Positions 1 through 64,000 of a stretch of 64,000 bases of DNA are shown one piece after another. Under the pieces are notes generated by a model. The model worked only from the letters and a program-made list of their open reading frames with translations. It was not told where the DNA came from and did no database searches. Within the stretch, counting starts at the first letter, position 1, and every line of letters begins with the position of its first letter. This DNA is from an uncultured Sphingomonadaceae bacterium. GTDB lineage: Bacteria > Pseudomonadota > Alphaproteobacteria > Sphingomonadales > Sphingomonadaceae. The stretch spans positions 62,001 to 126,000 of the forward strand of contig CANKZR010000002.1 in the NCBI GenBank assembly GCA_947488625.1, given 5' to 3'. Position numbers and translations under genes: made by a program.

Positions 1-420
1 GAACTGCGGATGGTTCGATCCGTCAACGACGCAGTTTGCAACGCCGGATGCAGCCCCGCGTCCGAACCGGGCCCAGCCTACTGGATTCAACCCGAAGCAC
101 CAGGCGCGTGATTTGTAGAACCGTATGGGCAGCGCGTGGCAGGTAGGCCCCTTGGCAGAAAACGGGCCGCTTTCCTCCATGGGTTCATCGCCAATGGCAA
201 CCTTCAGTCGTTTTCCCTGGACCAGGAAGTGACAACTCGCCCAATCGGGGTAATGGCAATACTGCACCGACGCCGCCCCCTCCTGCTTTACCTCAAGATG
301 GTATAGCGCGCTGAAATAGGGCCTTAATTCGGAAGACAGTTGATATGTCTTCACGTCAATCTTGCCGGTATTACTATGTCCGCTGGAAATTTGCGCCCCC
401 CAGAAGTGCCTGGTGCGCAT
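1..420 (-). CDS. AraC-family transcriptional regulator, N-terminal part (cut by window edge)
   Basis: This open minus-strand frame is absent from the ORF track because it runs off the left edge. It has no stop from an ATG at 420 down to base 1 (140 codons). The translation contains SSELRPYFSALYHLEV near the start and LNPVGWARFGRGAASGVANCVVDG near the cut. This pattern resembles the DUF6597 sensor domain found ahead of AraC-type helix-turn-helix DNA-binding domains, whose usual form is L(R)PYxxxxxxLE then L.P.GWA...G. The DNA-binding half would lie outside the window. The true start is uncertain: no clear ribosome site precedes 420, and a GTG about 22 codons in, just before KTYQLSSEL, is possible. 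The family call comes from recognised sequence pattern; the regulated genes are unknown. Confidence 0.62.
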   Translation of the reverse strand, partial: MRTRHFWGAQISSGHSNTGKIDVKTYQLSSELRPYFSALYHLEVKQEGAASVQYCHYPDWASCHFLVQGKRLKVAIGDEPMEESGPFSAKGPTCHALPIRFYKSRAWCFGLNPVGWARFGRGAASGVANCVVDGSNHPQF

Positions 421-560
421 CGCATCAGGAACATGGTGCGGGGTTTAGACGGCAATCATGGTTAATAACAACGATTTTCGATGAACATCGCCCTGTTCTC
501 ACAAGAAACGGGTCCGAAATGGAGCAATTGGACCGTTGCTGATAGAATGTCGGGCAATAG
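421..560. other. Intergenic gap between araC-like gene and rplT
   Basis: I see no convincing gene here. The 65-residue plus-strand ORF of the track (345-542) overlaps the 5' part of the AraC-like gene and has no recognisable sequence. The stretch should hold the promoter of the AraC-like gene. AT-rich blocks such as GGTTAATAACAACG occur near 460, but no promoter could be defined with confidence. Confidence 0.4.
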
Positions 561-593
561 AAAAAGGCGCGGATGGAACAAACCATCCGCGCC
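561..593 (-). terminator. Intrinsic terminator of rpmI-rplT
   Basis: Read on the minus strand, an 11-bp perfect stem GGCGCGGATGG / CCATCCGCGCC with a 6-nt loop is followed directly by TTTTT. It lies about 30 bases past the rplT stop, as expected for the end of this ribosomal protein transcript. Confidence 0.9.
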
Positions 594-622
594 CTTCTTG
601 ATCGGCTAAACCGACAGTAACC

Positions 623-982
623 TTAGGCGGGAAGTGCATCCTTCGCCTGCTTGATGATCAAGCCGAAAGCATCGGTCTCGTTCATCGCCAGATCGGCCAT
701 TACCTTCCGGTCCAGTTCGATACCCGCCAGCTTAACGCCGTGCATGAACTGCGAGTAGGTAAGACCCTCGGCGCGCACGGCAGCGTTGATACGCTGGATC
801 CACAGGGCGCGGAAATTGCGCTTTTTGACCTTGCGGTCGCGATAGGCGTACTGGCCGGCCTTTTCGACGGCCTGACGGGCGACACGGATCGTATTCTTGC
901 GACGGCCGCGATAACCCTTCGCCTGATCTAGGAGCCGCTTGTGCTTCTGGCGCGTGGTAACGCCGCGTTTAATGCGTGGCAT
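623..982 (-). CDS. rplT: 50S ribosomal protein L20
   Basis: L20 is an early-assembly protein of the large ribosomal subunit that binds 23S rRNA. The 119-residue product has the typical length and the hallmark N-terminus [28 protein letters not shown], followed by the conserved [26 protein letters not shown] core. It is very basic, as expected for an rRNA-binding protein. It follows rpmI by about 17 bases on the same strand, the usual rpmI-rplT pair. infC, which heads this operon in many bacteria, is not adjacent here. A strong intrinsic terminator follows. Confidence 0.98.
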
Positions 983-999
983 GTTCTATATCCTCCCGA

Positions 1000-1203
1000 T
1001 CACTTGAGCCCGTAAGGGGCCCATTTCTTGACGGCATCCCAATCGGCCTTCGACAGGACCTTGGTGCCGCGCTGCTGGCGGATATATTTCGCATTATGGC
1101 TGATCAGGCGGTGACGCTTGCCGGCGACACCATGCTTGACCTTGCCCGTGGCAGTGAGCTTGAAGCGCTTCTTAACGCCGCTCTTGGTCTTCAGCTTGGG
1201 CAT
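1000..1203 (-). CDS. rpmI: 50S ribosomal protein L35
   Basis: L35 is a small basic protein of the large ribosomal subunit. The track ORF starts upstream (98 residues), but the real protein begins at [23 protein letters not shown] and is 67 residues long, the family's normal size. This start has an AGGAGA ribosome site a few bases upstream (CAAAGGAGATGAAAATG). The upstream extension is low-complexity and not L35-like. It is the first gene of the rpmI-rplT pair. The 120-bp gap to hisN should contain the promoter and any leader used for L20 autoregulation; I could not identify a specific leader fold. Confidence 0.97.
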
Positions 1204-1324
1204 TTTCATCTCCTTTGCAGAGACACGTCCAACCGGCCCTGGCAGCCCTTGTGAGCCAGACCGGCGATGAATCACGTGTCGGTGAAGGGCGCGCAATTAG
1301 CGATTCTGCGCAAGAATGCAAGCG

Positions 1325-2104
1325 TCAAGAGCCGCCCATCGCCTCCAGCACGTCTTCCAGCCGTGCAGGATCGCCCAGCGCCAGCACCGTGCCATCGGAC
1401 CCTGCGTGCAAAGGCTCACCTGCCCAGTCGCACATCATGCCGCCTGCGCCTTCGACCACGGGCACCAGCGCGGCGTAGTCGTGTAGTTTCAGACCCGCTT
1501 CGCACACGATGTCGAGATGGCCGGAGGCAAGGCATGCGTAATTATAGCAATCGCCGCCCATCACCATGCGCCGGTGATCGGTCTTGGCGGCCAGCGCCAT
1601 GAACACGTCGCCTTCCGACTGGCTGAGATAATGCGGACCGGTAGTGGCGAGGCTGGCGGCGGAGAGTTCGCGGCATCGGCGGGTTTCGACGCTCTTGCCG
1701 TTGAAGGTGGTCGGCTCTCCTGCAACGCCCAGCCAGCGTTCGGAATTGATCGGCTGGTCGATTATGCCCAGCACGGGGAAGCCTTCCACCAGCAGCGCGA
1801 TGAGAGTGCCGAAGATCGGGCGGCCTGCAAGGAAGGCGGTGGTGCCGTCGATGGGATCGAGTACCCACTGCCGGCCCGAGATGCCATCCTTCACGCCGAA
1901 CTCCTCGCCGTGGATCCCGTCGCCGGAAAACTCCGCCTCGATCAGCTTGCGCATCGCCTCCTCGGCGTTGCGGTCGGCAATCGTTACGGGCGAGGCATCG
2001 TCCTTCGCTTCGCTCTGCACGCCGGAGCGAAACAGCGGACGGATTTCCTCGCGCGCCACATCGGCCAGACGGTGGGCTAGGGCAATTTCGGCTTTGAGGT
2101 TCAC
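1325..2104 (-). CDS. hisN: Histidinol-phosphatase, inositol monophosphatase-like (HisN type)
   Basis: A Mg2+-dependent phosphatase of the inositol monophosphatase superfamily. Visible motifs are the metal-binding HGEEFG and WVLDPIDGTTAF and the later KLHDYAALVPVVEGAGG. The HisN subgroup dephosphorylates L-histidinol phosphate in histidine biosynthesis. The LDPIDGT motif defines the fold; the substrate is inferred from resemblance to alphaproteobacterial HisN. The track starts at 2137, inside prs. I prefer GTG at 2104 (VNLKAEIALAHRLADVAREEI), one base after the prs TGA, which gives about 259 residues. It is probably co-transcribed with prs, whose product PRPP is the starting substrate of histidine synthesis, so the pairing makes metabolic sense. 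Confidence 0.82.
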   Translation of the reverse strand: MNLKAEIALAHRLADVAREEIRPLFRSGVQSEAKDDASPVTIADRNAEEAMRKLIEAEFSGDGIHGEEFGVKDGISGRQWVLDPIDGTTAFLAGRPIFGTLIALLVEGFPVLGIIDQPINSERWLGVAGEPTTFNGKSVETRRCRELSAASLATTGPHYLSQSEGDVFMALAAKTDHRRMVMGGDCYNYACLASGHLDIVCEAGLKLHDYAALVPVVEGAGGMMCDWAGEPLHAGSDGTVLALGDPARLEDVLEAMGGS

Positions 2105-2105
2105 G

Positions 2106-3041
2106 TCAGTCGAACAGGCTGGAGACGGAACTCTCATCGGCGATGCGGCGGATTGCCTCGCCCAGCAGCGGGGCGATGGGCAGGATGCGGATGCGGTCCG
2201 AATCCTTGGCCGCGTCGGTAGGCTGAATGGAATCGGAAATCACCAGTTCCTTCAGGGCCGACTTGTCGATCCGCGCGACCGCGCCGCCCGACAGCACGCC
2301 GTGGGTAATGTAGGCCGCCACGCTTTTCGCGCCCTGATCCAGCAGCGCCTGTGCAGCGTTGCACAGCGTTCCGCCCGAATCGACGATATCGTCGATCAGC
2401 ACGCATGATCGGCCCTGCACGTCGCCGATGATGTTCATCACCTCGCTCTCGCCAGGGCGATCGCGGCGCTTGTCGACGATGGCCAGCGGGGCGTTGTCGA
2501 GCCGCTTTGCCAGCGCACGGGCGCGCACCACGCCGCCGACATCGGGGGAGACGACCATCAGTTCCTGATCGCCATAGTGCGCCTGGATATCGGCAGCCAT
2601 GGTGGGTGCAGCGTAAAGGTTGTCGGTCGGAATATCGAAGAAGCCCTGGATCTGCCCTGCGTGCAGGTCCACCGCAAGCACGCGGTCGGCCCCTGCCTCG
2701 GTAATCAGGTTCGCGACCAGCTTTGCGGAGATCGGCGTGCGCGGCCCGGGTTTGCGATCCTGCCGGGCATAGCCGAAATAGGGGACCACGGCGGTGATCC
2801 GCTTGGCAGAGGCACGGCGCAGCGCGTCGATCCCGATAAGCAGTTCCATCAGGTTGTCATTCGCCGGGAAACTGGTGGACTGGACGATGAACACATCCTC
2901 CCCGCGCACGTTCTCGTGGATCTCGATGAACACCTCTTCATCGGCAAAGCGGCGGACGCTGGCGTCGGTGAGGGGAACTTCGAGATAGCCGGCAATGGCG
3001 CGGGCGAGCGGCAGGTTGGAATTGCCGGACATGATTTTCAT
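2106..3041 (-). CDS. prs: Ribose-phosphate pyrophosphokinase (PRPP synthetase)
   Basis: Makes 5-phosphoribosyl-1-pyrophosphate from ribose 5-phosphate and ATP for purine, pyrimidine, histidine, tryptophan and NAD synthesis. The 311 residues match the family's usual 310-320. Visible landmarks are [16 protein letters not shown] at the N-terminus, the [22 protein letters not shown] catalytic flexible-loop region, the [18 protein letters not shown] stretch, and the PRPP-binding loop [18 protein letters not shown]. It lies upstream of hisN with nearly abutting stop and start. An in-frame ATG at codon 4 is an alternative start; a GGGGGA run a few bases upstream supports the first one. Confidence 0.97.
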
Positions 3042-3372
3042 GGATGCGAATCCCCCATGGGTTTCAAACGGGTTGGTGCTGGAAGGTTTCGCCCTAGCCG
3101 AGCGTCATGGAATTGCAACGTAGCGGGGGGCGGTTGTCCAGATCGTTTGTCTTGCGAAGCTGCCTCCGCGGCTTCGTCCTCGCTAGGTGCGCGGCAAGCT
3201 GCGCCCGCTGCGGGCGGGCGTTTGCCCTTGCGGTCGGCTGAACGCCGACCGGGTTGGCGTTTTCATTCGGCGCCAAGAGAGAACTCTGACATTGCTGAAT
3301 GGCTGAAATGGGATGGTAGGCGGGCATTAGAACTAGCGGAAACGTGAAAAGACTACCGGGGCTTTGAAGCTA
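3042..3372. other. Intergenic region with interspersed repeat copy A
   Basis: This 330-bp gap lies between the prs start and the 3' end of the small membrane protein gene. The part nearest 3041 should hold the prs promoter. Bases 3145-3240 are a copy of the structured interspersed repeat listed separately. The minus-strand 77-residue ORF at 3094-3327 is a read-through of this repeat and does not look like a gene. Confidence 0.6.
3145..3240 (-). repeat. Structured interspersed repeat, copy A
   Basis: Read on the minus strand, this copy matches the core of copies at 50701-50795 and 60121-60219: a GCGGGC/GCCCGC hairpin, the GCGCAGCTTGCTGCGC-like palindrome, the linker CTAGCGAGGACGA, and a terminal hairpin with loop GGAG. 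In this copy the last stem carries one mismatch. It lies downstream of the minus-strand 62-residue membrane protein gene and in sense orientation to it. Confidence 0.8.
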
Positions 3373-3561
3373 TCAGCTATGCTTCGGCTCCACCCCTTCG
3401 GTGTCTGTCCGCCATGCCCCATACGCAAGCAGCAGCCAAAGCGGTGTTAGCCAGAAGTGTATGTCGTCAAGACGATCCTCTCCTGCAAAGTGCGCGATAG
3501 CTAATCCGCCCATTACGCCCGTCATAAGCGTAAAAAGATTGCGTATGCTTGATTTGCTCAT
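3373..3561 (-). CDS. Small membrane protein of unknown function (62 aa)
   Basis: I do not recognise a family. The product has two likely membrane segments, FTLMTGVMGGLAIAHF near the N-terminus and FWLTPLWLLLAYGAW near the C-terminus, with a short charged loop EDRLDD between. It begins with MSKSSIRN and ends with a polar tail. A GGGAGG ribosome site lies 7-9 bases before the ATG (GCGTTGGGAGGCGTATTCGATG), which argues that it is translated. It may be transcribed alone; the next gene on this strand is downstream past a repeat. Confidence 0.6.
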   Translation of the reverse strand: MSKSSIRNLFTLMTGVMGGLAIAHFAGEDRLDDIHFWLTPLWLLLAYGAWRTDTEGVEPKHS

Positions 3562-3679
3562 CGAATACGCCTCCCAACGCCGCCATCAAACGCTTCATAA
3601 CTGACAGTTTTAGAGATTGCCCGCAACGAGATCGTTAGCGCACTGGCGGCTTTCGGCGGCTTTTCGCCCGCCCAGCGCC

Positions 3680-4243
3680 TCAGCGACGATCCTCGTCGCT
3701 TGGCTGGTCGATGATCGCTTCCGAAGGGTTTTCCTGCGTCCTCTTGCGCAGGAAGTCGCGCGCCGTAGATGCGCGCAGAATGCTGGCGGCAAAGCGTGTT
3801 GCGATGGTTAACCCGAGGAGCAGCGCGATATTGCCCAACACGCCCCAGCTAGCTGAAAACAGCGCGGCCAGTATCCCGGTAAACACCACGCCGATACCTG
3901 CAAGCAGCACGCCGAGGATAACGCCCAGCAATCCCCATTCGATATAGGTCGAGGCGAGCGCATAGAGCCAGAGGCTGATCCCGAAGATCAGCGACGCAAA
4001 GCCGAACAGGCCGCTTGCCAATCCGCGAGACGCCGGAATGAATGCCAACGGCACGAAGGCCAGCGATACCAGCGCAGCCCCGCCGATGAGATCGGGAATC
4101 CAGCCCAGCGCCCACACGCTGAATTCGGCAGCGCCGAACAGCAGCAGGACGGGGACGGCAATTATCGCCAGAAGCAGGACGAAGCCGACAACCGAGAGGC
4201 CGAGGGCGGAAACGCCGAATTTCCTGATCCTGATTTCCGCCAT
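3680..4243 (-). CDS. Multi-pass membrane protein of unknown function (187 aa)
   Basis: No family recognised. After a short charged N-terminus (MAEIRIRKFG) there are about five or six hydrophobic segments, for example VVGFVLLLAIIAVPVLLLFGAA, IGGAALVSLAFVPLAFI, LFGFASLIFGISLWLYAL, GLLGVILGVLLAGIGVVFTGI and WGVLGNIALLLGLTIATRF. The C-terminal tail is cytoplasmic-like and charged (RKRTQENPSEAIIDQPSDEDRR). It lies downstream of glpX on the same strand with a gap of about 40 bases, so co-transcription is plausible. Membrane location is seen in the sequence; function is unknown. Confidence 0.6.
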   Translation of the reverse strand: MAEIRIRKFGVSALGLSVVGFVLLLAIIAVPVLLLFGAAEFSVWALGWIPDLIGGAALVSLAFVPLAFIPASRGLASGLFGFASLIFGISLWLYALASTYIEWGLLGVILGVLLAGIGVVFTGILAALFSASWGVLGNIALLLGLTIATRFAASILRASTARDFLRKRTQENPSEAIIDQPSDEDRR

Positions 4244-4284
4244 CGCCTAGCCTCGTACTTGCTGGTCGAGTGCCTTCCTGGCTA

Positions 4285-5274
4285 CTAGATGCGATGCTCG
4301 CCCTTCACCCAGCGCACCGTGCCCGACGATGCCCGCATCACGACGCTCTCGGTGGTCATGATGCGCTCGCCGTTGGGGCGTCGGATGCGTTTTACGCCGT
4401 CGAGAAGCGAGCCGTCGGTCACGCCTGTGGCGGCAAAGATGCAGTCGCCCTTGGCGAGGTCGTGCAGCTTGTAAATGCGGTCGAGGTCCTCGATGCCCCA
4501 TTTTGCGGCGCGCTTGCGCTCGTCATCGTTGCGGAACAGCAGACGGCCGTTGAACTGGCCGCCCACGCAGCGCAGCGCGGCTGCGGCCAGCACGCCCTCG
4601 GGCGCGCCGCCTGAACCCATGTAGATGTCGATGGTGGTGTCCTGGTCGGTGGTGGCGATCACGCCTGCCACGTCACCATCGCCGATCAGCACCACACCGC
4701 AGCCGATACCGCGCAGCTCGGCGATCAGTTCGGCATGGCGCGGGCGATCCAGCACGCACACGATAATGTCCTTGGGCTCCACACCCTTCGCAGCGGCAAC
4801 AGCCTCGACGTTTTCGGTGACGCTCTTTTCCAGGCTGATGACATCTTCGGGATAGCCCGGACCCACGGCGATCTTGTCCATGTAAACGTCGGGCGCGTTC
4901 AGCAGGCAGCCCTTTTCGGCAGCGGCCAGCACAGCCAGCGCGTTCGGGCCGGCCTTGGCGGTAATGGTGGTGCCTTCCAGCGGATCGAGCGCGATGTCGA
5001 TCTTCGGCCCCTTGCCGGGTGCGCCGCCAACCTTCTCTCCGATGTAGAGCATGGGCGCCTCGTCCCGCTCACCCTCTCCGATCACCACAGTGCCATCGAT
5101 ATAAAGCGTGTCGAAACACTTGCGCATGGCTTCGACGGCTGCGGCATCGGCGGCCTTTTCATCGCCGCGCCCCACCAGATCGGCTGCGGCAACGGCTGCC
5201 GCTTCGGTGACGCGCACCATTTCCATCACGAGGACGCGGTCGAGAATGCTGTCTGCGGAGTTATCGGAGTTCAT
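4285..5274 (-). CDS. glpX: Class II fructose-1,6-bisphosphatase
   Basis: Hydrolyses fructose 1,6-bisphosphate to fructose 6-phosphate, the committed gluconeogenic step. In some bacteria it also acts on sedoheptulose 1,7-bisphosphate. The 329 residues match the family length. Characteristic motifs are DGTVVIGEGERDEAPMLYIGE, IDIALDPLEGTTITA (metal site) and the glycine-rich GDGDVAGVIATT and YMGSGGAPEGVLAAAALR. Its minus-strand partner hom is separated from it by a plus-strand secreted-protein gene. The start MNSDNSADSILDRVLVMEMVRVTEAAA agrees with the family N-terminus. Confidence 0.96.
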   Translation of the reverse strand: MNSDNSADSILDRVLVMEMVRVTEAAAVAAADLVGRGDEKAADAAAVEAMRKCFDTLYIDGTVVIGEGERDEAPMLYIGEKVGGAPGKGPKIDIALDPLEGTTITAKAGPNALAVLAAAEKGCLLNAPDVYMDKIAVGPGYPEDVISLEKSVTENVEAVAAAKGVEPKDIIVCVLDRPRHAELIAELRGIGCGVVLIGDGDVAGVIATTDQDTTIDIYMGSGGAPEGVLAAAALRCVGGQFNGRLLFRNDDERKRAAKWGIEDLDRIYKLHDLAKGDCIFAATGVTDGSLLDGVKRIRRPNGERIMTTESVVMRASSGTVRWVKGEHRI

Positions 5275-5341
5275 AGGTAATTCAGGCTCCCATCTGAATC
5301 TGGCCGGGCAATTAGCAGGCGCTTAGGTCGAGGGGGCGGGA

Positions 5342-5860
5342 ATGTCGAGGCGGTCAGCCGTAATTTTCGTTTCTGCGGCGATTGCATTGGCATTGGGTAT
5401 TGGTCCCGCAATGCAGGCGGCGGCGCAGGTGGCCTATGGCCCTGTCGACGATACCGATGTCGTGGAATCCGATGATCCTGTCCCCCTGCAGGAGCCGGAG
5501 CGTTGTGATGAGGAAGTGCGTGAGGACGGCGCCATCGTCGTCTGCCGCGAACTGCCCGAATCCGAGCGTTACATGTCGCCGCTGCCCCGCCCCGTCGAGG
5601 TTCATATCAACGACGTGGGCGGGCTGCGCGAACCGCCCTGCTGGGTAACGGGCAAGACCCCGTGCATGCGGTTCGGCTCGGTTCCGCCCTATCCGCCCTT
5701 GATCGACACCACCGCCTTTGCCGAACCGTTGAGCGAGGAAGATGCCGCCGCAGTCTATGCCATCGAGGCCGAGACCCCCGCCTCGTCTTCACTGACCGGA
5801 AAGCGCGTGCCGATAGACCTGTCGGACGACAACCAGGCAGAAACGGCAATCAGCCGATAA
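5342..5860 (+). CDS. Secreted protein of unknown function (172 aa)
   Basis: Begins with a clear signal peptide (MSRRSAVIFVSAAIALALGIGPAMQAAAQVAYG, likely cleavage after AAA or AQ), so the mature protein is probably periplasmic. The mature part is acidic, with four cysteines in pairs (PERCDEEV, VVCREL, PPCWVTG, TPCMRFG) that could form disulphides. I recognise no domain. The gene sits on the plus strand between the minus-strand genes hom and glpX. Its last 11 bases overlap the end of hom tail to tail. A purine-rich run (GAGGGGGCGGGA) precedes the ATG. Confidence 0.65.
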   Translation: MSRRSAVIFVSAAIALALGIGPAMQAAAQVAYGPVDDTDVVESDDPVPLQEPERCDEEVREDGAIVVCRELPESERYMSPLPRPVEVHINDVGGLREPPCWVTGKTPCMRFGSVPPYPPLIDTTAFAEPLSEEDAAAVYAIEAETPASSSLTGKRVPIDLSDDNQAETAISR

Positions 5861-7160
5861 GGCGCATGACCAGCGGCTCTTCCACGAGGCTGGCCGATCC
5901 TTCCAGCAGTTCCAGCGCGCGCGAAACACCGCTTTCGGGGCCTTCGTGCGTGACGATGGCCACCAGCACCGGCTCTTCCCCGCTTTCGTCGGGCTGACCG
6001 TGCTGGATCATGCTCTCGATGGAAACACCCGCGTCGCGCATGGCGGCGGTAATTTCTGCCAGAACGCCGGGCCGGTCGGCCACGGTGAAGCGGACGTAGG
6101 CACGGTTGCGGCGGTCGCCCGGATCGGCAGGCGTGCTGGCCTGCAACGAATCTACGCTTTGCGAGAAGGGCGCGATACGGTTGCCGCGAGCGATATCGAC
6201 AAGGTCTGCCACAACGGCGCTGGCCGTGGGGCCATCGCCAGCGCCCGCCCCCTGGAACAGCAGGCGGCCAACGTGATTACCCTCCGCCACAACGGCATTG
6301 GTGGGTCCGTCCACTGCCGCCAGCGGGTGGCGCACGGGCACCAGATAGGGGGCGACCCGCTGAAACAGGTGCCGCGCGCCATCCTTGTCGGTGCAATCTG
6401 AAAGGCCGATCAGGCGGATGACATAGCCTAGCGCGCGAGCCTGCGCGATGTCGGCTGCGCGGATGCGGCTGATGCCGGAAGTGTCGACCGCCGCAAAATC
6501 GATCTGGGTGCCGAAGGCGTTGCTGGCCACAATCGCCAGCTTGTGCGCCGCATCCACACCTTCGATGTCGAAAGTCGGATCGGCCTCGGCATAGCCCAGT
6601 GCCTGCGCATCGGCGAGTACGTCGGAGAAATCGCGTCCGGTCGTCTCCATCTCGGAGAGGATGTAGTTGCAGGTGCCGTTGAGAATGCCGTAAATGCGAT
6701 CGATACGGTTGGCCGCCGCACCCTCGGCCAGACCTTTCACGACAGGGATGCCGCCGGCAACCGCAGCCTCGTAACGCAGCGGCACATCGTTACCTTCGGC
6801 CAATCGCGCCAGTTCCAGCCCGTGATGCGCCACCATGGCCTTGTTCGCGGTGACCAGGCCCTTGCCGCCGCCCAGTGCCTTGCGCGCCAGCGCCAGTGCT
6901 GGGCCATCGGAACCGCCGACCAATTCCACCACAACGTCCACATCATCGCGCGCGGCCAGCACGGTCATGTCGTCTTCCCAGGCATAGGGAGACAGGTCGA
7001 CGCCGCGATCCTTGCCGCGGTCGCGGGCCGAAACCGCCACCACTTCGATACCGCGCCCGGCACGGCCTGCGATCAGCTTTCCATTGTCGGCCAGCAGGCG
7101 CAACACGCCCGCGCCCACCGTTCCCAGACCCGCCAGTGCGATACGCAAATTCTCAGCCAT
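5850..7160 (-). CDS. hom: Homoserine dehydrogenase
   Basis: Reduces aspartate semialdehyde to homoserine, the branch point to threonine, methionine and isoleucine. The 436 residues show three expected parts: an N-terminal NAD(P)-binding fold with GLGTVGAGVLRLL, a central catalytic domain (VTANKAMVAHHG, YEAAVAGGIPVVKGL, GILNGTCNYILSEM, GYAEADPTFDIEGVDAAHKL), and a C-terminal ACT domain (RPGVLAEITAAMRDAGVSIESMIQHG) that usually mediates feedback control by threonine. Length and order are complete. Confidence 0.97.
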   Translation of the reverse strand: MAENLRIALAGLGTVGAGVLRLLADNGKLIAGRAGRGIEVVAVSARDRGKDRGVDLSPYAWEDDMTVLAARDDVDVVVELVGGSDGPALALARKALGGGKGLVTANKAMVAHHGLELARLAEGNDVPLRYEAAVAGGIPVVKGLAEGAAANRIDRIYGILNGTCNYILSEMETTGRDFSDVLADAQALGYAEADPTFDIEGVDAAHKLAIVASNAFGTQIDFAAVDTSGISRIRAADIAQARALGYVIRLIGLSDCTDKDGARHLFQRVAPYLVPVRHPLAAVDGPTNAVVAEGNHVGRLLFQGAGAGDGPTASAVVADLVDIARGNRIAPFSQSVDSLQASTPADPGDRRNRAYVRFTVADRPGVLAEITAAMRDAGVSIESMIQHGQPDESGEEPVLVAIVTHEGPESGVSRALELLEGSASLVEEPLVMRLIG

Positions 7161-7260
7161 CGAAATCCCCGTCTGCCATGTAACCCGCCTTGTGCGGCGC
7201 AGGCGTTAGGCAAGGGCGCGACGCTTGGCCAGAGGGGTCTTGCAGCGATCGGTCAGGGAT

Positions 7261-8139
7261 TCAGGTCAAACGCCGCTCGCATGGGCCGAGTTCGGACAGG
7301 ATATAGGCGTAGTCCGCCCGCGCCTGATCCTGCGATGCGCGATCGCGCTGCAAGAACGAATCGGCGGGCAAGTCACGCGGAAGGAAGCAGGCAAGACGGT
7401 ACCAGATCAGCGTGTCGCGCTGTGCGGGCTCCGCCGATGCATCCACCAGTTCACCCAGCGATACGCCCCATTGCGGTGCCATGCCGGGGCGTCGAATTAC
7501 CGAAAGCGATACGGGCGCGCCGGTATCCGTTTCGACGAACATCTGCGTTTCCGATTCGCCCGCCAGGTTGCCCGGAACGGAGATTACGTCGCGCAGACCT
7601 GTAACGGCGGGGGGCACGTCGGCAGCGGAGATCTGGGTAAGCACCTGGCGAACGCGCGCCTCGATGCGAGGGCCGGCAGGCAGCATCGAATCGGACGACA
7701 ACAGCTGCAATGCGCCCGGCTGGCTCTGCGACAGATCGCCAAAGACCAGGAACTGGCGCCCCTCCAGATCAGGAACATCGCCATCGGCATCGCGGCGCTG
7801 ATCGACGACGTAGGCGAGCTGAGCGCCCACGGCCTGCGGTCCGGCCAGCAGGTTTTGCGTGAGCGACTCGATATAGAGGCGGACGTGCGACGGCGGTACG
7901 TCAGGGGCGCGATCCTCGGGGAAGACGATCTGGTCCTCCACCGCAACGATGGCCACCGTGTCCGCCGCCATCGCCATCGTCACCAGGTCGGCATAGGTCG
8001 GCGCCTGGGTGTCGGGCAATTCCGCGGGAGGGACATCCTGCGAGAAAGCGGGGCCCGTGCTCGCGCAGGCCCCCAGTGCAAGGGCCAGCGCGGCGGGCAG
8101 GACTGCGCGCAGGTTCGGCGAAAAGGAGGGTCTCGACAT
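7261..8139 (-). CDS. Putative lipoprotein of unknown function (292 aa)
   Basis: The N-terminus MSRPSFSPNLRAVLPAALALALGACAST is a lipoprotein signal with lipobox LGAC, so the protein is predicted to be lipid-anchored. The track starts 12 codons upstream, but this ATG gives a proper signal peptide and has AAGGA upstream. The mature part lacks membrane segments; parts such as APTYADLVTMAMAADTVAIVAV and GPRIEARVRQVLTQIS look folded. I do not recognise the family. It lies about 100 bases upstream of hom on the same strand. Proline- and aspartate-rich linkers suggest a periplasmic protein. Confidence 0.62.
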   Translation of the reverse strand: MSRPSFSPNLRAVLPAALALALGACASTGPAFSQDVPPAELPDTQAPTYADLVTMAMAADTVAIVAVEDQIVFPEDRAPDVPPSHVRLYIESLTQNLLAGPQAVGAQLAYVVDQRRDADGDVPDLEGRQFLVFGDLSQSQPGALQLLSSDSMLPAGPRIEARVRQVLTQISAADVPPAVTGLRDVISVPGNLAGESETQMFVETDTGAPVSLSVIRRPGMAPQWGVSLGELVDASAEPAQRDTLIWYRLACFLPRDLPADSFLQRDRASQDQARADYAYILSELGPCERRLT

Positions 8140-8484
8140 GGCAATCCTTATGCTCGTGGGTGTCCCTTGGGACAACGACCAAGATCACCCTATGGGTCCG
8201 CAGATGCACGCATTTCAGCCGATCGGTACTGAATCGCGAGTTAAGCAACAAAGCGTTTGCCCCATCCCTTCCGGCCCGTTAAGAGCCGCCCAAGTCTGTC
8301 CGGGAGAGTACAGAAAATTTCCCTCTGTGACGTTTTTGGCACATTTACTGTTGTGTCGGGGTGATATCACAGGGCATCATGCGGTAGGCATACATTTCAT
8401 ACTGGATCATCCGGATATTCTCCGGGTTATCCTTGGGAGAGCCGGATTTCGGTCCGGCTGACACAAACGGAGTGAAGGGACTGG
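8140..8484. other. Divergent promoter region of lipoprotein gene and tonB operon
   Basis: 345 bp between two divergent genes and therefore expected to hold both promoters. I see no gene. A stretch poorer in GC lies around 8300-8400 (for example GTGACGTTTTTGGCACATTTACTGTTG). I looked for a canonical Fur-type palindrome because tonB genes are often iron-controlled and did not find a convincing one by eye. Confidence 0.4.
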
Positions 8485-9165
8485 ATGGCTTACGCTGACC
8501 AAGAGATGAGCGGTAGTCGAGTAATCTCGATTATCATCGTTGCCCTCATCCACGTGGCCGTGGGCTACCTGCTCATTTCCGGACTCGCCGTTTCGGCGGT
8601 TCAGGAAATAGCAGAGCGGGTCACCACCGTGGATATTGAGGAGCCGGAACCACCGGAGCCGGAGGAGGAACCACCGCCCCCGCCGCCCGAACAGGACGTA
8701 GCGCCGCCGCCGCCGGTTGCGCCGCCGCCTCCGATCAGCGTGAGCGTCGCTCCGCCACCAATTCGGACACAGGCGAACATCCCGCCGCCGGCACCCCCGG
8801 CGCTCAGGATTCCGCCGCCAGCACCGGCTGCACCGCCGGCTCCCCCTCCGGCACCGCCGCCGCCGCCTTCGCAGGCACGTCCGGCACAGCCTGAAGGGCA
8901 GGCTCGCTGGCAACGCCGGATCATCGAGAACTACCCTTCGCGCGCCCTGCGTCGTGAGATCGAAGGTACGGTCGGTGTTTCCGTGACCGTCGGCAGCAAT
9001 GGCCGCGTCTCATCCTGCCGGGTTACCCGGTCGGCCGATCCGATCCTGGACCAGGCCGCGTGTGATGACATGGAGCGTTACGCGCGCTTCCAGCCTGCAC
9101 TGGATGCCGCCGGCAACCCGACCACCGGCAGCTGGGCGACCAACATCGTTTACCAGATCAACTGA
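8485..9165 (+). CDS. tonB: TonB energy transducer
   Basis: TonB spans the periplasm and passes proton-motive energy from ExbB-ExbD to outer-membrane TonB-dependent receptors. Domains in order: a short cytoplasmic N-terminus, one membrane segment (VISIIIVALIHVAVGYLLISGLAV, residues about 12-35), a very long proline-rich periplasmic linker with EPEPPEPEEE and repeated PPPPP and APP blocks (about 50-135), and a C-terminal TonB domain with RRIIENYPSRALRREIEGTVGVSVTVGSNGRVSSCRVTRSA (about 145-226). 226 residues is normal. It heads a run exbB-exbD-exbD ending at a terminator near 11157. GAAGGGA precedes the ATG. Confidence 0.95.
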   Translation: MAYADQEMSGSRVISIIIVALIHVAVGYLLISGLAVSAVQEIAERVTTVDIEEPEPPEPEEEPPPPPPEQDVAPPPPVAPPPPISVSVAPPPIRTQANIPPPAPPALRIPPPAPAAPPAPPPAPPPPPSQARPAQPEGQARWQRRIIENYPSRALRREIEGTVGVSVTVGSNGRVSSCRVTRSADPILDQAACDDMERYARFQPALDAAGNPTTGSWATNIVYQIN

Positions 9166-9201
9166 TCGAACAGATTTTCTCTAGGAAGAGGACTTAATCG
9201 C

Positions 9202-10026
9202 ATGCTTATCGAAATTCTTGCCGCAGCCGGGGAAGCCCCCGTCAACGAGTTTGGCTTCTGGAAAGCCATGGAAGAGGGCGGCCCGGTCGCCTGGACCATC
9301 CTCGGGATCATGATCATCATGTCCGTCGGATCGTTCTACATCCTGTTCACGAAGATCTTCGAACAGAACAAGGTGATGAAGGAATACCGCAGCAACCGTG
9401 CCGCTTTCTGGCGTGCCGGCTCGCTGAAGGAAGGCGCTTCCAAGTTCGACAAGAACAGCGCGTGGCGCCAGCTGGTCGACGACGGCATCCGTGCCGGCGA
9501 CGAATCGTCCAAGATGGACGACAGCCTGGAATCGCACGATTGGCTGCACGGCACGCTGCAGCGTTCGGAAAGCTCCATCATGGCTCGCCTCAACGGCGGC
9601 CTGCCGTTCCTCGCAACGGTTGGTGCTACGGCTCCCTTCGTCGGCCTGCTCGGCACCGTGATCGGTATCTACCGCGCACTTATCAACATCGGTATCTCCG
9701 GTTCGGCTTCGATCGACAAGGTTGCCGGTCCGGTTGGTGAGGCCCTGATCATGACCGCCATTGGCCTGATCGTGGCTGTGCCGGCCGTGTTCGCCTACAA
9801 CTACCTGATGAGCCGTAACCGCAAGATCCAGGCGATGCTTTCGGGCTTCTCCACCGATCTGCAGGCCAACATCACTTCCAGTGGTGCCGTGAAGCCTGCG
9901 CTGGCCCCGGCGGCCAAGTCGACCTCGACGACCGCCAAGCCTGCTACTGGTGCTACCGCCAAGCCCGCTACCACCAAGATGGGCGCAACCAGCACCTCGA
10001 CCACGCCGAACGCTCCGAAGCGCTAA
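9202..10026 (+). CDS. exbB: ExbB-type proton channel subunit (MotA/TolQ/ExbB family)
   Basis: Forms the inner-membrane proton channel with ExbD and drives TonB. Three membrane segments are visible: AWTILGIMIIMSVGSFYILFTKIF, the conserved ATVGATAPFVGLLGTVIGIYRAL, and ALIMTAIGLIVAVPAVFAYNYLM, with a cytoplasmic domain between the first two. After the last membrane segment and a short helix there is an unusual low-complexity tail of about 45 residues rich in Ala, Thr, Ser, Pro and Lys. It is in an operon with tonB (gap 36 bases) and two exbD genes. Confidence 0.93.
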   Translation: MLIEILAAAGEAPVNEFGFWKAMEEGGPVAWTILGIMIIMSVGSFYILFTKIFEQNKVMKEYRSNRAAFWRAGSLKEGASKFDKNSAWRQLVDDGIRAGDESSKMDDSLESHDWLHGTLQRSESSIMARLNGGLPFLATVGATAPFVGLLGTVIGIYRALINIGISGSASIDKVAGPVGEALIMTAIGLIVAVPAVFAYNYLMSRNRKIQAMLSGFSTDLQANITSSGAVKPALAPAAKSTSTTAKPATGATAKPATTKMGATSTSTTPNAPKR

Positions 10027-10111
10027 GCGTTCGATACATACCGAATGGCGGGCGCTGTCGCATGCGGGCGCCCGCCAACAGATGCAAGTAACCTGAGATA
10101 GGACAAGAGAC

Positions 10112-10651
10112 ATGGCCATAGCGATGGGAGATGGCGCCGGCGAAACGCCGATGTCAGACATCAACACCACGCCGCTGGTGGATGTCATGCTGGTGCTGCT
10201 GATCATCTTCCTGATCGCAGTCCCTGTTGCCATCCAGACCGTCGAAGAGCTCGAAATTCCGATTTTCGAATCGGTCGAGTCCGACGACAAGGTCGAGAAC
10301 CTGCTGATCACGGTGACCACCACCGATGCGGCAGGTCGTACGCCGAGCACGATCAACACGGCATTCGAAGGCGCGACCCGCGACGGCGAGTGCCGGATCT
10401 TCCTGAACAACACCACGCTGGTGGATTCCAGCGAGCTATACGACCGCGCATTCGAGCGTCTCGATGCCATCGTCCAGCGCGCTGGTGGACCGGAGGCGAT
10501 CATGGCCGATCCGGAACTGATCCCGCAAGTGCACATCCGAGGCGATGTCAACGCGCCGTGGCGCTGTGTTGCAGGCACGATCTTCAACGTCCAGGCGGCC
10601 GGCTATCCGACCATCGGATTTATTTCCAACCCCGTCGATCCCAACGGTTGA
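10112..10651 (+). CDS. exbD: ExbD-type biopolymer transporter, long form
   Basis: ExbD partner of ExbB. One N-terminal membrane segment, DINTTPLVDVMLVLLIIFLIAVPVA, carries the conserved proton-relay Asp in the PLVDVMLVLL motif. The periplasmic domain follows. At 179 residues it is longer than the neighbouring copy; the extra part is an insertion in the periplasmic domain (around DAAGRTPSTINTAFEGATRDGECRIFLNNT). The two adjacent, differing exbD genes match the tonB-exbB-exbD1-exbD2 arrangement known in some Gram-negatives such as Xanthomonas. Confidence 0.92.
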   Translation: MAIAMGDGAGETPMSDINTTPLVDVMLVLLIIFLIAVPVAIQTVEELEIPIFESVESDDKVENLLITVTTTDAAGRTPSTINTAFEGATRDGECRIFLNNTTLVDSSELYDRAFERLDAIVQRAGGPEAIMADPELIPQVHIRGDVNAPWRCVAGTIFNVQAAGYPTIGFISNPVDPNG

Positions 10652-10686
10652 TCGGCGCGGTAGAGAGTTTCAAGGAGTAACAACCT

Positions 10687-11124
10687 ATGGCAATGTCAGG
10701 CGGCGGCGACGACGGCGAACCGATGATGGACATGAACATGACGCCGTTGATCGACGTCCTGCTCGTGCTTCTCATCATGTTTATCATCACCATCCCGGTC
10801 GCAACCCACGCGATCAATATCGATCTTCCATCGCCGACCAACAATCCGGACACGCCGGATGTCGATCCGATCAAGAACAAGATCGTGTTGACCCCGGACG
10901 GCCAGATCCTCTGGAATGCAGAGCCGATCAGCCAGGGTGAACTGGTGGGCAATCTGCAGCAGTCCCTCACCTTCGCGGTAGAGCCGGAACTTCAGTTCGA
11001 GCCCGAGGCGAATGCCGGTTATGACCTGTCGGCCAAGGTGCTCAACATCATCAAAGCCAGCGGCGTCACCAAATTCGGCTTCGTCGGCAACGAGAAATAC
11101 CGGAGCTTCAGCAAGGGCGAGTAA
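10687..11124 (+). CDS. exbD: ExbD-type biopolymer transporter, second copy
   Basis: 145-residue ExbD with the canonical single membrane segment DMNMTPLIDVLLVLLIMFIITIPVA and the proton-relay Asp in PLIDVLLVLL. A periplasmic ExbD/TolR domain follows (KIVLTPDGQILWNAEPIS, ending FVGNEKYRSFSKGE). AAGGAG lies about 10 bases before the ATG. It is the last gene of the operon; a strong terminator follows 33 bases later. Its closest relative in the window is the third exbD at 11270. Confidence 0.92.
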   Translation: MAMSGGGDDGEPMMDMNMTPLIDVLLVLLIMFIITIPVATHAINIDLPSPTNNPDTPDVDPIKNKIVLTPDGQILWNAEPISQGELVGNLQQSLTFAVEPELQFEPEANAGYDLSAKVLNIIKASGVTKFGFVGNEKYRSFSKGE

Positions 11125-11156
11125 TTCGCGGCCAAGCTGATACTACGGACGAATCA

Positions 11157-11182
11157 GGGGCGGAGCGATCCGCCCCTTTTTT
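11157..11182 (+). terminator. Intrinsic terminator of the tonB-exbB-exbD-exbD operon
   Basis: Perfect 8-bp stem GGGGCGGA / TCCGCCCC around a GCGA tetraloop, followed by TTTTTT, 33 bases past the second exbD stop. It separates the TonB operon from the third exbD. Confidence 0.93.
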
Positions 11183-11221
11183 GTGTGCGGAGTTCCGCAG
11201 CGGACCATCGCGTTCAACACT

Positions 11222-11250
11222 TTGCTCCACGTGTGATGATATGTTATTAT
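11222..11250 (+). promoter_or_regulatory. Candidate sigma-70 promoter of the third exbD
   Basis: TTGCTC, 17 bases, then TATTAT, within a locally AT-rich stretch (GATATGTTATTATATC) that contrasts with the GC-rich surroundings. It lies after the upstream operon's terminator and just ahead of a GGAGGA ribosome site. Assigned by eye from the motif match. Confidence 0.4.
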
Positions 11251-11269
11251 ATCTATGGAGGAAGAAAAA

Positions 11270-11713
11270 ATGGCTATCCGTTCCCGCATGCTTACGCGTA
11301 CTTTCAACACCATGCCCCAGCCGATGAGTTCTTTGAACATAACGCCGCTGATCGATGTCCTTCTCGTCCTTCTCGTAATGCTGATTCTTTCCATCCCCAT
11401 CGCCGCGCATCGGCTCGATGTGGATCTGCCCGGTCCGGCATCCGGAATAGCCACCAATTGCGAAAGCGTTGCTCTCGTGGTTCGGGACAACGGCGGGGTG
11501 CTATGGAATGGTGATGCCGTTTCTCCGTCAGAACTGCGGGCTCGCCTCGCCAGCGCGGCAAGCCAGAACGAAATGCCCCTGATCCGCTTCGAACCCGAAG
11601 CGCGCGCAAGCTACGAGGACAGCGTCAACGTCATCAACGCGGTGGCCGACGCCAACCTCGACAAATTCGCCTTCGTGGGAAACGAGCGTTATCGAGATTT
11701 CGACTCTGAGTGA
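11270..11713 (+). CDS. Third ExbD-type protein, separate transcription unit
   Basis: 147-residue ExbD/TolR family member. The membrane segment SLNITPLIDVLLVLLVMLILSIPIA retains the proton-relay Asp, and the C-terminus LDKFAFVGNERYRDFDSE mirrors the second exbD. The track begins at 11255, but ATG 11270 (MAIRSRMLTRTFNT) is preceded by GGAGGAAGAAAAA, a near-ideal ribosome site, so I use it. It lies beyond the TonB operon terminator with its own candidate promoter. The periplasmic domain has diverged from both operon copies. It may serve an alternative ExbB complex or be regulated separately; that is inference. Confidence 0.82.
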   Translation: MAIRSRMLTRTFNTMPQPMSSLNITPLIDVLLVLLVMLILSIPIAAHRLDVDLPGPASGIATNCESVALVVRDNGGVLWNGDAVSPSELRARLASAASQNEMPLIRFEPEARASYEDSVNVINAVADANLDKFAFVGNERYRDFDSE

Positions 11714-11770
11714 CCGTCCGATCGGTCTGATAAGGGGAGAGGTTGCATAGCACTGCCGCCTCCACCGCGC

Positions 11771-12445
11771 GTGACGGTGAATGACAACGATCGCTTGAGC
11801 CTGTTCACCCACGCCGGGGCCGTGTGCTTTCCGAATGCGATAACCGCGCAACAAGCTGCTTTCGATAGCATACTCACACAGTGGCCGGGCAAGGCTGCGG
11901 CCCACCGGTTTCCCGATCTGCGCCCGCTTGCTCCGATCGTTGCCGACAGCGCATGTGCTGCCATTGCGCAGGACCTGATCGGACAATCCGCGCGTGCCGT
12001 ACTTTTCGACAAGACCAAGCGCGCCAACTGGTCGCTCGCATGGCACCGGGACAGAACGGTCGCAGTGGCCGCCCGCAAGAACGTGGCCGGCTTCGACAAC
12101 TGGACCCTCAAGCGGGGCGTTCACCATGTCGAACCACCCTTCGACCTGCTTGTGGAAATGGCGACATTGTGGATCCACCTCGACGATGTCGGGCCCGACA
12201 ACGGGCCTCTCGACAGTGCGCCCGGGTCGCACCGTCTGGGGTTGGGCCCCGAACATGCAATTGCACAGGCCGTGCGTGACTGCGGTGTTCATACCTGCGA
12301 AGCCAGGGCGGGCGATGTCTAGGCCTACGCCACTCCAATCCTGCATTCGTCGGCGGCAAGCGCGCTTCCGCAGTCTCGCCGGGTCTTGCAAGTCGACACT
12401 GCGCAAGGGCGCTTCCCGAACCTCTCGAATGGCTGCCCCCTTTGA
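11771..12445 (+). pseudogene. Phytanoyl-CoA dioxygenase (PhyH)-like gene interrupted by a TAG codon
   Basis: The track ORF stops at 12322, but the same frame continues with PhyH-like sequence to a TGA at 12443-12445. The upstream part has the Fe(II)/2-oxoglutarate oxygenase pattern: HRD (H-x-D) in WSLAWHRDRTVAVAA, and a second His in DSAPGSHRLGLGPEH. At the break the sequence reads GDV-TAG-AYATPILHSSAAS...RRVLQVD, where homologues normally have GDVWAYxTPILHxS. A single TGG to TAG change explains it. The start is a GTG at 11771. Either a recent nonsense mutation, a sequencing error, or (unlikely) readthrough. Confidence 0.8.
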
Positions 12446-12454
12446 AAGCGGCTT

Positions 12455-14914
12455 TCAGTCTCCCAGCACGTCCGGCATACCGTCCACCCGCATGGCTGCA
12501 CCGGCAAGGGTCTCGGCTTCCAGCAGCAGTTCGTCGTCCTGCGCGCCCTGCGGCACGCTTTCTCGCCCGATCATCACCATCACCGGCACGGCCAGCGGGC
12601 TGACCCGGTCGAGCGTCACGTGATCCAGCCGTTCGGCGGCGCTATCCAGCAGGTCACCCAGCCGGCCAATATCGGTCATGCGTGCGCGCGCATCCGCCCA
12701 GGCCGCCTCGATCAGCACGTGATCGGGCTCGTACTTGCGCAGAACGTCGTAGATAAGGTCGGTGCTGAAAGTAACCTGACGGCCGGTCTTGCGCTTGCCG
12801 GGGTGCTGGCGCTCCACCAGCCCGCCGATCACCGCCACCTCGCGAAAGGCGCGGCGCAAAAGGTGCGAATCCTGCACCCAGTCGATAAATTCATCGGTCA
12901 GGATATCGGGTGACAGCAGGGGGCGCGGATCATCTACCGGCTTCAACCCCCACACCGCCAGCGAATAGTCGTTGGCGACAAAGCCCCCCGGCATCAGCCC
13001 CATGTCCTCCATCCGCTTGGTAATCAGCATGCCGAGCGACTGGTTCGCGTTCCATCCGACGAAGGTGTAATAGACGGTGTAGTGCCGCTTGGCGTGGGGG
13101 AAGCTTTCCACCAGCAGGTTATCCGGCCCCGGCAGGTGGCTGCGCCAGTCCTGCACTTCCAGCCATTCGCGAACATCATCGGGAAAGCGTGACCAGCCCG
13201 CCCGGTCCACCAGCAGCGCGCGAACACGGTCGGCCAGATGGGTGGTAAGCGGCAGGCGCAACCCGCCATAGCTGGGGATCATCGCGGACTTGGAACTGGC
13301 GCGCACGGTCAGTTCCATGTCCTTGAGCTGCTCCACCTCGACATTCACGCCGGCGAACTGGAAGGTATCGCCCGGTCGAAGCGATGCGGCGAAGCGTTCC
13401 TCCACCTTGCCGAGCGAGCGACCGTTCCGAAAGCGCACATCCAGCATCTCGGAATCGATGATGATACCGGCGTTCATGCGGTGGCGTTGCGCCTGTTCGG
13501 GATGCGTCAGGCGCCACACGCCCTCACCGTCGCGCGTAATGCGCTTGAACTTGTCGTAAGCTTTCAGCGCGTAACCGCCGGTGGCTACGAATTCCAGCAC
13601 GCGCGAAAACTGCTCGGCATCGATTGTCGCATAGGGCCAGCAGGAGCGGATTTCCGATAGCAGCTCGTCCTCGCGAAACGGCGCAGCGCAGGCGCAGGCC
13701 ATCACATGCTGCGCCAGCACGTCGAGACCGCCGGGACGGAAGTCCTCGCCATCACGCTGGCCTTCGTCCACCGCCTGCATTGCAGCGGTCGCCTCCAGAA
13801 ACTCGAACCGATTGCCCGGCACCAGCAGCGCGCGGCTCGGCTGATCAAGCCGGTGATTGGCACGGCCGATACGCTGCAACAGGCGAGAAGAGCCTTTGGG
13901 AGCGCCCATCTGCACCACCATGTCGATATCGCCCCAGTCGACCCCCAGATCCAGGCTGGCGGTACACACGAGTGCCCGCAGTTTGCCCCGCGCCATGGCG
14001 CCTTCCACCTTCCGGCGCGCTTCTTTCGAAAGCGAGCCGTGGTGAATGCCGATGGGCAGGTTATCCTCGTTCGCATCCCAAAGATGCTGGAAGATATATT
14101 CCGCCAGGAAACGCGTGTTGGTAAATACCAGCGTGGTCTTGTTCTTTCGAATGCGTTCGTAAAGCTGGGGGATGGACCAAGTGGCCGCGTGGCCGCCCCA
14201 GGGTACGCGTTCCTCGTTCGGCAGCAGGATTTCTACCTCGGGTTCCGCGCCCGTTTCTCCCTGCACCAGCTCTACTGTGTCCACATCGCCCCAAGGCGCA
14301 ATCCAGCCGCGATAACCCTCCGGATCGGCCACCGTCGCGGAAAGGGCCGCGCGCTGCATATCGGGTGCGATGGCCTGCAGGCGGGTAAGCGCCAGCGCCA
14401 GCAGGTCGCCGCGCTTTTGCGTGGCAAAGGCGTGTATCTCGTCCACCACCACCCGTTTGAGCCCTTCGAACAACGTGAGGCTGTCCTCAAAGCTCAGGAG
14501 CAGCGAGAGGCTTTCAGGCGTGGTGAGCAGGATGTTGGGCGGCTTGGCGCGCTGGCGACGCTTGCGATCCGACGGAGTGTCTCCGCTACGCGTTTCGATC
14601 GTCAGATCGAGACCCATTTCCTCTACCGGCGTGAACAGGTTGCGCTGCACGTCATGCGCCAATGCCTTCAGCGGCGAGATATACAAGGTGTGCAGCCCCT
14701 GCGGACGTTGTCCATCCCCGATGCGCGAGGGGCAGAAGGCCGCCAATGTAGGCAGGAACCCGGCCAGGGTCTTGCCCGCCCCCGTGTCGGCCACCAACAT
14801 GGCATGCTTTCCCGCGTCGGAGGCGCTCAGCATATCAGCCTGGTGCCGCCGCACCCGCCAGCCACGGGCGGTAAACCATTCGGTAATCTCGGGCGGGATG
14901 GCTGAGGCGGTCAC
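12455..14914 (-). CDS. Ligase-associated DEXH-box helicase (Lhr-like)
   Basis: Large superfamily 2 helicase of the Lhr family, of the subgroup known to occur with an ATP-dependent DNA ligase and nucleases in a DNA-repair gene set. Motifs in order: Q-motif-like RRHQADML, Walker A VADTGAGKTLAGF, SPLKALAHD, LLTTPESLSLLL, DEIH in VVDEIHAFATQKRG, ALSATVADPEG, CTASLDLGVDWGDIDMVVQMGAPKG, and QRIGRANHRLDQPSRALLVP. The C-terminal half is the Lhr-specific winged-helix and core-domain region. The track uses a TTG at 14923; GTG at 14914 is equally likely and gives about 819 residues. The partner ligase and nucleases are not adjacent here. It is convergent with the broken PhyH-like gene. Confidence 0.9.
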   Translation of the reverse strand: MTASAIPPEITEWFTARGWRVRRHQADMLSASDAGKHAMLVADTGAGKTLAGFLPTLAAFCPSRIGDGQRPQGLHTLYISPLKALAHDVQRNLFTPVEEMGLDLTIETRSGDTPSDRKRRQRAKPPNILLTTPESLSLLLSFEDSLTLFEGLKRVVVDEIHAFATQKRGDLLALALTRLQAIAPDMQRAALSATVADPEGYRGWIAPWGDVDTVELVQGETGAEPEVEILLPNEERVPWGGHAATWSIPQLYERIRKNKTTLVFTNTRFLAEYIFQHLWDANEDNLPIGIHHGSLSKEARRKVEGAMARGKLRALVCTASLDLGVDWGDIDMVVQMGAPKGSSRLLQRIGRANHRLDQPSRALLVPGNRFEFLEATAAMQAVDEGQRDGEDFRPGGLDVLAQHVMACACAAPFREDELLSEIRSCWPYATIDAEQFSRVLEFVATGGYALKAYDKFKRITRDGEGVWRLTHPEQAQRHRMNAGIIIDSEMLDVRFRNGRSLGKVEERFAASLRPGDTFQFAGVNVEVEQLKDMELTVRASSKSAMIPSYGGLRLPLTTHLADRVRALLVDRAGWSRFPDDVREWLEVQDWRSHLPGPDNLLVESFPHAKRHYTVYYTFVGWNANQSLGMLITKRMEDMGLMPGGFVANDYSLAVWGLKPVDDPRPLLSPDILTDEFIDWVQDSHLLRRAFREVAVIGGLVERQHPGKRKTGRQVTFSTDLIYDVLRKYEPDHVLIEAAWADARARMTDIGRLGDLLDSAAERLDHVTLDRVSPLAVPVMVMIGRESVPQGAQDDELLLEAETLAGAAMRVDGMPDVLGD

Positions 14915-15207
14915 GATCCTCAAGCGATAGAGCCTCGCGCAGGTTCCGTCACCTTTGCCGCGACACTGCTAGCGGGTCCGGAGAATGCGGCCACCCATCG
15001 CACTTAACCTTTGTAAATGCCCCTCTTTTTCATATTGCCACGCATTGCGACAAGATGTCCTGCCATCGCGCCGAGGCGAATGGCCCCGCGCTCTCGTTCT
15101 GCGTTTAATCCATACAGACCCCGCATTTTCATTGCGAGGTCCGGCGGGCGAACGCTGCCCCCTTCGCTGCCGGAGTTGACCGGGGCAAAATGCAGGAGAG
15201 ACTGACA

Positions 15208-16065
15208 ATGGCAAATCGATACAGAGAGCGGGCGCAAGGCCAACAAGGCTACAGCGATAACGGCCAATCGCGGTACGGGAGACAGGACGAACAGTTCGAC
15301 CAGCAGTCGTCACGCCAGTACGGCGATGATTACGACTATGGCTATGATGATCGCGGATCGCGCATGGACAACGCTGGCAGCTACGGCCAGAGCCGCGCGG
15401 ATCGCAATTTCGGGCGTGATTTCCAAAGCGAGCGCGGGTTTGGCGGAAGCGACTACCGCCGATCGGGCGCATACGATCCGCTTGCCGATTACGACCGTCA
15501 GCAGACACGATCACGCGGCAGCCACGGCGGGTCGGGGCGCGACCGCGATTTCGATCGGAGCTATGGCAGCAACACCTCAAGCCGTTCGAACTATGGACGC
15601 GGTGAGTACGCACCCGATGAGCGTCGCGACCACGACCGCGGCTTTTTCGACAAGGCAGGCGACGAAGTGGCGAGCTGGTTCGGCGACGATGAAGCCGAGC
15701 GACGCCGCGAGATGGACTACCGTCGCCAGCAGGACCATCATGCCAGCCGGGGCCAGAGCCATCGCGGTCGCGGGCCGAAGAACTACAGCCGGACGGACGA
15801 GCGCATTCTGGAAGATGCTTGCGATCACCTGACCCACGATCACGGTGTGGATGCCAGCGATATGGAAGTCACCGTAAAGAACGGCGAACTGACGCTGGAC
15901 GGCAAGGTCAACTCGCGCTGGGAAAAGCGCCGCGCAGAGGATTGCGTGCACGACATTTCGGGCGTGAAGCATGTGCAGAACAATCTGCGCCTTCGCGATA
16001 CGGATATGCGCGCCGACCGGACCGACACGTCACGCGATAGCACCACTTCCGGCAAGACTGCCTGA
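15208..16065 (+). CDS. SWFGD-motif / BON-domain protein with a low-complexity N-terminus
   Basis: The track begins six codons upstream, but the ATG at 15208 (MANRYRERAQGQQGY) has AGGAGAG upstream. The first roughly 140 residues are low-complexity, rich in Arg, Asp, Tyr, Gly, Ser and Gln, and likely disordered. A short motif follows, GDEVASWFGDDEAERRREMDY, known from alphaproteobacterial proteins of unknown function. The C-terminus is a BON domain (RILEDACDHLTHDHGVDASDMEVTVKNGELTLDGKVNSRWEKRRAEDCVHDISGVKHVQNNLRL), a fold linked to lipid or envelope binding and often to stress. No signal peptide is seen, so it is probably cytoplasmic. A terminator follows. Confidence 0.85.
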   Translation: MANRYRERAQGQQGYSDNGQSRYGRQDEQFDQQSSRQYGDDYDYGYDDRGSRMDNAGSYGQSRADRNFGRDFQSERGFGGSDYRRSGAYDPLADYDRQQTRSRGSHGGSGRDRDFDRSYGSNTSSRSNYGRGEYAPDERRDHDRGFFDKAGDEVASWFGDDEAERRREMDYRRQQDHHASRGQSHRGRGPKNYSRTDERILEDACDHLTHDHGVDASDMEVTVKNGELTLDGKVNSRWEKRRAEDCVHDISGVKHVQNNLRLRDTDMRADRTDTSRDSTTSGKTA

Positions 16066-16113
16066 TGCGGTAACTGATTGCTTCTTGGCCATGATTTGGC
16101 CGACGACAGCAAG

Positions 16114-16141
16114 AGGGGCTCACGATTGCGGGCCCCTTTTT
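16114..16141 (+). terminator. Terminator after the SWFGD/BON gene
   Basis: Stem GGGGCTC / GGGCCCC (one G-T pair), 8-base loop, then TTTTT, about 50 bases after the stop. Between convergent genes. Confidence 0.8.
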
Positions 16142-16159
16142 CTTGCTCGTGTGTGTGAG

Positions 16160-16966
16160 CTACATTTCCTCAGCGTGGGTTTGCGCGGCTGCGTCCATGC
16201 CCGCTTGCAGTTCCTGTGCGGAAAGACCCGTCAACTGCGTCAGGCGATTGCGATCCGCCTTCGACAGGTCTGCGAAGTTACGCGCTTCGGGAACGTCGGC
16301 CAGCGCCTCTTCCATCAGCACGGGCATCTGCGCGAAAGAACCGAACAGCAGGTCCGGCTCTGCGAACATGGCGGCCACGATGCGAGGGTCCCCCGCCATA
16401 GCGTAGGATTGGCGGGCATAGCTGAGTCCGCTCGGCGTAGAGAAGAAGCTGTCGATATCGACCAGCTCGTCTTGCGTAAAATAGATCGCGTAAAGCTCGC
16501 TCATGACGTCGCGCATCACCGGTTCCATTCGGGTCATCATGTCCGCCATCATGGTCTGGGTCATCGTGCTGATCACGCGGTTGCGCTCTTGCCAGGCGGG
16601 ATCGACGATAGCCAGGATCTCGGTCGACGCAGTCTCGTCCAGCGACAATTCTTCGGGACGGTAGCCCAAGGCACCTGCAAGCGCAGCGCCTTCATCTTCA
16701 TTGGCCATTTCGAGAATGGGGCCAAGCACACCGTCGAAGGTGGAGCCCATTACTTCCATCATCGCGCCTTCGGGCAGGATGCGTTCGACAATAGCCCGCG
16801 CCATCGGCAGCCGCGCCTTTTGTTCCTGTGTCAGCGGCTCTACCTCGAACATGGCGCCCAGTTGCGCCAGTTCTTCCATGCCCGGCTCGTCCTGAGCCAC
16901 CGCAACGGCTGGCGTAAGTGCAAGCGTGGCCACGCCGGCAAGCGTCAGGATTGATTTGCGTAACAT
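16160..16966 (-). CDS. DUF2059-type secreted protein (268 aa)
   Basis: Signal peptide MLRKSILTLAGVATLALTPAVAVAQDE with probable cleavage after AVA or VAQ, so exported. The mature part is helical and Met/Glu-rich. The stretch MSELYAIYFTQDELVDIDSFFSTPSGLSYARQSYAM fits the DUF2059 signature (YxxxFTxxEL..I..FY.TP.G). A second copy-like region at residues 50-75 has similar helices. The biochemical role of the family is unknown. It lies 11 bases downstream of the phosphohexomutase gene on the same strand, so it is probably in that operon. Confidence 0.75.
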   Translation of the reverse strand: MLRKSILTLAGVATLALTPAVAVAQDEPGMEELAQLGAMFEVEPLTQEQKARLPMARAIVERILPEGAMMEVMGSTFDGVLGPILEMANEDEGAALAGALGYRPEELSLDETASTEILAIVDPAWQERNRVISTMTQTMMADMMTRMEPVMRDVMSELYAIYFTQDELVDIDSFFSTPSGLSYARQSYAMAGDPRIVAAMFAEPDLLFGSFAQMPVLMEEALADVPEARNFADLSKADRNRLTQLTGLSAQELQAGMDAAAQTHAEEM

Positions 16967-16977
16967 GTTCGTCCCCC

Positions 16978-18414
16978 TCAGTGTCCTGCGCTTTCGCCGC
17001 GCTCAAGCCCGCTGAGCGCAAGCTGCTCGTCTATCAGGCCCAACAGGCGTTCGAGCCCCTCCTCGGTATCGCTTTCGGCGCGGGCCACCAGCACGTCCTG
17101 CGTGTTGGAAGCGCGCAGCAGCCACCAACCGTCGGGCGTGGTGACACGCACGCCATCGGTCGCATTCACGTCCACGTCGGCAGGCTGGTCCTTCCCTGTC
17201 AGCCGCGCCTTCACCTCGTCGATCGCGGCGAACTTGCGACTTTCGTCCACCTGAAAGCGCAGTTCCGGCGTGTTGAGCATATCGGGCATTTCGCCGCGCA
17301 TCCGCGTGACCGATCTGCCCAGCCGAGCCGACGCCGCAATCAGGCGAACTCCGGCATAGAGCGCGTCGTCAAAACCGTAGTAATCGTCGGCGAAAAACAC
17401 GTGTCCGCTCATTTCACCAGCCAGCGGCGACGAAACTTCCTTCATTTTGGACTTAATGAGAGAGTGCCCGGTCTTCCACATGACAGGCTTCCCGCCAAGC
17501 CTGGCGACGGAATCGAACAGCGCGCGGCTGGCCTTCACATCGGCGATAATCGTGGAACTAGGTAGTCTTCCGAGGAGGTCCTCGGCGTAGATCATCAGTA
17601 ACTGATCCCCCCAGATGACGCGGCCTTCACCGTCGATCGCACCAATCCGGTCGCCGTCGCCGTCGAAGGCCACTCCGAAGTCGAGGTTCTTCTCGGCGAC
17701 AAGCCTCCGCAGGTCGGCAAGGTTGGCCTCAACAGTGGGATCAGGATGATGATTGGGAAAATTACCGTCGACTTCAGTGAACAACAGGTGGTGCTCACCC
17801 GGAAGACGCTTGGCGAGGAGCTCCAGCGCAGGGCCGGCCGCACCGTTGCCAGCGTCCCATCCGACCTTGAGGCCGGAGAGAGAAGCGCCGTCCACCCCCG
17901 CGAGTGCGGTCAGGAGACGCTCGACATACTCTTCGATGATTTCGACACTTTCGACCGTGCCGGACCCGTCGAGCCAGTCGCCCTGGGTCGCGAGTTCCCC
18001 GATGCGCTGGATATCGACGCCAAAGAAGGGTCGGCCCCGAAATACCATCTTGAAGCCATTGTAATTGGCGGGATTGTGGCTGCCAGTTATCTGAATGCCG
18101 CCATCCACCTCTTCGGCTGAGGCTTCTGCGCAATACAACATGGGGGTTGGCCCCATGCCGATCCGGCGCACATCGCATCCGCTGCCGGTAAGGCCCTCTA
18201 TCAGAGCGTGTTCCAGCATGGGCGAACTTACGCGGCCGTCATAACCCACGGCCACCAGCGGCGCGCGCTCGCGATCCTGCGGGTCGAGTTCCCGGCGCAG
18301 CAGCGTTCCGAAGCCGCGCCCGATCGCACGGGCATCATCCGCTCCGAGTGTCTGGCCGATTATTCCGCGAATATCGTATTCGCGCAGAACGGTCGGATCG
18401 AAATCAAACGTCAT
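16978..18414 (-). CDS. Phosphomannomutase/phosphoglucomutase
   Basis: Alpha-D-phosphohexomutase interconverting 1- and 6-phosphates of mannose or glucose for surface polysaccharide precursors. Family landmarks: N-terminal FREYDIRGIIGQ-like FDPTVLREYDIRGIIGQTLG, VAVGYDGRVSS, the active-site serine loop GGIQITGSHNPANYNGFKM, the metal loop GVAFDGDGDRIGAIDGEGRV, the sugar-binding GEMSGHVFF, and the phosphate-binding RASNTQDVLVARAES. 478 residues matches AlgC/ManB-type enzymes. Which sugar is preferred cannot be read from sequence. It is in a minus-strand operon mipZ - J protein - mutase - DUF2059. Confidence 0.94.
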   Translation of the reverse strand: MTFDFDPTVLREYDIRGIIGQTLGADDARAIGRGFGTLLRRELDPQDRERAPLVAVGYDGRVSSPMLEHALIEGLTGSGCDVRRIGMGPTPMLYCAEASAEEVDGGIQITGSHNPANYNGFKMVFRGRPFFGVDIQRIGELATQGDWLDGSGTVESVEIIEEYVERLLTALAGVDGASLSGLKVGWDAGNGAAGPALELLAKRLPGEHHLLFTEVDGNFPNHHPDPTVEANLADLRRLVAEKNLDFGVAFDGDGDRIGAIDGEGRVIWGDQLLMIYAEDLLGRLPSSTIIADVKASRALFDSVARLGGKPVMWKTGHSLIKSKMKEVSSPLAGEMSGHVFFADDYYGFDDALYAGVRLIAASARLGRSVTRMRGEMPDMLNTPELRFQVDESRKFAAIDEVKARLTGKDQPADVDVNATDGVRVTTPDGWWLLRASNTQDVLVARAESDTEEGLERLLGLIDEQLALSGLERGESAGH

Positions 18415-18446
18415 ATCTGTTCCTCAAGGCCGCCCTGCGCGCACCC

Positions 18447-18731
18447 CTACGGCAGTTGGTCGGGCAATTCGTCCAGCAGCAGGTCGCGCGCGGCATTCGC
18501 CTCGTGAACCTGCGCATTGCTGCCGCCCCGATCCGGATGAACCATGGCGACGAGGCGCTTATGGGCGGAAATTATTTCAGTTCGGTTGGCGTTCTGCTGA
18601 ACGCCCAGCGTCTTTCGTGCATTGAATATGGCTTGCTGCCGGGTAGAGACTTTCGGTTGCCAGGGCCAGCGTTTGAAAATCCAGTAATACAGCAGGATTA
18701 CCACGCCGACGATGATAAGGAACTTGCTCAC
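18447..18731 (-). CDS. Membrane-anchored J-domain protein (94 aa)
   Basis: Short DnaJ-family cochaperone. An N-terminal membrane segment, FLIIVGVVILLYYWIF, is followed by a J domain over residues about 30-90: ARKTLGVQQNANRTEIISAHKRLVAMVHPDRGGSNAQVHEANAARDLLL, with the essential HPD tripeptide. HPD stimulates Hsp70 ATPase, so this protein should recruit DnaK to the membrane. It lies between mipZ (5-base gap) and the phosphohexomutase, suggesting co-transcription. This architecture (membrane segment then J domain, no zinc or substrate domains) resembles TIM14-type J proteins. Confidence 0.85.
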   Translation of the reverse strand: MSKFLIIVGVVILLYYWIFKRWPWQPKVSTRQQAIFNARKTLGVQQNANRTEIISAHKRLVAMVHPDRGGSNAQVHEANAARDLLLDELPDQLP

Positions 18732-18736
18732 CCGCG

Positions 18737-19567
18737 TCAGGCCGGCTCGACCAGCGGCGTGGTGGCCAGCATGGCTGCGTTTTCAGTTTTTTTTGGCAAT
18801 CGCAGGTTGAGGTTGGCCACGAGGTTGCGCAGTTCCTGCCGCGCCACAAGGTGGCTGGTGCCCAGTTCGCCCAGATGCCCCTTGTCGAGCAAGGTCAGGC
18901 CCGAGGGGAACAACTCGCGATAGACCACGCGTTCGGAAAGGCCCTGTATCGCGCGAAAGCCCACCCGCTTGGACAATTCGGTCAACGCCTCGTCAATGCG
19001 GCGCTGGTTGCGCGCATCGGTGTAACCGGTGCGGTTGCGCACGACCACCCAGTCCATTTCGCGCTTCTGTTCCTCCAACTGGGCGCGGCTGCGCTTGATC
19101 CGTGCTTCCCAGATCAACTCGGCGTAAAAGCTGAGCTTGCGCACCTTGAAGCTTTCCGCGTCCACTTGCCCGATGAGATCGAAATCCACGAAGCTGTCGT
19201 TCATCGGTGTAACCAGCGTATCGGCACTGGCCGCCACGTGGCGGGCGAAGGGATCGTCGCGGCCCGGCGTGTCGAAGACGATGAAATCCATGCCCTCGCC
19301 AATGCGTGCAGCCTCGTTCTCCAGTTCCTCCACCGTATCGCCATGGCAGACATCGAACACCGGGCCGGGCAATTGCACGTTGCGACGGCGCTGTGTCTCG
19401 CTGCGGTTCTCGCAATAGCGGAAGAAGGTCTTTTGCCGCGTGTCGAGATCGAGGGCGGCAACCTTCGCGCCCTGATAGGCAAGCGCCACTGCAACATGCA
19501 CGGCGGTGGTGGATTTCCCGGTGCCGCCCTTTTCGTTGGCGAACACGATACGATGAGGGGCTGTCAC
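18737..19567 (-). CDS. mipZ: Division-plane positioning ATPase, MipZ-type ParA
   Basis: ParA-superfamily ATPase. In Caulobacter, MipZ forms a gradient from the ParB-bound poles and blocks FtsZ assembly away from midcell. Features: deviant Walker A FANEKGGTGKSTTAVHVAVAL, switch region ALDLDTRQKTFFRY, FIVFDTPGRDDPFARHVAASADTLVTPMNDSFVDFDLIG, WVVVRNR, and the family-specific ending GFRAIQGLSERVVYRELFPSGLTLLD. 276 residues fits. The last feature separates MipZ from chromosome-segregating ParA. Divergent from panC. First gene of the operon with the J protein and phosphohexomutase. Confidence 0.93.
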   Translation of the reverse strand: MTAPHRIVFANEKGGTGKSTTAVHVAVALAYQGAKVAALDLDTRQKTFFRYCENRSETQRRRNVQLPGPVFDVCHGDTVEELENEAARIGEGMDFIVFDTPGRDDPFARHVAASADTLVTPMNDSFVDFDLIGQVDAESFKVRKLSFYAELIWEARIKRSRAQLEEQKREMDWVVVRNRTGYTDARNQRRIDEALTELSKRVGFRAIQGLSERVVYRELFPSGLTLLDKGHLGELGTSHLVARQELRNLVANLNLRLPKKTENAAMLATTPLVEPA

Positions 19568-19634
19568 GGTCGGTCTTTCTCTCAGGTGGCTGGGGCGCTA
19601 GGCCGTGGCAACAGTCTATCGGAGCGCCGCGCCC

Positions 19635-20480
19635 ATGCAAACCGTCACCACCCTTCCCAACCTTCGTCAAGCTGTGGATGAAATCCGCAAAAAGGGCACA
19701 ATAGCGCTCGTCCCCACCATGGGCGCGCTGCATGAGGGGCATCTGGCTCTGGTTCGCCAGGCCGCGCGGATTTCAGATCACGTGGCAGTTTCGATATTCG
19801 TGAACCCGCGCCAGTTCGGCGAGAACGAGGATCTGGACGCCTACCCTCGCCAGCTGGCGCAAGATTCCGCGAAACTGGAGGCCGCTGGGGTAGCCCTGTT
19901 GTGGGCACCCGACGGCGGCGCGATGTATCCGCCGGGCTATGCCACCAACATTTCGGTGGCAGGGATAAGCGACGGTCTGTGCGGAGCGGATAGGCCCGGC
20001 CACTTCGACGGGGTGGCAACGGTGGTCTGCAAACTTTTCAATCAGGTTCGCCCGGATGCTGCGGTGTTCGGCGAGAAAGACTGGCAGCAGCTTGCGGTAA
20101 TCCGCCGCATGGCGCGCGATCTCGACCTGGTGCTGCCGCATGCCGATGCGATCCATGGCGCTGCAATCGTGCGCGATCCCGACGGATTGGCGATGAGCAG
20201 TCGGAACGCCTACCTCTCTGCCGATCATCGCGCCGCCGCGGCCACGCTGCCGCGCGCCATGGACGAAGCTATCGCGCGCATACGCGACGGACAGGAAGCC
20301 CGCGCCACGCTCGCCATGCTGGAAGATCAGTTGCTGGGCGCAGGGTTTTCCAGCGTCGATTATGCCGAATTACGCGATGCCGATACGATTGCCCTGCTGG
20401 ATGGCGATAATGGCAATGCGCGCCTGTTCATTGCAGCCCGCATCGGCGGCACGCGCTTGATCGATAACAAGCCTGTTTAG
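19635..20480 (+). CDS. panC: Pantoate--beta-alanine ligase (pantothenate synthetase)
   Basis: Condenses pantoate with beta-alanine using ATP, the last step of vitamin B5 synthesis. Motifs: VPTMGALHEGHLALVRQAA (nucleotidyl-transferase HxGH), VSIFVNPRQFG, the GFFDGVxTVVxKLFN-like HFDGVATVVCKLFNQVRPDAAVFGEKDWQQL, and DPDGLAMSSRNAYLS. The track starts at 19605, but homologues begin at MQTVTTLPNLRQAVDEI, the ATG at 19635, giving 281 residues, normal for the family. It is divergent from mipZ with a gap of about 67 bases. Confidence 0.95.
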   Translation: MQTVTTLPNLRQAVDEIRKKGTIALVPTMGALHEGHLALVRQAARISDHVAVSIFVNPRQFGENEDLDAYPRQLAQDSAKLEAAGVALLWAPDGGAMYPPGYATNISVAGISDGLCGADRPGHFDGVATVVCKLFNQVRPDAAVFGEKDWQQLAVIRRMARDLDLVLPHADAIHGAAIVRDPDGLAMSSRNAYLSADHRAAAATLPRAMDEAIARIRDGQEARATLAMLEDQLLGAGFSSVDYAELRDADTIALLDGDNGNARLFIAARIGGTRLIDNKPV

Positions 20481-20518
20481 CGGGCCTCCAGCCATTCGAA
20501 TTAAAACGCCAGATCCAA

Positions 20519-21130
20519 TCAGCAGTTTAGCGCCTTTTCGACGAGTGTTTCGATCTGCATTTCAAACAGGTGATAGTGGGCAGACTCCAGGTCCGTCACA
20601 CCAAATTGGCGGGCAAGGCCAGCACGGCCATTGCGCATCACGGTCGGCATTCCGAAAAGCAGCGCCGCCAAGGTAATGCGCTCGTCTTCGCGAAGTTCGG
20701 GGCGACATATGGCGATACAACGCCCCAGCGTTGCAAAAATGGGGTCGATCGTTTGCTCGCCTATGAGACCTAGAGCGTCGGTGGGGTTTTGCTGCTCGCG
20801 AACTATGAACAGCGACCAAGCCTCGCTTTCGGAGGACGTCATGATCTTGCACATCGTGCCTACGATCGACTTGCACAGGTCAAGCGCCTCGGCCTTGTTC
20901 GCAGGCTCACGCCGTTCATAATCCACTTGCGAGAGCGCCTTCGCCAGTCGTTCGGCAATGTGCTTAGCGCAGGCGAGATAAAGCCCATGCTTGGAGCCGA
21001 AATGGTAGGTGATGGCCGACAACGCCGTGCCAGCTTGCTCGGCAATGGCGCGCGTGCCCACAGCCTCGTATCCGTGCTTACCGAATTCCGGGATCGCGAC
21101 GGCGATCAGTTCTTGCTTGGTTGCGTTCAT
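20519..21130 (-). CDS. TetR/AcrR-family repressor (CecR/DUF1956-like), divergent to RND efflux genes
   Basis: N-terminal helix-turn-helix, TKQELIAVAIPEFGKHGYEAVGTRAIAEQAGTALSAITYHFGSKHGLYLACAKHIAERL, is classic TetR. The rest is a ligand-binding domain resembling the C-terminal type DUF1956 of CecR-like regulators (SEAWSLFIVREQQNPTDAL, DERITLAALLFGMPTVMRNGR). The track starts at 21193, but the ATG at 21130 (MNATKQELIAVA) is preferred: the longer version would run through the operator-like palindrome and overlap the efflux gene start. It most likely represses the adjacent RND operon and itself. Confidence 0.86.
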   Translation of the reverse strand: MNATKQELIAVAIPEFGKHGYEAVGTRAIAEQAGTALSAITYHFGSKHGLYLACAKHIAERLAKALSQVDYERREPANKAEALDLCKSIVGTMCKIMTSSESEAWSLFIVREQQNPTDALGLIGEQTIDPIFATLGRCIAICRPELREDERITLAALLFGMPTVMRNGRAGLARQFGVTDLESAHYHLFEMQIETLVEKALNC

Positions 21131-21137
21131 ACTGCCA

Positions 21138-21158
21138 TAGGTTCGTTCGACCGACCTA
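21138..21158. promoter_or_regulatory. Candidate TetR operator between the repressor and the RND operon
   Basis: A 21-bp inverted repeat, TAGGTtcGTtcgACcgACCTA, with matching half-sites TAGGTNNGT and ACNNACCTA around TCG. It starts 8 bases upstream of the repressor's ATG and lies upstream of the efflux genes, where a TetR protein would act on both. Assigned by symmetry and position. Confidence 0.55.
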
Positions 21159-21191
21159 ATCCCTCGCACATAGGCGCCTTCCATGTCAATC

Positions 21192-22730
21192 ATGCCGCAT
21201 GACTGGAATTCGATCTTCAGGAAGCGCGATCACGTGAAGGTGGTCGTGTGCCTCGGCAGTGCTGCCCTGGTGGCGGGCTGCTCCACCATGGCGCCGGACA
21301 GCGAAACCCCTGCAATCGTCGCGCAGCAGCCTGCAACCTTCGGCGCGAATGCGGTGGTGGGTGACTATCGCCCCGCAGCATGGTGGCAATCATACGAAGA
21401 CCCTGTGCTGAATGCGCTGGTAGACGAAGCTCTACGCGAGAACCTCGATCTGACGGAAGCTGCGGCGCGTCTGGCGCGCGCAAACGCGCAAGCGCGCATT
21501 GCACGATCGGCGCTGCTGCCTTCGCTTAACGGTACGGTTTCGGGCAACTATTCCGACAGCCCTCTTGCAGGTTCTGCATTTGGCAGCGTTGGCAGTGGCG
21601 ATGCGCCGGGCGCTGAGCCGGGTGCGGAACCGGTCGATCCGGGTTCAGGCCGGCTGACAGTCCAGAACTATGGATTAAGCCTGGGCGCATCATACGAACT
21701 CGACCTGTTTGGTCGCAATCGCAGTGAACTGGCGGCCGCGCGTGCCGATGCAGCAGCGGCGGCGGAAAATTATCGGGCCCTGCAATTGGCCGCGGCGAGC
21801 GAGGCGATCAGCAGCTATTTCGAGATTGTCGACGCCCGCCGGCAAGTGCAGCTGACGCTCTCCATAGCAGACGTGCTTCAGGACAGGGTCGAGCGAACCG
21901 AGGATCGCTTCCAGCGTGGCCTGGCGGAAAGCTTCGAAGTCTACCAGCTGCGACAGGATCTACGCAGCACGCAATCGGCGCTGCCAACGCGCGAAATCGC
22001 GCTCGAGAACGCCGCCAACCGCCTTGCCCTGGTGCTGGCGGATTATCCTGCCGAAACGCGCGAGAAAATAGACCTTGCACTGCGGCCACGGTTGGATTTC
22101 TCGCCAATCCCGACCGGCCTTCCGATCGAATTGCTGGCCCAGCGCCCCGATATCGCGGCGGCATGGGACCGGCTGGAGGCGGCGCGGCTGCGGATTGGCG
22201 CAAGGCGGGCAGAGCGTTTCCCCATTTTGAGCTTGAGCGGATCGCTCGGGACGCAAGCCGGCGATCCAGCAGGTGCGTTCGATTTCGTCGACAACTGGCT
22301 GGCATCGCTCGCCGCGAGTGCCGTCGCACCGCTTTTCGATGGAGGCCGCATCTCCGCCAATATCGCCGCTGCCCGCGCAACTTATGACGAACTGGCCGCT
22401 GCCTATGGCCGCACTGTCTTGTCCGCCCATGGGGAAGTTGTCACCGCCCTGGAAGAGTACGAGGAACAGCGCCAGCGCTACCGCATTCTGGCCGCGCAGG
22501 AACGTGAAGCCCAATCCGCCCTTTCGCTGCAAGCGGCACGATTTCGGCGCGGCGTGGGCTCCTACACTGCATTCCTGGACGCCCAACTCGCCTTGCACCA
22601 GGTCGAATCCGCGATTTCCGGGGCAGCCCGCGATGTCGCGCTGGCGCGTCTCGGTGTGCATCGCGCGCTTGGCGGAGACTGGGCGACTAGCGAGATCGCG
22701 CCCGCCAATATCGTTGGAGAAACACCATGA
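21192..22730 (+). CDS. RND efflux outer-membrane lipoprotein (NodT/OprM family)
   Basis: TolC-like outer-membrane channel of a tripartite efflux pump. The N-terminus VVVCLGSAALVAGCSTMAP is a lipoprotein signal with lipobox LVAGC. Two repeated OEP domains follow, with motifs AWWQSYEDPVLNALVDEALRENLDLTEAAARLARANAQ, YELDLFGRNRSELAAARAD and LLAQRPDIAAAWDRLEAARLRIGARRAERFP, typical of NodT proteins. 515 residues from 21183, 512 from this ATG; a GTG at 21234 just before VKVVVCLG, with AGGAAG upstream, may be the real start because it gives a normal signal length. Stop overlaps the next gene's ATGA. Confidence 0.92.
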   Translation: MPHDWNSIFRKRDHVKVVVCLGSAALVAGCSTMAPDSETPAIVAQQPATFGANAVVGDYRPAAWWQSYEDPVLNALVDEALRENLDLTEAAARLARANAQARIARSALLPSLNGTVSGNYSDSPLAGSAFGSVGSGDAPGAEPGAEPVDPGSGRLTVQNYGLSLGASYELDLFGRNRSELAAARADAAAAAENYRALQLAAASEAISSYFEIVDARRQVQLTLSIADVLQDRVERTEDRFQRGLAESFEVYQLRQDLRSTQSALPTREIALENAANRLALVLADYPAETREKIDLALRPRLDFSPIPTGLPIELLAQRPDIAAAWDRLEAARLRIGARRAERFPILSLSGSLGTQAGDPAGAFDFVDNWLASLAASAVAPLFDGGRISANIAAARATYDELAAAYGRTVLSAHGEVVTALEEYEEQRQRYRILAAQEREAQSALSLQAARFRRGVGSYTAFLDAQLALHQVESAISGAARDVALARLGVHRALGGDWATSEIAPANIVGETP

Positions 22731-24022
22731 GCCGCCAAGCCAAAATCGCGCTCGCCATTCTGGCCGGGGCGCTTGTCATCGCGGCGATCATGTATCTGTT
22801 TCGCCCGCAGGCAGAGCAGCAGGATCGACAGGCGCAAGCGCCGCTGGTCGATACCGTTCCGCTCGTGCCCTCATCCGGGGCCCTGGAAATTCTCGCGACG
22901 GGCGTGGTCGAACCGGGCGAGCAAACCACCATCGCGGCTGAGATCAGCGGACGTGTGGTCTATGTAAACCCCAATTTCGTGGAGGGTAGTTCGGTTGGCG
23001 CAGGGGCTCCCCTGATCCGGCTGGAAGCGGCGGACTATCGCAACAGCGTGCGCGCCGCCCGCGCCGATGTGGAAGCGCAGCGTGTGGCTGTTCTGCAAGC
23101 GCAGGAAGAAGTGCGGATCGCCGAAGACGAAATCGCCCGCTTCGACAATCGGCAATCGACTGGGGCGAACGATGCCTTCACGCAAGCGATAGACGATAGC
23201 GACTACGCCTCTCGCATATTGCCGCCGCGCGGGATGGCATCATCTCCTGCCAACACTGCTGACCGGACTGGGCAGACAGGGGCGTTGGCCACGCGTGAGC
23301 CGCAATTGCGCTCAGCCCAAGCTGCGCGCGAACGTGCCGCCGCCAACCTTGCCGATGCCCAGCTTGCCCTGGGACGCACTACGATCCGTGCACCATTTTC
23401 AGGAGCGGTAGAATCGGAAAGCGTCGCGCGCGGGGCCATCGTTCAACCGGGTCAAGCGCTTGGGACATTGGTGGCAAACGATGCCTATGAAGTGCGTGTT
23501 TCGCTGAACGAGGCGGACGCGGCGCTCATTCCCGGCCTGCTTTCAGGCAGCTCGCGCATTCCCGCAACGGTCTATGCTGATTTCGCCGGGGTTCGGTACG
23601 CATGGGATGCGCTGGTCGTGCGCGCCGACCCGTCGCGCAATGCGGAAACGCGATTGATAGAGGCGTTTGTCCGCGTACCATCGCCAGGCCGTGCAGGTCG
23701 TCCGGTCTCCGCTGAAGGCGAGACTATTGAAGATGCGGCGGCTGGCCCGCCCTTGCTGCTCGGCTCGTTCGTGGAAGTCGGTATCACGGGTGCGCCGGTG
23801 GAGCGCTACGTTTCGATCGATGTCGACCATTTGCGTCCCGGCAACGTCATTTACCTCGCGCGTGATGGCAAGCTCGCCATCGTGCCCGTCCGCGTGTTGC
23901 AGCGCACCGACGATCGCGCAGTCGTGACCGGGTCGTTCCTCCAGCAAGGCGGGCGGCTGATCACGAGCAATGTTCGTTCGCCGGTCAGTGGCATGGCGGT
24001 CCGCACGGCAAGCGGCCAGTGA
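22727..24022 (+). CDS. RND efflux periplasmic adaptor (membrane-fusion protein)
   Basis: HlyD-like adaptor joining the inner-membrane pump to the outer-membrane channel. An N-terminal membrane anchor, AKIALAILAGALVIAAIMYLFRP, is followed by a lipoyl-type half-domain (GVVEPGEQTTIAAEISGRVVYVNPNFVEGSSVGAGAPLIRLE), a long coiled-coil hairpin (RAARADVEAQRVAVLQAQEEVRIAEDEIARFDNR ... SAQAARERAAANLADAQLALGRTTIRAPFSG), then barrel domains. 431 residues, somewhat longer than AcrA. Start overlaps the channel gene's stop (ATGA), and its stop overlaps the permease start, so translation is coupled. Confidence 0.92.
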   Translation: MSRQAKIALAILAGALVIAAIMYLFRPQAEQQDRQAQAPLVDTVPLVPSSGALEILATGVVEPGEQTTIAAEISGRVVYVNPNFVEGSSVGAGAPLIRLEAADYRNSVRAARADVEAQRVAVLQAQEEVRIAEDEIARFDNRQSTGANDAFTQAIDDSDYASRILPPRGMASSPANTADRTGQTGALATREPQLRSAQAARERAAANLADAQLALGRTTIRAPFSGAVESESVARGAIVQPGQALGTLVANDAYEVRVSLNEADAALIPGLLSGSSRIPATVYADFAGVRYAWDALVVRADPSRNAETRLIEAFVRVPSPGRAGRPVSAEGETIEDAAAGPPLLLGSFVEVGITGAPVERYVSIDVDHLRPGNVIYLARDGKLAIVPVRVLQRTDDRAVVTGSFLQQGGRLITSNVRSPVSGMAVRTASGQ

Positions 24023-27000
24023 CCGAAATGCCAACCCCCGGCGATACTGCGCCCGAAAATTCGCCCGAACGGGAGCCCGCCCGCGACCGGCGCGGAGTGA
24101 TCGCTTACATGGCGCGCAATGGGGTCGCCGCGAATTTGCTGATGGTGGCGATGCTTGTCGCCGGCATCTTCTCCTATCGCACCATCGTGCAGGAGGTCTT
24201 TCCCGAAAGCAGCCTCGATACAATCTCCGTCAGCGTCGTCTATCCCGGCGCCACGCCCGAAGAAATCGAGGAATCGATTGTCAGTCGGATCGAGGAAGCG
24301 GTCGAGGCGGTGGAAGGTGTGAAGGACATTACATCCACCGCATCCGAAGGCATCGGTAATGTCAGCGTAGAGCTGGAACTGGGCACTTCGATGGCGCGCG
24401 CGCTGGACGATGTGAAGGCAGAGATCGACCAGATCCAGACCTTCCCCAACGATGCCGAAGAACCCGATGTTCGCGAACTGACTACCCGCACTTCAGTGCT
24501 GCGCGTGGCGATCTATGGCGACGCGCCCGAACGCACGCTAAAGGAGATTGCCTATCGCCTGGAAGACGATCTGGCCGCCCTTCCCGAAGTCAGCTTTGTC
24601 GAAACCAGCGCAGTCCGCGATTACGAGGTTTTCGTAGAGGTTCCGCAGGGCCGGCTGGAATCGCTCGGCCTCTCGCTTAGCGACATTTCCCGCATCGTAG
24701 GCGCGAACAGTCTCGATACGCCTGCCGGCACGATCGAAACCGAAAGCGAAGAAGTGCGCGTTCGCACGATCGGGCAAAATTACGTGCAGCAGGAGTTCGA
24801 GGATATCGTAGTACTCGCGCGTCCCGATGGCGGCACTGTGCGCCTGCGCGATATCGCCACGGTCCGCGACGGGTTCGAGGATGCCGATCTCGTCACTCGC
24901 TTCAACGGCCAACCGGTCGCCTTTGTCGATGTCTACCGCACCAGCGACGAGCGTGTGCTGGACATTGCCGAGGCGGTGAAGCTGCATCTGGACCAGCAGT
25001 TTGCCCCCAGCCTGCCGGGCGAAATTTCCTACGCTGTGTGGGACGATGATTCGGAATTGCTGAACGACCGGCTCGGTCTGCTGATCAAGAATGCGACGAT
25101 CGGGTTGGTCCTGGTGCTGGTTGCGCTGACGCTGTTTCTCGACATACGGCTGGCTGCATGGACGGCGGTGGGGATCGGCATCACCTTTGTCGGCGCAATC
25201 GCAGTCCTCGAACTGTTCGGATCGAGCATCAACATGTTTTCCCTGTTCGGCTTCATCCTGGCCTTGGGCCTGGTGGTCGATGACGCTGTTGTCGTGGGCG
25301 AGAATATCTATGCCGAGCGTGAAAGCGGGCGGTCGGGCCTCGGCGCGTCCATCGCAGGGACACAGCGCGTGGTCGTGCCGGTGATCTTCGCAGTCGCCAC
25401 CACGGTTGCGGCATTTTCACCCTTGTTCGCCGTGGGCGGCGCAATCGGCAGCCTGCTTTCGGATATTCCTGTGGTGGTGGTCGCGGTACTGATCCTGTCG
25501 CTGGTCGAAGCGATGCTGATCCTGCCGCACCATCTGAGCCATCTGCCTGCACATGGTGAAATCGCGAAGAACCGCATCACGCGCTTCTTCAACCGGGTGC
25601 AAGGCGTGGTGGATGAACGCTTCCGTGCTTTCGTGGACGGGCCGCTCGACAAGTCTCTGCGCTTCGCTGTTTCTATGCCGCTGGTGGTCGTTTCAGGCGG
25701 GATCGCGCTGTTGATCCTGTTCGCCGCCTCTGTACCGGCCGGTTTGTTGAAGGTGGCATTCTTCCCCGACATCGAAGGCGATTCCGTAATCGCGTCGCTG
25801 GAACTGCCCGCAGGCACGCCGATTTCCGAAACCGAAGCGATCACCTTGCGCATCGAACAGGCGGCCGCGCGCGCATTGGAGCGGCTGACAGAAGAAAATG
25901 GCGGCGTCGACCCACTCGAGGCAAGCTACACGACCATTGGCCTGGGTCCGCAGGCAGGCGGCCCGGGCGGCGGCTCGGCTACGCTTCAGCCAAACGTGGC
26001 CGCTGTCCAATACAGTCTGGTCTCCAGCGATGACCGCGAAGTATCCGCGCTGCGCATGGAGGAAATCTGGCGCGAGGAAATGGGCCCGGTCCCCGAAGCG
26101 AACTCGTTCTCCATCAACTCTAGCCTGGTCAGTTTCGGTGCTCCCGTCGCGGTGCGCCTGTCGCATCCTGACGAGACGGTTCTGGACGAGGCCAGCGAGC
26201 GGGTAATGGGCGAGATCGACCGCATCTCCGGCGTGTTCGATCTGGAGAGTGACCAGGATGCCGGAATGCAGGAGATCGAACTGCGCCTGAAGCCGGCTGC
26301 CCGCACGCTTGGCATCGACTTGCAGGATCTTGCCTTTCAAGTGCGCGCGGCGTTCTTCGGGTCCGAGGCCTTGCGCGTCCAGCGCGGGCGGGAGGATGTT
26401 CGGGTGTATGTCACCCTGCCCGAAGACCAACGCAATTCCATCGCCGATATCGAGAATTTCCGCGTCACTGTACCCGGAGGGCAAGTGCCTGTCGCACAGT
26501 TGGCGGATGTATCCTTCGGCGAAGCGCCCTCCGTCATCCGGCGCGACAATGGCCGCCGCGTCACGAATCTGACGGCCGATGTCGATACCCAGGTCATCAC
26601 GGGGCAAGAGGTTGCAACACTGCTGGAGCAGGACGTATTCCCGCAGATTCGCGCGGATTACCCCGGCCTGATCGTCGAGTTCGGTGGGGAGCAGGAAGAG
26701 CAGCAGGAAAGTTTCGGTGATCTTTGGGCGGCGTTCGGCCTCGCCCTGATAGTAATTTACGCTTTGCTGGCGATCCCGTTCAAATCCTACATCCAACCTT
26801 TCATCATCATGGCCGCGATCCCCTTCGGCATAATTGGTGCACTCATTGGCCACATGCTGCTGGGCATTCCCCTGGGCATCCTGTCGATGTTCGGGATCAT
26901 CGCGCTATCGGGCGTGATCATCAACGGATCGCTGGTGATGATCGACTTCATGAACGAGAATCTCGCAAACGGCATGGCGCCCGACCGCGCGATTGTCGAA

Positions 27001-27264
27001 GCGGCAAAATCGCGCTTCCGGCCGATCATGCTCACCGGGATCACGACATTCCTGGGAGTGGCGCCGATCACCTTCGAGACGAGCCTGCAAGCACAGTTCC
27101 TCATCCCCATGTCCGCCAGCCTCGGCTTTGGCGTACTTTTCGGTACGATCATCCTGCAATTGATGATCCCTTCCCTCGCAGTTCTCCAGATGCGTGCTGC
27201 GGCGCGGATAAAGAGATGGCGCGCCGATGATGGAGGCAGAGAATCAGCATTGTTGTCCCAATAG
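24019..27264 (+). CDS. RND efflux permease (AcrB/AcrD/AcrF family)
   Basis: Inner-membrane proton-driven pump of 1081 residues with the 12-segment RND layout: one membrane segment near the N-terminus (GVAANLLMVAMLVAGIFSYRTI), a large periplasmic loop, a block of segments including ALGLVVDDAVVVGENIY with the proton-relay Asp pair, then the mirror-image second half. PNDAEEPDVRELTTRTSVLRVAIYG and VRRDNGRR-like porter-loop sequences fit the hydrophobic-solute subgroup. Substrate unknown. Third gene of the tetR-divergent operon. A purine-rich or intrinsic terminator was not found after it; the next 250 bases lead into the island boundary. Confidence 0.94.
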   Translation: MTEMPTPGDTAPENSPEREPARDRRGVIAYMARNGVAANLLMVAMLVAGIFSYRTIVQEVFPESSLDTISVSVVYPGATPEEIEESIVSRIEEAVEAVEGVKDITSTASEGIGNVSVELELGTSMARALDDVKAEIDQIQTFPNDAEEPDVRELTTRTSVLRVAIYGDAPERTLKEIAYRLEDDLAALPEVSFVETSAVRDYEVFVEVPQGRLESLGLSLSDISRIVGANSLDTPAGTIETESEEVRVRTIGQNYVQQEFEDIVVLARPDGGTVRLRDIATVRDGFEDADLVTRFNGQPVAFVDVYRTSDERVLDIAEAVKLHLDQQFAPSLPGEISYAVWDDDSELLNDRLGLLIKNATIGLVLVLVALTLFLDIRLAAWTAVGIGITFVGAIAVLELFGSSINMFSLFGFILALGLVVDDAVVVGENIYAERESGRSGLGASIAGTQRVVVPVIFAVATTVAAFSPLFAVGGAIGSLLSDIPVVVVAVLILSLVEAMLILPHHLSHLPAHGEIAKNRITRFFNRVQGVVDERFRAFVDGPLDKSLRFAVSMPLVVVSGGIALLILFAASVPAGLLKVAFFPDIEGDSVIASLELPAGTPISETEAITLRIEQAAARALERLTEENGGVDPLEASYTTIGLGPQAGGPGGGSATLQPNVAAVQYSLVSSDDREVSALRMEEIWREEMGPVPEANSFSINSSLVSFGAPVAVRLSHPDETVLDEASERVMGEIDRISGVFDLESDQDAGMQEIELRLKPAARTLGIDLQDLAFQVRAAFFGSEALRVQRGREDVRVYVTLPEDQRNSIADIENFRVTVPGGQVPVAQLADVSFGEAPSVIRRDNGRRVTNLTADVDTQVITGQEVATLLEQDVFPQIRADYPGLIVEFGGEQEEQQESFGDLWAAFGLALIVIYALLAIPFKSYIQPFIIMAAIPFGIIGALIGHMLLGIPLGILSMFGIIALSGVIINGSLVMIDFMNENLANGMAPDRAIVEAAKSRFRPIMLTGITTFLGVAPITFETSLQAQFLIPMSASLGFGVLFGTIILQLMIPSLAVLQMRAAARIKRWRADDGGRESALLSQ

Positions 27265-27528
27265 CGACCCGGCGCATGGGCTTGTTGCAACGCACTGTAC
27301 CCGATCCAGACCCGATCACCGCATTCAACGCCAGACTTGGGGACGTTTGAAATCGATCGATAGAAGACGCGGCAAATTCAAGGCAGCTGGACACTAGCGC
27401 GAACTTCCACCTCGCTGTGACCATTCGCCGCTTCAGATTACACGACGCGCGTGGCGCCATGCGCAAACTCTGCCTCGCGATTTTCAAAGGTTTCGTAGCG
27501 TTTCAGGGGTCGCTTGGGATGGCGGGGC

Positions 27529-27548
27529 TGGAGCGGTAGCGGGAACCG
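27529..27548. repeat. Left attachment site (remnant of tRNA-Gly 3' end)
   Basis: TGGAGCGG-TAGCGGGAACCG aligns with TGGAGCGGGTAGCGGGAATCG of the intact tRNA gene (35756-35776) with one missing base and one T to C change. Same orientation on the plus strand, as required for a duplicated core. Drift is expected because this copy is no longer under tRNA selection. Confidence 0.65.
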
Positions 27549-27602
27549 CGAAACTACTCCATCCTGTTGAAAAATGTTGAAACTTTTTCAATGGATTTCA
27601 GG

Positions 27603-27624
27603 TATACCCCCAAAGATACCCCCA
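27603..27624. repeat. Tandem ATACCCCCA motifs, left end of the island
   Basis: TATACCCCCA and GATACCCCCA spaced 12 bases apart, followed by GC. The same pair in the order GATACCCCC(C)A then TATACCCCCA plus GC is found next to the integrase at 35620-35642. Likely integrase arm-type binding sites by analogy with lambda and P4 integrases; inference. Confidence 0.5.
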
Positions 27625-27731
27625 GCTACATGTCGCTAGGCACAGATTTCCGCCCTTTGGGCCGCTTGCCATTTATCCACGAAACAAAAGCCGGACTTGC
27701 TATCGAATCGGGTTGATGATTCCGTAGAAAG

Positions 27732-27769
27732 AACAAATCCCGCCAACCACGAGGGCTGACGGGATTGTT
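27732..27769. terminator. Hairpin, possible leftward terminator or island boundary element
   Basis: AACAAATCCCG and CGGGATTGTT flank an inner imperfect stem. On the minus strand CCCGTCAGCC CTCGT GGTTGGCGGG pairs fully if G-T pairs are allowed and is followed by a T-rich stretch ATTTGTTCTTTC. It could stop transcription leaving or entering the island. No gene ends directly against it on that strand. Confidence 0.4.
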
Positions 27770-27874
27770 CAACTAAGGGCTGGCAGGCCCCTCGCTGCGG
27801 TTTCAACGTCTCTATGATTCAAAGTGACGAAGCGGTCAAGGTGGTTTGCCAGCCTGTTTACTAGGCTTTTGATA

Positions 27875-28699
27875 ATGACAAATGACAACCAATTGGCACT
27901 GGTGCCGCATACTTACCAAGGTTCGCTAATCACCCAACGTGAAGAGGATGGCTTCATCAATGCCACGGCGATGTGCAAAGCCGCTGGCAAGGAATGGGCC
28001 CACTTTAACTCCAATTCGTCCACCAAGGCATTTCTTGAGGCCCTGGAGGGGTCCCTCGGAATTCCGCGGGACCAAATCGTTCAGAGTATAGCTACCGGTC
28101 CGAATGAGGGCCGTGGAACCTGGGTGCACCCGCAAGTTGCAGTCAATCTGGCACAATGGCTTTCAGCCGAATTCGCTGTCAAAGTAAGTCAGTGGGTTGT
28201 CGAATGGATGTCTGGCCGACACCCTTCAGAGCGGGTTTGGCAGCAGTTCGAAGATCGCGTGGCGCTCACATACGACAACGTGCCAGTCGGGTATTTCTGT
28301 GTCTTTCAACAGATTGCCGATTTGTTTGCTTCAATGATTTCCAATGGCGCTGATTTCGGGACACGCATCATTCTAGATCTCAGTGTGGGCGGATGCTGGG
28401 GCGCACATTGGAAGAACATGAGGCTGGTTGAGACTTATGGCGAGAGGGTCCAGTTTCCTCATTATTACCCGCAATACTTCCCACAAGCGCTTTCCAATCC
28501 TCAGGACGCATGGGCGTATCCAGAGGATGCTATTCCAACCTTCAAGCGCTGGCTTCGAGAAGTCTATGTTCCACAAAAGATGCCGACCTATCTAAAACGC
28601 TTGGTGAACGAGAAAAAGCTGCCTGCCCAAATCGCGAACAACACGCTTGCAGCCATTGCTCAGCGCGAAGCAAATCGAGCGTTGCCTAAAGCAGGATAA
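27875..28699 (+). CDS. KilA-N domain protein (phage-type)
   Basis: N-terminal KilA-N domain: TYQGSLITQREEDGFINATAMCKAAGKEWAHFNSNSSTKAFLEAL, then GRGTWVHPQVAVNLAQWLSAEFAVKVSQWVVEWMSG. This DNA-binding-type module is common in phage antirepressors and large DNA viruses. The C-terminal half, from about residue 130, is not recognised. The track starts with a GTG at 27824; ATG 27875 (MTNDNQLALVPHTYQG) places the domain at the N-terminus, as is usual. Base composition is visibly poorer in GC than that of neighbouring core genes. It is alone on the plus strand of the island and has its own terminator. Confidence 0.8.
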   Translation: MTNDNQLALVPHTYQGSLITQREEDGFINATAMCKAAGKEWAHFNSNSSTKAFLEALEGSLGIPRDQIVQSIATGPNEGRGTWVHPQVAVNLAQWLSAEFAVKVSQWVVEWMSGRHPSERVWQQFEDRVALTYDNVPVGYFCVFQQIADLFASMISNGADFGTRIILDLSVGGCWGAHWKNMRLVETYGERVQFPHYYPQYFPQALSNPQDAWAYPEDAIPTFKRWLREVYVPQKMPTYLKRLVNEKKLPAQIANNTLAAIAQREANRALPKAG

Positions 28700-28704
28700 A
28701 GAAG

Positions 28705-28731
28705 GGCGGGGCTACGGCTCCGCCTTTTTTT
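28705..28731 (+). terminator. Intrinsic terminator after the KilA-N gene
   Basis: GGCGGGGC / GCTCCGCC stem (one G-T pair) with TACG tetraloop and seven T residues, 6 bases past the stop. Confidence 0.93.
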
Positions 28732-28868
28732 CTGCCTTACAGTGCGACAGTGGATACCTTCCTTCGGCCATGGGGATTAGTTTGCCATGGCGAAAACTGT
28801 ATTAGCGATAACACCGGATTCTAAGACCGCTCTCCGGGTCCTTTGCGCTGGGGACTGTATACCCCCCT

Positions 28869-28889
28869 TGCGCGCGCACGCGCGCGTAT
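28869..28889. repeat. Alternating purine-pyrimidine tract
   Basis: TGCGCGCGCACGCGCGCGTAT alternates strictly for 21 bases, a form able to adopt Z-DNA, and is also nearly palindromic around CA. It sits between the KilA-N terminator and the end of the HGG small-protein gene, beside one more TATACCCCC motif at 28857-28866. Confidence 0.6.
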
Positions 28890-28900
28890 TGCTCCATAAA

Positions 28901-29161
28901 CTACTCGGCTTCAGCTATCAGGCGGGCCATTGCCTTCAGGTATCGCGCCGCGCCTTCAGCCTCGCCAGATCGTCCGCCGTGCTTCCAGGCATTCCGGTTG
29001 CCCTTAGGTGCGCCGCTGCCCTTGCCCCCGTGCATCCTGCATCGCGGGCTGCCCTTCACTGCCGGGGATCGGCACGCCTTGCCCATCCGCGTCTTGGCTA
29101 GGCAGCGTGGGGCTTGTGCCAGCCGCGCCGGTTGCATGGGGTTGTCCGTTTGATTTTGCAT
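28901..29161 (-). CDS. Small Cys3His / HGG-motif protein of mobile elements (86 aa)
   Basis: Starts best at MQNQTDNPMQPARL (29161), with GGGGGTAGGGAAA directly before the ATG; the track adds 13 codons. It carries a spaced motif C(x8)C(x10)CxxH: CLAKTRMGKACRSPAVKGSPRCRMHGGKGSGAPKGNRNAWKHG. This pattern (TRxGxxCxxPAxxGxxxCRMHGGxG..G.RN) recurs in many short proteins from prophages and islands; a zinc site is plausible. Function unknown. Its first roughly 158 bases overlap the 3' end of the upstream gene in another frame. Last gene of the minus-strand set. Confidence 0.7.
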   Translation of the reverse strand: MQNQTDNPMQPARLAQAPRCLAKTRMGKACRSPAVKGSPRCRMHGGKGSGAPKGNRNAWKHGGRSGEAEGAARYLKAMARLIAEAE

Positions 29162-29684
29162 TTTCCCTACCCCCGCCATGGTGGTGAATGTTGTCGGCAA
29201 TCACAGCCTGCCCGCCTTCGTTCACATGCACATGGCGCACTGTCTGTTCGCGCGGCTGGTGCAGTTTGGCCAAGGCTTCCAGTGCCGCACGGGAATTGGA
29301 TTGCGCCTTGAAAGAAAGCCGCGCGTAACGCTCAGCGGCCAACGGATAATCGCCAAAGTTCATCGCGGATCGCCGGGCCAGTTCCACGAACATGGCATCG
29401 AGGGACAAGGCCTGCGCTACCAGCATCTCGGTTGCCAGTGTCAAATCCCCTTCCGCAGCGGCCTTCGCCCTTGTCTTGATCGCTTTTGCGAAGTCATCGA
29501 AATTCGGTTCGCCGGGCAATTCACCAAAAGCCTTGGTCGCTACTGCTTGGCCAAGAAAGCCATGCCGCATGAAAGGGGCGACCACGACGCGTGCCATGGT
29601 GTCTGGCTCAGTTTCGCCTTTTTCAGCTTCCACGGTCGTTACGCGGCGAGCGGGTGTTTTCTTGGCAGTTTTAGGTTTTGTCAT
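29004..29684 (-). CDS. Island protein of unknown function (226 aa)
   Basis: I cannot assign a function. The N-terminus is Lys/Thr-rich (MTKPKTAKKTPARRVTTVEAEKGE). The central part, about residues 50-150, is helical with alternating Ala and charged residues, for example FDDFAKAIKTRAKAAAEGDLTLATEMLVAQALSLDAMFVELARRSAMNFGDYPLAAERYARLSFKAQSNSRAALEALAKLHQPREQTVRHVHVNEGGQAVIAD. It resembles proteins found next to HGG-motif small proteins in alphaproteobacterial islands. The C-terminal 50 residues are low-complexity and are encoded in the overlap with the HGG gene. The start overlaps the upstream gene's stop (ATGA), implying coupling. Confidence 0.6.
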   Translation of the reverse strand: MTKPKTAKKTPARRVTTVEAEKGETEPDTMARVVVAPFMRHGFLGQAVATKAFGELPGEPNFDDFAKAIKTRAKAAAEGDLTLATEMLVAQALSLDAMFVELARRSAMNFGDYPLAAERYARLSFKAQSNSRAALEALAKLHQPREQTVRHVHVNEGGQAVIADNIHHHGGGRENAKSNGQPHATGAAGTSPTLPSQDADGQGVPIPGSEGQPAMQDARGQGQRRT

Positions 29685-30460
29685 GCCGCATGGCTCCGGC
29701 TGGAATGGTGCGCAGCGGAGAAATGCGCTGCCAAGGTTCGGGAGAAGACCAGCTGCGCAACAGGGGCGGACCAGTCAGGCTGCCACCAGCCAATGGGCAG
29801 GCAATTGCGCTCTCCCTCCCTTGGTATAGCTAAATGTGTAGCGATATCCGGCATTCGGTGGATCGGCAGATTTCCGCCATTCTTTGCATTTATCGTATCG
29901 GATTCCGCCACGGGGTGAGCGGCTGGTTCCAATGGAATTCGGGTTGTCGTATCGTAATCCAATACCGGGAATTGTCCGCTGGAGCGTGCTTGCCGGTATG
30001 CCTTCAGCACTTTCAAACCGCGTTCCATGCGCTTGCGGGCAGGCGTTTTAGGTTCCGCCTCCCGGTCCAGAAAGTCCCAGCTGGCAATCCTTTTGCCCGG
30101 CCCAGGATGCCACGTAAGCCGCCAGCAGCGAGCGCGGGAGGATTGCCCCGCCTTGATCGAGAAATGCGCATCCTGAGTCATTTGCAGGAAGCCCAGCGCC
30201 TTCAGATCATCGAAGGCCCGGCTGGCCGCTGTCAGGTCCGCCACACCAAGTCGATAGGCAGCATCGCGCACCCCCAGATACAGACTGCCGTTGTTGTCGC
30301 CATTGTAGAGCATGGCCAGTTCCACAAGCAGCGAGCGGGCATTGGGTGAAAGACTGCGATAGGCATTGCTGGTGAGAAGCTGATAATCCAGCCGGACAAA
30401 GCGGCTTGTCATGTTTCGTCCGGTTGCATTGACGCGGTTGCGGTTGCGGCGCTTGCCCAT
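29681..30460 (-). CDS. Winged-helix-like island protein, possible replication or regulatory protein (259 aa)
   Basis: The N-terminal 130 residues, FVRLDYQLLTSNAYRSLSPNARSLLVELAMLYNGDNNGSLYLGVRDAAYRLGVADLTAASRAFDDLKALGFLQMTQ, follow the layout of helix-turn-helix or winged-helix domains in plasmid and prophage replication-type proteins (LSPNARSLLVEL, NNG.L.L, an HTH, then DLKALGFL). The C-terminus is low in structure and ends in His/Ser-rich sequence. It starts 4 bases after the AlpA-like stop, so the two are co-translated, and its stop overlaps the next start. An internal ATG at 30412 (MTSRFVRL) is possible. Replication function is inference. Confidence 0.6.
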   Translation of the reverse strand: MGKRRNRNRVNATGRNMTSRFVRLDYQLLTSNAYRSLSPNARSLLVELAMLYNGDNNGSLYLGVRDAAYRLGVADLTAASRAFDDLKALGFLQMTQDAHFSIKAGQSSRARCWRLTWHPGPGKRIASWDFLDREAEPKTPARKRMERGLKVLKAYRQARSSGQFPVLDYDTTTRIPLEPAAHPVAESDTINAKNGGNLPIHRMPDIATHLAIPREGERNCLPIGWWQPDWSAPVAQLVFSRTLAAHFSAAHHSSRSHAA

Positions 30461-30463
30461 GGC

Positions 30464-30649
30464 TCAAGCTTCCCCGATGATAAGGGCGCGCAGCGAAGCA
30501 GCAGGAATGAGGGTGCGCTTGCCTATGCGGCACACGTCAAGTTTGCCTTCTCCTATCAGCTGATAAATCCGGGTGCGGCCCAGCGAGGAAACCCGGCAGG
30601 CTTCTTTGATGGAATAGGCAAGCGGTTCAAGTTGAGCGGTCGTATTCAT
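30464..30649 (-). CDS. AlpA/excisionase-like helix-turn-helix protein (61 aa)
   Basis: Short DNA-binding protein with the HTH_17/MerR-like pattern LAYSIKEACRVSSLGRTRIYQLIGEGKLDVCRIGKRTLIPAASLRALI (HTH at about residues 12-40, then the conserved wing). Proteins of this type act as excisionase or transcription factor for P4-like integrases. The track begins 18 codons earlier; I choose the ATG at 30649 (MNTTAQLEPLAYS) because GGAG precedes it. It heads the gene set 30649 to 28901, separated from the MmeI-239-aa set by a gap of about 95 bases. Confidence 0.78.
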   Translation of the reverse strand: MNTTAQLEPLAYSIKEACRVSSLGRTRIYQLIGEGKLDVCRIGKRTLIPAASLRALIIGEA

Positions 30650-30745
30650 GTGCATCTCCGTTCGTCTGTGACTGGAGATGTTTTGCCCTGACCGGCCCTG
30701 CACAGTCAGCCGGACTGGCCGGAAATGGCCGAAAACAGCATCGGC

Positions 30746-31465
30746 TTAATTTCCGGCTGAGCGGGTTCTCCGGAGCACCGCATTGATAACGGGCTGCACA
30801 ATTGTGCGGCTTGGCTCCACTTTTCCCGCCGCTACCAGACGCGCAAAGATTGCATCGATCATGGCTGATTGCCCTTCGTGACCTATACCTTCAGGAATGC
30901 CTTCGTCATGGATATATAGCGCCAGTTCCTCGGAGAAATCGGGCCACCATTTCGCGGCAGATCGACCTACAGCCTTGGGCTCCACCGCATTGGCTTCAGG
31001 TTGCCCGATAGTGTCAAGATTATCGAAGGGACCAACCGAAGGAAGCTGTCTTTCCTCAAGGATCAGTCCAATGACGGTGCCGCCATGACTATAGAAATCG
31101 CTGTTGTCTCGATACTCGAAATCACCCGCTATCCAATCAAGTTCACGGGTGAAATGCTCGCACTCGTGTAGGCAGGACCAGAATGATGATGGAATGCTGT
31201 ATAGTCCATCTGCCTCTGGCTCCGGCCTCATGGGCGAATTTTCCGAGGGAGCAATTTCGGGGTTCAGGTCTTCATAACAATCATATTTTGCGGCTCGGCC
31301 CTTCAGTTGCCCAGAGCGCAAGCGTCTAAGGATCGTATCGGTGGCGACGTTAAAGCAAACTTCGTCGTTCGCATAAATGTCTGCCATTTCGTATTGTTTG
31401 CGCAAACGAATGACAGCCGCGCCAACTGGAACCCACCTTGGCGCATTGCCTAGCTTATCGCTCAT
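30746..31465 (-). CDS. Unknown protein coupled to the MmeI-like enzyme (239 aa)
   Basis: No recognised family. The first 40 residues, WVPVGAAVIRLRKQYEMADIYANDEVCFNVATDTILRRLRSGQLKGRAAKYDC, look like a small helix-turn-helix or DNA-reading module. The middle is acidic. The C-terminal 75 residues (AKWWPDFSEELALYIHDEGIPEGIGHEGQSAMIDAIFARLVAAGKVEPSRTIVQPVINAVLRRTR) look like a separate helical domain. The gene's ATG overlaps the stop of the MmeI-like enzyme (ATGA), which ties its expression to it. It might modulate the enzyme or belong to the element's regulation; that is open. Confidence 0.55.
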   Translation of the reverse strand: MSDKLGNAPRWVPVGAAVIRLRKQYEMADIYANDEVCFNVATDTILRRLRSGQLKGRAAKYDCYEDLNPEIAPSENSPMRPEPEADGLYSIPSSFWSCLHECEHFTRELDWIAGDFEYRDNSDFYSHGGTVIGLILEERQLPSVGPFDNLDTIGQPEANAVEPKAVGRSAAKWWPDFSEELALYIHDEGIPEGIGHEGQSAMIDAIFARLVAAGKVEPSRTIVQPVINAVLRRTRSAGN

Positions 31466-34248
31466 TTCCCCGCCCGCCTCGCCACCCGCTTGTTCTTTGC
31501 CGCGCCCAGCCGCTCCAAGGGGTTCACCAGCGCCTCGTAACGCCCGAACAGGTGTTCCACCCGGTCGCGGTCGCTTGCGAAGGGAGTGGGGCGGTAGAGC
31601 CTATCAACGGCGGTATCGAGTGCGGCATGGGCTTTGCGCAGATCGGCTGGCATTGTGTCGGGATCGTAGAGATCGGCCAGGCTGGACGTAGGATGCGCAG
31701 CGCGGGCATCGAGCACCGCCTGCGCCAACGCCTCAATTTTGGTGCGTTGTGCCTCGCTGGCATCGGGCCATGGGAAGGTGTTGTAAACAAGGCCAATAGA
31801 ATAGCGAAAATCACTCTTCAACCGCCCGCCCATGTGCGCCAGCCATGACATGTGGGCGCGGCTGGTGAGAATAGCGAATTCGAACGCACTCGCGTCTGTC
31901 AGGAGAAAGACTAAGTCGCTGGGAATTGTGGGCGGTTGGACAACATCGAGCGGCACATACTCCCGTCGCTCAGAACTGACCTTGGGCAAGACAAGAAATG
32001 GTCGGTCGGGGATGACGGACATTCCAAACTCGGCTGGCGTATTAGCGGCTGCTAAAGTGCTCTTGCGCTTACTGGCTGACCGAAATTCGCGCACTTTCTT
32101 CACGCGCTCAACAACAGCGGGCATCGCTTTGATTGCGTCCGGTTCCGCTCCCCGAAGTGAAAGCACCCATCGCCTTCCGCCATTGATGAAATCTTGAGCA
32201 GCTAGATAAGGCCTTAAATATCTCTCAGCTGTCGGTTCCAGTTCCAAGAATTCTGCACGCATCTGGGCGTCGAAAATGTAGTTACCTCCATCAATGGGCT
32301 GGCTGCCAGTCGCGATGCGCCTTGCCTCGTTGATTGGCCTACTTTCTTCTTTGACGACCAGATGCCGGTTAGCCACTCCCCTCGCGTCGAACAGATAGGC
32401 AGACAGCGCCGAGTGACAGCTCTCCACCGGATCGCCCTTTATATCGGGATAGGAAAACAACCGCTTTTCGGCTGGCTCATGTTCACGGTGCGCCAATCCC
32501 ACGATCACCACATGCACATGCGCCTTGCCGCGCGCTTCGCTGCCCCAGTTGAAAGTGCGATGGGCGAAGGCAATTTCCAAGCCATGACGGTCGAACAGGA
32601 TTGGCCAAAGCTGTGCCACCTGTTCGCCTTGGCAGATCGAATTGGTCGAAACGAAGGCCAGCCGAATGCGGCGATTGGATTGGAGGTATTGCCCGGCCTT
32701 GATGAACCATGCGGCCACATAGTCCAAAGTTCCCCCGCTCCCGCCAAGCCCGGCAATCCGGCGCACCTGTTCGCGCTGGAACTGGCTCTGGAACTTTGCG
32801 CCCACGAACGGCGGATTGCCCATGATGTAGCTGCATTTCTCCGGCGGTAGCAGCGCGCTCCAGTCCGCCTCCAGCGCGTCGCCATGCAGGATATGGGCGG
32901 ACTCTTTCAGCGGAATACGCGCGTAATTGAGCCGGAAGGCCTCGTTGATTTCGTTATTGGCGATATGGTCCATCATCCACATGGCCACCTCGGCAATGCG
33001 CGCGGGGAATTCCTCGAATTCGATGCCGTAGAACTGGTCCACCGTAACGCGTGAAAGCAAGGCGGCGTCAATTTGCTGGTCGCCGTATTGCGCCTTAAGG
33101 CATTCCAGTTCCAGCCGCCGGATTTCGCGGTATGCGATAACAAGAAAGTTGCCGCAGCCGCAGGCGGGATCGAAGAACGTAAGCCGTGTCAGCTTGTCCT
33201 GAAACTTGGCCAGTTCCCTGTCGCGGGCGGTCTTTCGCGCGGTGATGCTGGCCAGTTCCGCTTTCAGATCGTCCAGGAACAGCGGACCAATCACTTTCAG
33301 GATATTGGCTTCGGTTGTGTAGTGCGCCCCCTTCGCCCGGCGCTGCTTTGCATCCATCACGGATTGGAACAGCGAGCCGAAAATGGCAGGCGAAACGCCG
33401 GACCAGTCATGCCGCGCCGCGTCCAGCAGGTGCCCCCGCATGGTGGCGTCGAAATGGGCGGTTCTCAGCCTACCCCCGAACAGCTGCCCGTTGACGTAGG
33501 GGAAGGCATTAAGTTCGTCGGGCAGGTTACTCTGCCGGGCGTTCTCTGGCGTATCCAGCACGTCGAACAGGTCACTGAGCACCCGGCCAACATTGCTGCC
33601 ATCGGGCTTGGTGTCATTGTCGATCAGCTGGAGGAAAATATCCTTCGGCTGGAAAATGCCCGTATCGTCCGCAAACAGGCAGAACAGCAGACGGACAAGC
33701 AGTTGCTCCAGATCATGGCCGCGATAGCCTGATTCCTCCAGCGCATCATGCAGCTTGCCCATCAACTCGGCAGCCTTGATCGTAACGCCCGCCTGCGTCT
33801 CGAAACTGACCTTGCGGCCAAGCATGAAATCGAAGGCAGTTATATGCTTGTGCAGGTCTTGCAGGTGGAACTTTAATTCCCGGCCTGTCTCAAGGTCCAG
33901 CAACCGCCACCGTTGAAAGTCGCAGGTTAAAACCCAGCGCGGCTGGTCTGTAGGATGAACGCCCTGCACATAATCCAGCGCCTGTCCTCGGGCGCGGTCC
34001 AGATCGAGGTTTGCGCTTTTCTGTTCGACAAGCAGGGTGCCGGGCCAGAACAGGTCAATGAAGCCGTGCTTCTCCGAAAGCAGCTTCACCCGTTGTTCGA
34101 ATATCGCAACCTGCCTGCGCCTGATGCCAAACAACTCGAAAAATTCATTGTAGAAGGTTTGCGTTTCGCCCTTTTCGTAGTGAGCGTCCCTCCATTCCTC
34201 ACTGAAGGCTTTCGCGCGCCGCTTTATCTCGTCCCAGCCTAGCCGCAT
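31462..34248 (-). CDS. MmeI-like single-chain restriction-modification enzyme (type IIL)
   Basis: One polypeptide of 928 residues that should both cut and methylate DNA. N-terminal nuclease: HGFIDLFWPGTLLVEQKS carries the D-(x9)-ExK motif (about D65, E75, K77). A helical spacer follows. The N6-adenine methyltransferase has motif I FFDPACGCGNFLVIAYRE (around D360) and motif IV YIMGNPPFVGAK (around 478-481). Target-recognition and C-terminal domains complete the MmeI-type layout. Start: ATG 34248 (MRLGWDEIKRRAKAF), with AGGGGG upstream; the track's extra 11 codons are less likely. All key residues are present, so it looks functional. It is adjacent to the integrase but on its own probable transcript. 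Confidence 0.88.
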   Translation of the reverse strand: MRLGWDEIKRRAKAFSEEWRDAHYEKGETQTFYNEFFELFGIRRRQVAIFEQRVKLLSEKHGFIDLFWPGTLLVEQKSANLDLDRARGQALDYVQGVHPTDQPRWVLTCDFQRWRLLDLETGRELKFHLQDLHKHITAFDFMLGRKVSFETQAGVTIKAAELMGKLHDALEESGYRGHDLEQLLVRLLFCLFADDTGIFQPKDIFLQLIDNDTKPDGSNVGRVLSDLFDVLDTPENARQSNLPDELNAFPYVNGQLFGGRLRTAHFDATMRGHLLDAARHDWSGVSPAIFGSLFQSVMDAKQRRAKGAHYTTEANILKVIGPLFLDDLKAELASITARKTARDRELAKFQDKLTRLTFFDPACGCGNFLVIAYREIRRLELECLKAQYGDQQIDAALLSRVTVDQFYGIEFEEFPARIAEVAMWMMDHIANNEINEAFRLNYARIPLKESAHILHGDALEADWSALLPPEKCSYIMGNPPFVGAKFQSQFQREQVRRIAGLGGSGGTLDYVAAWFIKAGQYLQSNRRIRLAFVSTNSICQGEQVAQLWPILFDRHGLEIAFAHRTFNWGSEARGKAHVHVVIVGLAHREHEPAEKRLFSYPDIKGDPVESCHSALSAYLFDARGVANRHLVVKEESRPINEARRIATGSQPIDGGNYIFDAQMRAEFLELEPTAERYLRPYLAAQDFINGGRRWVLSLRGAEPDAIKAMPAVVERVKKVREFRSASKRKSTLAAANTPAEFGMSVIPDRPFLVLPKVSSERREYVPLDVVQPPTIPSDLVFLLTDASAFEFAILTSRAHMSWLAHMGGRLKSDFRYSIGLVYNTFPWPDASEAQRTKIEALAQAVLDARAAHPTSSLADLYDPDTMPADLRKAHAALDTAVDRLYRPTPFASDRDRVEHLFGRYEALVNPLERLGAAKNKRVARRAGK

Positions 34249-34311
34249 GATACCCCCTAGCGTTCGCAAGGGTTTAGGCACGTTCGCAGGTGTCGGGCAA
34301 GCCTTGGGGTG

Positions 34312-35544
34312 TCAGCTGGCTTCCCGGCTGGGGAAAGCTCCCACGTCCGCGCCTTTGCGCAGCGCGTCCAAATAGTCGCTCCACCAGTGCGCCATCTGCA
34401 CCCGCTCCTGCCAATGCGCACCGCGATGGTAGGCCGCCCGCACCTTGTCGCTGTCGCCATGGGCAAGCGCGCGTTCGATCGCATCCGGGTTCCACTTGCC
34501 GCTTTCGTTCAACAGGGTGGATGCCATCGCGCGAAAGCCATGCGCGGTCATTTCTCCGCTAGTGTAACCCAGCCGCCTTAGAGCCGCGTTGAGGGTGTTT
34601 TCGCTCATCGGGCGGGTTCGTGTCCGAATAGAGGGAAAGGCATAGCCTGTCGGACCTGTAGCGGCGTGCAGTTGTCTCAGGATGGCCACCGCCTGCTTTG
34701 ACAGCGGCACATGGTGCGCCTTACCCATTTTCATCTTGCCTGCCGGGATATTCCACACGTCCGCGTCCAGATCGATTTCCTCCCATTCGGCATGGCGAAG
34801 TTCACCGGGACGAACGAATACATGTGGAGCGAATTGCAAAGCCAGCTTGGTAATTCCACTGCCATCATAACCATCAATCGCGCGCAACAATGCGCCCACA
34901 TTCTTGGCATCGGTGATTGCGCCGTAATGCGTAACGGTAGGGGCAGTCAGCGCCCCCTTGAGATCGCGCGTAGGATCGGAGCGCAAGCGGGCAGTTGCCA
35001 CGGCATAGCGAAAGACCATGCTCGCCAGTTGAAGGGTGCGCCTTGCACTTTCCAGATTGCCCTTCGCCTCGATCTTGCGCACCGCTGCCAGCACATCCGC
35101 AGGTTCGATCTCCGAAATTGCCAGCCGCCCTATGCCGGGATTGAGAAGGGACAGCAGATACTCGCTCCGCTTGGCCGTGGCGGGCGTCCATCCGTTTTCC
35201 CCGTCGCGGCGGCGCTTTGCACAATACTCATTGGTAATAGCGGTGAAGGTGTCGGTCGCCTGCGCGCGGGAGCGCACCTTGTCACGCTGCTTTTCGCGCG
35301 AAGGGTCCACGCCCCGCGCAATAAGGCTTCGCGCTTCATCGCGCCGCTTACGGGCGTCGCTCAAACCAGTTTCAGGATAGGCTCCCATGGCGAGCAATTT
35401 CTCGCGTCCATCGATCCGGTATTTCAGCCGCCAAAGCTTGCCCCCGGCAGGTGTCACCAGCAGGAACATGCCTGCGCCGTCTGCCAGCTTGAATGCCTTT
35501 TCGCCCGGCTTCGCATTCCGGATTGCCACGTCTGTCAGCGCCAT
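34312..35544 (-). CDS. P4-type tyrosine integrase of the island
   Basis: Site-specific recombinase of 410 residues. The N-terminal domain is DUF4102-like: TDVAIRNAKPGEKAFKLADGAGMFLLVTPAGGKLWRLKYRIDGREKLLAMGAYPETGLSDARKRRDEARSLIARGVDPSREKQ. A SAM-like core-binding domain follows, then the catalytic domain with Arg in FVRPGELRHAEWEEID, HxxR in TAHGFRAMASTLLNE, a second His in LAHGDSDKVRAAYHRG and the Tyr in that segment. It lies 211 bases from the tRNA-Gly 3' end, oriented toward the island interior, the classical arrangement. It should drive insertion into and, with the AlpA-like factor, excision from the tRNA. Confidence 0.93.
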   Translation of the reverse strand: MALTDVAIRNAKPGEKAFKLADGAGMFLLVTPAGGKLWRLKYRIDGREKLLAMGAYPETGLSDARKRRDEARSLIARGVDPSREKQRDKVRSRAQATDTFTAITNEYCAKRRRDGENGWTPATAKRSEYLLSLLNPGIGRLAISEIEPADVLAAVRKIEAKGNLESARRTLQLASMVFRYAVATARLRSDPTRDLKGALTAPTVTHYGAITDAKNVGALLRAIDGYDGSGITKLALQFAPHVFVRPGELRHAEWEEIDLDADVWNIPAGKMKMGKAHHVPLSKQAVAILRQLHAATGPTGYAFPSIRTRTRPMSENTLNAALRRLGYTSGEMTAHGFRAMASTLLNESGKWNPDAIERALAHGDSDKVRAAYHRGAHWQERVQMAHWWSDYLDALRKGADVGAFPSREAS

Positions 35545-35580
35545 TTGATCCGCCCGCCCTTCTAGGGATTCGCCCTCAAA

Positions 35581-35642
35581 TTACCCCCACGTCTGGGGGT
35601 ATCGCATTGGCCGCTGGCAGATACCCCCCAATTATACCCCCA
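35581..35642. repeat. ATACCCCCA motif cluster between integrase and tRNA
   Basis: TTACCCCCA (35581-35589), its inverse TGGGGGTATC (35594-35603), GATACCCCCCA (35620-35630) and TTATACCCCCAGC (35632-35644). The pair at 35620-35642 matches the pair at 27603-27624 in the other end of the island. Expected position for integrase arm-type sites and the integrase promoter. Confidence 0.55.
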
Positions 35643-35755
35643 GCGAAGTGCGGCTGGATGCGAACGCGGGCGGACGCTAGCGGCCTAAGGTCGCCAGAAT
35701 ACGGGGGTTTTCAGGGGATTGTCCAGTCAAATACGGACACTGGCGAACGGGGCAA

Positions 35756-35776
35756 TGGAGCGGGTAGCGGGAATCG
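35756..35776. repeat. Right attachment site inside tRNA-Gly
   Basis: The 3' end of the tRNA (TGGAGCGGGTAGCGGGAATCG on the plus strand) is matched by the partial copy at 27529-27548. This pair delimits the island. Confidence 0.65.
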
Positions 35777-35829
35777 AACCCGCATAACCAGCTTGGAAGG
35801 CTGGGGCTTTACCACTAAGCTATACCCGC
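35756..35829 (-). tRNA. tRNA-Gly (anticodon TCC)
   Basis: Minus-strand sequence starts GCGGGTATAGCTTAGTGGTA and ends with GCGGGTTCGATTCCCGC TACCCGC, discriminator T and encoded CCA. The anticodon stem is CCAGC / GCTGG with loop CTTCCAA, giving TCC, which reads GGA and GGG. D-loop, T-loop (TTCGATT) and acceptor stem all pair. It remains intact because the island's attachment core reconstitutes its 3' end. Confidence 0.97.
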
Positions 35830-35868
35830 CCGCTCGACCGGCCGATTGCCACCGCTAGGGGCCTCTCG

Positions 35869-36510
35869 TCAAGCGTCCTGATCAGTCTCGGTATTTTCGC
35901 GATCGGTATCAGCGTCATCCCCGGCGGGCGGCGCGATGCGTATTTCCACCCGGCGATTGGTGCGGCGGCCTTTTTCGTTGGGAGAACCATCGGGCAATGC
36001 GTTGGGCGCGATGGGGTTCTGCTCACCGAAGGCGATGACCTCGATCCTGTCATCGTCCACTCCGCGCTCCACCAGCCAGGCGGCCACGGCTTCGGCGCGA
36101 GCGCGCGACGCACGCATGTTGGCCTGGTCGTTCCCACCCGAATCCGTGTGCCCGGCAAGGACCACCGGCCAGTCTTCATCGATTGCACGGTGGTTCAACA
36201 GGCCCATGAGGCGGCGCTCCACGGCGGCTGTGAGTGTCGAGCCATCGGGAAACGGCAGCGTTATTTCCACCGGCTGGACCGGCAGTTCGACATCCTCTGT
36301 CTCGGCAGCGGCGTCGTCCCGGATGATGGAAGCAACCGGTGATGCCGACTCGCTGGGCGTCGGGGATGGCGAGGCTGCCGGATCGGGATCGAGCGGGCCG
36401 TTCTGCTCGTTCGGCGCCGGCTCCTCTTCCGCTTCGTCCGTTCGCAACTCGCAAGCTGACAGCGCGAAGGCGAGCGATGTGATGGCGGCGATTGTGAAAA
36501 CTGGTCTCAT
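35869..36510 (-). CDS. OmpA-family lipoprotein
   Basis: N-terminus MRPVFTIAAITSLAFALSACELR is a lipoprotein signal with lipobox LSAC. A Glu/Pro/Ser-rich linker follows (DEAEEEPAPNEQ ... SPSPTPSESASP). The C-terminal 100 residues are an OmpA domain: LPFPDGSTLTAAVERRLMGLLN, DEDWPVVLAGHTDSGGNDQANMRASRARAEAVAAWLVERGVDDDRIEVIAFGEQNPIAPN, NRRVEIRI, with the peptidoglycan-binding Asp and Arg pattern. The track starts at 36525, overlapping the antiporter stop (ATGA); ATG 36510 has GAGGA upstream and a better signal peptide. It is translationally linked to the antiporter gene. Confidence 0.88.
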   Translation of the reverse strand: MRPVFTIAAITSLAFALSACELRTDEAEEEPAPNEQNGPLDPDPAASPSPTPSESASPVASIIRDDAAAETEDVELPVQPVEITLPFPDGSTLTAAVERRLMGLLNHRAIDEDWPVVLAGHTDSGGNDQANMRASRARAEAVAAWLVERGVDDDRIEVIAFGEQNPIAPNALPDGSPNEKGRRTNRRVEIRIAPPAGDDADTDRENTETDQDA

Positions 36511-36521
36511 ATCCTGCATCC

Positions 36522-38375
36522 TCATGCGGGTTGCGGCTTCTGGCCGCCCTTCCCATTACGCTTTGCCGCCTTTTCTTCTGCCGTCTTCGCACGTGGCGGT
36601 GAATAGGAGATTATCGTATCGCCGGGCTCAGGCTCGGGCGCTGCGGCGTGGGTAAAGAAGCGCAAGTCTCCGTCGGGTTCCACCAGCAGCAGCATGCTGG
36701 CAGCTTCGGGCAAGGTTGCGCGCGCGTCTTCCACGCTGAATTTCTCCGACAGCTTGGTGCGTCGGAACTCCCAACCTTCCATCTGGCGTTGCTGCACGTC
36801 GTCTACCCCGAAGCCGGAATGGAACAACGAGCGTCCGCGCAGGCTGGAAGGAATGGCGCGATGATCGTCATGCTCGGCACCTTCGCCAAGCTGATACACC
36901 CGGTCCGTGCCGATTTCCGGGGCGAATTCCGAACAGACGAGAGTGTTGTACGCCTCGTTATCGGTAGCAGCGATCAAGACCTGGTACGGGGTCATATCGA
37001 GGTTGTGCTCGGTTGCCTCGTTGAGGATTTCGCCGTGATAGGTGGGAAGGCCGGCAGCACGCGCCTGTTTCAGCTTCTGCCAACTGGAATCGACCAGCAT
37101 GACGGGCGTGCCAAGGTCATGCATCTGGCGCGCCAGCGCAATCGTCCAGTCGGTCGATCCCACGATTACGATCCCCGGTTTGGTTGCACCTTTAACCTTC
37201 AGCAACTTCGCGACCAGATCGATGGTGAAGCCGTGCGCCACGATCGTCGTCACCACGACGGCGAAGCTCAGCCCGATGAGGATAGTGCCATCGGCATAGC
37301 CGAGATCCTCCAGACGAAGGGCGAAGAGGCCGCAGATTGCCACCAGCACGATACCACGGGGCGCGATCCAGGCGAGGAATAATCGCTCGTTCCAGGGCAC
37401 ATCGGAGAACAGCAGGCTGATCAACACGGTGGCCGGTCGAACGACGAACAGCAAAGCCAGCAGGAACAGGCCGAATTGCCATTCGAACTGGCGCAACTGA
37501 CCAAGATCGAGGCTGGCAGACAGCAGGATGAATATTCCCGACACCAGCAGCACGGCGATGTTCTGTTTGAACGGGTGGATACTTCGCAGGCTTGAAACAT
37601 GCATGTTGGCAAGCGCGATACCCATGACAGTCACCGCCAGCAGACCAGCTTCATGCTCGATCTTGTTGCAGATCACGAATGTGCCAACGACAGCCACCAG
37701 CAGCACGGGCACTTTGAGATATTCTGGCACGAACCCGCGCGGGAAGCTCCAGGCGATGATCCACGCAGCAGCGAAACCGATAAGGCCGGAAATGCCGGCG
37801 GCGATGGCGATTTCGGGCACCACGTCGTAGGCTGTGCCTCCGGTGGCAGCGGTGCTGCGAAAATACTCGTAGGCGATCACGGCGCACAGCGCCCCGAAGG
37901 GATCGTTGACGATGGCTTCCCACTTCAGCAGGGCCGCGGGCCGCTGCTGCACGGCGCTTTGCCGCAACAACGGGATGACGACGGTGGGCCCGGTGACCAC
38001 AAGGATACCTGCAAATAGGATCGCGACGGGCCATACCAGCCCGGCGATGTAGTATCCGGCCAGCGATCCGAACAGCCAGCCCAGCGGCACGCCGAATATG
38101 ACGAGACGCCACACCCCGCCGCCGTATTTCCTGAACTCGCGGAAATCGAGACTGAGACCGCCTTCGAAAAGGATCAGCGCAACACCGATGGAAATCATCG
38201 GTTCGAGCATGTCGCCGAATGCGACCTCGGGATCCATGATGCCGAGAACCGGTCCGGCGAGGAAGCCCGCGGCCAACATCAGCACGATGGCAGGCCAGCC
38301 AGTGCGCCAGGCAACCCATTGCGCGCCGATGCCAAGGACACCGACCAGCGCGATCACTAGCGCCTGTTCTTCCAT
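36522..38375 (-). CDS. Cation:proton antiporter (CPA family) with C-terminal regulatory domain
   Basis: A 617-residue membrane protein with about 12 hydrophobic segments in the first 390 residues, including GVALILFEGGLSLDFREF, GILVVTGPTVVIPLLRQS and EAIVNDPFGALCAVIAYEYF (the ND residues are typical of Na+/H+ antiporters). After the membrane part, KPGIVIVGSTDWTIALARQMHDLGTPVMLVDSS and the following Rossmann-like segment form a TrkA-N-type nucleotide-binding domain. It exchanges Na+ or K+ for H+; the ion is not fixed by sequence. Operon with the OmpA lipoprotein downstream. Confidence 0.9.
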   Translation of the reverse strand: MEEQALVIALVGVLGIGAQWVAWRTGWPAIVLMLAAGFLAGPVLGIMDPEVAFGDMLEPMISIGVALILFEGGLSLDFREFRKYGGGVWRLVIFGVPLGWLFGSLAGYYIAGLVWPVAILFAGILVVTGPTVVIPLLRQSAVQQRPAALLKWEAIVNDPFGALCAVIAYEYFRSTAATGGTAYDVVPEIAIAAGISGLIGFAAAWIIAWSFPRGFVPEYLKVPVLLVAVVGTFVICNKIEHEAGLLAVTVMGIALANMHVSSLRSIHPFKQNIAVLLVSGIFILLSASLDLGQLRQFEWQFGLFLLALLFVVRPATVLISLLFSDVPWNERLFLAWIAPRGIVLVAICGLFALRLEDLGYADGTILIGLSFAVVVTTIVAHGFTIDLVAKLLKVKGATKPGIVIVGSTDWTIALARQMHDLGTPVMLVDSSWQKLKQARAAGLPTYHGEILNEATEHNLDMTPYQVLIAATDNEAYNTLVCSEFAPEIGTDRVYQLGEGAEHDDHRAIPSSLRGRSLFHSGFGVDDVQQRQMEGWEFRRTKLSEKFSVEDARATLPEAASMLLLVEPDGDLRFFTHAAAPEPEPGDTIISYSPPRAKTAEEKAAKRNGKGGQKPQPA

Positions 38376-38471
38376 CCGTCTCCCGCCCTCATGTAACCCC
38401 TGAACTGCAACCTTAATGCCCGAAGTCGCATTACTTTCCCACAGAGGCTTTCGTCCTGTGCCGGTTCTCGA

Positions 38472-39029
38472 TCAATGGCCGCTGAATTCCATCAGTGCAT
38501 GCGTCCTTAACTGCGCATCTGCCAAGGCTTGCGCGCCACCGAGATCCGGCAGGTCGATCACGAAAAGCGCGTCGGTAACATTGGCGCCGGCGCGGCGCAG
38601 CAAACGCGCGGCCGCGACAGCCGTGCCGCCCGTGGCGAGCAGGTCGTCCACCAGCAGAACGGTTTCGCCGGAAGTAATGATTGTGGGGTCGAGTTCTACA
38701 CGAGCCTCGCCGTATTCCAGCGCGTAATCTTCGCCGATGCATTCGACCGGCAGCTTGCCCGCCTTGCGCACTGGCACGAAACCGACGCCCAGGCGCAAAG
38801 CCAGCGCGGTGCCGAAGATGAAGCCCCGCGCTTCCACACCGGCAACCTTGTCCGCCCCCAGATCAGCGGCGATGCTGGCCAGCATATCGATTGAAGACGC
38901 CAAACCCTTGCCATCGGCAAGCAGCGTGGTGACATCGCGAAACTGGATGCCGGAAGACGGAAAATCCGGAACTGTACGAATCAGCGCTTTCAGCGCATCA
39001 TTCGACAGTTCCGGATCGTGTTCCGGCAA
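38472..39029 (-). CDS. apt: Adenine phosphoribosyltransferase
   Basis: Purine salvage: adenine plus PRPP gives AMP. Motifs: FPSSGIQFRDVTTLLADGKGLASSIDML at the N-terminus, GVEARGFIFGTALALRLGVGFVPVRKAGKLP, and the PRPP-binding loop VLLVDDLLATGGTAVAAARLLRRAGA. The track begins in the cytochrome c1 gene. A TTG at 39029 (LPEHDPELSNDALKALIRTVPDFP), immediately after the cytochrome c1 stop, gives about 185 residues, the family length. Probably the last gene of the petABC transcript. Confidence 0.92.
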   Translation of the reverse strand: MPEHDPELSNDALKALIRTVPDFPSSGIQFRDVTTLLADGKGLASSIDMLASIAADLGADKVAGVEARGFIFGTALALRLGVGFVPVRKAGKLPVECIGEDYALEYGEARVELDPTIITSGETVLLVDDLLATGGTAVAAARLLRRAGANVTDALFVIDLPDLGGAQALADAQLRTHALMEFSGH

Positions 39030-39036
39030 TTCGGAA

Positions 39037-39894
39037 TCAGTCCTTGCGACGCTTGGGCTTGGCGTCGGACCAGATCTGCTTCTTGGCGAGCCAGGCAAGG
39101 ATAGTCGCGAAAAGCAGGAAGCCCAGCACCGGCCAGCCCGTCTGCTTGCGCTTGATCAGCGTCGGCTCGGCAGTCCAGGTAAGGAAGGCCGCAACGTCAG
39201 CCGACATCTGCGAGATCGTTGCCTCTGTACCATCGGCGTAGGTTACCTGCCCATCGGTGGTGATGGGCGGCGCCATCGCCAGGTTGAGATTGGCGAAATA
39301 GGGGTTGTAGTAGAGGCCCGGACCCGGCGCTGCATCGGGAAATTCCTCCAGCAGGCGTGCGGGCGGCTCCTGATAACCCGTCAGCAGCGAATAGATGTAG
39401 TCGCTGCCGTGGTGCCGTGCCTTGGCCATCAACGAAAGGTCAGGCGGGATCGCATTGTTGTTGGCCGCAGCTGCAGCAACATCGTTGGGATAAGGATTAG
39501 GGAAATAATCGGTCGGGATGGCCTGACGCATTTCCGTTTCACCGGTGTCCGGATTGATGCCGGGTACCTGCCAGGTCGCAGCTTCAGCCTTTACCTGTGC
39601 CTCGGAATAGCCAAGCTGACCAAGGTCGCGCAGGGCAACGAAGTTCAGCGAGTGACAAGCAGAACACACTTCCTTGTAGACCTGGTAGCCGCGCTGCAGC
39701 TGGGCATAGTTCCAGGTGCCGAAAGCACCGTCGAAGGAATAGCCGTCTGCGGGGCCGTGGGACTCTTCATGGAAGGCGTATTCAGCGGTTTCGGCCACTT
39801 CCTCGGTCGCGGCGGTATAGGCGCCGGTGACAAAGGACAGCAACACCACGAAGGCGAAGCCGAGACCGATAAGGATACCAACAAGGCGGATCAT
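39037..39894 (-). CDS. petC: Cytochrome c1, bc1 complex
   Basis: Haem c subunit of ubiquinol:cytochrome c oxidoreductase. N-terminal membrane/signal segment LVGILIGLGFAFVVLLSFVTGAYTAA, haem site YKEVCSACHSLNFVALRDL (CxxCH), and a C-terminal anchor WPVLGFLLFATILAWLAKKQIW. Conserved PPDLSLMAKARHHGSDYIYSLLTGY and the axial-Met region LAMAPPIT are present. 285 residues is normal. It follows cytochrome b on the same strand by 29 bases. Confidence 0.95.
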   Translation of the reverse strand: MIRLVGILIGLGFAFVVLLSFVTGAYTAATEEVAETAEYAFHEESHGPADGYSFDGAFGTWNYAQLQRGYQVYKEVCSACHSLNFVALRDLGQLGYSEAQVKAEAATWQVPGINPDTGETEMRQAIPTDYFPNPYPNDVAAAAANNNAIPPDLSLMAKARHHGSDYIYSLLTGYQEPPARLLEEFPDAAPGPGLYYNPYFANLNLAMAPPITTDGQVTYADGTEATISQMSADVAAFLTWTAEPTLIKRKQTGWPVLGFLLFATILAWLAKKQIWSDAKPKRRKD

Positions 39895-39923
39895 TTTTTC
39901 GTCTTTCCCTTAATCTCGGCTCG

Positions 39924-41219
39924 TCAGGTGGCCACCGGCTCGGCGTTTTCGCCCAGCACGGCTTTCTTGTCGGATCCCAGCACCGCCTCGGTAATCGAGT
40001 ACGGCAGCGGGTCGGGCCGTTCGATCGAGGAGATGATCGGCAGGATCACCAGGAAATGGAGGAAGTAGTAGGCGGTGAATATCTGACTGAGCATGACATA
40101 GGGCTCATGCGCCGGCGCACCGCCGAGGTAGAACAGCATCGCCATGGTCGGAATCAGGCCGAACCAGAAGAACTTGCGGAACAGCGGACGGTAATGGCCG
40201 CTGCGCACTGGACCTTTGTCGAGCCACGGCAGGAAGAACCACACCAGGATCGCGCTGAACATGGCCAGCACGCCCCACAGCTTCGCTGGCAGGATGAAAT
40301 CGAAGGTGAAAGCGCGCAGGATGGCGTAGAACGGGTAGAAATACCATTCCGGAACGATCAGCGCAGGTGTCGAGAGCGGGTTCGCCTCGATATAGTTGTC
40401 GGGATGGCCCAGCGTGTTCGGCAGGAAGAACACGAATGTCATGAACACCAGCAGCGCGATGCCGAGGCCGAAGCCGTCCTTGGCGGTGTAGTAGGGGTGG
40501 AACGGCAGCGTATCGCTCTCACCCTTCACCTCAACGCCGGTCGGGTTGCTGGAGCCGGGAATGTGCAGCGCCCAGATGTGCAGGATAACGGCACCTGCAA
40601 TCACGAAGGGCAACAGGAAGTGCAAGCTGAAGAAGCGGTTCAGCGCGGCGTTGTCTGGCGCGAAACCACCCAGCAGCCAGGTCTTCAGCGGCGGGCCGAC
40701 CAGCGGGATCGCCTCGAACAGGCCGGTGATAACCTGCGCGCCCCAAAAGCTCATCTGGCCCCATGGCAGCACGTAGCCCATGAAGGCCGTGGCCATCATC
40801 AGCAGGAAGATAACAACGCCGATCAGCCAGATCATCTCGCGCGGGGGCTTGTACGATGCGTAGAACAGGCCGCGGAAGATATGGATGTAGATGACGACGA
40901 AGAAGAAGCTGGCGCCGTTGGCGTGCGTATAACGCATCAGCCAGCCCCAGTTTACGTCGCGCATGATGTGCTCGACCGAGGCGAAGGCGACCTGTGTGTT
41001 CGACGCGTAATGCATCGCCAGCACGACGCCCGTAACGATCTGCAAGACCAGAAAGAACCCGGCAAGCACGCCGAAATTCCAGAAGTAGGAGAGGTTGCGC
41101 GGCACGGGATAGCCAGCGCCCACCGCGTTGTAGACAAAGCGCGGAAGCGGCAGTTTCTCGTCGAAAAACTTCGTCAGTCCGTTCTGCGGGGTATATTCCT
41201 TGGCCCAGGGGAAGCTCAT
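39924..41219 (-). CDS. petB: Cytochrome b, bc1 complex
   Basis: The eight-helix quinol-oxidising subunit. Visible: [26 protein letters not shown] (helix A), [40 protein letters not shown] with the histidine ligands, [42 protein letters not shown] and [15 protein letters not shown] (the PEWY quinol-site motif). 431 residues, normal for alphaproteobacteria. It lies 14 bases after petA and ahead of petC. Confidence 0.97.
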
Positions 41220-41233
41220 GGTTCTCTCTCGCC

Positions 41234-41818
41234 TCAGCCGATCACGATGGTCGTGTCGGACGTGAATTCATAGTCGGGGACGGCCAGATTGGTCGGCGCC
41301 GGACCTTTGCGGATACGCGCGGCAGTGTCGTAGTGCGAACCGTGGCAGGGGCAGAAATATCCGCCGAACTCGCCCTTGTTCTCACCCTCCTGCGCACCCA
41401 GCGGTACGCAGCCGAGGTGGGTGCAGACACCCATCACGACAAGCACATCGCCGTGGCCAGGTTTGGTAATCTCGTCCAGCGTGGCGGGATCGCGCAATGC
41501 CGAAACATCGACGGCATTCGCTGCCTCGATTTCAGCAGGCGTCAGGCGGCGCACGAAAATCGGCTGCTTGCGAAACACTGCCTTGATCGACTGACCCACA
41601 TCCAGAGCGGAAATATCAAGCTCTGTCGTGCTTTCGGCCAGAACATCGGCCGAGGGCGCCATCTGGCTTACCAGCGGCAGCAACACGGCGAGCCCGCCGA
41701 CACCGGCTGCGGAAACCGCAGCGATGTTGATAAAATCGCGGCGACGAACGCCGTCCTCGCCTTCGACTCCGTCGTTTACGTCAGGAGTTGCGTCAGCATT
41801 ACCGGTGGTGGATGCCAT
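41234..41818 (-). CDS. petA: Rieske iron-sulfur subunit of the bc1 complex
   Basis: Carries the 2Fe-2S cluster that takes electrons from quinol to cytochrome c1. The N-terminus [28 protein letters not shown] has a twin-arginine motif followed by a membrane anchor, consistent with Tat insertion. Cluster-binding motifs are [11 protein letters not shown] and [24 protein letters not shown]. 194 residues is normal. First gene of petA-petB-petC(-apt); the promoter should lie in 41819-42005. Confidence 0.97.
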
Positions 41819-42005
41819 ACCCTTGCCTTGCCTGCCGCCACCGGTTGCCCGCAGGCTGTCCGATGACGATGAGATTCGTCCAAAAGCCGCACGACGAACC
41901 GTTGCCGGGCGGCGGCTTGGCGCGGCTGATAGACGAGCAAGTTCCTCCTGCCAACCCGCCTTTTGGCCCTATTGTGACATGCACGGCGGCATCGTTGGCA
42001 AGAAA

Positions 42006-42689
42006 CTAGGCAAGCAGGGCTATTAGCGAAACCTGTCGACCGGTCGTGGGTTCCCCGCGATGGGTGGAGCGGCGGTAGGAATGGAACCGCCGGGAAGCGG
42101 CGTAAGTGTCCGTCTCCAGCGGACAGATCGAGAGCACTCCGGCAGCGGAAAGCCGCGCTGCAACTAGTCCCTCCAAATCGAAATGCCACTTTCCCGGTCC
42201 GGTGATTTCAAAAAAACGATGATCTTCAGCGGCGAAACTGGCGCGCATGTCCGCGCCCACTTCATAACTTTTCTGCGCTATCGATGGTCCGATGGCAGCA
42301 GCAATCCGCTCTCGCCGCGCGCCCAGCGCCTCCATGCTTGCAACGACGGCCTCCACCACACCGCCTTGCGCACCGCGCCAGCCTGCGTGAGCGGCCCCTA
42401 TCACCCCGCCAGCCTCGTCCGCCAACAGGATCGGCGCGCAGTCGGCGGTCACTATGGCAAGGGCAAGTCCGGGCGTTGCAGTGGCCATGGCATCCGCTTC
42501 CGGACGGTCACCTTCGGAAAAACCCTTCGTGACGGCGATGGCGTCGGGCGAATGCACCTGTTTTACCATCACCACCTCAGCATCCCCGACCGCCAGCTTG
42601 AAAGCCTGCGCATCGCTTTGCGCGGCGTCCAGGAAGCCGTGGGGGACGTGAAGGTTCTCCGCCCGAAGGACATGATCGGCGTTACCCAA
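42006..42689 (-). CDS. pgeF: Peptidoglycan editing factor PgeF (laccase-domain purine/polyphenol family)
   Basis: Family formerly called multicopper polyphenol oxidase or YfiH; PgeF removes misincorporated residues from peptidoglycan precursors. Metal/active-site motifs: MVKQVHSPDAI, VTADCAPILLAD, IGAAHAGWRGAQGGVVEAVVASM and GPSIAQKSYEVG. The track begins at 42743, overlapping pepN by 62 bases. A TTG at 42689 overlapping the pepN stop is a possible start and gives about 227 residues, but without a clear ribosome site the start remains uncertain. Translational coupling to pepN is likely. Confidence 0.82.
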   Translation of the reverse strand: MGNADHVLRAENLHVPHGFLDAAQSDAQAFKLAVGDAEVVMVKQVHSPDAIAVTKGFSEGDRPEADAMATATPGLALAIVTADCAPILLADEAGGVIGAAHAGWRGAQGGVVEAVVASMEALGARRERIAAAIGPSIAQKSYEVGADMRASFAAEDHRFFEITGPGKWHFDLEGLVAARLSAAGVLSICPLETDTYAASRRFHSYRRSTHRGEPTTGRQVSLIALLA

Positions 42690-45339
42690 GGCTGCGGCTG
42701 ACCTGTTCGTAGGTGTCTCGCGAAAGTTTCGGCGCAGCGGCAATGCGCTCCAGCTGCTCCTTCATCATTGCAGACCGCTTGGGCTCCATCCGCCGCCATC
42801 GGCCCAGTTGGGGAACGAATCGCGCGGCGGTCTGCGGATTGATCGGATCCAGCTCCAGGATCACGTCAGCCACCAGCCGGTATCCTTCGCCATCGCTGGC
42901 GTGGAAGGCGTGCGGGTTGTGGGCGAATGCCATGTAGAGCGACCGCACGCGGTTGGGGTTCTTCATGGTGAAGTCGGGATGCTGCGCCAAGGACTTCACA
43001 TGTTCTATCGTCTGGGGGTGCATGGAGCTTGCCTGCAGGGCAAACCACTTGTCCACCACCAGTGCATTGCCCTTGTAGCGATTGTAGAAATCCAGCAGCG
43101 CATTGGTCCGCTCGATACCCGAAACGCCTGTCAGCACCATGAGCGCACCCTGCCGGTCCGTCATGTTGTCGGCGGCTTCGTATTGCGCCCAGGCCAGGGC
43201 ACGGCCCTTGTAGGGATTGCCAGCGGCCAGATACATCAGTGCCTGCGTTTTCACCTTGCGCGCACCTCTTGCCTCGGGATCGAGGCTGTAAGGCACGGCA
43301 GAGGCGCGCTCATGCATGGCGGCGAACTCGACTTCCAGCGAATCGCCAACCGCTGCCCGCAAGGACTGGCGTTCTTCGTGGATGCGGCCCGGATCGGCCA
43401 CGAGCATGGTCTCGGCGAGATAGCTTTCGCTCGGCAGTACCAGCAGTTCGCCGCGCATGAGATCATCGAGCGCATCATCCGTCAGCACGGCCTTGATCGC
43501 GCCGGCGATAGCCGAACGCGCTTCATCCCGCCCGGTATCCGAAAGCTCGCCATCGACGGCCTGCTTCAGATGGGTGACGATCAGGTCCTGCAACGCCTCG
43601 TAACGGGCGAAGGGATCGTCGTCATGAGCGGCGAGAAAAACGAGGTCGTGCTGCGCGATATCCCGCTCGATCACCACCGGTGCGGAGAAACCGCGATTTA
43701 TGGATAGAACGGGTGCCTGCGCAAAACCCTCGAAAGTGAAGCTGGCTTCGTCCCTGTCGAGAATGATCAGCTCCTCGCCACGGTGCTCTTGCGATTCGCG
43801 ATCGAACAAAGCCACTTTCAGCGGAATTGGCATGGGCTTCTTGTCCGGCTGGCCGGGCGTTGGCGGAACGTCCTGCGACAGGTGCAGCGTGGCGGTATCC
43901 CCATCGTGCTCCAGCCGCGCGTTCACCCTCGGTGTGCCGGCCTGCGAGTACCACAGGCGGAACTGCTCGAGATCGAGACCCGCACCATTCTCGATAGCGC
44001 GCACGAAATCCTCGCAGGTCGCGGCCTCCCCATCGTGGCGGTCGAAGTAGAGATCGGTGCCTTTGCGAAAACGCTCTTCGCCGCACATGGTGCGCATCAT
44101 GCGTATGACTTCGGCGCCCTTGTTGTAGACCGTGGCAGTGTAGAAATTGCTGATCTCGCGGTAACTGTCGGGGCGGATCGGATGCGCCAGGGGGCCTGAA
44201 TCCTCCGGGAACTGCGCCCCTCGCAGAACCCGTACATCTTCTATGCGTTTCACGGGCGCACTACCCATGTCCTGGCTGAACAGCTGGTCGCGCAGCACGG
44301 TGAAGCCTTCTTTCAACGAAAGCTGGAACCAGTCGCGGCAGGTGATGCGGTTGCCCGACCAGTTGTGGAAGTATTCGTGCGCGATCACGCCCTCCACCCC
44401 GTCGAAATCGCCGTCGGTCGCGGTATCCTCGTCCGCCAGCACATATTTGGTGTTGAAAACGTTGAGACCCTTGTTCTCCATTGCACCCATGTTGAAATCG
44501 GACACGGCAACGATGTTGAACAGGTCGAGATCGTATTCACGGCCGAAGGTTTCCTCGTCCCACGTCATCGACTTTTTCAGCGATTCCATGGCGTGGCCCG
44601 TACGATCGAGATCGCCTTCGCGCACGTAGATGTTCAGCGTGACTTCGCGACCATTCATGGTGGTGAAGCTGTCGGTGTTGGCCACCAGTTGTCCTGCCAC
44701 CAGCGCGAACAGGTAGCTGGGCTTGGGCCAGGGGTCGTGCCACTCGGCCCAGTGCGTGCCATTCTCGCCGTCGCCGGTAGCTTCCAGATTGCCGTTGCAC
44801 AGCAGCACCGGAAATGTCTCGGCGTCGCCGCGCATGGTGACACGATAGATGGACAATACGTCGGGCCGGTCGGGGAAGAAGGTGATGCGGCGAAACCCTT
44901 CCGCCTCGCACTGGGTGCACAGCATGCCGTCCGAAGCATAGAGACCCATCAGCTGGGTATTTGCCGAAGGATCGATCTCTGTCGCAATCCGGATTTCATG
45001 CGCCTCGCCCGGCAGGGTGACCAGAAGATCGCCCCCGTCCATGGACCAGCTGTTGCTGGGTTCACCGTCGATAGAAACCGAGATCACCTCGAGCCCATCG
45101 CCGTTCAGGCGGATGGTGGGAGAGGGCTCGGCCTTGGCATTGCGCGCGACACTCATGGTCGAAACCACGCGCGTTGCATTCAGCCCAAGATCAAAGTCGA
45201 GGCTGACTTCGGGCACCAGCCAGGGGAACGGCTGGTAATCCTCGCGCCGAATTGCAGGCGGTTCCTTCGGCGTGCGGGCTGCATCGGCGAGTTCGGGGTT
45301 TCCATCGGGGGTCGAGGGTGTGCGTGCGATGTCCATCAT
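42682..45339 (-). CDS. pepN: Aminopeptidase N
   Basis: M1-family zinc metalloaminopeptidase, 885 residues, which removes N-terminal residues in the cytoplasm. Motifs: the substrate exopeptidase sequence DFNMGAMENKGLNVFNTKYVL, zinc site VIAHEYFHNWSGNRITCRDW (HExxH ... E), and the catalytic Tyr in the region TATVYNKGAEVIRMM. The C-terminal helical domain is of the bacterial PepN type (TMKNPNRVRSLYMAFAHNPHAFHASDGEGY). It is divergent from the SDR gene, with pgeF immediately downstream. Confidence 0.95.
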   Translation of the reverse strand: MMDIARTPSTPDGNPELADAARTPKEPPAIRREDYQPFPWLVPEVSLDFDLGLNATRVVSTMSVARNAKAEPSPTIRLNGDGLEVISVSIDGEPSNSWSMDGGDLLVTLPGEAHEIRIATEIDPSANTQLMGLYASDGMLCTQCEAEGFRRITFFPDRPDVLSIYRVTMRGDAETFPVLLCNGNLEATGDGENGTHWAEWHDPWPKPSYLFALVAGQLVANTDSFTTMNGREVTLNIYVREGDLDRTGHAMESLKKSMTWDEETFGREYDLDLFNIVAVSDFNMGAMENKGLNVFNTKYVLADEDTATDGDFDGVEGVIAHEYFHNWSGNRITCRDWFQLSLKEGFTVLRDQLFSQDMGSAPVKRIEDVRVLRGAQFPEDSGPLAHPIRPDSYREISNFYTATVYNKGAEVIRMMRTMCGEERFRKGTDLYFDRHDGEAATCEDFVRAIENGAGLDLEQFRLWYSQAGTPRVNARLEHDGDTATLHLSQDVPPTPGQPDKKPMPIPLKVALFDRESQEHRGEELIILDRDEASFTFEGFAQAPVLSINRGFSAPVVIERDIAQHDLVFLAAHDDDPFARYEALQDLIVTHLKQAVDGELSDTGRDEARSAIAGAIKAVLTDDALDDLMRGELLVLPSESYLAETMLVADPGRIHEERQSLRAAVGDSLEVEFAAMHERASAVPYSLDPEARGARKVKTQALMYLAAGNPYKGRALAWAQYEAADNMTDRQGALMVLTGVSGIERTNALLDFYNRYKGNALVVDKWFALQASSMHPQTIEHVKSLAQHPDFTMKNPNRVRSLYMAFAHNPHAFHASDGEGYRLVADVILELDPINPQTAARFVPQLGRWRRMEPKRSAMMKEQLERIAAAPKLSRDTYEQVSRSLG

Positions 45340-45389
45340 GCTGGCCTAAAATCCTTGGGTTGGCGCGTCGAATGTTTAGAACGCACGAC

Positions 45390-46175
45390 ATGGCGCATCT
45401 GTTCATTTTCGGGCTCGGATATTCGGCGAAGCGTATTGCGAGGCTGGCCAAGGCGGCGGGCTGGCAAATTTCGGCCACCGGTTCCGATGGCAATCTGGAC
45501 TTCGCGAATCGCGATTCGGTAAACGCAGCACTGCGAAAGGCGACGCACGTCCTTTCCTCCGTTCCCCCGGACCGGGAGTGCGGCGCGGACCCGGTGCTGG
45601 ATACATACGGCGCAAGGTTGGAAGCCGAGTGGCTCGGCTATCTTTCCTCAACCGGCGTCTATGGCGATACGCAGGGTGCCTGGGTCGATGAAAGCGCGCC
45701 TACCGGGTCAGGCAGACGCACGGCGCGGGCGACGTGCGATGGCGCGTGGCTGGCGCTGGGCGCGCGGGTTTTCCGCCTGCCGGGAATATACGGTCCGGGT
45801 CGCAGCGCATTCGACCGTATCAGCGCGGGCAAGGCACACCGCATCGATCTGCCGGATCAGGTGTTCAGCCGCGTACATGTTAGCGATATCGCCAGCGGCG
45901 TGCTGGCAGCGCTGGGCGGCGACGCCCCGCCGGGCGCCTACAATATTTCCGACGACTTGCCCTCCAGCCAGAACAGCGTCATCGAGGAAGCCTGTCGCAT
46001 GCTGAACATCCCGCCGCCGCCGTTGCAAAGTATGGAGGAGGCGGGCCTTTCCCCCATGGCGCGCGGTTTTTATGCGGAGAACCGGCGCGTGGCGAACGGC
46101 AAGGCGAAGCGGGTTCTGGGCTGGACGCCTGCCTATCCCACCTATCGCGAAGGTCTCAGGGCTGTGCGGGAATAG
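45390..46175 (+). CDS. NAD(P)-dependent epimerase/SDR-family protein
   Basis: Starts with a nucleotide-binding MAHLFIFGLGYSAKRIARLAKAAGW (GxGxxA variant), then LSSTGVYGDTQGAWVDESAPTGSGRR and RVFRLPGIYGPGRSAFDRI, common to extended SDR proteins and to YeeZ-type family members. The classical YxxxK active site is not obvious (here the region has TARATCDGAW), so catalysis by the usual mechanism is doubtful. The track begins 46 codons upstream inside the pepN promoter region; ATG 45390 is preferred. Divergent from pepN; 3' end overlaps the DMT transporter tail to tail. Confidence 0.75.
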   Translation: MAHLFIFGLGYSAKRIARLAKAAGWQISATGSDGNLDFANRDSVNAALRKATHVLSSVPPDRECGADPVLDTYGARLEAEWLGYLSSTGVYGDTQGAWVDESAPTGSGRRTARATCDGAWLALGARVFRLPGIYGPGRSAFDRISAGKAHRIDLPDQVFSRVHVSDIASGVLAALGGDAPPGAYNISDDLPSSQNSVIEEACRMLNIPPPPLQSMEEAGLSPMARGFYAENRRVANGKAKRVLGWTPAYPTYREGLRAVRE

Positions 46176-47109
46176 GTTTCGCCGGAACCGGCTTTGCCTT
46201 GGCCTGCCGTGCACGCAGGGCAATCACCAGCCCGATCACCGCCAGTACCGCACCCGAAATGGTCAGCGCGTTCCAGCGATAGTTCTCGAACAGCGTGCTC
46301 AGCAGCATGGCGACGATCACCGTCACGATGCCATTGTAGGCCGCGCGGCCCGCGCCGATCTCGCGCACCAGCGTGTAGTGCAACGGGAAGGTAACCACGC
46401 TCCCGGCAATCGCCAGCCAGCCGATGCCCAGCCAGAACGTCGTACGGTCCGGCAGCACGGGCGGCCCCGCGGTGACCCACGCCAGCGCCACGTCGGCAAT
46501 CGTTCCATAAAGCATGGCCCAGGCCAGCAGGCTGACCATGGGCAGCGCGCGACCGGTTTCGTTCGCCTGCACCACGTTGGCGATACTGGCCGACAGGATA
46601 CCCAGCACGGCCCAGACGATACCCAGCGGGATCGAGCCACCCAGCGGATTGAGCCCGGCCTCGTGCCACAACAGCAGGCTGATCCCCGCCATCGCGATGA
46701 AGGTGCCGACCACGAAGTTTCGCGTGATGCGCTGTCCCAGCAGCAACCACCCGAGGAGGGCATTGAAAACGATCAGAAGGGTGAACATCACCGCCACGAT
46801 GCCCGATGTCAGGTGCAGTTCGGCGCGATAGACGAAATTGAAATTACCGCAGAACTGCGCAATCCCCACGGCCAGCGCCAGCAGGTGGCCCGCCTTGCCG
46901 ATAGCAAGCGCCTTGCCCATCAGCCGTGCGACGATGAAGATGGCAGGCGTTGCCACCAGGAAGCGGATGGCAACGGACCAGCTTGGTGCAACGCCATCAA
47001 TCTGGTCGGTTATCACCCACCAGGTGCTGCCCCAGATCATGCCGGTCAGCAGGAAGGGGATAACGACACGCGGCCGCAGCAGCGTGTGATCGGGATGGGG
47101 CAGGCTCAT
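46156..47109 (-). CDS. DMT-family (EamA) transporter
   Basis: Ten hydrophobic segments in two EamA repeats, for example VVIPFLLTGMIWGSTWWVITDQIDG, MGKALAIGKAGHLLALAVGIAQFCGNF, VVGTFIAMAGISLLLWHEAG and WLGIGWLAIAGSVVTFPLHYTLV. Efflux of amino acids or metabolites is typical of the family; the substrate is unknown. The track adds 82 low-quality codons; ATG 47109 (MSLPHPDHTLLRPRVV) overlaps the threonine aldolase stop (ATGA). Coupling to threonine aldolase hints at amino-acid export, which is inference. Confidence 0.85.
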   Translation of the reverse strand: MSLPHPDHTLLRPRVVIPFLLTGMIWGSTWWVITDQIDGVAPSWSVAIRFLVATPAIFIVARLMGKALAIGKAGHLLALAVGIAQFCGNFNFVYRAELHLTSGIVAVMFTLLIVFNALLGWLLLGQRITRNFVVGTFIAMAGISLLLWHEAGLNPLGGSIPLGIVWAVLGILSASIANVVQANETGRALPMVSLLAWAMLYGTIADVALAWVTAGPPVLPDRTTFWLGIGWLAIAGSVVTFPLHYTLVREIGAGRAAYNGIVTVIVAMLLSTLFENYRWNALTISGAVLAVIGLVIALRARQAKAKPVPAKPIPAQP

Positions 47110-48101
47110 AAAGCAGCAATGGCCTTTCCAAGCGCATGGGCATGATCGGGAACGGTCGCCCAGCTGGTGACGAGGCGGATGCTCGCATCGTCCCAGTCGT
47201 AGAAGGCGAAACCCTGCTCGCGCAGGCTTGCGCGATCGTCCGCATTCATCCGCACGAACAATTCGTTCGCTTCGACCGGGTAAAGCAGCCGGTCGCTGGC
47301 CGCGCTTGCGATTTCGGTAGCCACCGCGTTGGCACTGCGAGCGTTCTCCAGCCACAAGTCGTCATCGAGCATTGCCAGAATCTGCGCCGCGAGGAAGCGC
47401 CCCTTGCTTTGCAGATGGCCAGCGCGCTTGCGGCGATAGCGGATCATGTCCGCCTTTTCGGTGTCGAACAGGATTACAGCTTCTGCACCCATCCCTCCGT
47501 TCTTCACGAAACCGAAGCTGAGCGCGTCGACCGGGCCCGCCGACTCGGCAGGCGAAACGCCTAGAAATGCAGTGGCGTTACCGAAGCGGGCACCGTCCAT
47601 GTGCAGGCCGAGGCCGCGCTCCTTCGCCAGAGCCGAGATGGCGGCAACTTCATCGGGCCGGTAACACAACCCGTATTCGCTTGCCTGCGTGATCGAGATT
47701 GCCTGCGCCGGAACCTGATGCACGCCCCGCGTAATGCCTTTCAATACGTCGCCAATCGAACCAGGCGTCAGCTTCGCGCCCGCGCCTTGGGCCAGCAGCA
47801 ATTTCGCGCCGTGCAGGTAGAAACCGGGCGCGCCGCATTCGTCCATCTCGATATGCGCCTCTTCGTGGCACACCACGCCGCCATGCGGATCGACCATCGT
47901 CGCCAGCGCAAGACAATTGGCCGCCGTGCCCGTTGCCACCCACAGCGCCGCGCAATCGCGGCCGAACATGGCGGTGAAGCGCGCGTCCAGCTCGCGGCTC
48001 AGCGCATCGGTATCGTAAGGCGTATCGGGCGCATCGGCCGCGCGCATCGCCTCCCACAGGCGGGGATGGACGGGGGCGGCGTTATCGGACAGGAATTGCA
48101 T
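47106..48101 (-). CDS. ltaE: Low-specificity L-threonine aldolase
   Basis: PLP enzyme of the beta-eliminating lyase/aldolase group, splitting threonine or allo-threonine to glycine and acetaldehyde. Features: FLSDNAAPVHPRLWEAM at the N-terminus, ALWVATGTAANCLALATMVDPHGGVVCHEEAHIEMDECGA, GLGLHMDGARFGNATAFL and the PLP-lysine region VDALSFGFVKNGGMGAEAVILF. 331 residues is normal. It is upstream of and coupled to the DMT transporter. The MDGARF motif is typical of the family. Confidence 0.9.
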   Translation of the reverse strand: MQFLSDNAAPVHPRLWEAMRAADAPDTPYDTDALSRELDARFTAMFGRDCAALWVATGTAANCLALATMVDPHGGVVCHEEAHIEMDECGAPGFYLHGAKLLLAQGAGAKLTPGSIGDVLKGITRGVHQVPAQAISITQASEYGLCYRPDEVAAISALAKERGLGLHMDGARFGNATAFLGVSPAESAGPVDALSFGFVKNGGMGAEAVILFDTEKADMIRYRRKRAGHLQSKGRFLAAQILAMLDDDLWLENARSANAVATEIASAASDRLLYPVEANELFVRMNADDRASLREQGFAFYDWDDASIRLVTSWATVPDHAHALGKAIAAL

Positions 48102-48151
48102 CGCGGAACGCCATGGCCTCGGGGATCGTTCAGCGCAAGAAGGAGAAGTCC

Positions 48152-48448
48152 ATGCCAGAGATCAGCGTAACCGACGAAACCACCCACGGCGCATACAGCG
48201 CGAAGGTAGATGGTGCCGAACAGCCTGCCGAACTGACCTGGCAAGCGCGTGGCAGTGCGCGCATCGCGAACCACACCTTCACCCCGCCCGAAGCGCGCGG
48301 CAAGGGTATCGCTTTCGATCTGGTGGAGTTCATGGTGCAGGACGCACGCGACAAGGGCTTCACCATCGTGCCGCAATGCTCTTATGTCGCCGCCCAGTTT
48401 CGCAAGCACCCGGAATGGGCGGACGTTCGCGCGGAGATTGAAAGCTAG
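48152..48448 (+). CDS. Small GNAT-like N-acyltransferase (YidJ/NATD1 type)
   Basis: 98-residue single-domain member of the GNAT superfamily. It has TDETTHGAYSAKVDGAEQPAELTWQARGSARIANHTFTPPEARGKGIAFDLVEFMVQDARDKGFTIVPQCSYVAAQFRKHPEWADV. The acetyl-CoA loop is ARGKGIA (R/QxxGxG/A). The ending V..CSYV..F.RHPE is characteristic. Acceptor unknown. The track starts at 48113; ATG 48152 has AAGGAGA upstream. Between two minus-strand genes. Confidence 0.85.
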   Translation: MPEISVTDETTHGAYSAKVDGAEQPAELTWQARGSARIANHTFTPPEARGKGIAFDLVEFMVQDARDKGFTIVPQCSYVAAQFRKHPEWADVRAEIES

Positions 48449-48469
48449 GCCGCGCAGTTAATTAGGCGA

Positions 48470-50056
48470 TTATCTGGGCAGCTTGGCAAAATCGACCGCG
48501 GCAATCGATTCCAGTACCCTCGCCCTTATTTCCTGCGCGTCTTCAAGCGGCAGCCCCTCGATGGCGAAGCTTCCGCCCGCCAGGCCGAATTTCAGGTCGC
48601 AATAGCCACGCAGTCTGGCGAGCGGCCCTTGTGCCACTTCGATCGATTGCAGCTTGATACGGCTGGCGACCTCGGTGCGCGGGGCCAGCCAGCCCCGCCG
48701 CGTATAGACGTATTGCGCGTCCACAGCATGGCGGTGATAACGCCAGAGGAAAGCCTGCTGCACGGCAAAGATCACCCCGAAGATGGACATGATCACTGCA
48801 CCGATGCCCAATCCCTGCGCCTCGGGAGGCAAGAGCCATCTGGCGACCAAGAAGGCAAGCGCAGCCAGAAAACAAAGTCCGGCGCTCAATGCCACCTTGT
48901 CCGCCCGGTAGTTCGCACTGGGGCGATGCCATGACACAGCCGCATGCGGCAGGGCGAAGCCGGAGGCATCCACGATGGGTTGCAACTCATCGAGCCTGGC
49001 GAAAGGCGCGACGTCGTGGTTCGCATTCTTCGCATCCTGCGCCAGGCTGATGAAGGAAAGGCCGTGCCAGCCGAACAGGCGGCGGACGATTCCGGTTTTC
49101 AGCACAAGCGCCTGAACACGGTGGACGGGCATGACCACGTCGGTCTTGGTCAGCAACCCACGGCGGCGGCGAAAGCCCTTTGGCGTGCGCTCCAGCCGGA
49201 ATTCCCAATCGCGCAGGAAAGTTGTGACGATACCGCTGGCCATGCCGACAACGATCAGCGCAGCCACGGAATACACCAGAGCGGCGATCTGCGCCGCGGC
49301 GCCGTATCCGGAAACCAGCGCTCCGGCTTGTTCGATACCGTCTCTTCGGAACCAGTCTCCCACTGCATCCCACACATCGAAAGGCAGCAGGAATTCCAAT
49401 TGCTGCATCGCGCCCAGCAGCACGGCGAATACGACCAGCGAAAAATTGAACAGGCCGAAGGTAAGCAGCCGCCTGGTATCCATGGCGAAAAGCGTTTCGC
49501 CCACGGGTTCGGCGCGCGTTTCGGAAGCCTGCGCCTCGCTGTGCGTGACGGGCGCTTTCTCGCCATCCACCATTTCGCGCACCGAATCGCGAAGCCTCTC
49601 GCCCTCGCTTTCCGAAACATAGGAGAGCTTCAGCTCGTCTTTGCCGCCCGCGCCGGTTTCGAACTTCACTTCAACCAAGCCCAGCAGGCGCGGGATCAGT
49701 TTCTGTTCGAGGCTGACATCCTGGATACGATCATAGGGAACAGAGCGCGCAGAACGGCTGATGATGCCCTGCTCCAGGCGAACGTCGTTTTCACCGATCC
49801 GGTAGCGCAGGCGATACCACGATAGCCATGCGCCGCCGACCATAAGGCTGAACAGCACGATGCCCCCAAGACCCAGCGCCAACGCCGCCCAGCCGGTAGC
49901 GCCACCCTCTTTGGAAACAGAGTAGAGCGCAAAACCGATGGGGATCAGCGCCTGCCCCCCGGTGCGCACCGTGTTCACCACGAGTGTGAGCGTGCTGACC
50001 CGTCGCCATTCGCCGATCCTGGCGTCTTGCAGTTGCGTTCCGGCCTCGGCGTTCAC
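48470..50056 (-). CDS. PH-domain (bPH2/YdbT-like) membrane protein, 528 aa
   Basis: Contains repeated bacterial PH-type domains (DUF304/bPH2): WYRLRYRIGENDVRLEQGIISRSARSVPYDRIQDVSLEQKLIPRLLGLVEVKFETGA, a second copy around EFRLERTPKGFRRRRGLLTKTDVVMPVHRVQALVLKTGIVRRLFGWHGLSFISL, and a third around YVYTRRGWLAPRTEVASRIKLQSIEVAQGPLARLRGYCDLKFGL. Membrane segments lie between. YdbS and YdbT of Bacillus are relatives associated with resistance to a bacteriocin; the function here is unknown. Start overlaps the stop of the YdbS-like gene (ATGA). Confidence 0.82.
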   Translation of the reverse strand: MNAEAGTQLQDARIGEWRRVSTLTLVVNTVRTGGQALIPIGFALYSVSKEGGATGWAALALGLGGIVLFSLMVGGAWLSWYRLRYRIGENDVRLEQGIISRSARSVPYDRIQDVSLEQKLIPRLLGLVEVKFETGAGGKDELKLSYVSESEGERLRDSVREMVDGEKAPVTHSEAQASETRAEPVGETLFAMDTRRLLTFGLFNFSLVVFAVLLGAMQQLEFLLPFDVWDAVGDWFRRDGIEQAGALVSGYGAAAQIAALVYSVAALIVVGMASGIVTTFLRDWEFRLERTPKGFRRRRGLLTKTDVVMPVHRVQALVLKTGIVRRLFGWHGLSFISLAQDAKNANHDVAPFARLDELQPIVDASGFALPHAAVSWHRPSANYRADKVALSAGLCFLAALAFLVARWLLPPEAQGLGIGAVIMSIFGVIFAVQQAFLWRYHRHAVDAQYVYTRRGWLAPRTEVASRIKLQSIEVAQGPLARLRGYCDLKFGLAGGSFAIEGLPLEDAQEIRARVLESIAAVDFAKLPR

Positions 50057-50526
50057 AGCGATTCGCGCTTCACATGGGCGCGGATATCCTCCCGCATGGC
50101 CACCGCAGTATCATGGGCAAGACCCGGCAAGGTGACGGAAGAATTATGCGTGCCTGCCGTGTGCAGGATCAGTCGCGCAATGCCGAAAGTACGCTCCAGC
50201 GGGCCCTGTTCCACATCAAGGTGCTGCACCCGGCTGAACGGCACGACGGTATCGGCATGAAACATCACCCCTTTCACCACGCGCAAGCGATCGTCCGACA
50301 TGTGATAGCCACGCGCCATGTAGCGCTTGAGCGGCACGAGGATCACGAAGACCAGCGCGATCAGTACAGGCACAATCATCGGCGCCCAGGTCCATGGCGA
50401 GGGGAAGGCCCCGACCACGCCCAGCACCGTGGCGGCGATAAGGAACGGCAGGACAGTCAGCGCACCCTCGATCCGCATGACGGTGGTGTAGGCCGGATCG
50501 AGTTTGGTGAGCGGTTCTGTGTCCAT
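50053..50526 (-). CDS. PH-domain (YdbS-like) membrane protein, 157 aa
   Basis: Two hydrophobic segments, EGALTVLPFLIAATVLGVVGAF and WAPMIVPVLIALVFVILVPL, are followed by one bPH2 domain: YHMSDDRLRVVKGVMFHADTVVPFSRVQHLDVEQGPLERTFGIARLILHTAGTHNSSVTLPGLAHDTAVAMREDI. The single-domain protein followed by the larger multi-domain protein is the usual YdbS-YdbT arrangement. Both are probably inner-membrane proteins acting together. Confidence 0.85.
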   Translation of the reverse strand: MDTEPLTKLDPAYTTVMRIEGALTVLPFLIAATVLGVVGAFPSPWTWAPMIVPVLIALVFVILVPLKRYMARGYHMSDDRLRVVKGVMFHADTVVPFSRVQHLDVEQGPLERTFGIARLILHTAGTHNSSVTLPGLAHDTAVAMREDIRAHVKRESL

Positions 50527-50559
50527 CTGGTGGTTTATAACGGCAACACACTCTTTTGG

Positions 50560-50795
50560 AAGCCCTCAGGCGCCGGGCGCGGACCGTCCGGCCCGCTTGG
50601 CTTTTCTCGCATTGGCTCGGGCGCGCATTCGCGCTTGCGGTCGCTTGTGCGACCGTGTCCCGCGCGATCTGCTGAATAGAGCGCACGCTCGGTCGGCGAT
50701 TAGCCGGCCGCAAGGCCGAACGGCCGCCCGCAGTGGGCGCAGCTTGCTGCGCGTCTAGCGAGGACGAAGCCGCGGAGGCGGCTTCGCAAAACAAG
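50560..50795 (+). repeat. Structured interspersed repeat, copy B (long form)
   Basis: Two parts. The first (to about 50650) shares GCTTGGCTTTTCTCGCAT and GGCTCGGGCGCGCATTCGCGC followed by TTGCGGTCGC with copy C. The second (50701-50795) has hairpins GGCCGaaCGGCC, GCCCGC/GGGC, GCGCAGC-TT-GCTGCGC, linker CTAGCGAGGACGA, and a terminal 9-bp stem CGAAGCCGC / GCGGCTTCG with loop GGAG (50765-50786). It lies between the PH-domain gene start and the 3' end of tRNA-Thr. Confidence 0.85.
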
Positions 50796-50809
50796 AATGT
50801 GCTGGGAAA

Positions 50810-50884
50810 TGGTGCCACGAGAGAGAATTGAACTCTCGGCCTCACCCTTACCAAGGGTGCGCTCTACCACTGAGCTACCGCGGC
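50810..50884 (-). tRNA. tRNA-Thr (anticodon GGT)
   Basis: Minus-strand sequence begins GCCGCGGTAGCTCAGTGGTAGA and ends GAGAGTTCAATTCTC then CTCGTGGC, A, CCA. The anticodon stem CACCC / GGGTG encloses TTGGTAA, giving GGT, which reads ACC. The acceptor stem pairs with two G-T pairs. The CCA end is encoded. Confidence 0.96.
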
Positions 50885-50975
50885 TAACCGAAACAGGCGC
50901 GCCCTATTGTCGTCTCTCCCATGAAAGTCAAGCCATGCTTGAGCCGAAACGCGCCTTGGGCCAAGGGTATGCGCC

Positions 50976-51146
50976 ATGAGCAACGATTTGTCCCGCGAAG
51001 AAAGACTGGCCGCGCAACTTCGCGCCAATCTCAAACGGCGCAAGGCGCAGAAAAAGGCCATGAGCCAACCGTCGGATCCCGGCAGCGCCAGTCCCGGTGG
51101 GGAAGGTGATTCGCCAGACCTTTCCAAGTCCGCCCGCGAAAGCTAG
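50976..51146 (+). CDS. Small basic protein, conserved alphaproteobacterial type (56 aa)
   Basis: This ORF is too short for the track. The translation starts MSNDLSREERLAAQLRANLK and continues RRKAQKKAMSQPSDPG to a TAG at 51144. The first 28 residues (REERLAAQLRANLKRRKAQ) form a very basic amphipathic helix of a type common in small uncharacterised alphaproteobacterial proteins. The tail is Ser/Pro/Gly-rich. The ATG lies in CGCCATGAGC without a strong ribosome site. It is followed 50 bases later by gpmA. Function unknown. Confidence 0.6.
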   Translation: MSNDLSREERLAAQLRANLKRRKAQKKAMSQPSDPGSASPGGEGDSPDLSKSARES

Positions 51147-51195
51147 TGCGCGCACTCCTGCAAGTTCGCCCTCGTAAACTGAAGTGAGAGAAACA

Positions 51196-51882
51196 TTGCC
51201 CAAGCTGATTCTCGTGCGCCACGGCCAGTCCGAATGGAACCTGGCAGACCGTTTCACCGGCTGGTGGGATGTCGATGTTACCGAAAAGGGCGTGACCGAA
51301 GCAAAAGAGGCGGGCCGCCTGCTGAAGGAAAAGGGCGTGCTGCCCACCCTCGCCTTCACCTCTGTGCAGAAGCGCGCGATCAAGACGCTGCATCTGGCGC
51401 TGGAAGAATGCGACCGGTTGTGGATCCCGGAAACAAAGGACTGGCGCCTGAACGAGCGGCACTATGGCGGGCTGACCGGACTGAACAAGCAGGAAACGCG
51501 CGACAAGCACGGTGATGAGCAGGTACATATCTGGCGCCGCAGCTTCGACGTGCCGCCTCCGGAAATGCCGCAGGGCGACGAATACGATCCCGGCGACGAT
51601 CCGCGTTATGAAGGTATCGAGGTTCCGCAGACGGAGAGCCTGAAGCTGACGATTGAACGCGTTCTGCCCTATTGGAAAAGCGACATCCTGCCCAAGCTGG
51701 AAGCGGGCGAAACGGTGATAATCTCTGCCCACGGCAATTCCCTGCGCGCGCTGGTGAAGCACCTGTCGAACATCTCCGACGACGAGATCACCGGCCTGGA
51801 GATACCCACCGGCCAGCCGATCATCTACGAATTCGAAGGCTCCGCCCCTGTGGGTGAGCGCTATTACCTGAAGGACGCTTGA
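51196..51882 (+). CDS. gpmA: 2,3-bisphosphoglycerate-dependent phosphoglycerate mutase
   Basis: Interconverts 3- and 2-phosphoglycerate in glycolysis. Landmarks: [29 protein letters not shown] with the catalytic His in [44 protein letters not shown] and the second His in [25 protein letters not shown]. The track uses a GTG at 51184; homologues begin at [11 protein letters not shown], so TTG 51196 with GAGAG upstream is more likely (228 residues). First gene of a coupled housekeeping run. Confidence 0.93.
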
Positions 51883-51886
51883 GCTT

Positions 51887-52371
51887 ATGAGCGCCCCCGT
51901 TGCAATCGTGATGGGCAGCCAGTCGGACTGGCCAACCATGACAAAGGCCGCCGCCGTGCTGGACGAACTGGGCGTGGCATACGATGCGCGCATCGTTTCC
52001 GCGCATCGCACGCCGGACAGGTTGCATGCCTTCGGCAAGGGGGCGGCAGACGAAGGCTTCAAGGTTGTGATCGCGGGCGCAGGCGGCGCAGCGCACCTTC
52101 CCGGCATGATCGCCGCACTCACGCATCTGCCGGTGCTGGGCGTACCTGTGCAGAGCCGCGCGCTCTCGGGTCTCGATAGCCTGCTGTCCATCGTGCAGAT
52201 GCCCGCAGGCGTGCCCACCGGAACGCTGGCCATCGGCGACGCGGGCGCAACGAATGCAGGGATCATGGCGGCTTCCATTCTCGCCCTCAACGACGAAGCG
52301 CTCACCGGTCGGCTGAAAGCCTATCGCGCTTCGCAGACGGACAAGGTGGCAGACAAACCTTCGGACAATTC

Positions 52372-52375
<4 letters not shown>
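51887..52375 (+). CDS. purE: 5-(carboxyamino)imidazole ribonucleotide mutase
   Basis: Purine synthesis: converts N5-CAIR to CAIR. 162 residues with [69 protein letters not shown] and [35 protein letters not shown], the classical PurE motifs. It overlaps purK by four bases (ATGA), the usual purEK pair. Confidence 0.97.
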
Positions 52376-55098
<2,723 letters not shown>

Positions 55099-55102
<4 letters not shown>

Positions 55103-56052
55103 CCCGTCTCTGCCACCGCGATCCCATGCCGGAAAACCTGCGCGGCGCCATTGTCGCTCTCGGCAATTTCGACGGTTTTCACCTTGGCCACCAGCACGTG
55201 GTGCGCGAAGCCGTGGAATGGGCGCGCGCGGAGGACCGCCCCGCCATCGTCGCCACTTTCGATCCGCATCCCGTGCGCCATTTCGCGCCGCATGTGCCGC
55301 CGTTCCGCCTCACCTCGCTGGACCAGCGCGAAGCACTGTTCGAGGCCGCTGGCGCTGCTGCCATGATGGTGTTCGATTTCGATGACGCGCTGGCGGCGAC
55401 CACGGCGACTAGCTTCGTGCGCGATCTGCTGGCAGGCCACATCGGCGCGGCAGGCGTGGTGACGGGCGAGGACTTCACTTTTGGCAAGGATCGCGGCGGG
55501 AACACGCAGGTCTTGCGCGAAGTGGGCGCAACCTGCGGCATTACCGCGCGCGCCATCGGCCCGGTCGGCGACAACAACGATCCTGGGGGCCAGGTGGTAT
55601 CCTCCAGCCGCATACGTGACGCACTGAAGGCGGGCGACTGCGAGAGGGCTGCGCAACTGCTGACCCGTCCATTTGCCGTGCGCGGAACCGTTATCCATGG
55701 CGACAAGCGCGGGCGCGAACTGGGCTATCCCACCGCCAACATCGACATGGGCAGCTATATCCGCCCTCGCTTCGGCATCTACGCGGTAACGGGCCGCGTG
55801 CTGGCCACGGGACAGGAATTGCAGGGCGCGGCAAACCTGGGCGTGCGCCCTAGCTTCGATCCGCCCAAGGAATTGCTGGAGCCGTATTTCTTCGATTTCT
55901 CCGGCGACCTGTACGGGCAGGAAATCGACGTGGCCTTCCATCACTTCCTGCGGCCCGAGGCCAAGTTCGACGACATGGACGCGCTCAAGCGCCAGATGGA
56001 AGAGGATTGTGCCAAGGCGCGCGACCTACTAGGTGCCCGCCCAAAGGAATAA
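55099..56052 (+). CDS. ribF: Bifunctional riboflavin kinase/FAD synthetase
   Basis: Makes FMN and FAD from riboflavin. The N-terminal nucleotidyl-transferase domain has VALGNFDGFHLGHQHVV (HIGH-like) and GHIGAAGVVTGEDFTFGKDRGG; the C-terminal kinase domain has VIHGDKRGRELGYPTANI and FGIYAV, with VRPSFD. The track's first 84 codons are shadow of the dipeptidase gene; ATG 55099 overlaps its stop and gives 317 residues, the normal length. It is directly upstream of ileS, as in many bacteria. Confidence 0.95.
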
Positions 56053-56059
56053 TGGCGCG

Positions 56060-58993
56060 ATGACCGACGAAAAAGCCAAGCGGGATTACCGAGACACAGT
56101 CTTCCTGCCCAAGACCGATTTTCCGATGAAAGCCGGCCTGCCTGCAAAGGAGCCGGGCATCCTTGCGCGCTGGGAAGAGCAGGGCCTCTACCAGCAATTG
56201 CGCGAGGCGCGCAAAGGCCGCGAGAAGTTCATCCTCCACGATGGCCCGCCCTACGCCAATGGCAACATCCACATCGGTCACGCGCTGAACAAGGTGCTGA
56301 AGGACGCGGTGATCCGCACGCAGACGCTGCTGGGCAAGGATGCGCCTTACGTGCCGGGCTGGGACTGCCACGGCCTGCCGATCGAGTGGAAGATCGAGGA
56401 AGCCTACCGCAAGAAGAAGAAGAACAAGGACGAGGTTCCGCCCAAGGAATTCCGCCAGGAATGCCGCGACTACGCCGCCGAGTGGGTGGCCGTGCAGGCC
56501 GCGCAGTTCAAGCGGCTGGGCGTGATGGGCGAGTGGGACAAGCCCTACCTCACCATGGATCCGCAAGCCGAGGCGGGCATCGTCGCAGAACTGCTGAAGT
56601 TCGCCGAGAGCGGCCAGCTCTATCGCGGCGCGAAGCCGGTGATGTGGAGCCCTGTCGAAAAGACCGCACTGGCCGAGGCCGAGGTCGAGTACGAGGATAT
56701 CACCTCGACGCAGATCGACGTGGCGTTCGAGATTGTCGAATCGCCAATCGAGGAACTGGTCGGCGCACACGCGGTGATCTGGACGACCACGCCTTGGACG
56801 ATCCCGGTGAACCAGGCTTTGGCTTATGGGCCGGAGATTGAGTATTGGGTGTATGAAGTCACTTCTACTACAGAGCCCGGCATGGAAGGCTGGATTGGTC
56901 GCAAACTCCTCGTCAATCCCAGCCTTATGCTTGGCAAATCAGACGCTCTCGGTGTCGCTGAGCGAACGGGAATTGAATACACGAGTGTAGAAGGCCTCAA
57001 GCTCAAAGGCTCCGACCTCGCCGGAACCAAGGTCCGCCACCCGATGCACCACCTCGGCGGTTTCTTCGCCGAGACGCGTCCGATGCTGGCGGGCGATTTC
57101 GTCACCACTGATGCGGGTACAGGCATCGTCCACATGGCACCCGACCACGGCGAGGACGACTTCGACCTGTGCAAGGCCAACGGCATCACGCCCAAATTCG
57201 TGGTGGACGACGATGGCCGTTACCGCGAGGACTGGGGCTGGCTGCCTCGCACGGACGAGCGAAATGCCTCGGTCATCAATCCCAAGTTCAACGCGCCCGA
57301 CGGGCCGATCTGTTCGGACCTGCGCGAAGCGGGCGCTCTCCTCAGCGCATCCGCAGATTATCAACACTCTTATCCACATAGCTGGCGCTCGAGAGCCAAG
57401 GTGATTTTCCGCTGCACGCCGCAATGGTTCGTGCCGATGGACAAGCCTCTGGGCACGTTCGACTACGCCGTGGCCGATTCCGGACCTCTGGGTGGCGCCA
57501 TTGCGCTTGGCACGCAGGCGGACAAGACCGCTACGCTTCGCGAAACGGCGATGGCGGAGATCGAGAATACGCGGTTCGTCCCCGCCAAGGGCAAGAACCG
57601 TATCGGTTCGATGGTCGAAGGGCGTCCCGACTGGGTGCTCAGTCGCCAGCGCGCCTGGGGCGTGCCGATCACGCTGTTCGTGAATCGCGAGAGCGGCGAG
57701 TACCTTGTCGACAAGGCCGTGAACCAGCGCATCATCGAAGCCATCGCGCAGGACAGCGTCGATGCGTGGACGCAGGAAAACGCCGCCCAGCTTCTCGGCC
57801 CCGATTACGCGGTCGAGGATTACGAGATGGTCACCGACATTCTTGACGTGTGGTTCGATTCGGGCTCCACCCATTCCTTCGTGCTGGAATCGGACAACTG
57901 GCCCGACCTGCAATCGCCCGCCGATCTCTACCTCGAAGGCAGTGACCAGCATCGCGGCTGGTTCCAGTCCTCGCTGCTGGAAAGCTGCGCCACCCGTGGC
58001 CGCGCACCGTACAAGCAGGTGCTGACCCACGGCTTCACCATGGCGGCGGACGGCCGCAAGATGTCGAAGAGCCTCGGCAACACCATCGATCCGCTCAAGG
58101 TGATGGAGCAATACGGTGCCGACATCATCCGCCTGTGGGCGCTAAGTGTCGATTACACCGCCGACCACCGCATCGGCCCGGAAATCCTCAAGGGCGTGGC
58201 GGACCAGTACCGCAAGCTGCGCAACACCTTGCGCTACATGCTGGGTGCACTTGCAGATTTCGACGAAAGCGAGCGGGTTGACGTGGCGGACATGCCCGAG
58301 CTTGAACGCTATGCCCTCACCCTGCTGGGCGAGCTTGACGGCAAGCTGCGCACCCACGTCGATAATTACGATTTCGATGCCTACACCCGCGCGCTGGTGG
58401 ATTTCATGAATGAAGACCTCTCGGCCTTCTTCTTCGATATCCGCAAGGACCGCCTTTATTGTGACGCGCCCGGATTACTGGAGCGCCGCGCCTACCGCAC
58501 CGTGCTCGATACCCTGTTCAACGCTCTGATCCGCTATGCCGCACCGGTGCTGGTGTTCACGGCGGAAGAGGTGTGGAGCACGCGCCATCCCGCCAAGGAA
58601 TCGGGAGGGGCCGGATCGGTGCACCTGCTCGAATGGCCGGACATTCCCGCTGCGGATGCCAATAGCGAAAGGTGGGAGCAATTGCGCCAGCTTCGCGAAC
58701 GGGTGATGGAAGCCATCGAACCGCTGCGCCGCGAGAAGGCGATCCGTTCAGGCCTGGAAGCCGAAGTCACCGTACCCGCCAGCGCAGTGCCCGAAGGCTT
58801 CACTGCAGACGACCTTGCCACCCTGTTCATCACCGGCACAGTGACCCTGGGAGATGCGGACAGCGTGACGGTGGCAAAATCGAACGATGCCAAGTGCGGC
58901 CGGTGCTGGCGCCTCCTTCCCGAGGTTTCGGAAGATGGAGACCTGTGCAACCGCTGCGAGAGCGTGGTCGCCAAACTGGATGCCCTAGCATGA
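56060..58993 (+). CDS. ileS: Isoleucyl-tRNA synthetase
   Basis: Class I synthetase of 977 residues charging tRNA-Ile. Motifs: FILHDGPPYANGNIHIGHALNKVLKD (HIGH), WDCHGLPIEWKIE, the editing-domain stretch VIWTTTPWTIPVNQALAY and DGRKMSKSLGNTIDP (KMSKS); C-terminal zinc-binding CGRCWRLLPEV...CNRCESVV. The editing domain contains TTPWTI and GIVHMAPDHGEDDF. ATG 56060 (MTDEKAKRDYRDTVFLPKTDFPMK) is the family start, nine codons inside the track ORF. ribF upstream, lspA overlapping downstream. Confidence 0.98.
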   Translation: MTDEKAKRDYRDTVFLPKTDFPMKAGLPAKEPGILARWEEQGLYQQLREARKGREKFILHDGPPYANGNIHIGHALNKVLKDAVIRTQTLLGKDAPYVPGWDCHGLPIEWKIEEAYRKKKKNKDEVPPKEFRQECRDYAAEWVAVQAAQFKRLGVMGEWDKPYLTMDPQAEAGIVAELLKFAESGQLYRGAKPVMWSPVEKTALAEAEVEYEDITSTQIDVAFEIVESPIEELVGAHAVIWTTTPWTIPVNQALAYGPEIEYWVYEVTSTTEPGMEGWIGRKLLVNPSLMLGKSDALGVAERTGIEYTSVEGLKLKGSDLAGTKVRHPMHHLGGFFAETRPMLAGDFVTTDAGTGIVHMAPDHGEDDFDLCKANGITPKFVVDDDGRYREDWGWLPRTDERNASVINPKFNAPDGPICSDLREAGALLSASADYQHSYPHSWRSRAKVIFRCTPQWFVPMDKPLGTFDYAVADSGPLGGAIALGTQADKTATLRETAMAEIENTRFVPAKGKNRIGSMVEGRPDWVLSRQRAWGVPITLFVNRESGEYLVDKAVNQRIIEAIAQDSVDAWTQENAAQLLGPDYAVEDYEMVTDILDVWFDSGSTHSFVLESDNWPDLQSPADLYLEGSDQHRGWFQSSLLESCATRGRAPYKQVLTHGFTMAADGRKMSKSLGNTIDPLKVMEQYGADIIRLWALSVDYTADHRIGPEILKGVADQYRKLRNTLRYMLGALADFDESERVDVADMPELERYALTLLGELDGKLRTHVDNYDFDAYTRALVDFMNEDLSAFFFDIRKDRLYCDAPGLLERRAYRTVLDTLFNALIRYAAPVLVFTAEEVWSTRHPAKESGGAGSVHLLEWPDIPAADANSERWEQLRQLRERVMEAIEPLRREKAIRSGLEAEVTVPASAVPEGFTADDLATLFITGTVTLGDADSVTVAKSNDAKCGRCWRLLPEVSEDGDLCNRCESVVAKLDALA

Positions 58994-59508
58994 GCACGCT
59001 CGCCAAATTCCGCATCTACGGCATCGCACTGGCGCTGGCGATCTTTGCCATAGACCAGTGGGTGAAGAACTTCGTGGTGGAGGACCTTGGGCTAAGCCGC
59101 GTGGGTGACCATTATCCGCTACTGCCCTTCTTCGATTTCACGCGCACCAACAATTACGGCGTGTCGCTTGGCATGTTCGAGGCGACTAGCATGGAAATGC
59201 GCTGGATCCTCGTCGCCGTGACCGCGCTGATCTCCGTCGTGGTGTTCGTATGGATGCTGCGGGAAAAGCTGCTGGGCGACATTCTGGCCCTCGGCATGGT
59301 GCTGGGCGGCGCTCTGGGAAATATTCGCGACCGCTTCCTGTACGGATATGTCATCGACTATGCCGATTTGCACATCGGCGACTTCCGCCCTTTCCTGATT
59401 TTCAACGTCGCCGATGCCGCGATTACGATCGGCGTCGTTATTATCCTTGCCCGCGCCTTGTTCATGCGCGAGAAACCGTCCAATGAGCAGGACGCTGCTG
59501 CCGAATAG
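58990..59508 (+). CDS. lspA: Lipoprotein signal peptidase
   Basis: Inner-membrane aspartic peptidase that removes signal peptides from prolipoproteins. Four membrane segments; motifs FFDFTRTNNYGVSLGMF, LGGALGNIRDRFLYGYVIDYADLH (catalytic Asp in GNxxDR) and FLIFNVADAAITIGVVII (catalytic Asp in FNxAD). 172 residues is normal. The track's first 106 codons are shadow of ileS; ATG 58990 overlaps the ileS stop. It would process the several lipoproteins of this window. Confidence 0.96.
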   Translation: MSTLAKFRIYGIALALAIFAIDQWVKNFVVEDLGLSRVGDHYPLLPFFDFTRTNNYGVSLGMFEATSMEMRWILVAVTALISVVVFVWMLREKLLGDILALGMVLGGALGNIRDRFLYGYVIDYADLHIGDFRPFLIFNVADAAITIGVVIILARALFMREKPSNEQDAAAE

Positions 59509-59557
59509 AACCACGGCGAACAGACCGTTGGCCCATGAGCCCGGAGAATTGACAACT

Positions 59558-59980
59558 ATGCGTAATCACACCCGCGCCCCCTTTGCCCGTATCATGATTG
59601 CCGGTGCGGCCGTGCTTGGCCTATCTGCCTGTGGCGGCATCAGCATCGATCGTGAACGACCCGACGAATTTGCCGTGCAGCGCCAGGCGCCGCTGGTGAT
59701 TCCGCCCGATTTCCATCTCGTCCCGCCTGCACCCGGCGCGCCGCGCCCTGCAGAAGGCACCGCCTCGCAGCAGGCACTGGAAGCCTTGTTCGGCGGCCCT
59801 GCCCAGCGCAGTGGCATCGAAACCTCTGCACTCGATCAGGCAGGCGACGCCGCTCCCGGTATTCGCTCCGCCATCGGCGACGTCGGCACCTATACGGTGG
59901 ACAAGGGCACCGCCACGCAGGCCATCATCGCCGCCCCCGAAGGCGACGGACAGGCAGCACGGGCTGTAATACCTTCCTGA
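59558..59980 (+). CDS. DUF3035 lipoprotein (BamF-like)
   Basis: N-terminus MRNHTRAPFARIMIAGAAVLGLSACGG is a lipoprotein signal with lipobox LSAC. The mature start, RERPDEFAVQRQAPLVIPPDFHLVPPAPGAPRP, is the signature of DUF3035, a family associated with the BamF subunit of the outer-membrane beta-barrel assembly machine in alphaproteobacteria. The rest is Ala/Gly-rich and likely flexible. ATG 59558 is used; the track's earlier start lies inside lspA. Following ileS-lspA is a common position. BamF role is inference from the family. Confidence 0.83.
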   Translation: MRNHTRAPFARIMIAGAAVLGLSACGGISIDRERPDEFAVQRQAPLVIPPDFHLVPPAPGAPRPAEGTASQQALEALFGGPAQRSGIETSALDQAGDAAPGIRSAIGDVGTYTVDKGTATQAIIAAPEGDGQAARAVIPS

Positions 59981-60219
59981 TTTGGCCTCAAGCGCCGGCG
60001 TTCGCGTCCGCTCGCTTGGCTTTCCTCGCATAAGCTCGGGCGCGCGTTCGCGCTTGCGGTCGCTTTCGCGTCCGGGGCCATTCCTGGGCGATAGGATGAG
60101 AGCGGGACACGGACCGCGCCTAGCGGACCGCAAGGCCGAACGGCCGCCCGCAGCGGGCGCAGCTTGCTGTGCGTCTAGCGAGGACGATTGCGCGGAGGCG
60201 CAATCGAAAAACAAACAAG
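59981..60219 (+). repeat. Structured interspersed repeat, copy C (long form)
   Basis: Same two-part layout as copy B. The core runs over 60121-60219. The terminal hairpin reads CGATTGCGC / GCGCAATCG with loop GGAG (60185-60206), where copy B has CGAAGCCGC / GCGGCTTCG: paired substitutions keep the stem intact. It occupies most of the gap between the DUF3035 and CNNM genes, sense to the first and antisense to the second. Confidence 0.85.
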
Positions 60220-60250
60220 TCCTGCGGAACCCTGGCTCAACCTGTCCGGT

Positions 60251-61570
60251 CTATTCGTCGCTCGCGTCGCCAGACTTCTCCCGCGCCACCAGCAACTTGT
60301 CGATCTTGCGACCGTCCATGTCGACGATCTCGAAGCGCCAGCCCTGGTCGGTAAAGAATTCACCCTCCGCAGGCAGGTGCTTCAATACGGAAAGGACATA
60401 ACCCGCCGCCGTGGCGAATTCCTTGTTCTCGAGGAAATCCAGATCGAGGCGGTCGGCCAAGGCATCGGCTGCCAGCGCGCCCGAGACGAGATAGCTGCCG
60501 TCCTCGCGCTCGGTAAACATGGGCGTGTCCCCCTCGTCCTGGTGGCTGGCGAAATCGCCGGCGATTGCCGAGAGCAGATCTGCCGTGGTCACGATGCCGT
60601 CGAGATGGCCGTATTCGTCATGCACCATGGCCATGCCGGTGCCCGATTGCTGCAACACGCGCAGCGCGTCCATCGCATCCAGCTGGTCGGGCACGACCTC
60701 GCTCTTGCGCAGCAGTTCGTCCAGCACGACCCTGCGGCCCGTCATCAGCAGGGTCAGCACTTCGCGCACTTTCACGACGCCTACCACCTTGTCCGGCGAA
60801 CCCTCGGCAACCGGAAGCAGCGAATGCGGCGATTCGGCTATCGTCGTGCGCAGTTCCTCGTCATCGGCATTCACATCGATCCAGTCGATCTGGGTGCGCG
60901 GCGTCATCAGTTCCCGCACCGGGCGATCCTGCAGTCGCATGATGCCCGACAGGATGGCGCGCTCCTGTTCCTCTATCACACCGGTGCGTGTGGCATCGGC
61001 AAAGATCATGTGCAGTTCTTCTGCCGTCAGGCTGTGATCGCCCTTGTTGCGCATGCCCATCATCGCCAGCAGCAGGCTGGACGATGCATCCAGCAACCAT
61101 ACGAAAGGCGCGGCAACCTTTGCCAGCAGCGCCATCGGCCTTGCCATGATCAACGATATCGGCGTCGCCGCACGCAGGGCCAGCTGCTTGGGCACCAGTT
61201 CGCCCACGATCAGCGTGGCAAATGTGGTAAAACCGATGACCAGGGCGAAGCCGATATTGTAGGCCGTGTCCTCGCTCAGCCCGAACCAGGCAGAGATGCG
61301 TTCGCCCACGGGTGCGCCCAGCGCCGCGCCCGATACGGCGCCCGCGATGATCCCGATCAGGGTGATGCCAATCTGCACGGTGGAGAGAAACTTGCCCGGC
61401 TCTGCGGCAAGCCGCATGGCAACCTCGGCGCTCTTGCTGCCCTTTTCGGCAGCCATGCGCAGCCGTGCCGTGCGCGCAGAGACAATCGCCAGCTCCGACA
61501 TGGCGAAGACGCCGTTGAGAACGATCAGGAAAGCTAGCGCGGCAGCGTAATGCCAGGGGAAGGGGCTCAT
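60251..61570 (-). CDS. CNNM/CorC-type membrane protein with CBS domains
   Basis: Hemolysin-family-annotated protein of 439 residues. An N-terminal CNNM (DUF21) domain has four membrane segments: AALAFLIVLNGVFAMSELAIVSARTARL, TVQIGITLIGIIAGAVSGAAL, YNIGFALVIGFTTFATLIVGELVPKQLALR. Two CBS domains follow (VRELMTPRTQIDWIDVNADDEELRTTIAESPHSLLPVAEGSPDKVVGVVKVREVL, and the second around GMAMVHDEYGHLDGIVTTADLL), then a CorC_HlyC domain. Members of this group are linked to Mg2+ or Co2+ transport. Substrate unproven here. Confidence 0.9.
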   Translation of the reverse strand: MSPFPWHYAAALAFLIVLNGVFAMSELAIVSARTARLRMAAEKGSKSAEVAMRLAAEPGKFLSTVQIGITLIGIIAGAVSGAALGAPVGERISAWFGLSEDTAYNIGFALVIGFTTFATLIVGELVPKQLALRAATPISLIMARPMALLAKVAAPFVWLLDASSSLLLAMMGMRNKGDHSLTAEELHMIFADATRTGVIEEQERAILSGIMRLQDRPVRELMTPRTQIDWIDVNADDEELRTTIAESPHSLLPVAEGSPDKVVGVVKVREVLTLLMTGRRVVLDELLRKSEVVPDQLDAMDALRVLQQSGTGMAMVHDEYGHLDGIVTTADLLSAIAGDFASHQDEGDTPMFTEREDGSYLVSGALAADALADRLDLDFLENKEFATAAGYVLSVLKHLPAEGEFFTDQGWRFEIVDMDGRKIDKLLVAREKSGDASDE

Positions 61571-61631
61571 CAGGATTGTCCGCTAGCAGGTTTCGCGTCC
61601 GACGCAAAAGGCCCAGAAAGGTGGCGTTCAC

Positions 61632-61656
61632 GGAACAGGGTTCACAAACATACGTT
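61632..61656 (+). promoter_or_regulatory. Candidate EcfG (general stress) promoter of the OmpA/glycine-zipper gene
   Basis: GGAAC, 16 bases, CGTT matches the EcfG sigma-factor consensus of alphaproteobacteria (GGAAC-N16/17-CGTT) exactly and lies 62 bases before the ATG. It is overlaid by direct repeats GGGTTCAC at 61638-61645 and 61660-61667, 22 bases apart, plus GTTCAC at 61626-61631. I scanned other intergenic gaps by eye and found no other exact match. Confidence 0.6.
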
Positions 61657-61718
61657 AAAGGGTTCACAGCGCGCGACGAACGAGATGGGGATGCGCGTGT
61701 AATCGGAGGAATTAATTC

Positions 61719-62402
61719 ATGAATATCAAAAAGATGCTGGTATCCACGACGGCAGCGCTCGCACTTGTTGGCACCACCAGCGCCTGTGTAACGGACCCCA
61801 ATACGGGCGAAACGAAAATCTCGCGTACTGCGCTGGGTGGCCTCGGCGGCGCTGGGCTCGGCTATCTGCTGGGCGGCCTGATCGGTGGCAAGACGGCCCG
61901 TATCGTAGGCGCCGGCATCGGCGGCGCTGCTGGCGGTTACGTCGGCTATCAGATGGACGAGCAGATCCGCGAACTGGAAGAAGTCACCGCCGGTACCGGC
62001 GTAGATGTGAACCAGACGCCCGACGGCGACGGCATTCTGGTCAATTTTCCGGATGTGACCTTTGCGGTCGATTCGACCAGCATCTCGCCCACGATGCGCA
62101 ACACGCTGGACGGGGTTGCCCAGTCGATGATCGACTATCCCGAATCGCTCATCGACGTGATGGGCCATACCGATTCGACCGGTAGCGAGCAGTACAATCT
62201 CGATCTGTCGCGCCGCCGCGCGGAATCGGTTGCCAACTATCTCGTGTCGCGTGGTGTCTCGCGCGCCCGGATCGAAACGATCGGCTATGGCGAACAATAT
62301 CCCGTCGCCGATAACACGACAGCCGCCGGTCGTTCTGAAAATCGCCGTGTGGAAATCCGCATTACGCCGATCACCCAGGAAGATGTCGACGCAGCCTACT
62401 GA
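61719..62402 (+). CDS. OmpA-family lipoprotein with glycine-zipper region
   Basis: N-terminus MNIKKMLVSTTAALALVGTTSACVTDP is a lipoprotein signal (lipobox TSAC). A glycine-zipper segment follows (GGLGGAGLGYLLGGLIGGKTARIVGAGIGGAAGGYVGYQMD), likely membrane-inserting. The C-terminal OmpA domain has VNFPDVTFAVDSTSISPTMRNTLDGVAQSM, IDVMGHTDSTGSEQYNLDLSRRRAESVANYLVSRGVSRARIETIGYGEQYP and ENRRVEIRI, binding peptidoglycan. 227 residues. It lies downstream of a candidate stress promoter, and GGAGGAATTA precedes the ATG. A terminator follows. Confidence 0.9.
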   Translation: MNIKKMLVSTTAALALVGTTSACVTDPNTGETKISRTALGGLGGAGLGYLLGGLIGGKTARIVGAGIGGAAGGYVGYQMDEQIRELEEVTAGTGVDVNQTPDGDGILVNFPDVTFAVDSTSISPTMRNTLDGVAQSMIDYPESLIDVMGHTDSTGSEQYNLDLSRRRAESVANYLVSRGVSRARIETIGYGEQYPVADNTTAAGRSENRRVEIRITPITQEDVDAAY

Positions 62403-62425
62403 TCGGATCTTCGACTAGACAAGAA

Positions 62426-62453
62426 AGGCCGCTCCGTCTGGGGCGGTCTTTTT
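62426..62453 (+). terminator. Intrinsic terminator after the OmpA/glycine-zipper gene
   Basis: AGGCCGCTCC / GGGGCGGTCT stem with GTCT loop and following T run, 24 bases past the stop. Confidence 0.88.
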
Positions 62454-62517
62454 GTTTGGCCTCGAACGCCCGAACCACTCCCTTCCTTGCAGGCAATTTC
62501 GGAGAACGGTCGGCGCT

Positions 62518-62709
62518 GAGCCGGCCGCAGGTGCCCCGCAGCGAAGCGGAGGGAGAAGCGGAGGGAACAGAACCTAGGACGAAGCCTCGGAGGCGGCTTG
62601 GAAAAACAAACCACTTCACGGTCTGCGCCTAGCCGACCGCAAGGCCGAACGGTCGCCAGCAGCGGGCGCGTCTAGCGAGGACGATCGCGCGGAGGCGCAA
62701 ACGAGAAGC
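62518..62709 (+). repeat. Structured interspersed repeat, two degraded copies D1 and D2
   Basis: D1 (about 62518-62611) keeps AGGACGAAGCC and a terminal GGAG-loop hairpin with mismatches. D2 (about 62630-62709) keeps CCGCAAGGCCGAACGG, AGCGGGCG, CGTCTAGCGAGGACGA and the GGAG loop, with a short deletion where the GCGCAGC palindrome should be. They fill much of the 320-bp gap between the convergent OmpA and cysQ genes; nothing else gene-like is visible there. Confidence 0.75.
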
Positions 62710-62721
62710 GAACCAACCTGC

Positions 62722-63492
62722 CTACTTTCCCACCAGGCGCCTGGCTCGTTCCTGCAACCTGTCCACCGCTGCACCGTGAATGCCCGGCGCACTGACGAGC
62801 AGACCGAAAGCTCGCGGATCGCGCTTGTTATAGGCGAGCGGCTGGCCGAATGCGTCGGTAACGGCCGCCCCCGCTTCGCGCGCGATCAGGGCCGCTGCGG
62901 CGATATCCCACTCGAAACCCCAGCGGACGGTTGCGACAAGGTCCGCCCGGTCGGCAGCGACCATGGCGATGCGCAGGGCGATGGAATTCGGTTGTTCCAC
63001 TTTCGTCAGGTCATGGTCTTCCTTGGGCAGGTCATGGACCGGTACCCGTGCACCGGCGAATGTCTCCCGCTTGCTGGCTTTCAACCGTTCGCCGTTCAGC
63101 CAGGCCCCTTTCCCGGCGACGGCAGACCATACCTCTTCGCGCGCTGGCGCCACCAGCGAACCGATCAGCGGGCGACCTGCACAGATCAGCGCGACCGAAA
63201 CCGCCCAGCCCTTGCGCCCACGGATAAAATCGCGCGTGCCATCGATGGGATCGACCAGCCAGATCAGGCCCTTCTTCAGCCGGTCCGCATTATCGGCGGT
63301 CTCCTCCGACAGCCATCCGGCAGCGGGTAGCAGCGCACCCAGTTCGCGGCGCAGGAAGGCATCGACCTCCAGATCGGCCTCGCACACCGGATTGCCCGGA
63401 TATTTTTCCCAGCTTTGCAGGTCATGGCCACCCGCGGGCCACTTGCGAAGCGCCATGTGACCCGCCTCGCGGCAAATCTGTTCAAGTCTCAT
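62722..63492 (-). CDS. cysQ: 3'(2'),5'-bisphosphate nucleotidase, CysQ type
   Basis: Inositol monophosphatase-superfamily enzyme that removes the 3' phosphate from PAP, recycling it in sulfate assimilation. Motifs: WLSEETADNADRLKKGLIWLVDPIDGTRDFIRGRKGWAVSVALI (the DPIDGT metal site) and WGFEWDIAAAALIAREAGAAVTD (the second conserved WDxAAxxxI motif). The track starts at 63504; ATG 63492 (MRLEQICREAGHMAL) is equally likely. It is related to but distinct from the hisN product near 2 kb. Substrate assignment rests on the family pattern. Confidence 0.85.
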   Translation of the reverse strand: MRLEQICREAGHMALRKWPAGGHDLQSWEKYPGNPVCEADLEVDAFLRRELGALLPAAGWLSEETADNADRLKKGLIWLVDPIDGTRDFIRGRKGWAVSVALICAGRPLIGSLVAPAREEVWSAVAGKGAWLNGERLKASKRETFAGARVPVHDLPKEDHDLTKVEQPNSIALRIAMVAADRADLVATVRWGFEWDIAAAALIAREAGAAVTDAFGQPLAYNKRDPRAFGLLVSAPGIHGAAVDRLQERARRLVGK

Positions 63493-63622
63493 GCTGTCGA
63501 TCATCGGTGTCGTTGCCTGTGCGCAAGGGCGGAACCGATTGCAAGCACCGCGCGATGATGCTTAAGCGCGCGCAAACATCGCTGTCCCCCGACTCTCATT
63601 CACTGAAACGAAGGTTCGCCCC
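63493..63622. other. Divergent gap between cysQ and sucC
   Basis: About 130 bp holding the promoters of cysQ and sucC. No ORF is seen. AAGGTTCGCCCC precedes the sucC ATG. Confidence 0.4.
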
Positions 63623-64000
63623 ATGAACATCCACGAATACCAGGCCAAGGAACTGCTCGCGAAATTCGGTATTGCCGTACCTACCGGCTATCCGGCGCTC
63701 AGCGTGGAGGAGGCCGTGGAGGGTGCAAAGAAGCTGCCCGGGCCGCTGTACGTTGTGAAGGCGCAGATCCACGCAGGCGGACGCGGTAAGGGCAAGTTCA
63801 CTGAACTTGGCGTTGATGCGAAAGGCGGCGTGCGGCTGGCCAAGAGCATCGAGGATGTCGAGGCGGATGCACGGGACATGCTCGGCAATACGCTCGTCAC
63901 CGTGCAGACAGGTGACGAAGGCAAGCAGGTCAATCGCCTCTACGTTACCGATGGCGTGGATATCGCGAAGGAATACTACCTCTCCATGGTGATCGACCGC
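63623..64000 (+). CDS. sucC: Succinyl-CoA synthetase beta subunit (cut by window edge)
   Basis: TCA-cycle enzyme converting succinyl-CoA to succinate with formation of ATP. 126 codons are visible and there is no stop before the right edge, which is why the track omits it. The N-terminus [38 protein letters not shown] and [16 protein letters not shown] (ATP-grasp loop) are diagnostic for SucC. The rest of the gene, and probably sucD, lie outside the window. Confidence 0.96.

Follow-up and report, generated by a model that had tools for sequence, protein, structure and literature searches.

Type IIL enzymes of the MmeI kind cleave DNA about 20/18 nt away and methylate only one strand. Control (C) proteins of restriction-modification (R-M) systems are small HTH_3-type regulators located upstream of the endonuclease, while recombination directionality factors promote excision and bind att DNA. 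For MmeI (PDB 5HR4), both the nuclease residues, D70/E80/K82, and the residue-to-base rules for target reading in MmeI-type enzymes have been described (PMC4833311). The locus presented here, found in a stretch of 64,000 nucleotides of an uncultured Sphingomonadaceae bacterium (hereafter the window), combines an enzyme of this type with a gene of no recognised family, within a small island that also carries a gene similar to that of the abortive-infection protein BstA (PMC8585504).

The MmeI-like enzyme is encoded on the minus strand at 31462–34248 and comprises 928 aa, or 939 aa if the alternative GTG start at 34281 is used. It was delimited in the ORF list and characterized by Pfam, PADLOC and PDB comparisons. 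Pfam domains MmeI_N, MmeI_hel, MmeI_Mtase, MmeI_TRD and MmeI_C are all above the cut-off, the PADLOC type IIG model covers residues 3–909 (E=0), and the alignment to 5hr4 extends over residues 1–910 (E=1.7e-267). In the segment FIDLFWPGTLLVEQK, which starts at residue 63, residues D65/E75/K77 align with MmeI D70/E80/K82, and the methyltransferase motifs DPACGCGNF at 360 and NPPF at 478 are intact. Nuclease, helical spacer, N6-adenine methyltransferase, target recognition domain (TRD) and C-terminal domain are thus arranged in a single chain, as is characteristic of type IIL architecture. With five domains end to end and the same nuclease and methyltransferase residues as MmeI, the enzyme is a further example of this known group, complete at the level of sequence and probably active.

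The enzyme differs from MmeI in its target-reading residues, which are K751, D773, L774, R810, K806 and D808 in MmeI numbering, according to the alignment to 5hr4. Following the published rules (PMC4833311), K751/D773 would specify G at position 3, L774 together with R810 G at position 4, and K806/D808 G at position 6, with the methylated A at position 5. The predicted target is NNGGAG, in contrast to TCCRAC of MmeI. R723 may favour C at target position 1. The prediction can be checked directly in long-read methylation data.

The second gene (30746–31465, minus strand), found in the ORF list and placed in its family by the profile census, codes for a protein of 239 aa, referred to here as the partner. 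At the junction, ...GGGGAAATGAGCGATAAG..., its ATG overlaps the TGA of the enzyme by 4 nt (ATGA). Since homologues of each stand open in other genomes, both ORFs are real genes, beyond what chance would leave. Searches of Pfam, NCBIfam, PADLOC, PHROGs and PDB sequences gave no match to the partner. Its structure model, of moderate confidence (mean pLDDT 67.7), suggests a strand-helix-helix-strand unit at the N terminus and a unit of three helices at the C terminus, and a Foldseek comparison of the model with PDB and BFVD gave no significant fold match. The model of one relative (mean pLDDT 46.1) was left out of interpretation. The initial annotation had described a complete MmeI-like enzyme with intact D...ExK, DPACGCGNF and NPPF motifs, probably active and borne by an island, followed by a 239-residue gene that starts inside its stop, belongs to no recognised family and has two parts. 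The five Pfam domains, the 5hr4 alignment, the motif residues, the surrounding island, the junction and the database searches all agree with this description, and the modelled units are compatible with a two-part protein.

The island is about 8.2 kb long (about 27.52–35.76 kb of the window) and holds the enzyme, the partner, an integrase and the BstA-like gene. Its likely integration target is a tRNA-Gly(tcc) gene (35756–35829, minus strand). Inward from this gene, and all on the minus strand, follow a tyrosine integrase that opens the row (34312–35544; Pfam Arm-DNA-bind_3, Phage_int_M and Phage_integrase), the MmeI-like enzyme, the partner, an AlpA/excisionase-type HTH protein (30464–30703; Pfam HTH_17, NCBIfam excise), a conserved 259-aa island protein, taken here as an island marker (29681–30460; in 39/401 family genomes), and a 226-aa protein of no family (29004–29684), which overlaps the preceding gene by 4 nt and has a counterpart at 69% in locus L034. 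The BstA-like gene at the left end (27872–28699, plus strand) converges on the remaining island genes. Its product, a second defence candidate, has a KilA-N and a BstA C-terminal part (PADLOC BstA 4e-54; PHROG 6287 5.5e-62) like the described BstA (PMC8585504), but differs in that its gene sits on a small island.

Repeat alignment revealed that the 3' end of tRNA-Gly recurs in degenerate form at 27523–27548, a candidate far attachment site, with its near copy at the tRNA-Gly 3' end itself (35748–35776). The score of this alignment is 35, whereas none of 500 shuffles scored above 26. An integrase adjoining a tRNA gene and a flanking direct repeat, although a degenerate one, are the features expected of a tRNA integrative island. 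In a comparison aimed at an empty site, three congeners had the right flank beside tRNA-Gly, but the left flank was not found there. Integrase at the tRNA, AlpA-type gene and small size are shared with tRNA-targeted islands carrying AlpA, including phage-inducible chromosomal islands. A further likeness to them is an ORF with a HGGxSTG domain, similar to the terminase small subunit (28901–29200, minus strand), in a frame other than that of the overlapping 226-aa ORF. It hints at a phage-satellite origin, but unlike in those islands, no capsid or helper-phage functions are shown for the island in the window, and its satellite nature is that of a candidate. TACCCCC-type repeats, possibly the integrase arm sites, are located close to the island ends (27600–27640 and 35580–35655).

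A search of 101 relatives disclosed two homologues of the partner. The closest, 46% identical, is behind a type ISP enzyme (L036/L133, in a genome matching Croceibacterium xixiisoli), and the second, 31% identical, is behind an MmeI-like enzyme (L034). A profile built of three sequences (A1) matched 13/401 genomes of the family, and a profile of 15 sequences (A2) matched 42/401. Distant members were joined via iterated profiles, which, applied to fetched neighbourhoods, gave 44 members from the 401 family genomes. Beyond the family, a class sample of 289 genomes gave a single weak match. The A1 profile detected two loci in genome contigs and had no match in viral contigs, while A2 was too diverse for use in the contig scan. 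No match was obtained with the partner as a single-sequence query against genome contigs, plasmids and phages, nor with sequences of its relatives in tblastn searches against plasmids and phages.

Sequences of the family diverge fast. Members have in common a C-terminal domain with the consensus GRPxxxDW...NQxxI...PxxSTVRPY, while their N-terminal parts vary: some have a single or a double IPxxFW...DWxxGDF module, others unrelated segments that are helical or probably lie in the membrane, as illustrated by the duplicated module in L142/L144, a long helical part in L189 and likely membrane segments in L196. Weak HTH matches scattered among relatives (HTH_32, 0.015; HTH_Tnp_Tc5, 0.011 in two) are no more than suggestive. 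It is extremely improbable that adjacency and overlap arose by chance from an ORF that is non-coding or decayed; fast divergence would fit such an origin, but in several genomes homologues of similar length occupy this position as open frames and retain DWIAGDF and the C-terminal motifs, a conservation that refutes this explanation.

The family is linked to integrases. Half of its genes (22/44) directly follow a tyrosine integrase of the same strand at a distance of <300 bp, four of them overlapping it by 4 nt; another 11/44 are downstream of an integrase with other genes intervening, and for the remaining 11/44 no integrase on the same strand was within reach upstream. The integrases of L137 and L139 escaped the profile but were confirmed by Pfam. 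The control set of 31 MmeI-centred loci (413 kb) contained one integrase. The interval between integrase and partner is occupied by type IIL genes in the window locus and L034, by type ISP in L036, by an IIG-like gene in L136 and by R-M-like ORFs in L138 and L187, and in general, type IIL, IIG-like, ISP, type I and type III-like systems are found among the cargo around the family. Shortly after the partner-family gene, and often ahead of restriction cargo, another tyrosine recombinase (MAKHNA...) recurs in L135, L137, L139, L141, L142, L144, L176–L179, L182, L187–L189 and L194; the one in L142 is a Pfam Phage_integrase.

The family is absent from other MmeI-like genes. According to the initial annotation, the partner could be a new companion coupled to the MmeI-like enzyme (an inhibitor, a control protein or an additional defence factor), an idea that homologues found mostly away from MmeI-like genes would contradict. 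The count gave this outcome: only 3/44 genes are neighbours of an MmeI-like gene, one case (L136) being remote at 24% identity, 41/44 are away from any, and the family is missing from all 31 loci that were selected for other MmeI-like genes. Per genome, the two families are unassociated (9/63 vs 33/338, Fisher p=0.27). An MmeI-specific accessory is not supported by these counts, and the claim gives way to a checkable one, that of an integrase-linked family.

We consider it likely (probability about 0.72) that the locus represents a cargo slot of a tRNA-Gly island, and that the partner is an element protein and not a new partner of the enzyme. Where the partner lies and how it is coupled suggest that it works for the element, and since its family normally follows the integrase, it is probably a part of the island machinery. 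A self-contained type IIL enzyme would have been inserted between the integrase and the gene usually next behind it, and the row would be co-transcribed inward, from the integrase on. The enzyme would methylate and cut at NNGGAG by itself, and the partner, built of a variable N-terminal part and the common C-terminal helical domain, would serve the element, probably as a regulator that binds DNA or as an accessory of recombination. The observed coupling would then be a consequence of the cargo insertion point. Agreement between the identities of partners and those of integrases is only weak (Mantel r 0.22, 15/2000 permutations), and this co-divergence speaks neither way firmly about a directionality factor. 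Divergence of the partner, faster than that of the integrase, speaks against a protein strictly dedicated to the integrase, for example a directionality factor of its own.

Two other explanations have to be weighed against the element protein. The partner is unlikely to be a true R-M accessory, i.e. a control protein, inhibitor or specificity modulator that serves MmeI here and other enzymes elsewhere. In addition to the 4-nt translational overlap, such a role would accord with the five closest members of the family, of which four lie right behind an R-M enzyme, whereas the fifth has such an enzyme about 2 kb downstream, and with the comparison to L034. This second island has a near-identical MmeI (nuclease, methyltransferase and C-terminal domains 87–91% identical, methyltransferase 90%), yet its TRD is 49% and its partner 31% identical, so that the two loci differ in both partner and TRD. 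Against it, half of the family stands directly behind integrases with no R-M gene between, other MmeI-like genes lack the partner, and the partner does not track the enzyme type: its closest relative is placed behind type ISP, and the L034 partner is only 31% identical in spite of a methyltransferase domain 90% identical in the enzyme beside it. The partner overlaps an R-M gene and is small, as are C proteins, but it is about three times larger than they are, positioned downstream instead of upstream, and bears no likeness to known control proteins. Control protein function was rejected because of the absence of a HTH match, the length of 239 aa and the position. Because of the R-M enzymes immediately upstream in four of the five closest members, an R-M-linked role is retained for the close subfamily, as a doubtful one.

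Somewhat less doubtful, but still improbable, is that the partner is an independent, fast-diverging gene for defence, anti-defence or element immunity, placed at a swap site behind the integrase. Integrases 76–92% identical can carry partners that are only 23–29% identical, and N-terminal parts differing in kind above a common C-terminal domain would also be expected of such a gene. However, no PADLOC match of weight was observed in the members scanned, tblastn gave no phage or plasmid homologue, and the C-terminal domain that the members have in common is suggestive of a function shared among elements. For an element protein, fast divergence would fit a role as sensor-regulator or in immunity. 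We tentatively suggest that Sphingomonadaceae elements could share an undescribed post-integrase gene, with the common C-terminal domain kept and the N-terminal part swapped or diverging much faster than the integrase, as a sensor-regulator or immunity determinant; if true, such a gene would have this role in elements ferrying restriction systems between hosts. In the Sphingomonadaceae, mobile elements with defence cargo are marked by this integrase-linked family, as yet without a name, which could be of use in finding them.

Inspection of other MmeI-like genes gave some additional observations. In L106–L116, several relatives from the same bacterial family are split over at least 2 frames (e.g. 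L109, L110, L112, L114 and L116), which suggests that inactivation is frequent or that the sequences contain errors. On another island, a different, unrelated protein of 257 aa is encoded with a 4-nt overlap to a distant MmeI-like gene (33%; L046, 1896–5593, minus strand). In three genomes (L117, L118 and L120), MmeI-like genes (about 35%) are followed within 15 nt by a gene for a 665–685-aa protein beginning with MPDF..., a better candidate for an MmeI-linked role than the 239-aa partner.
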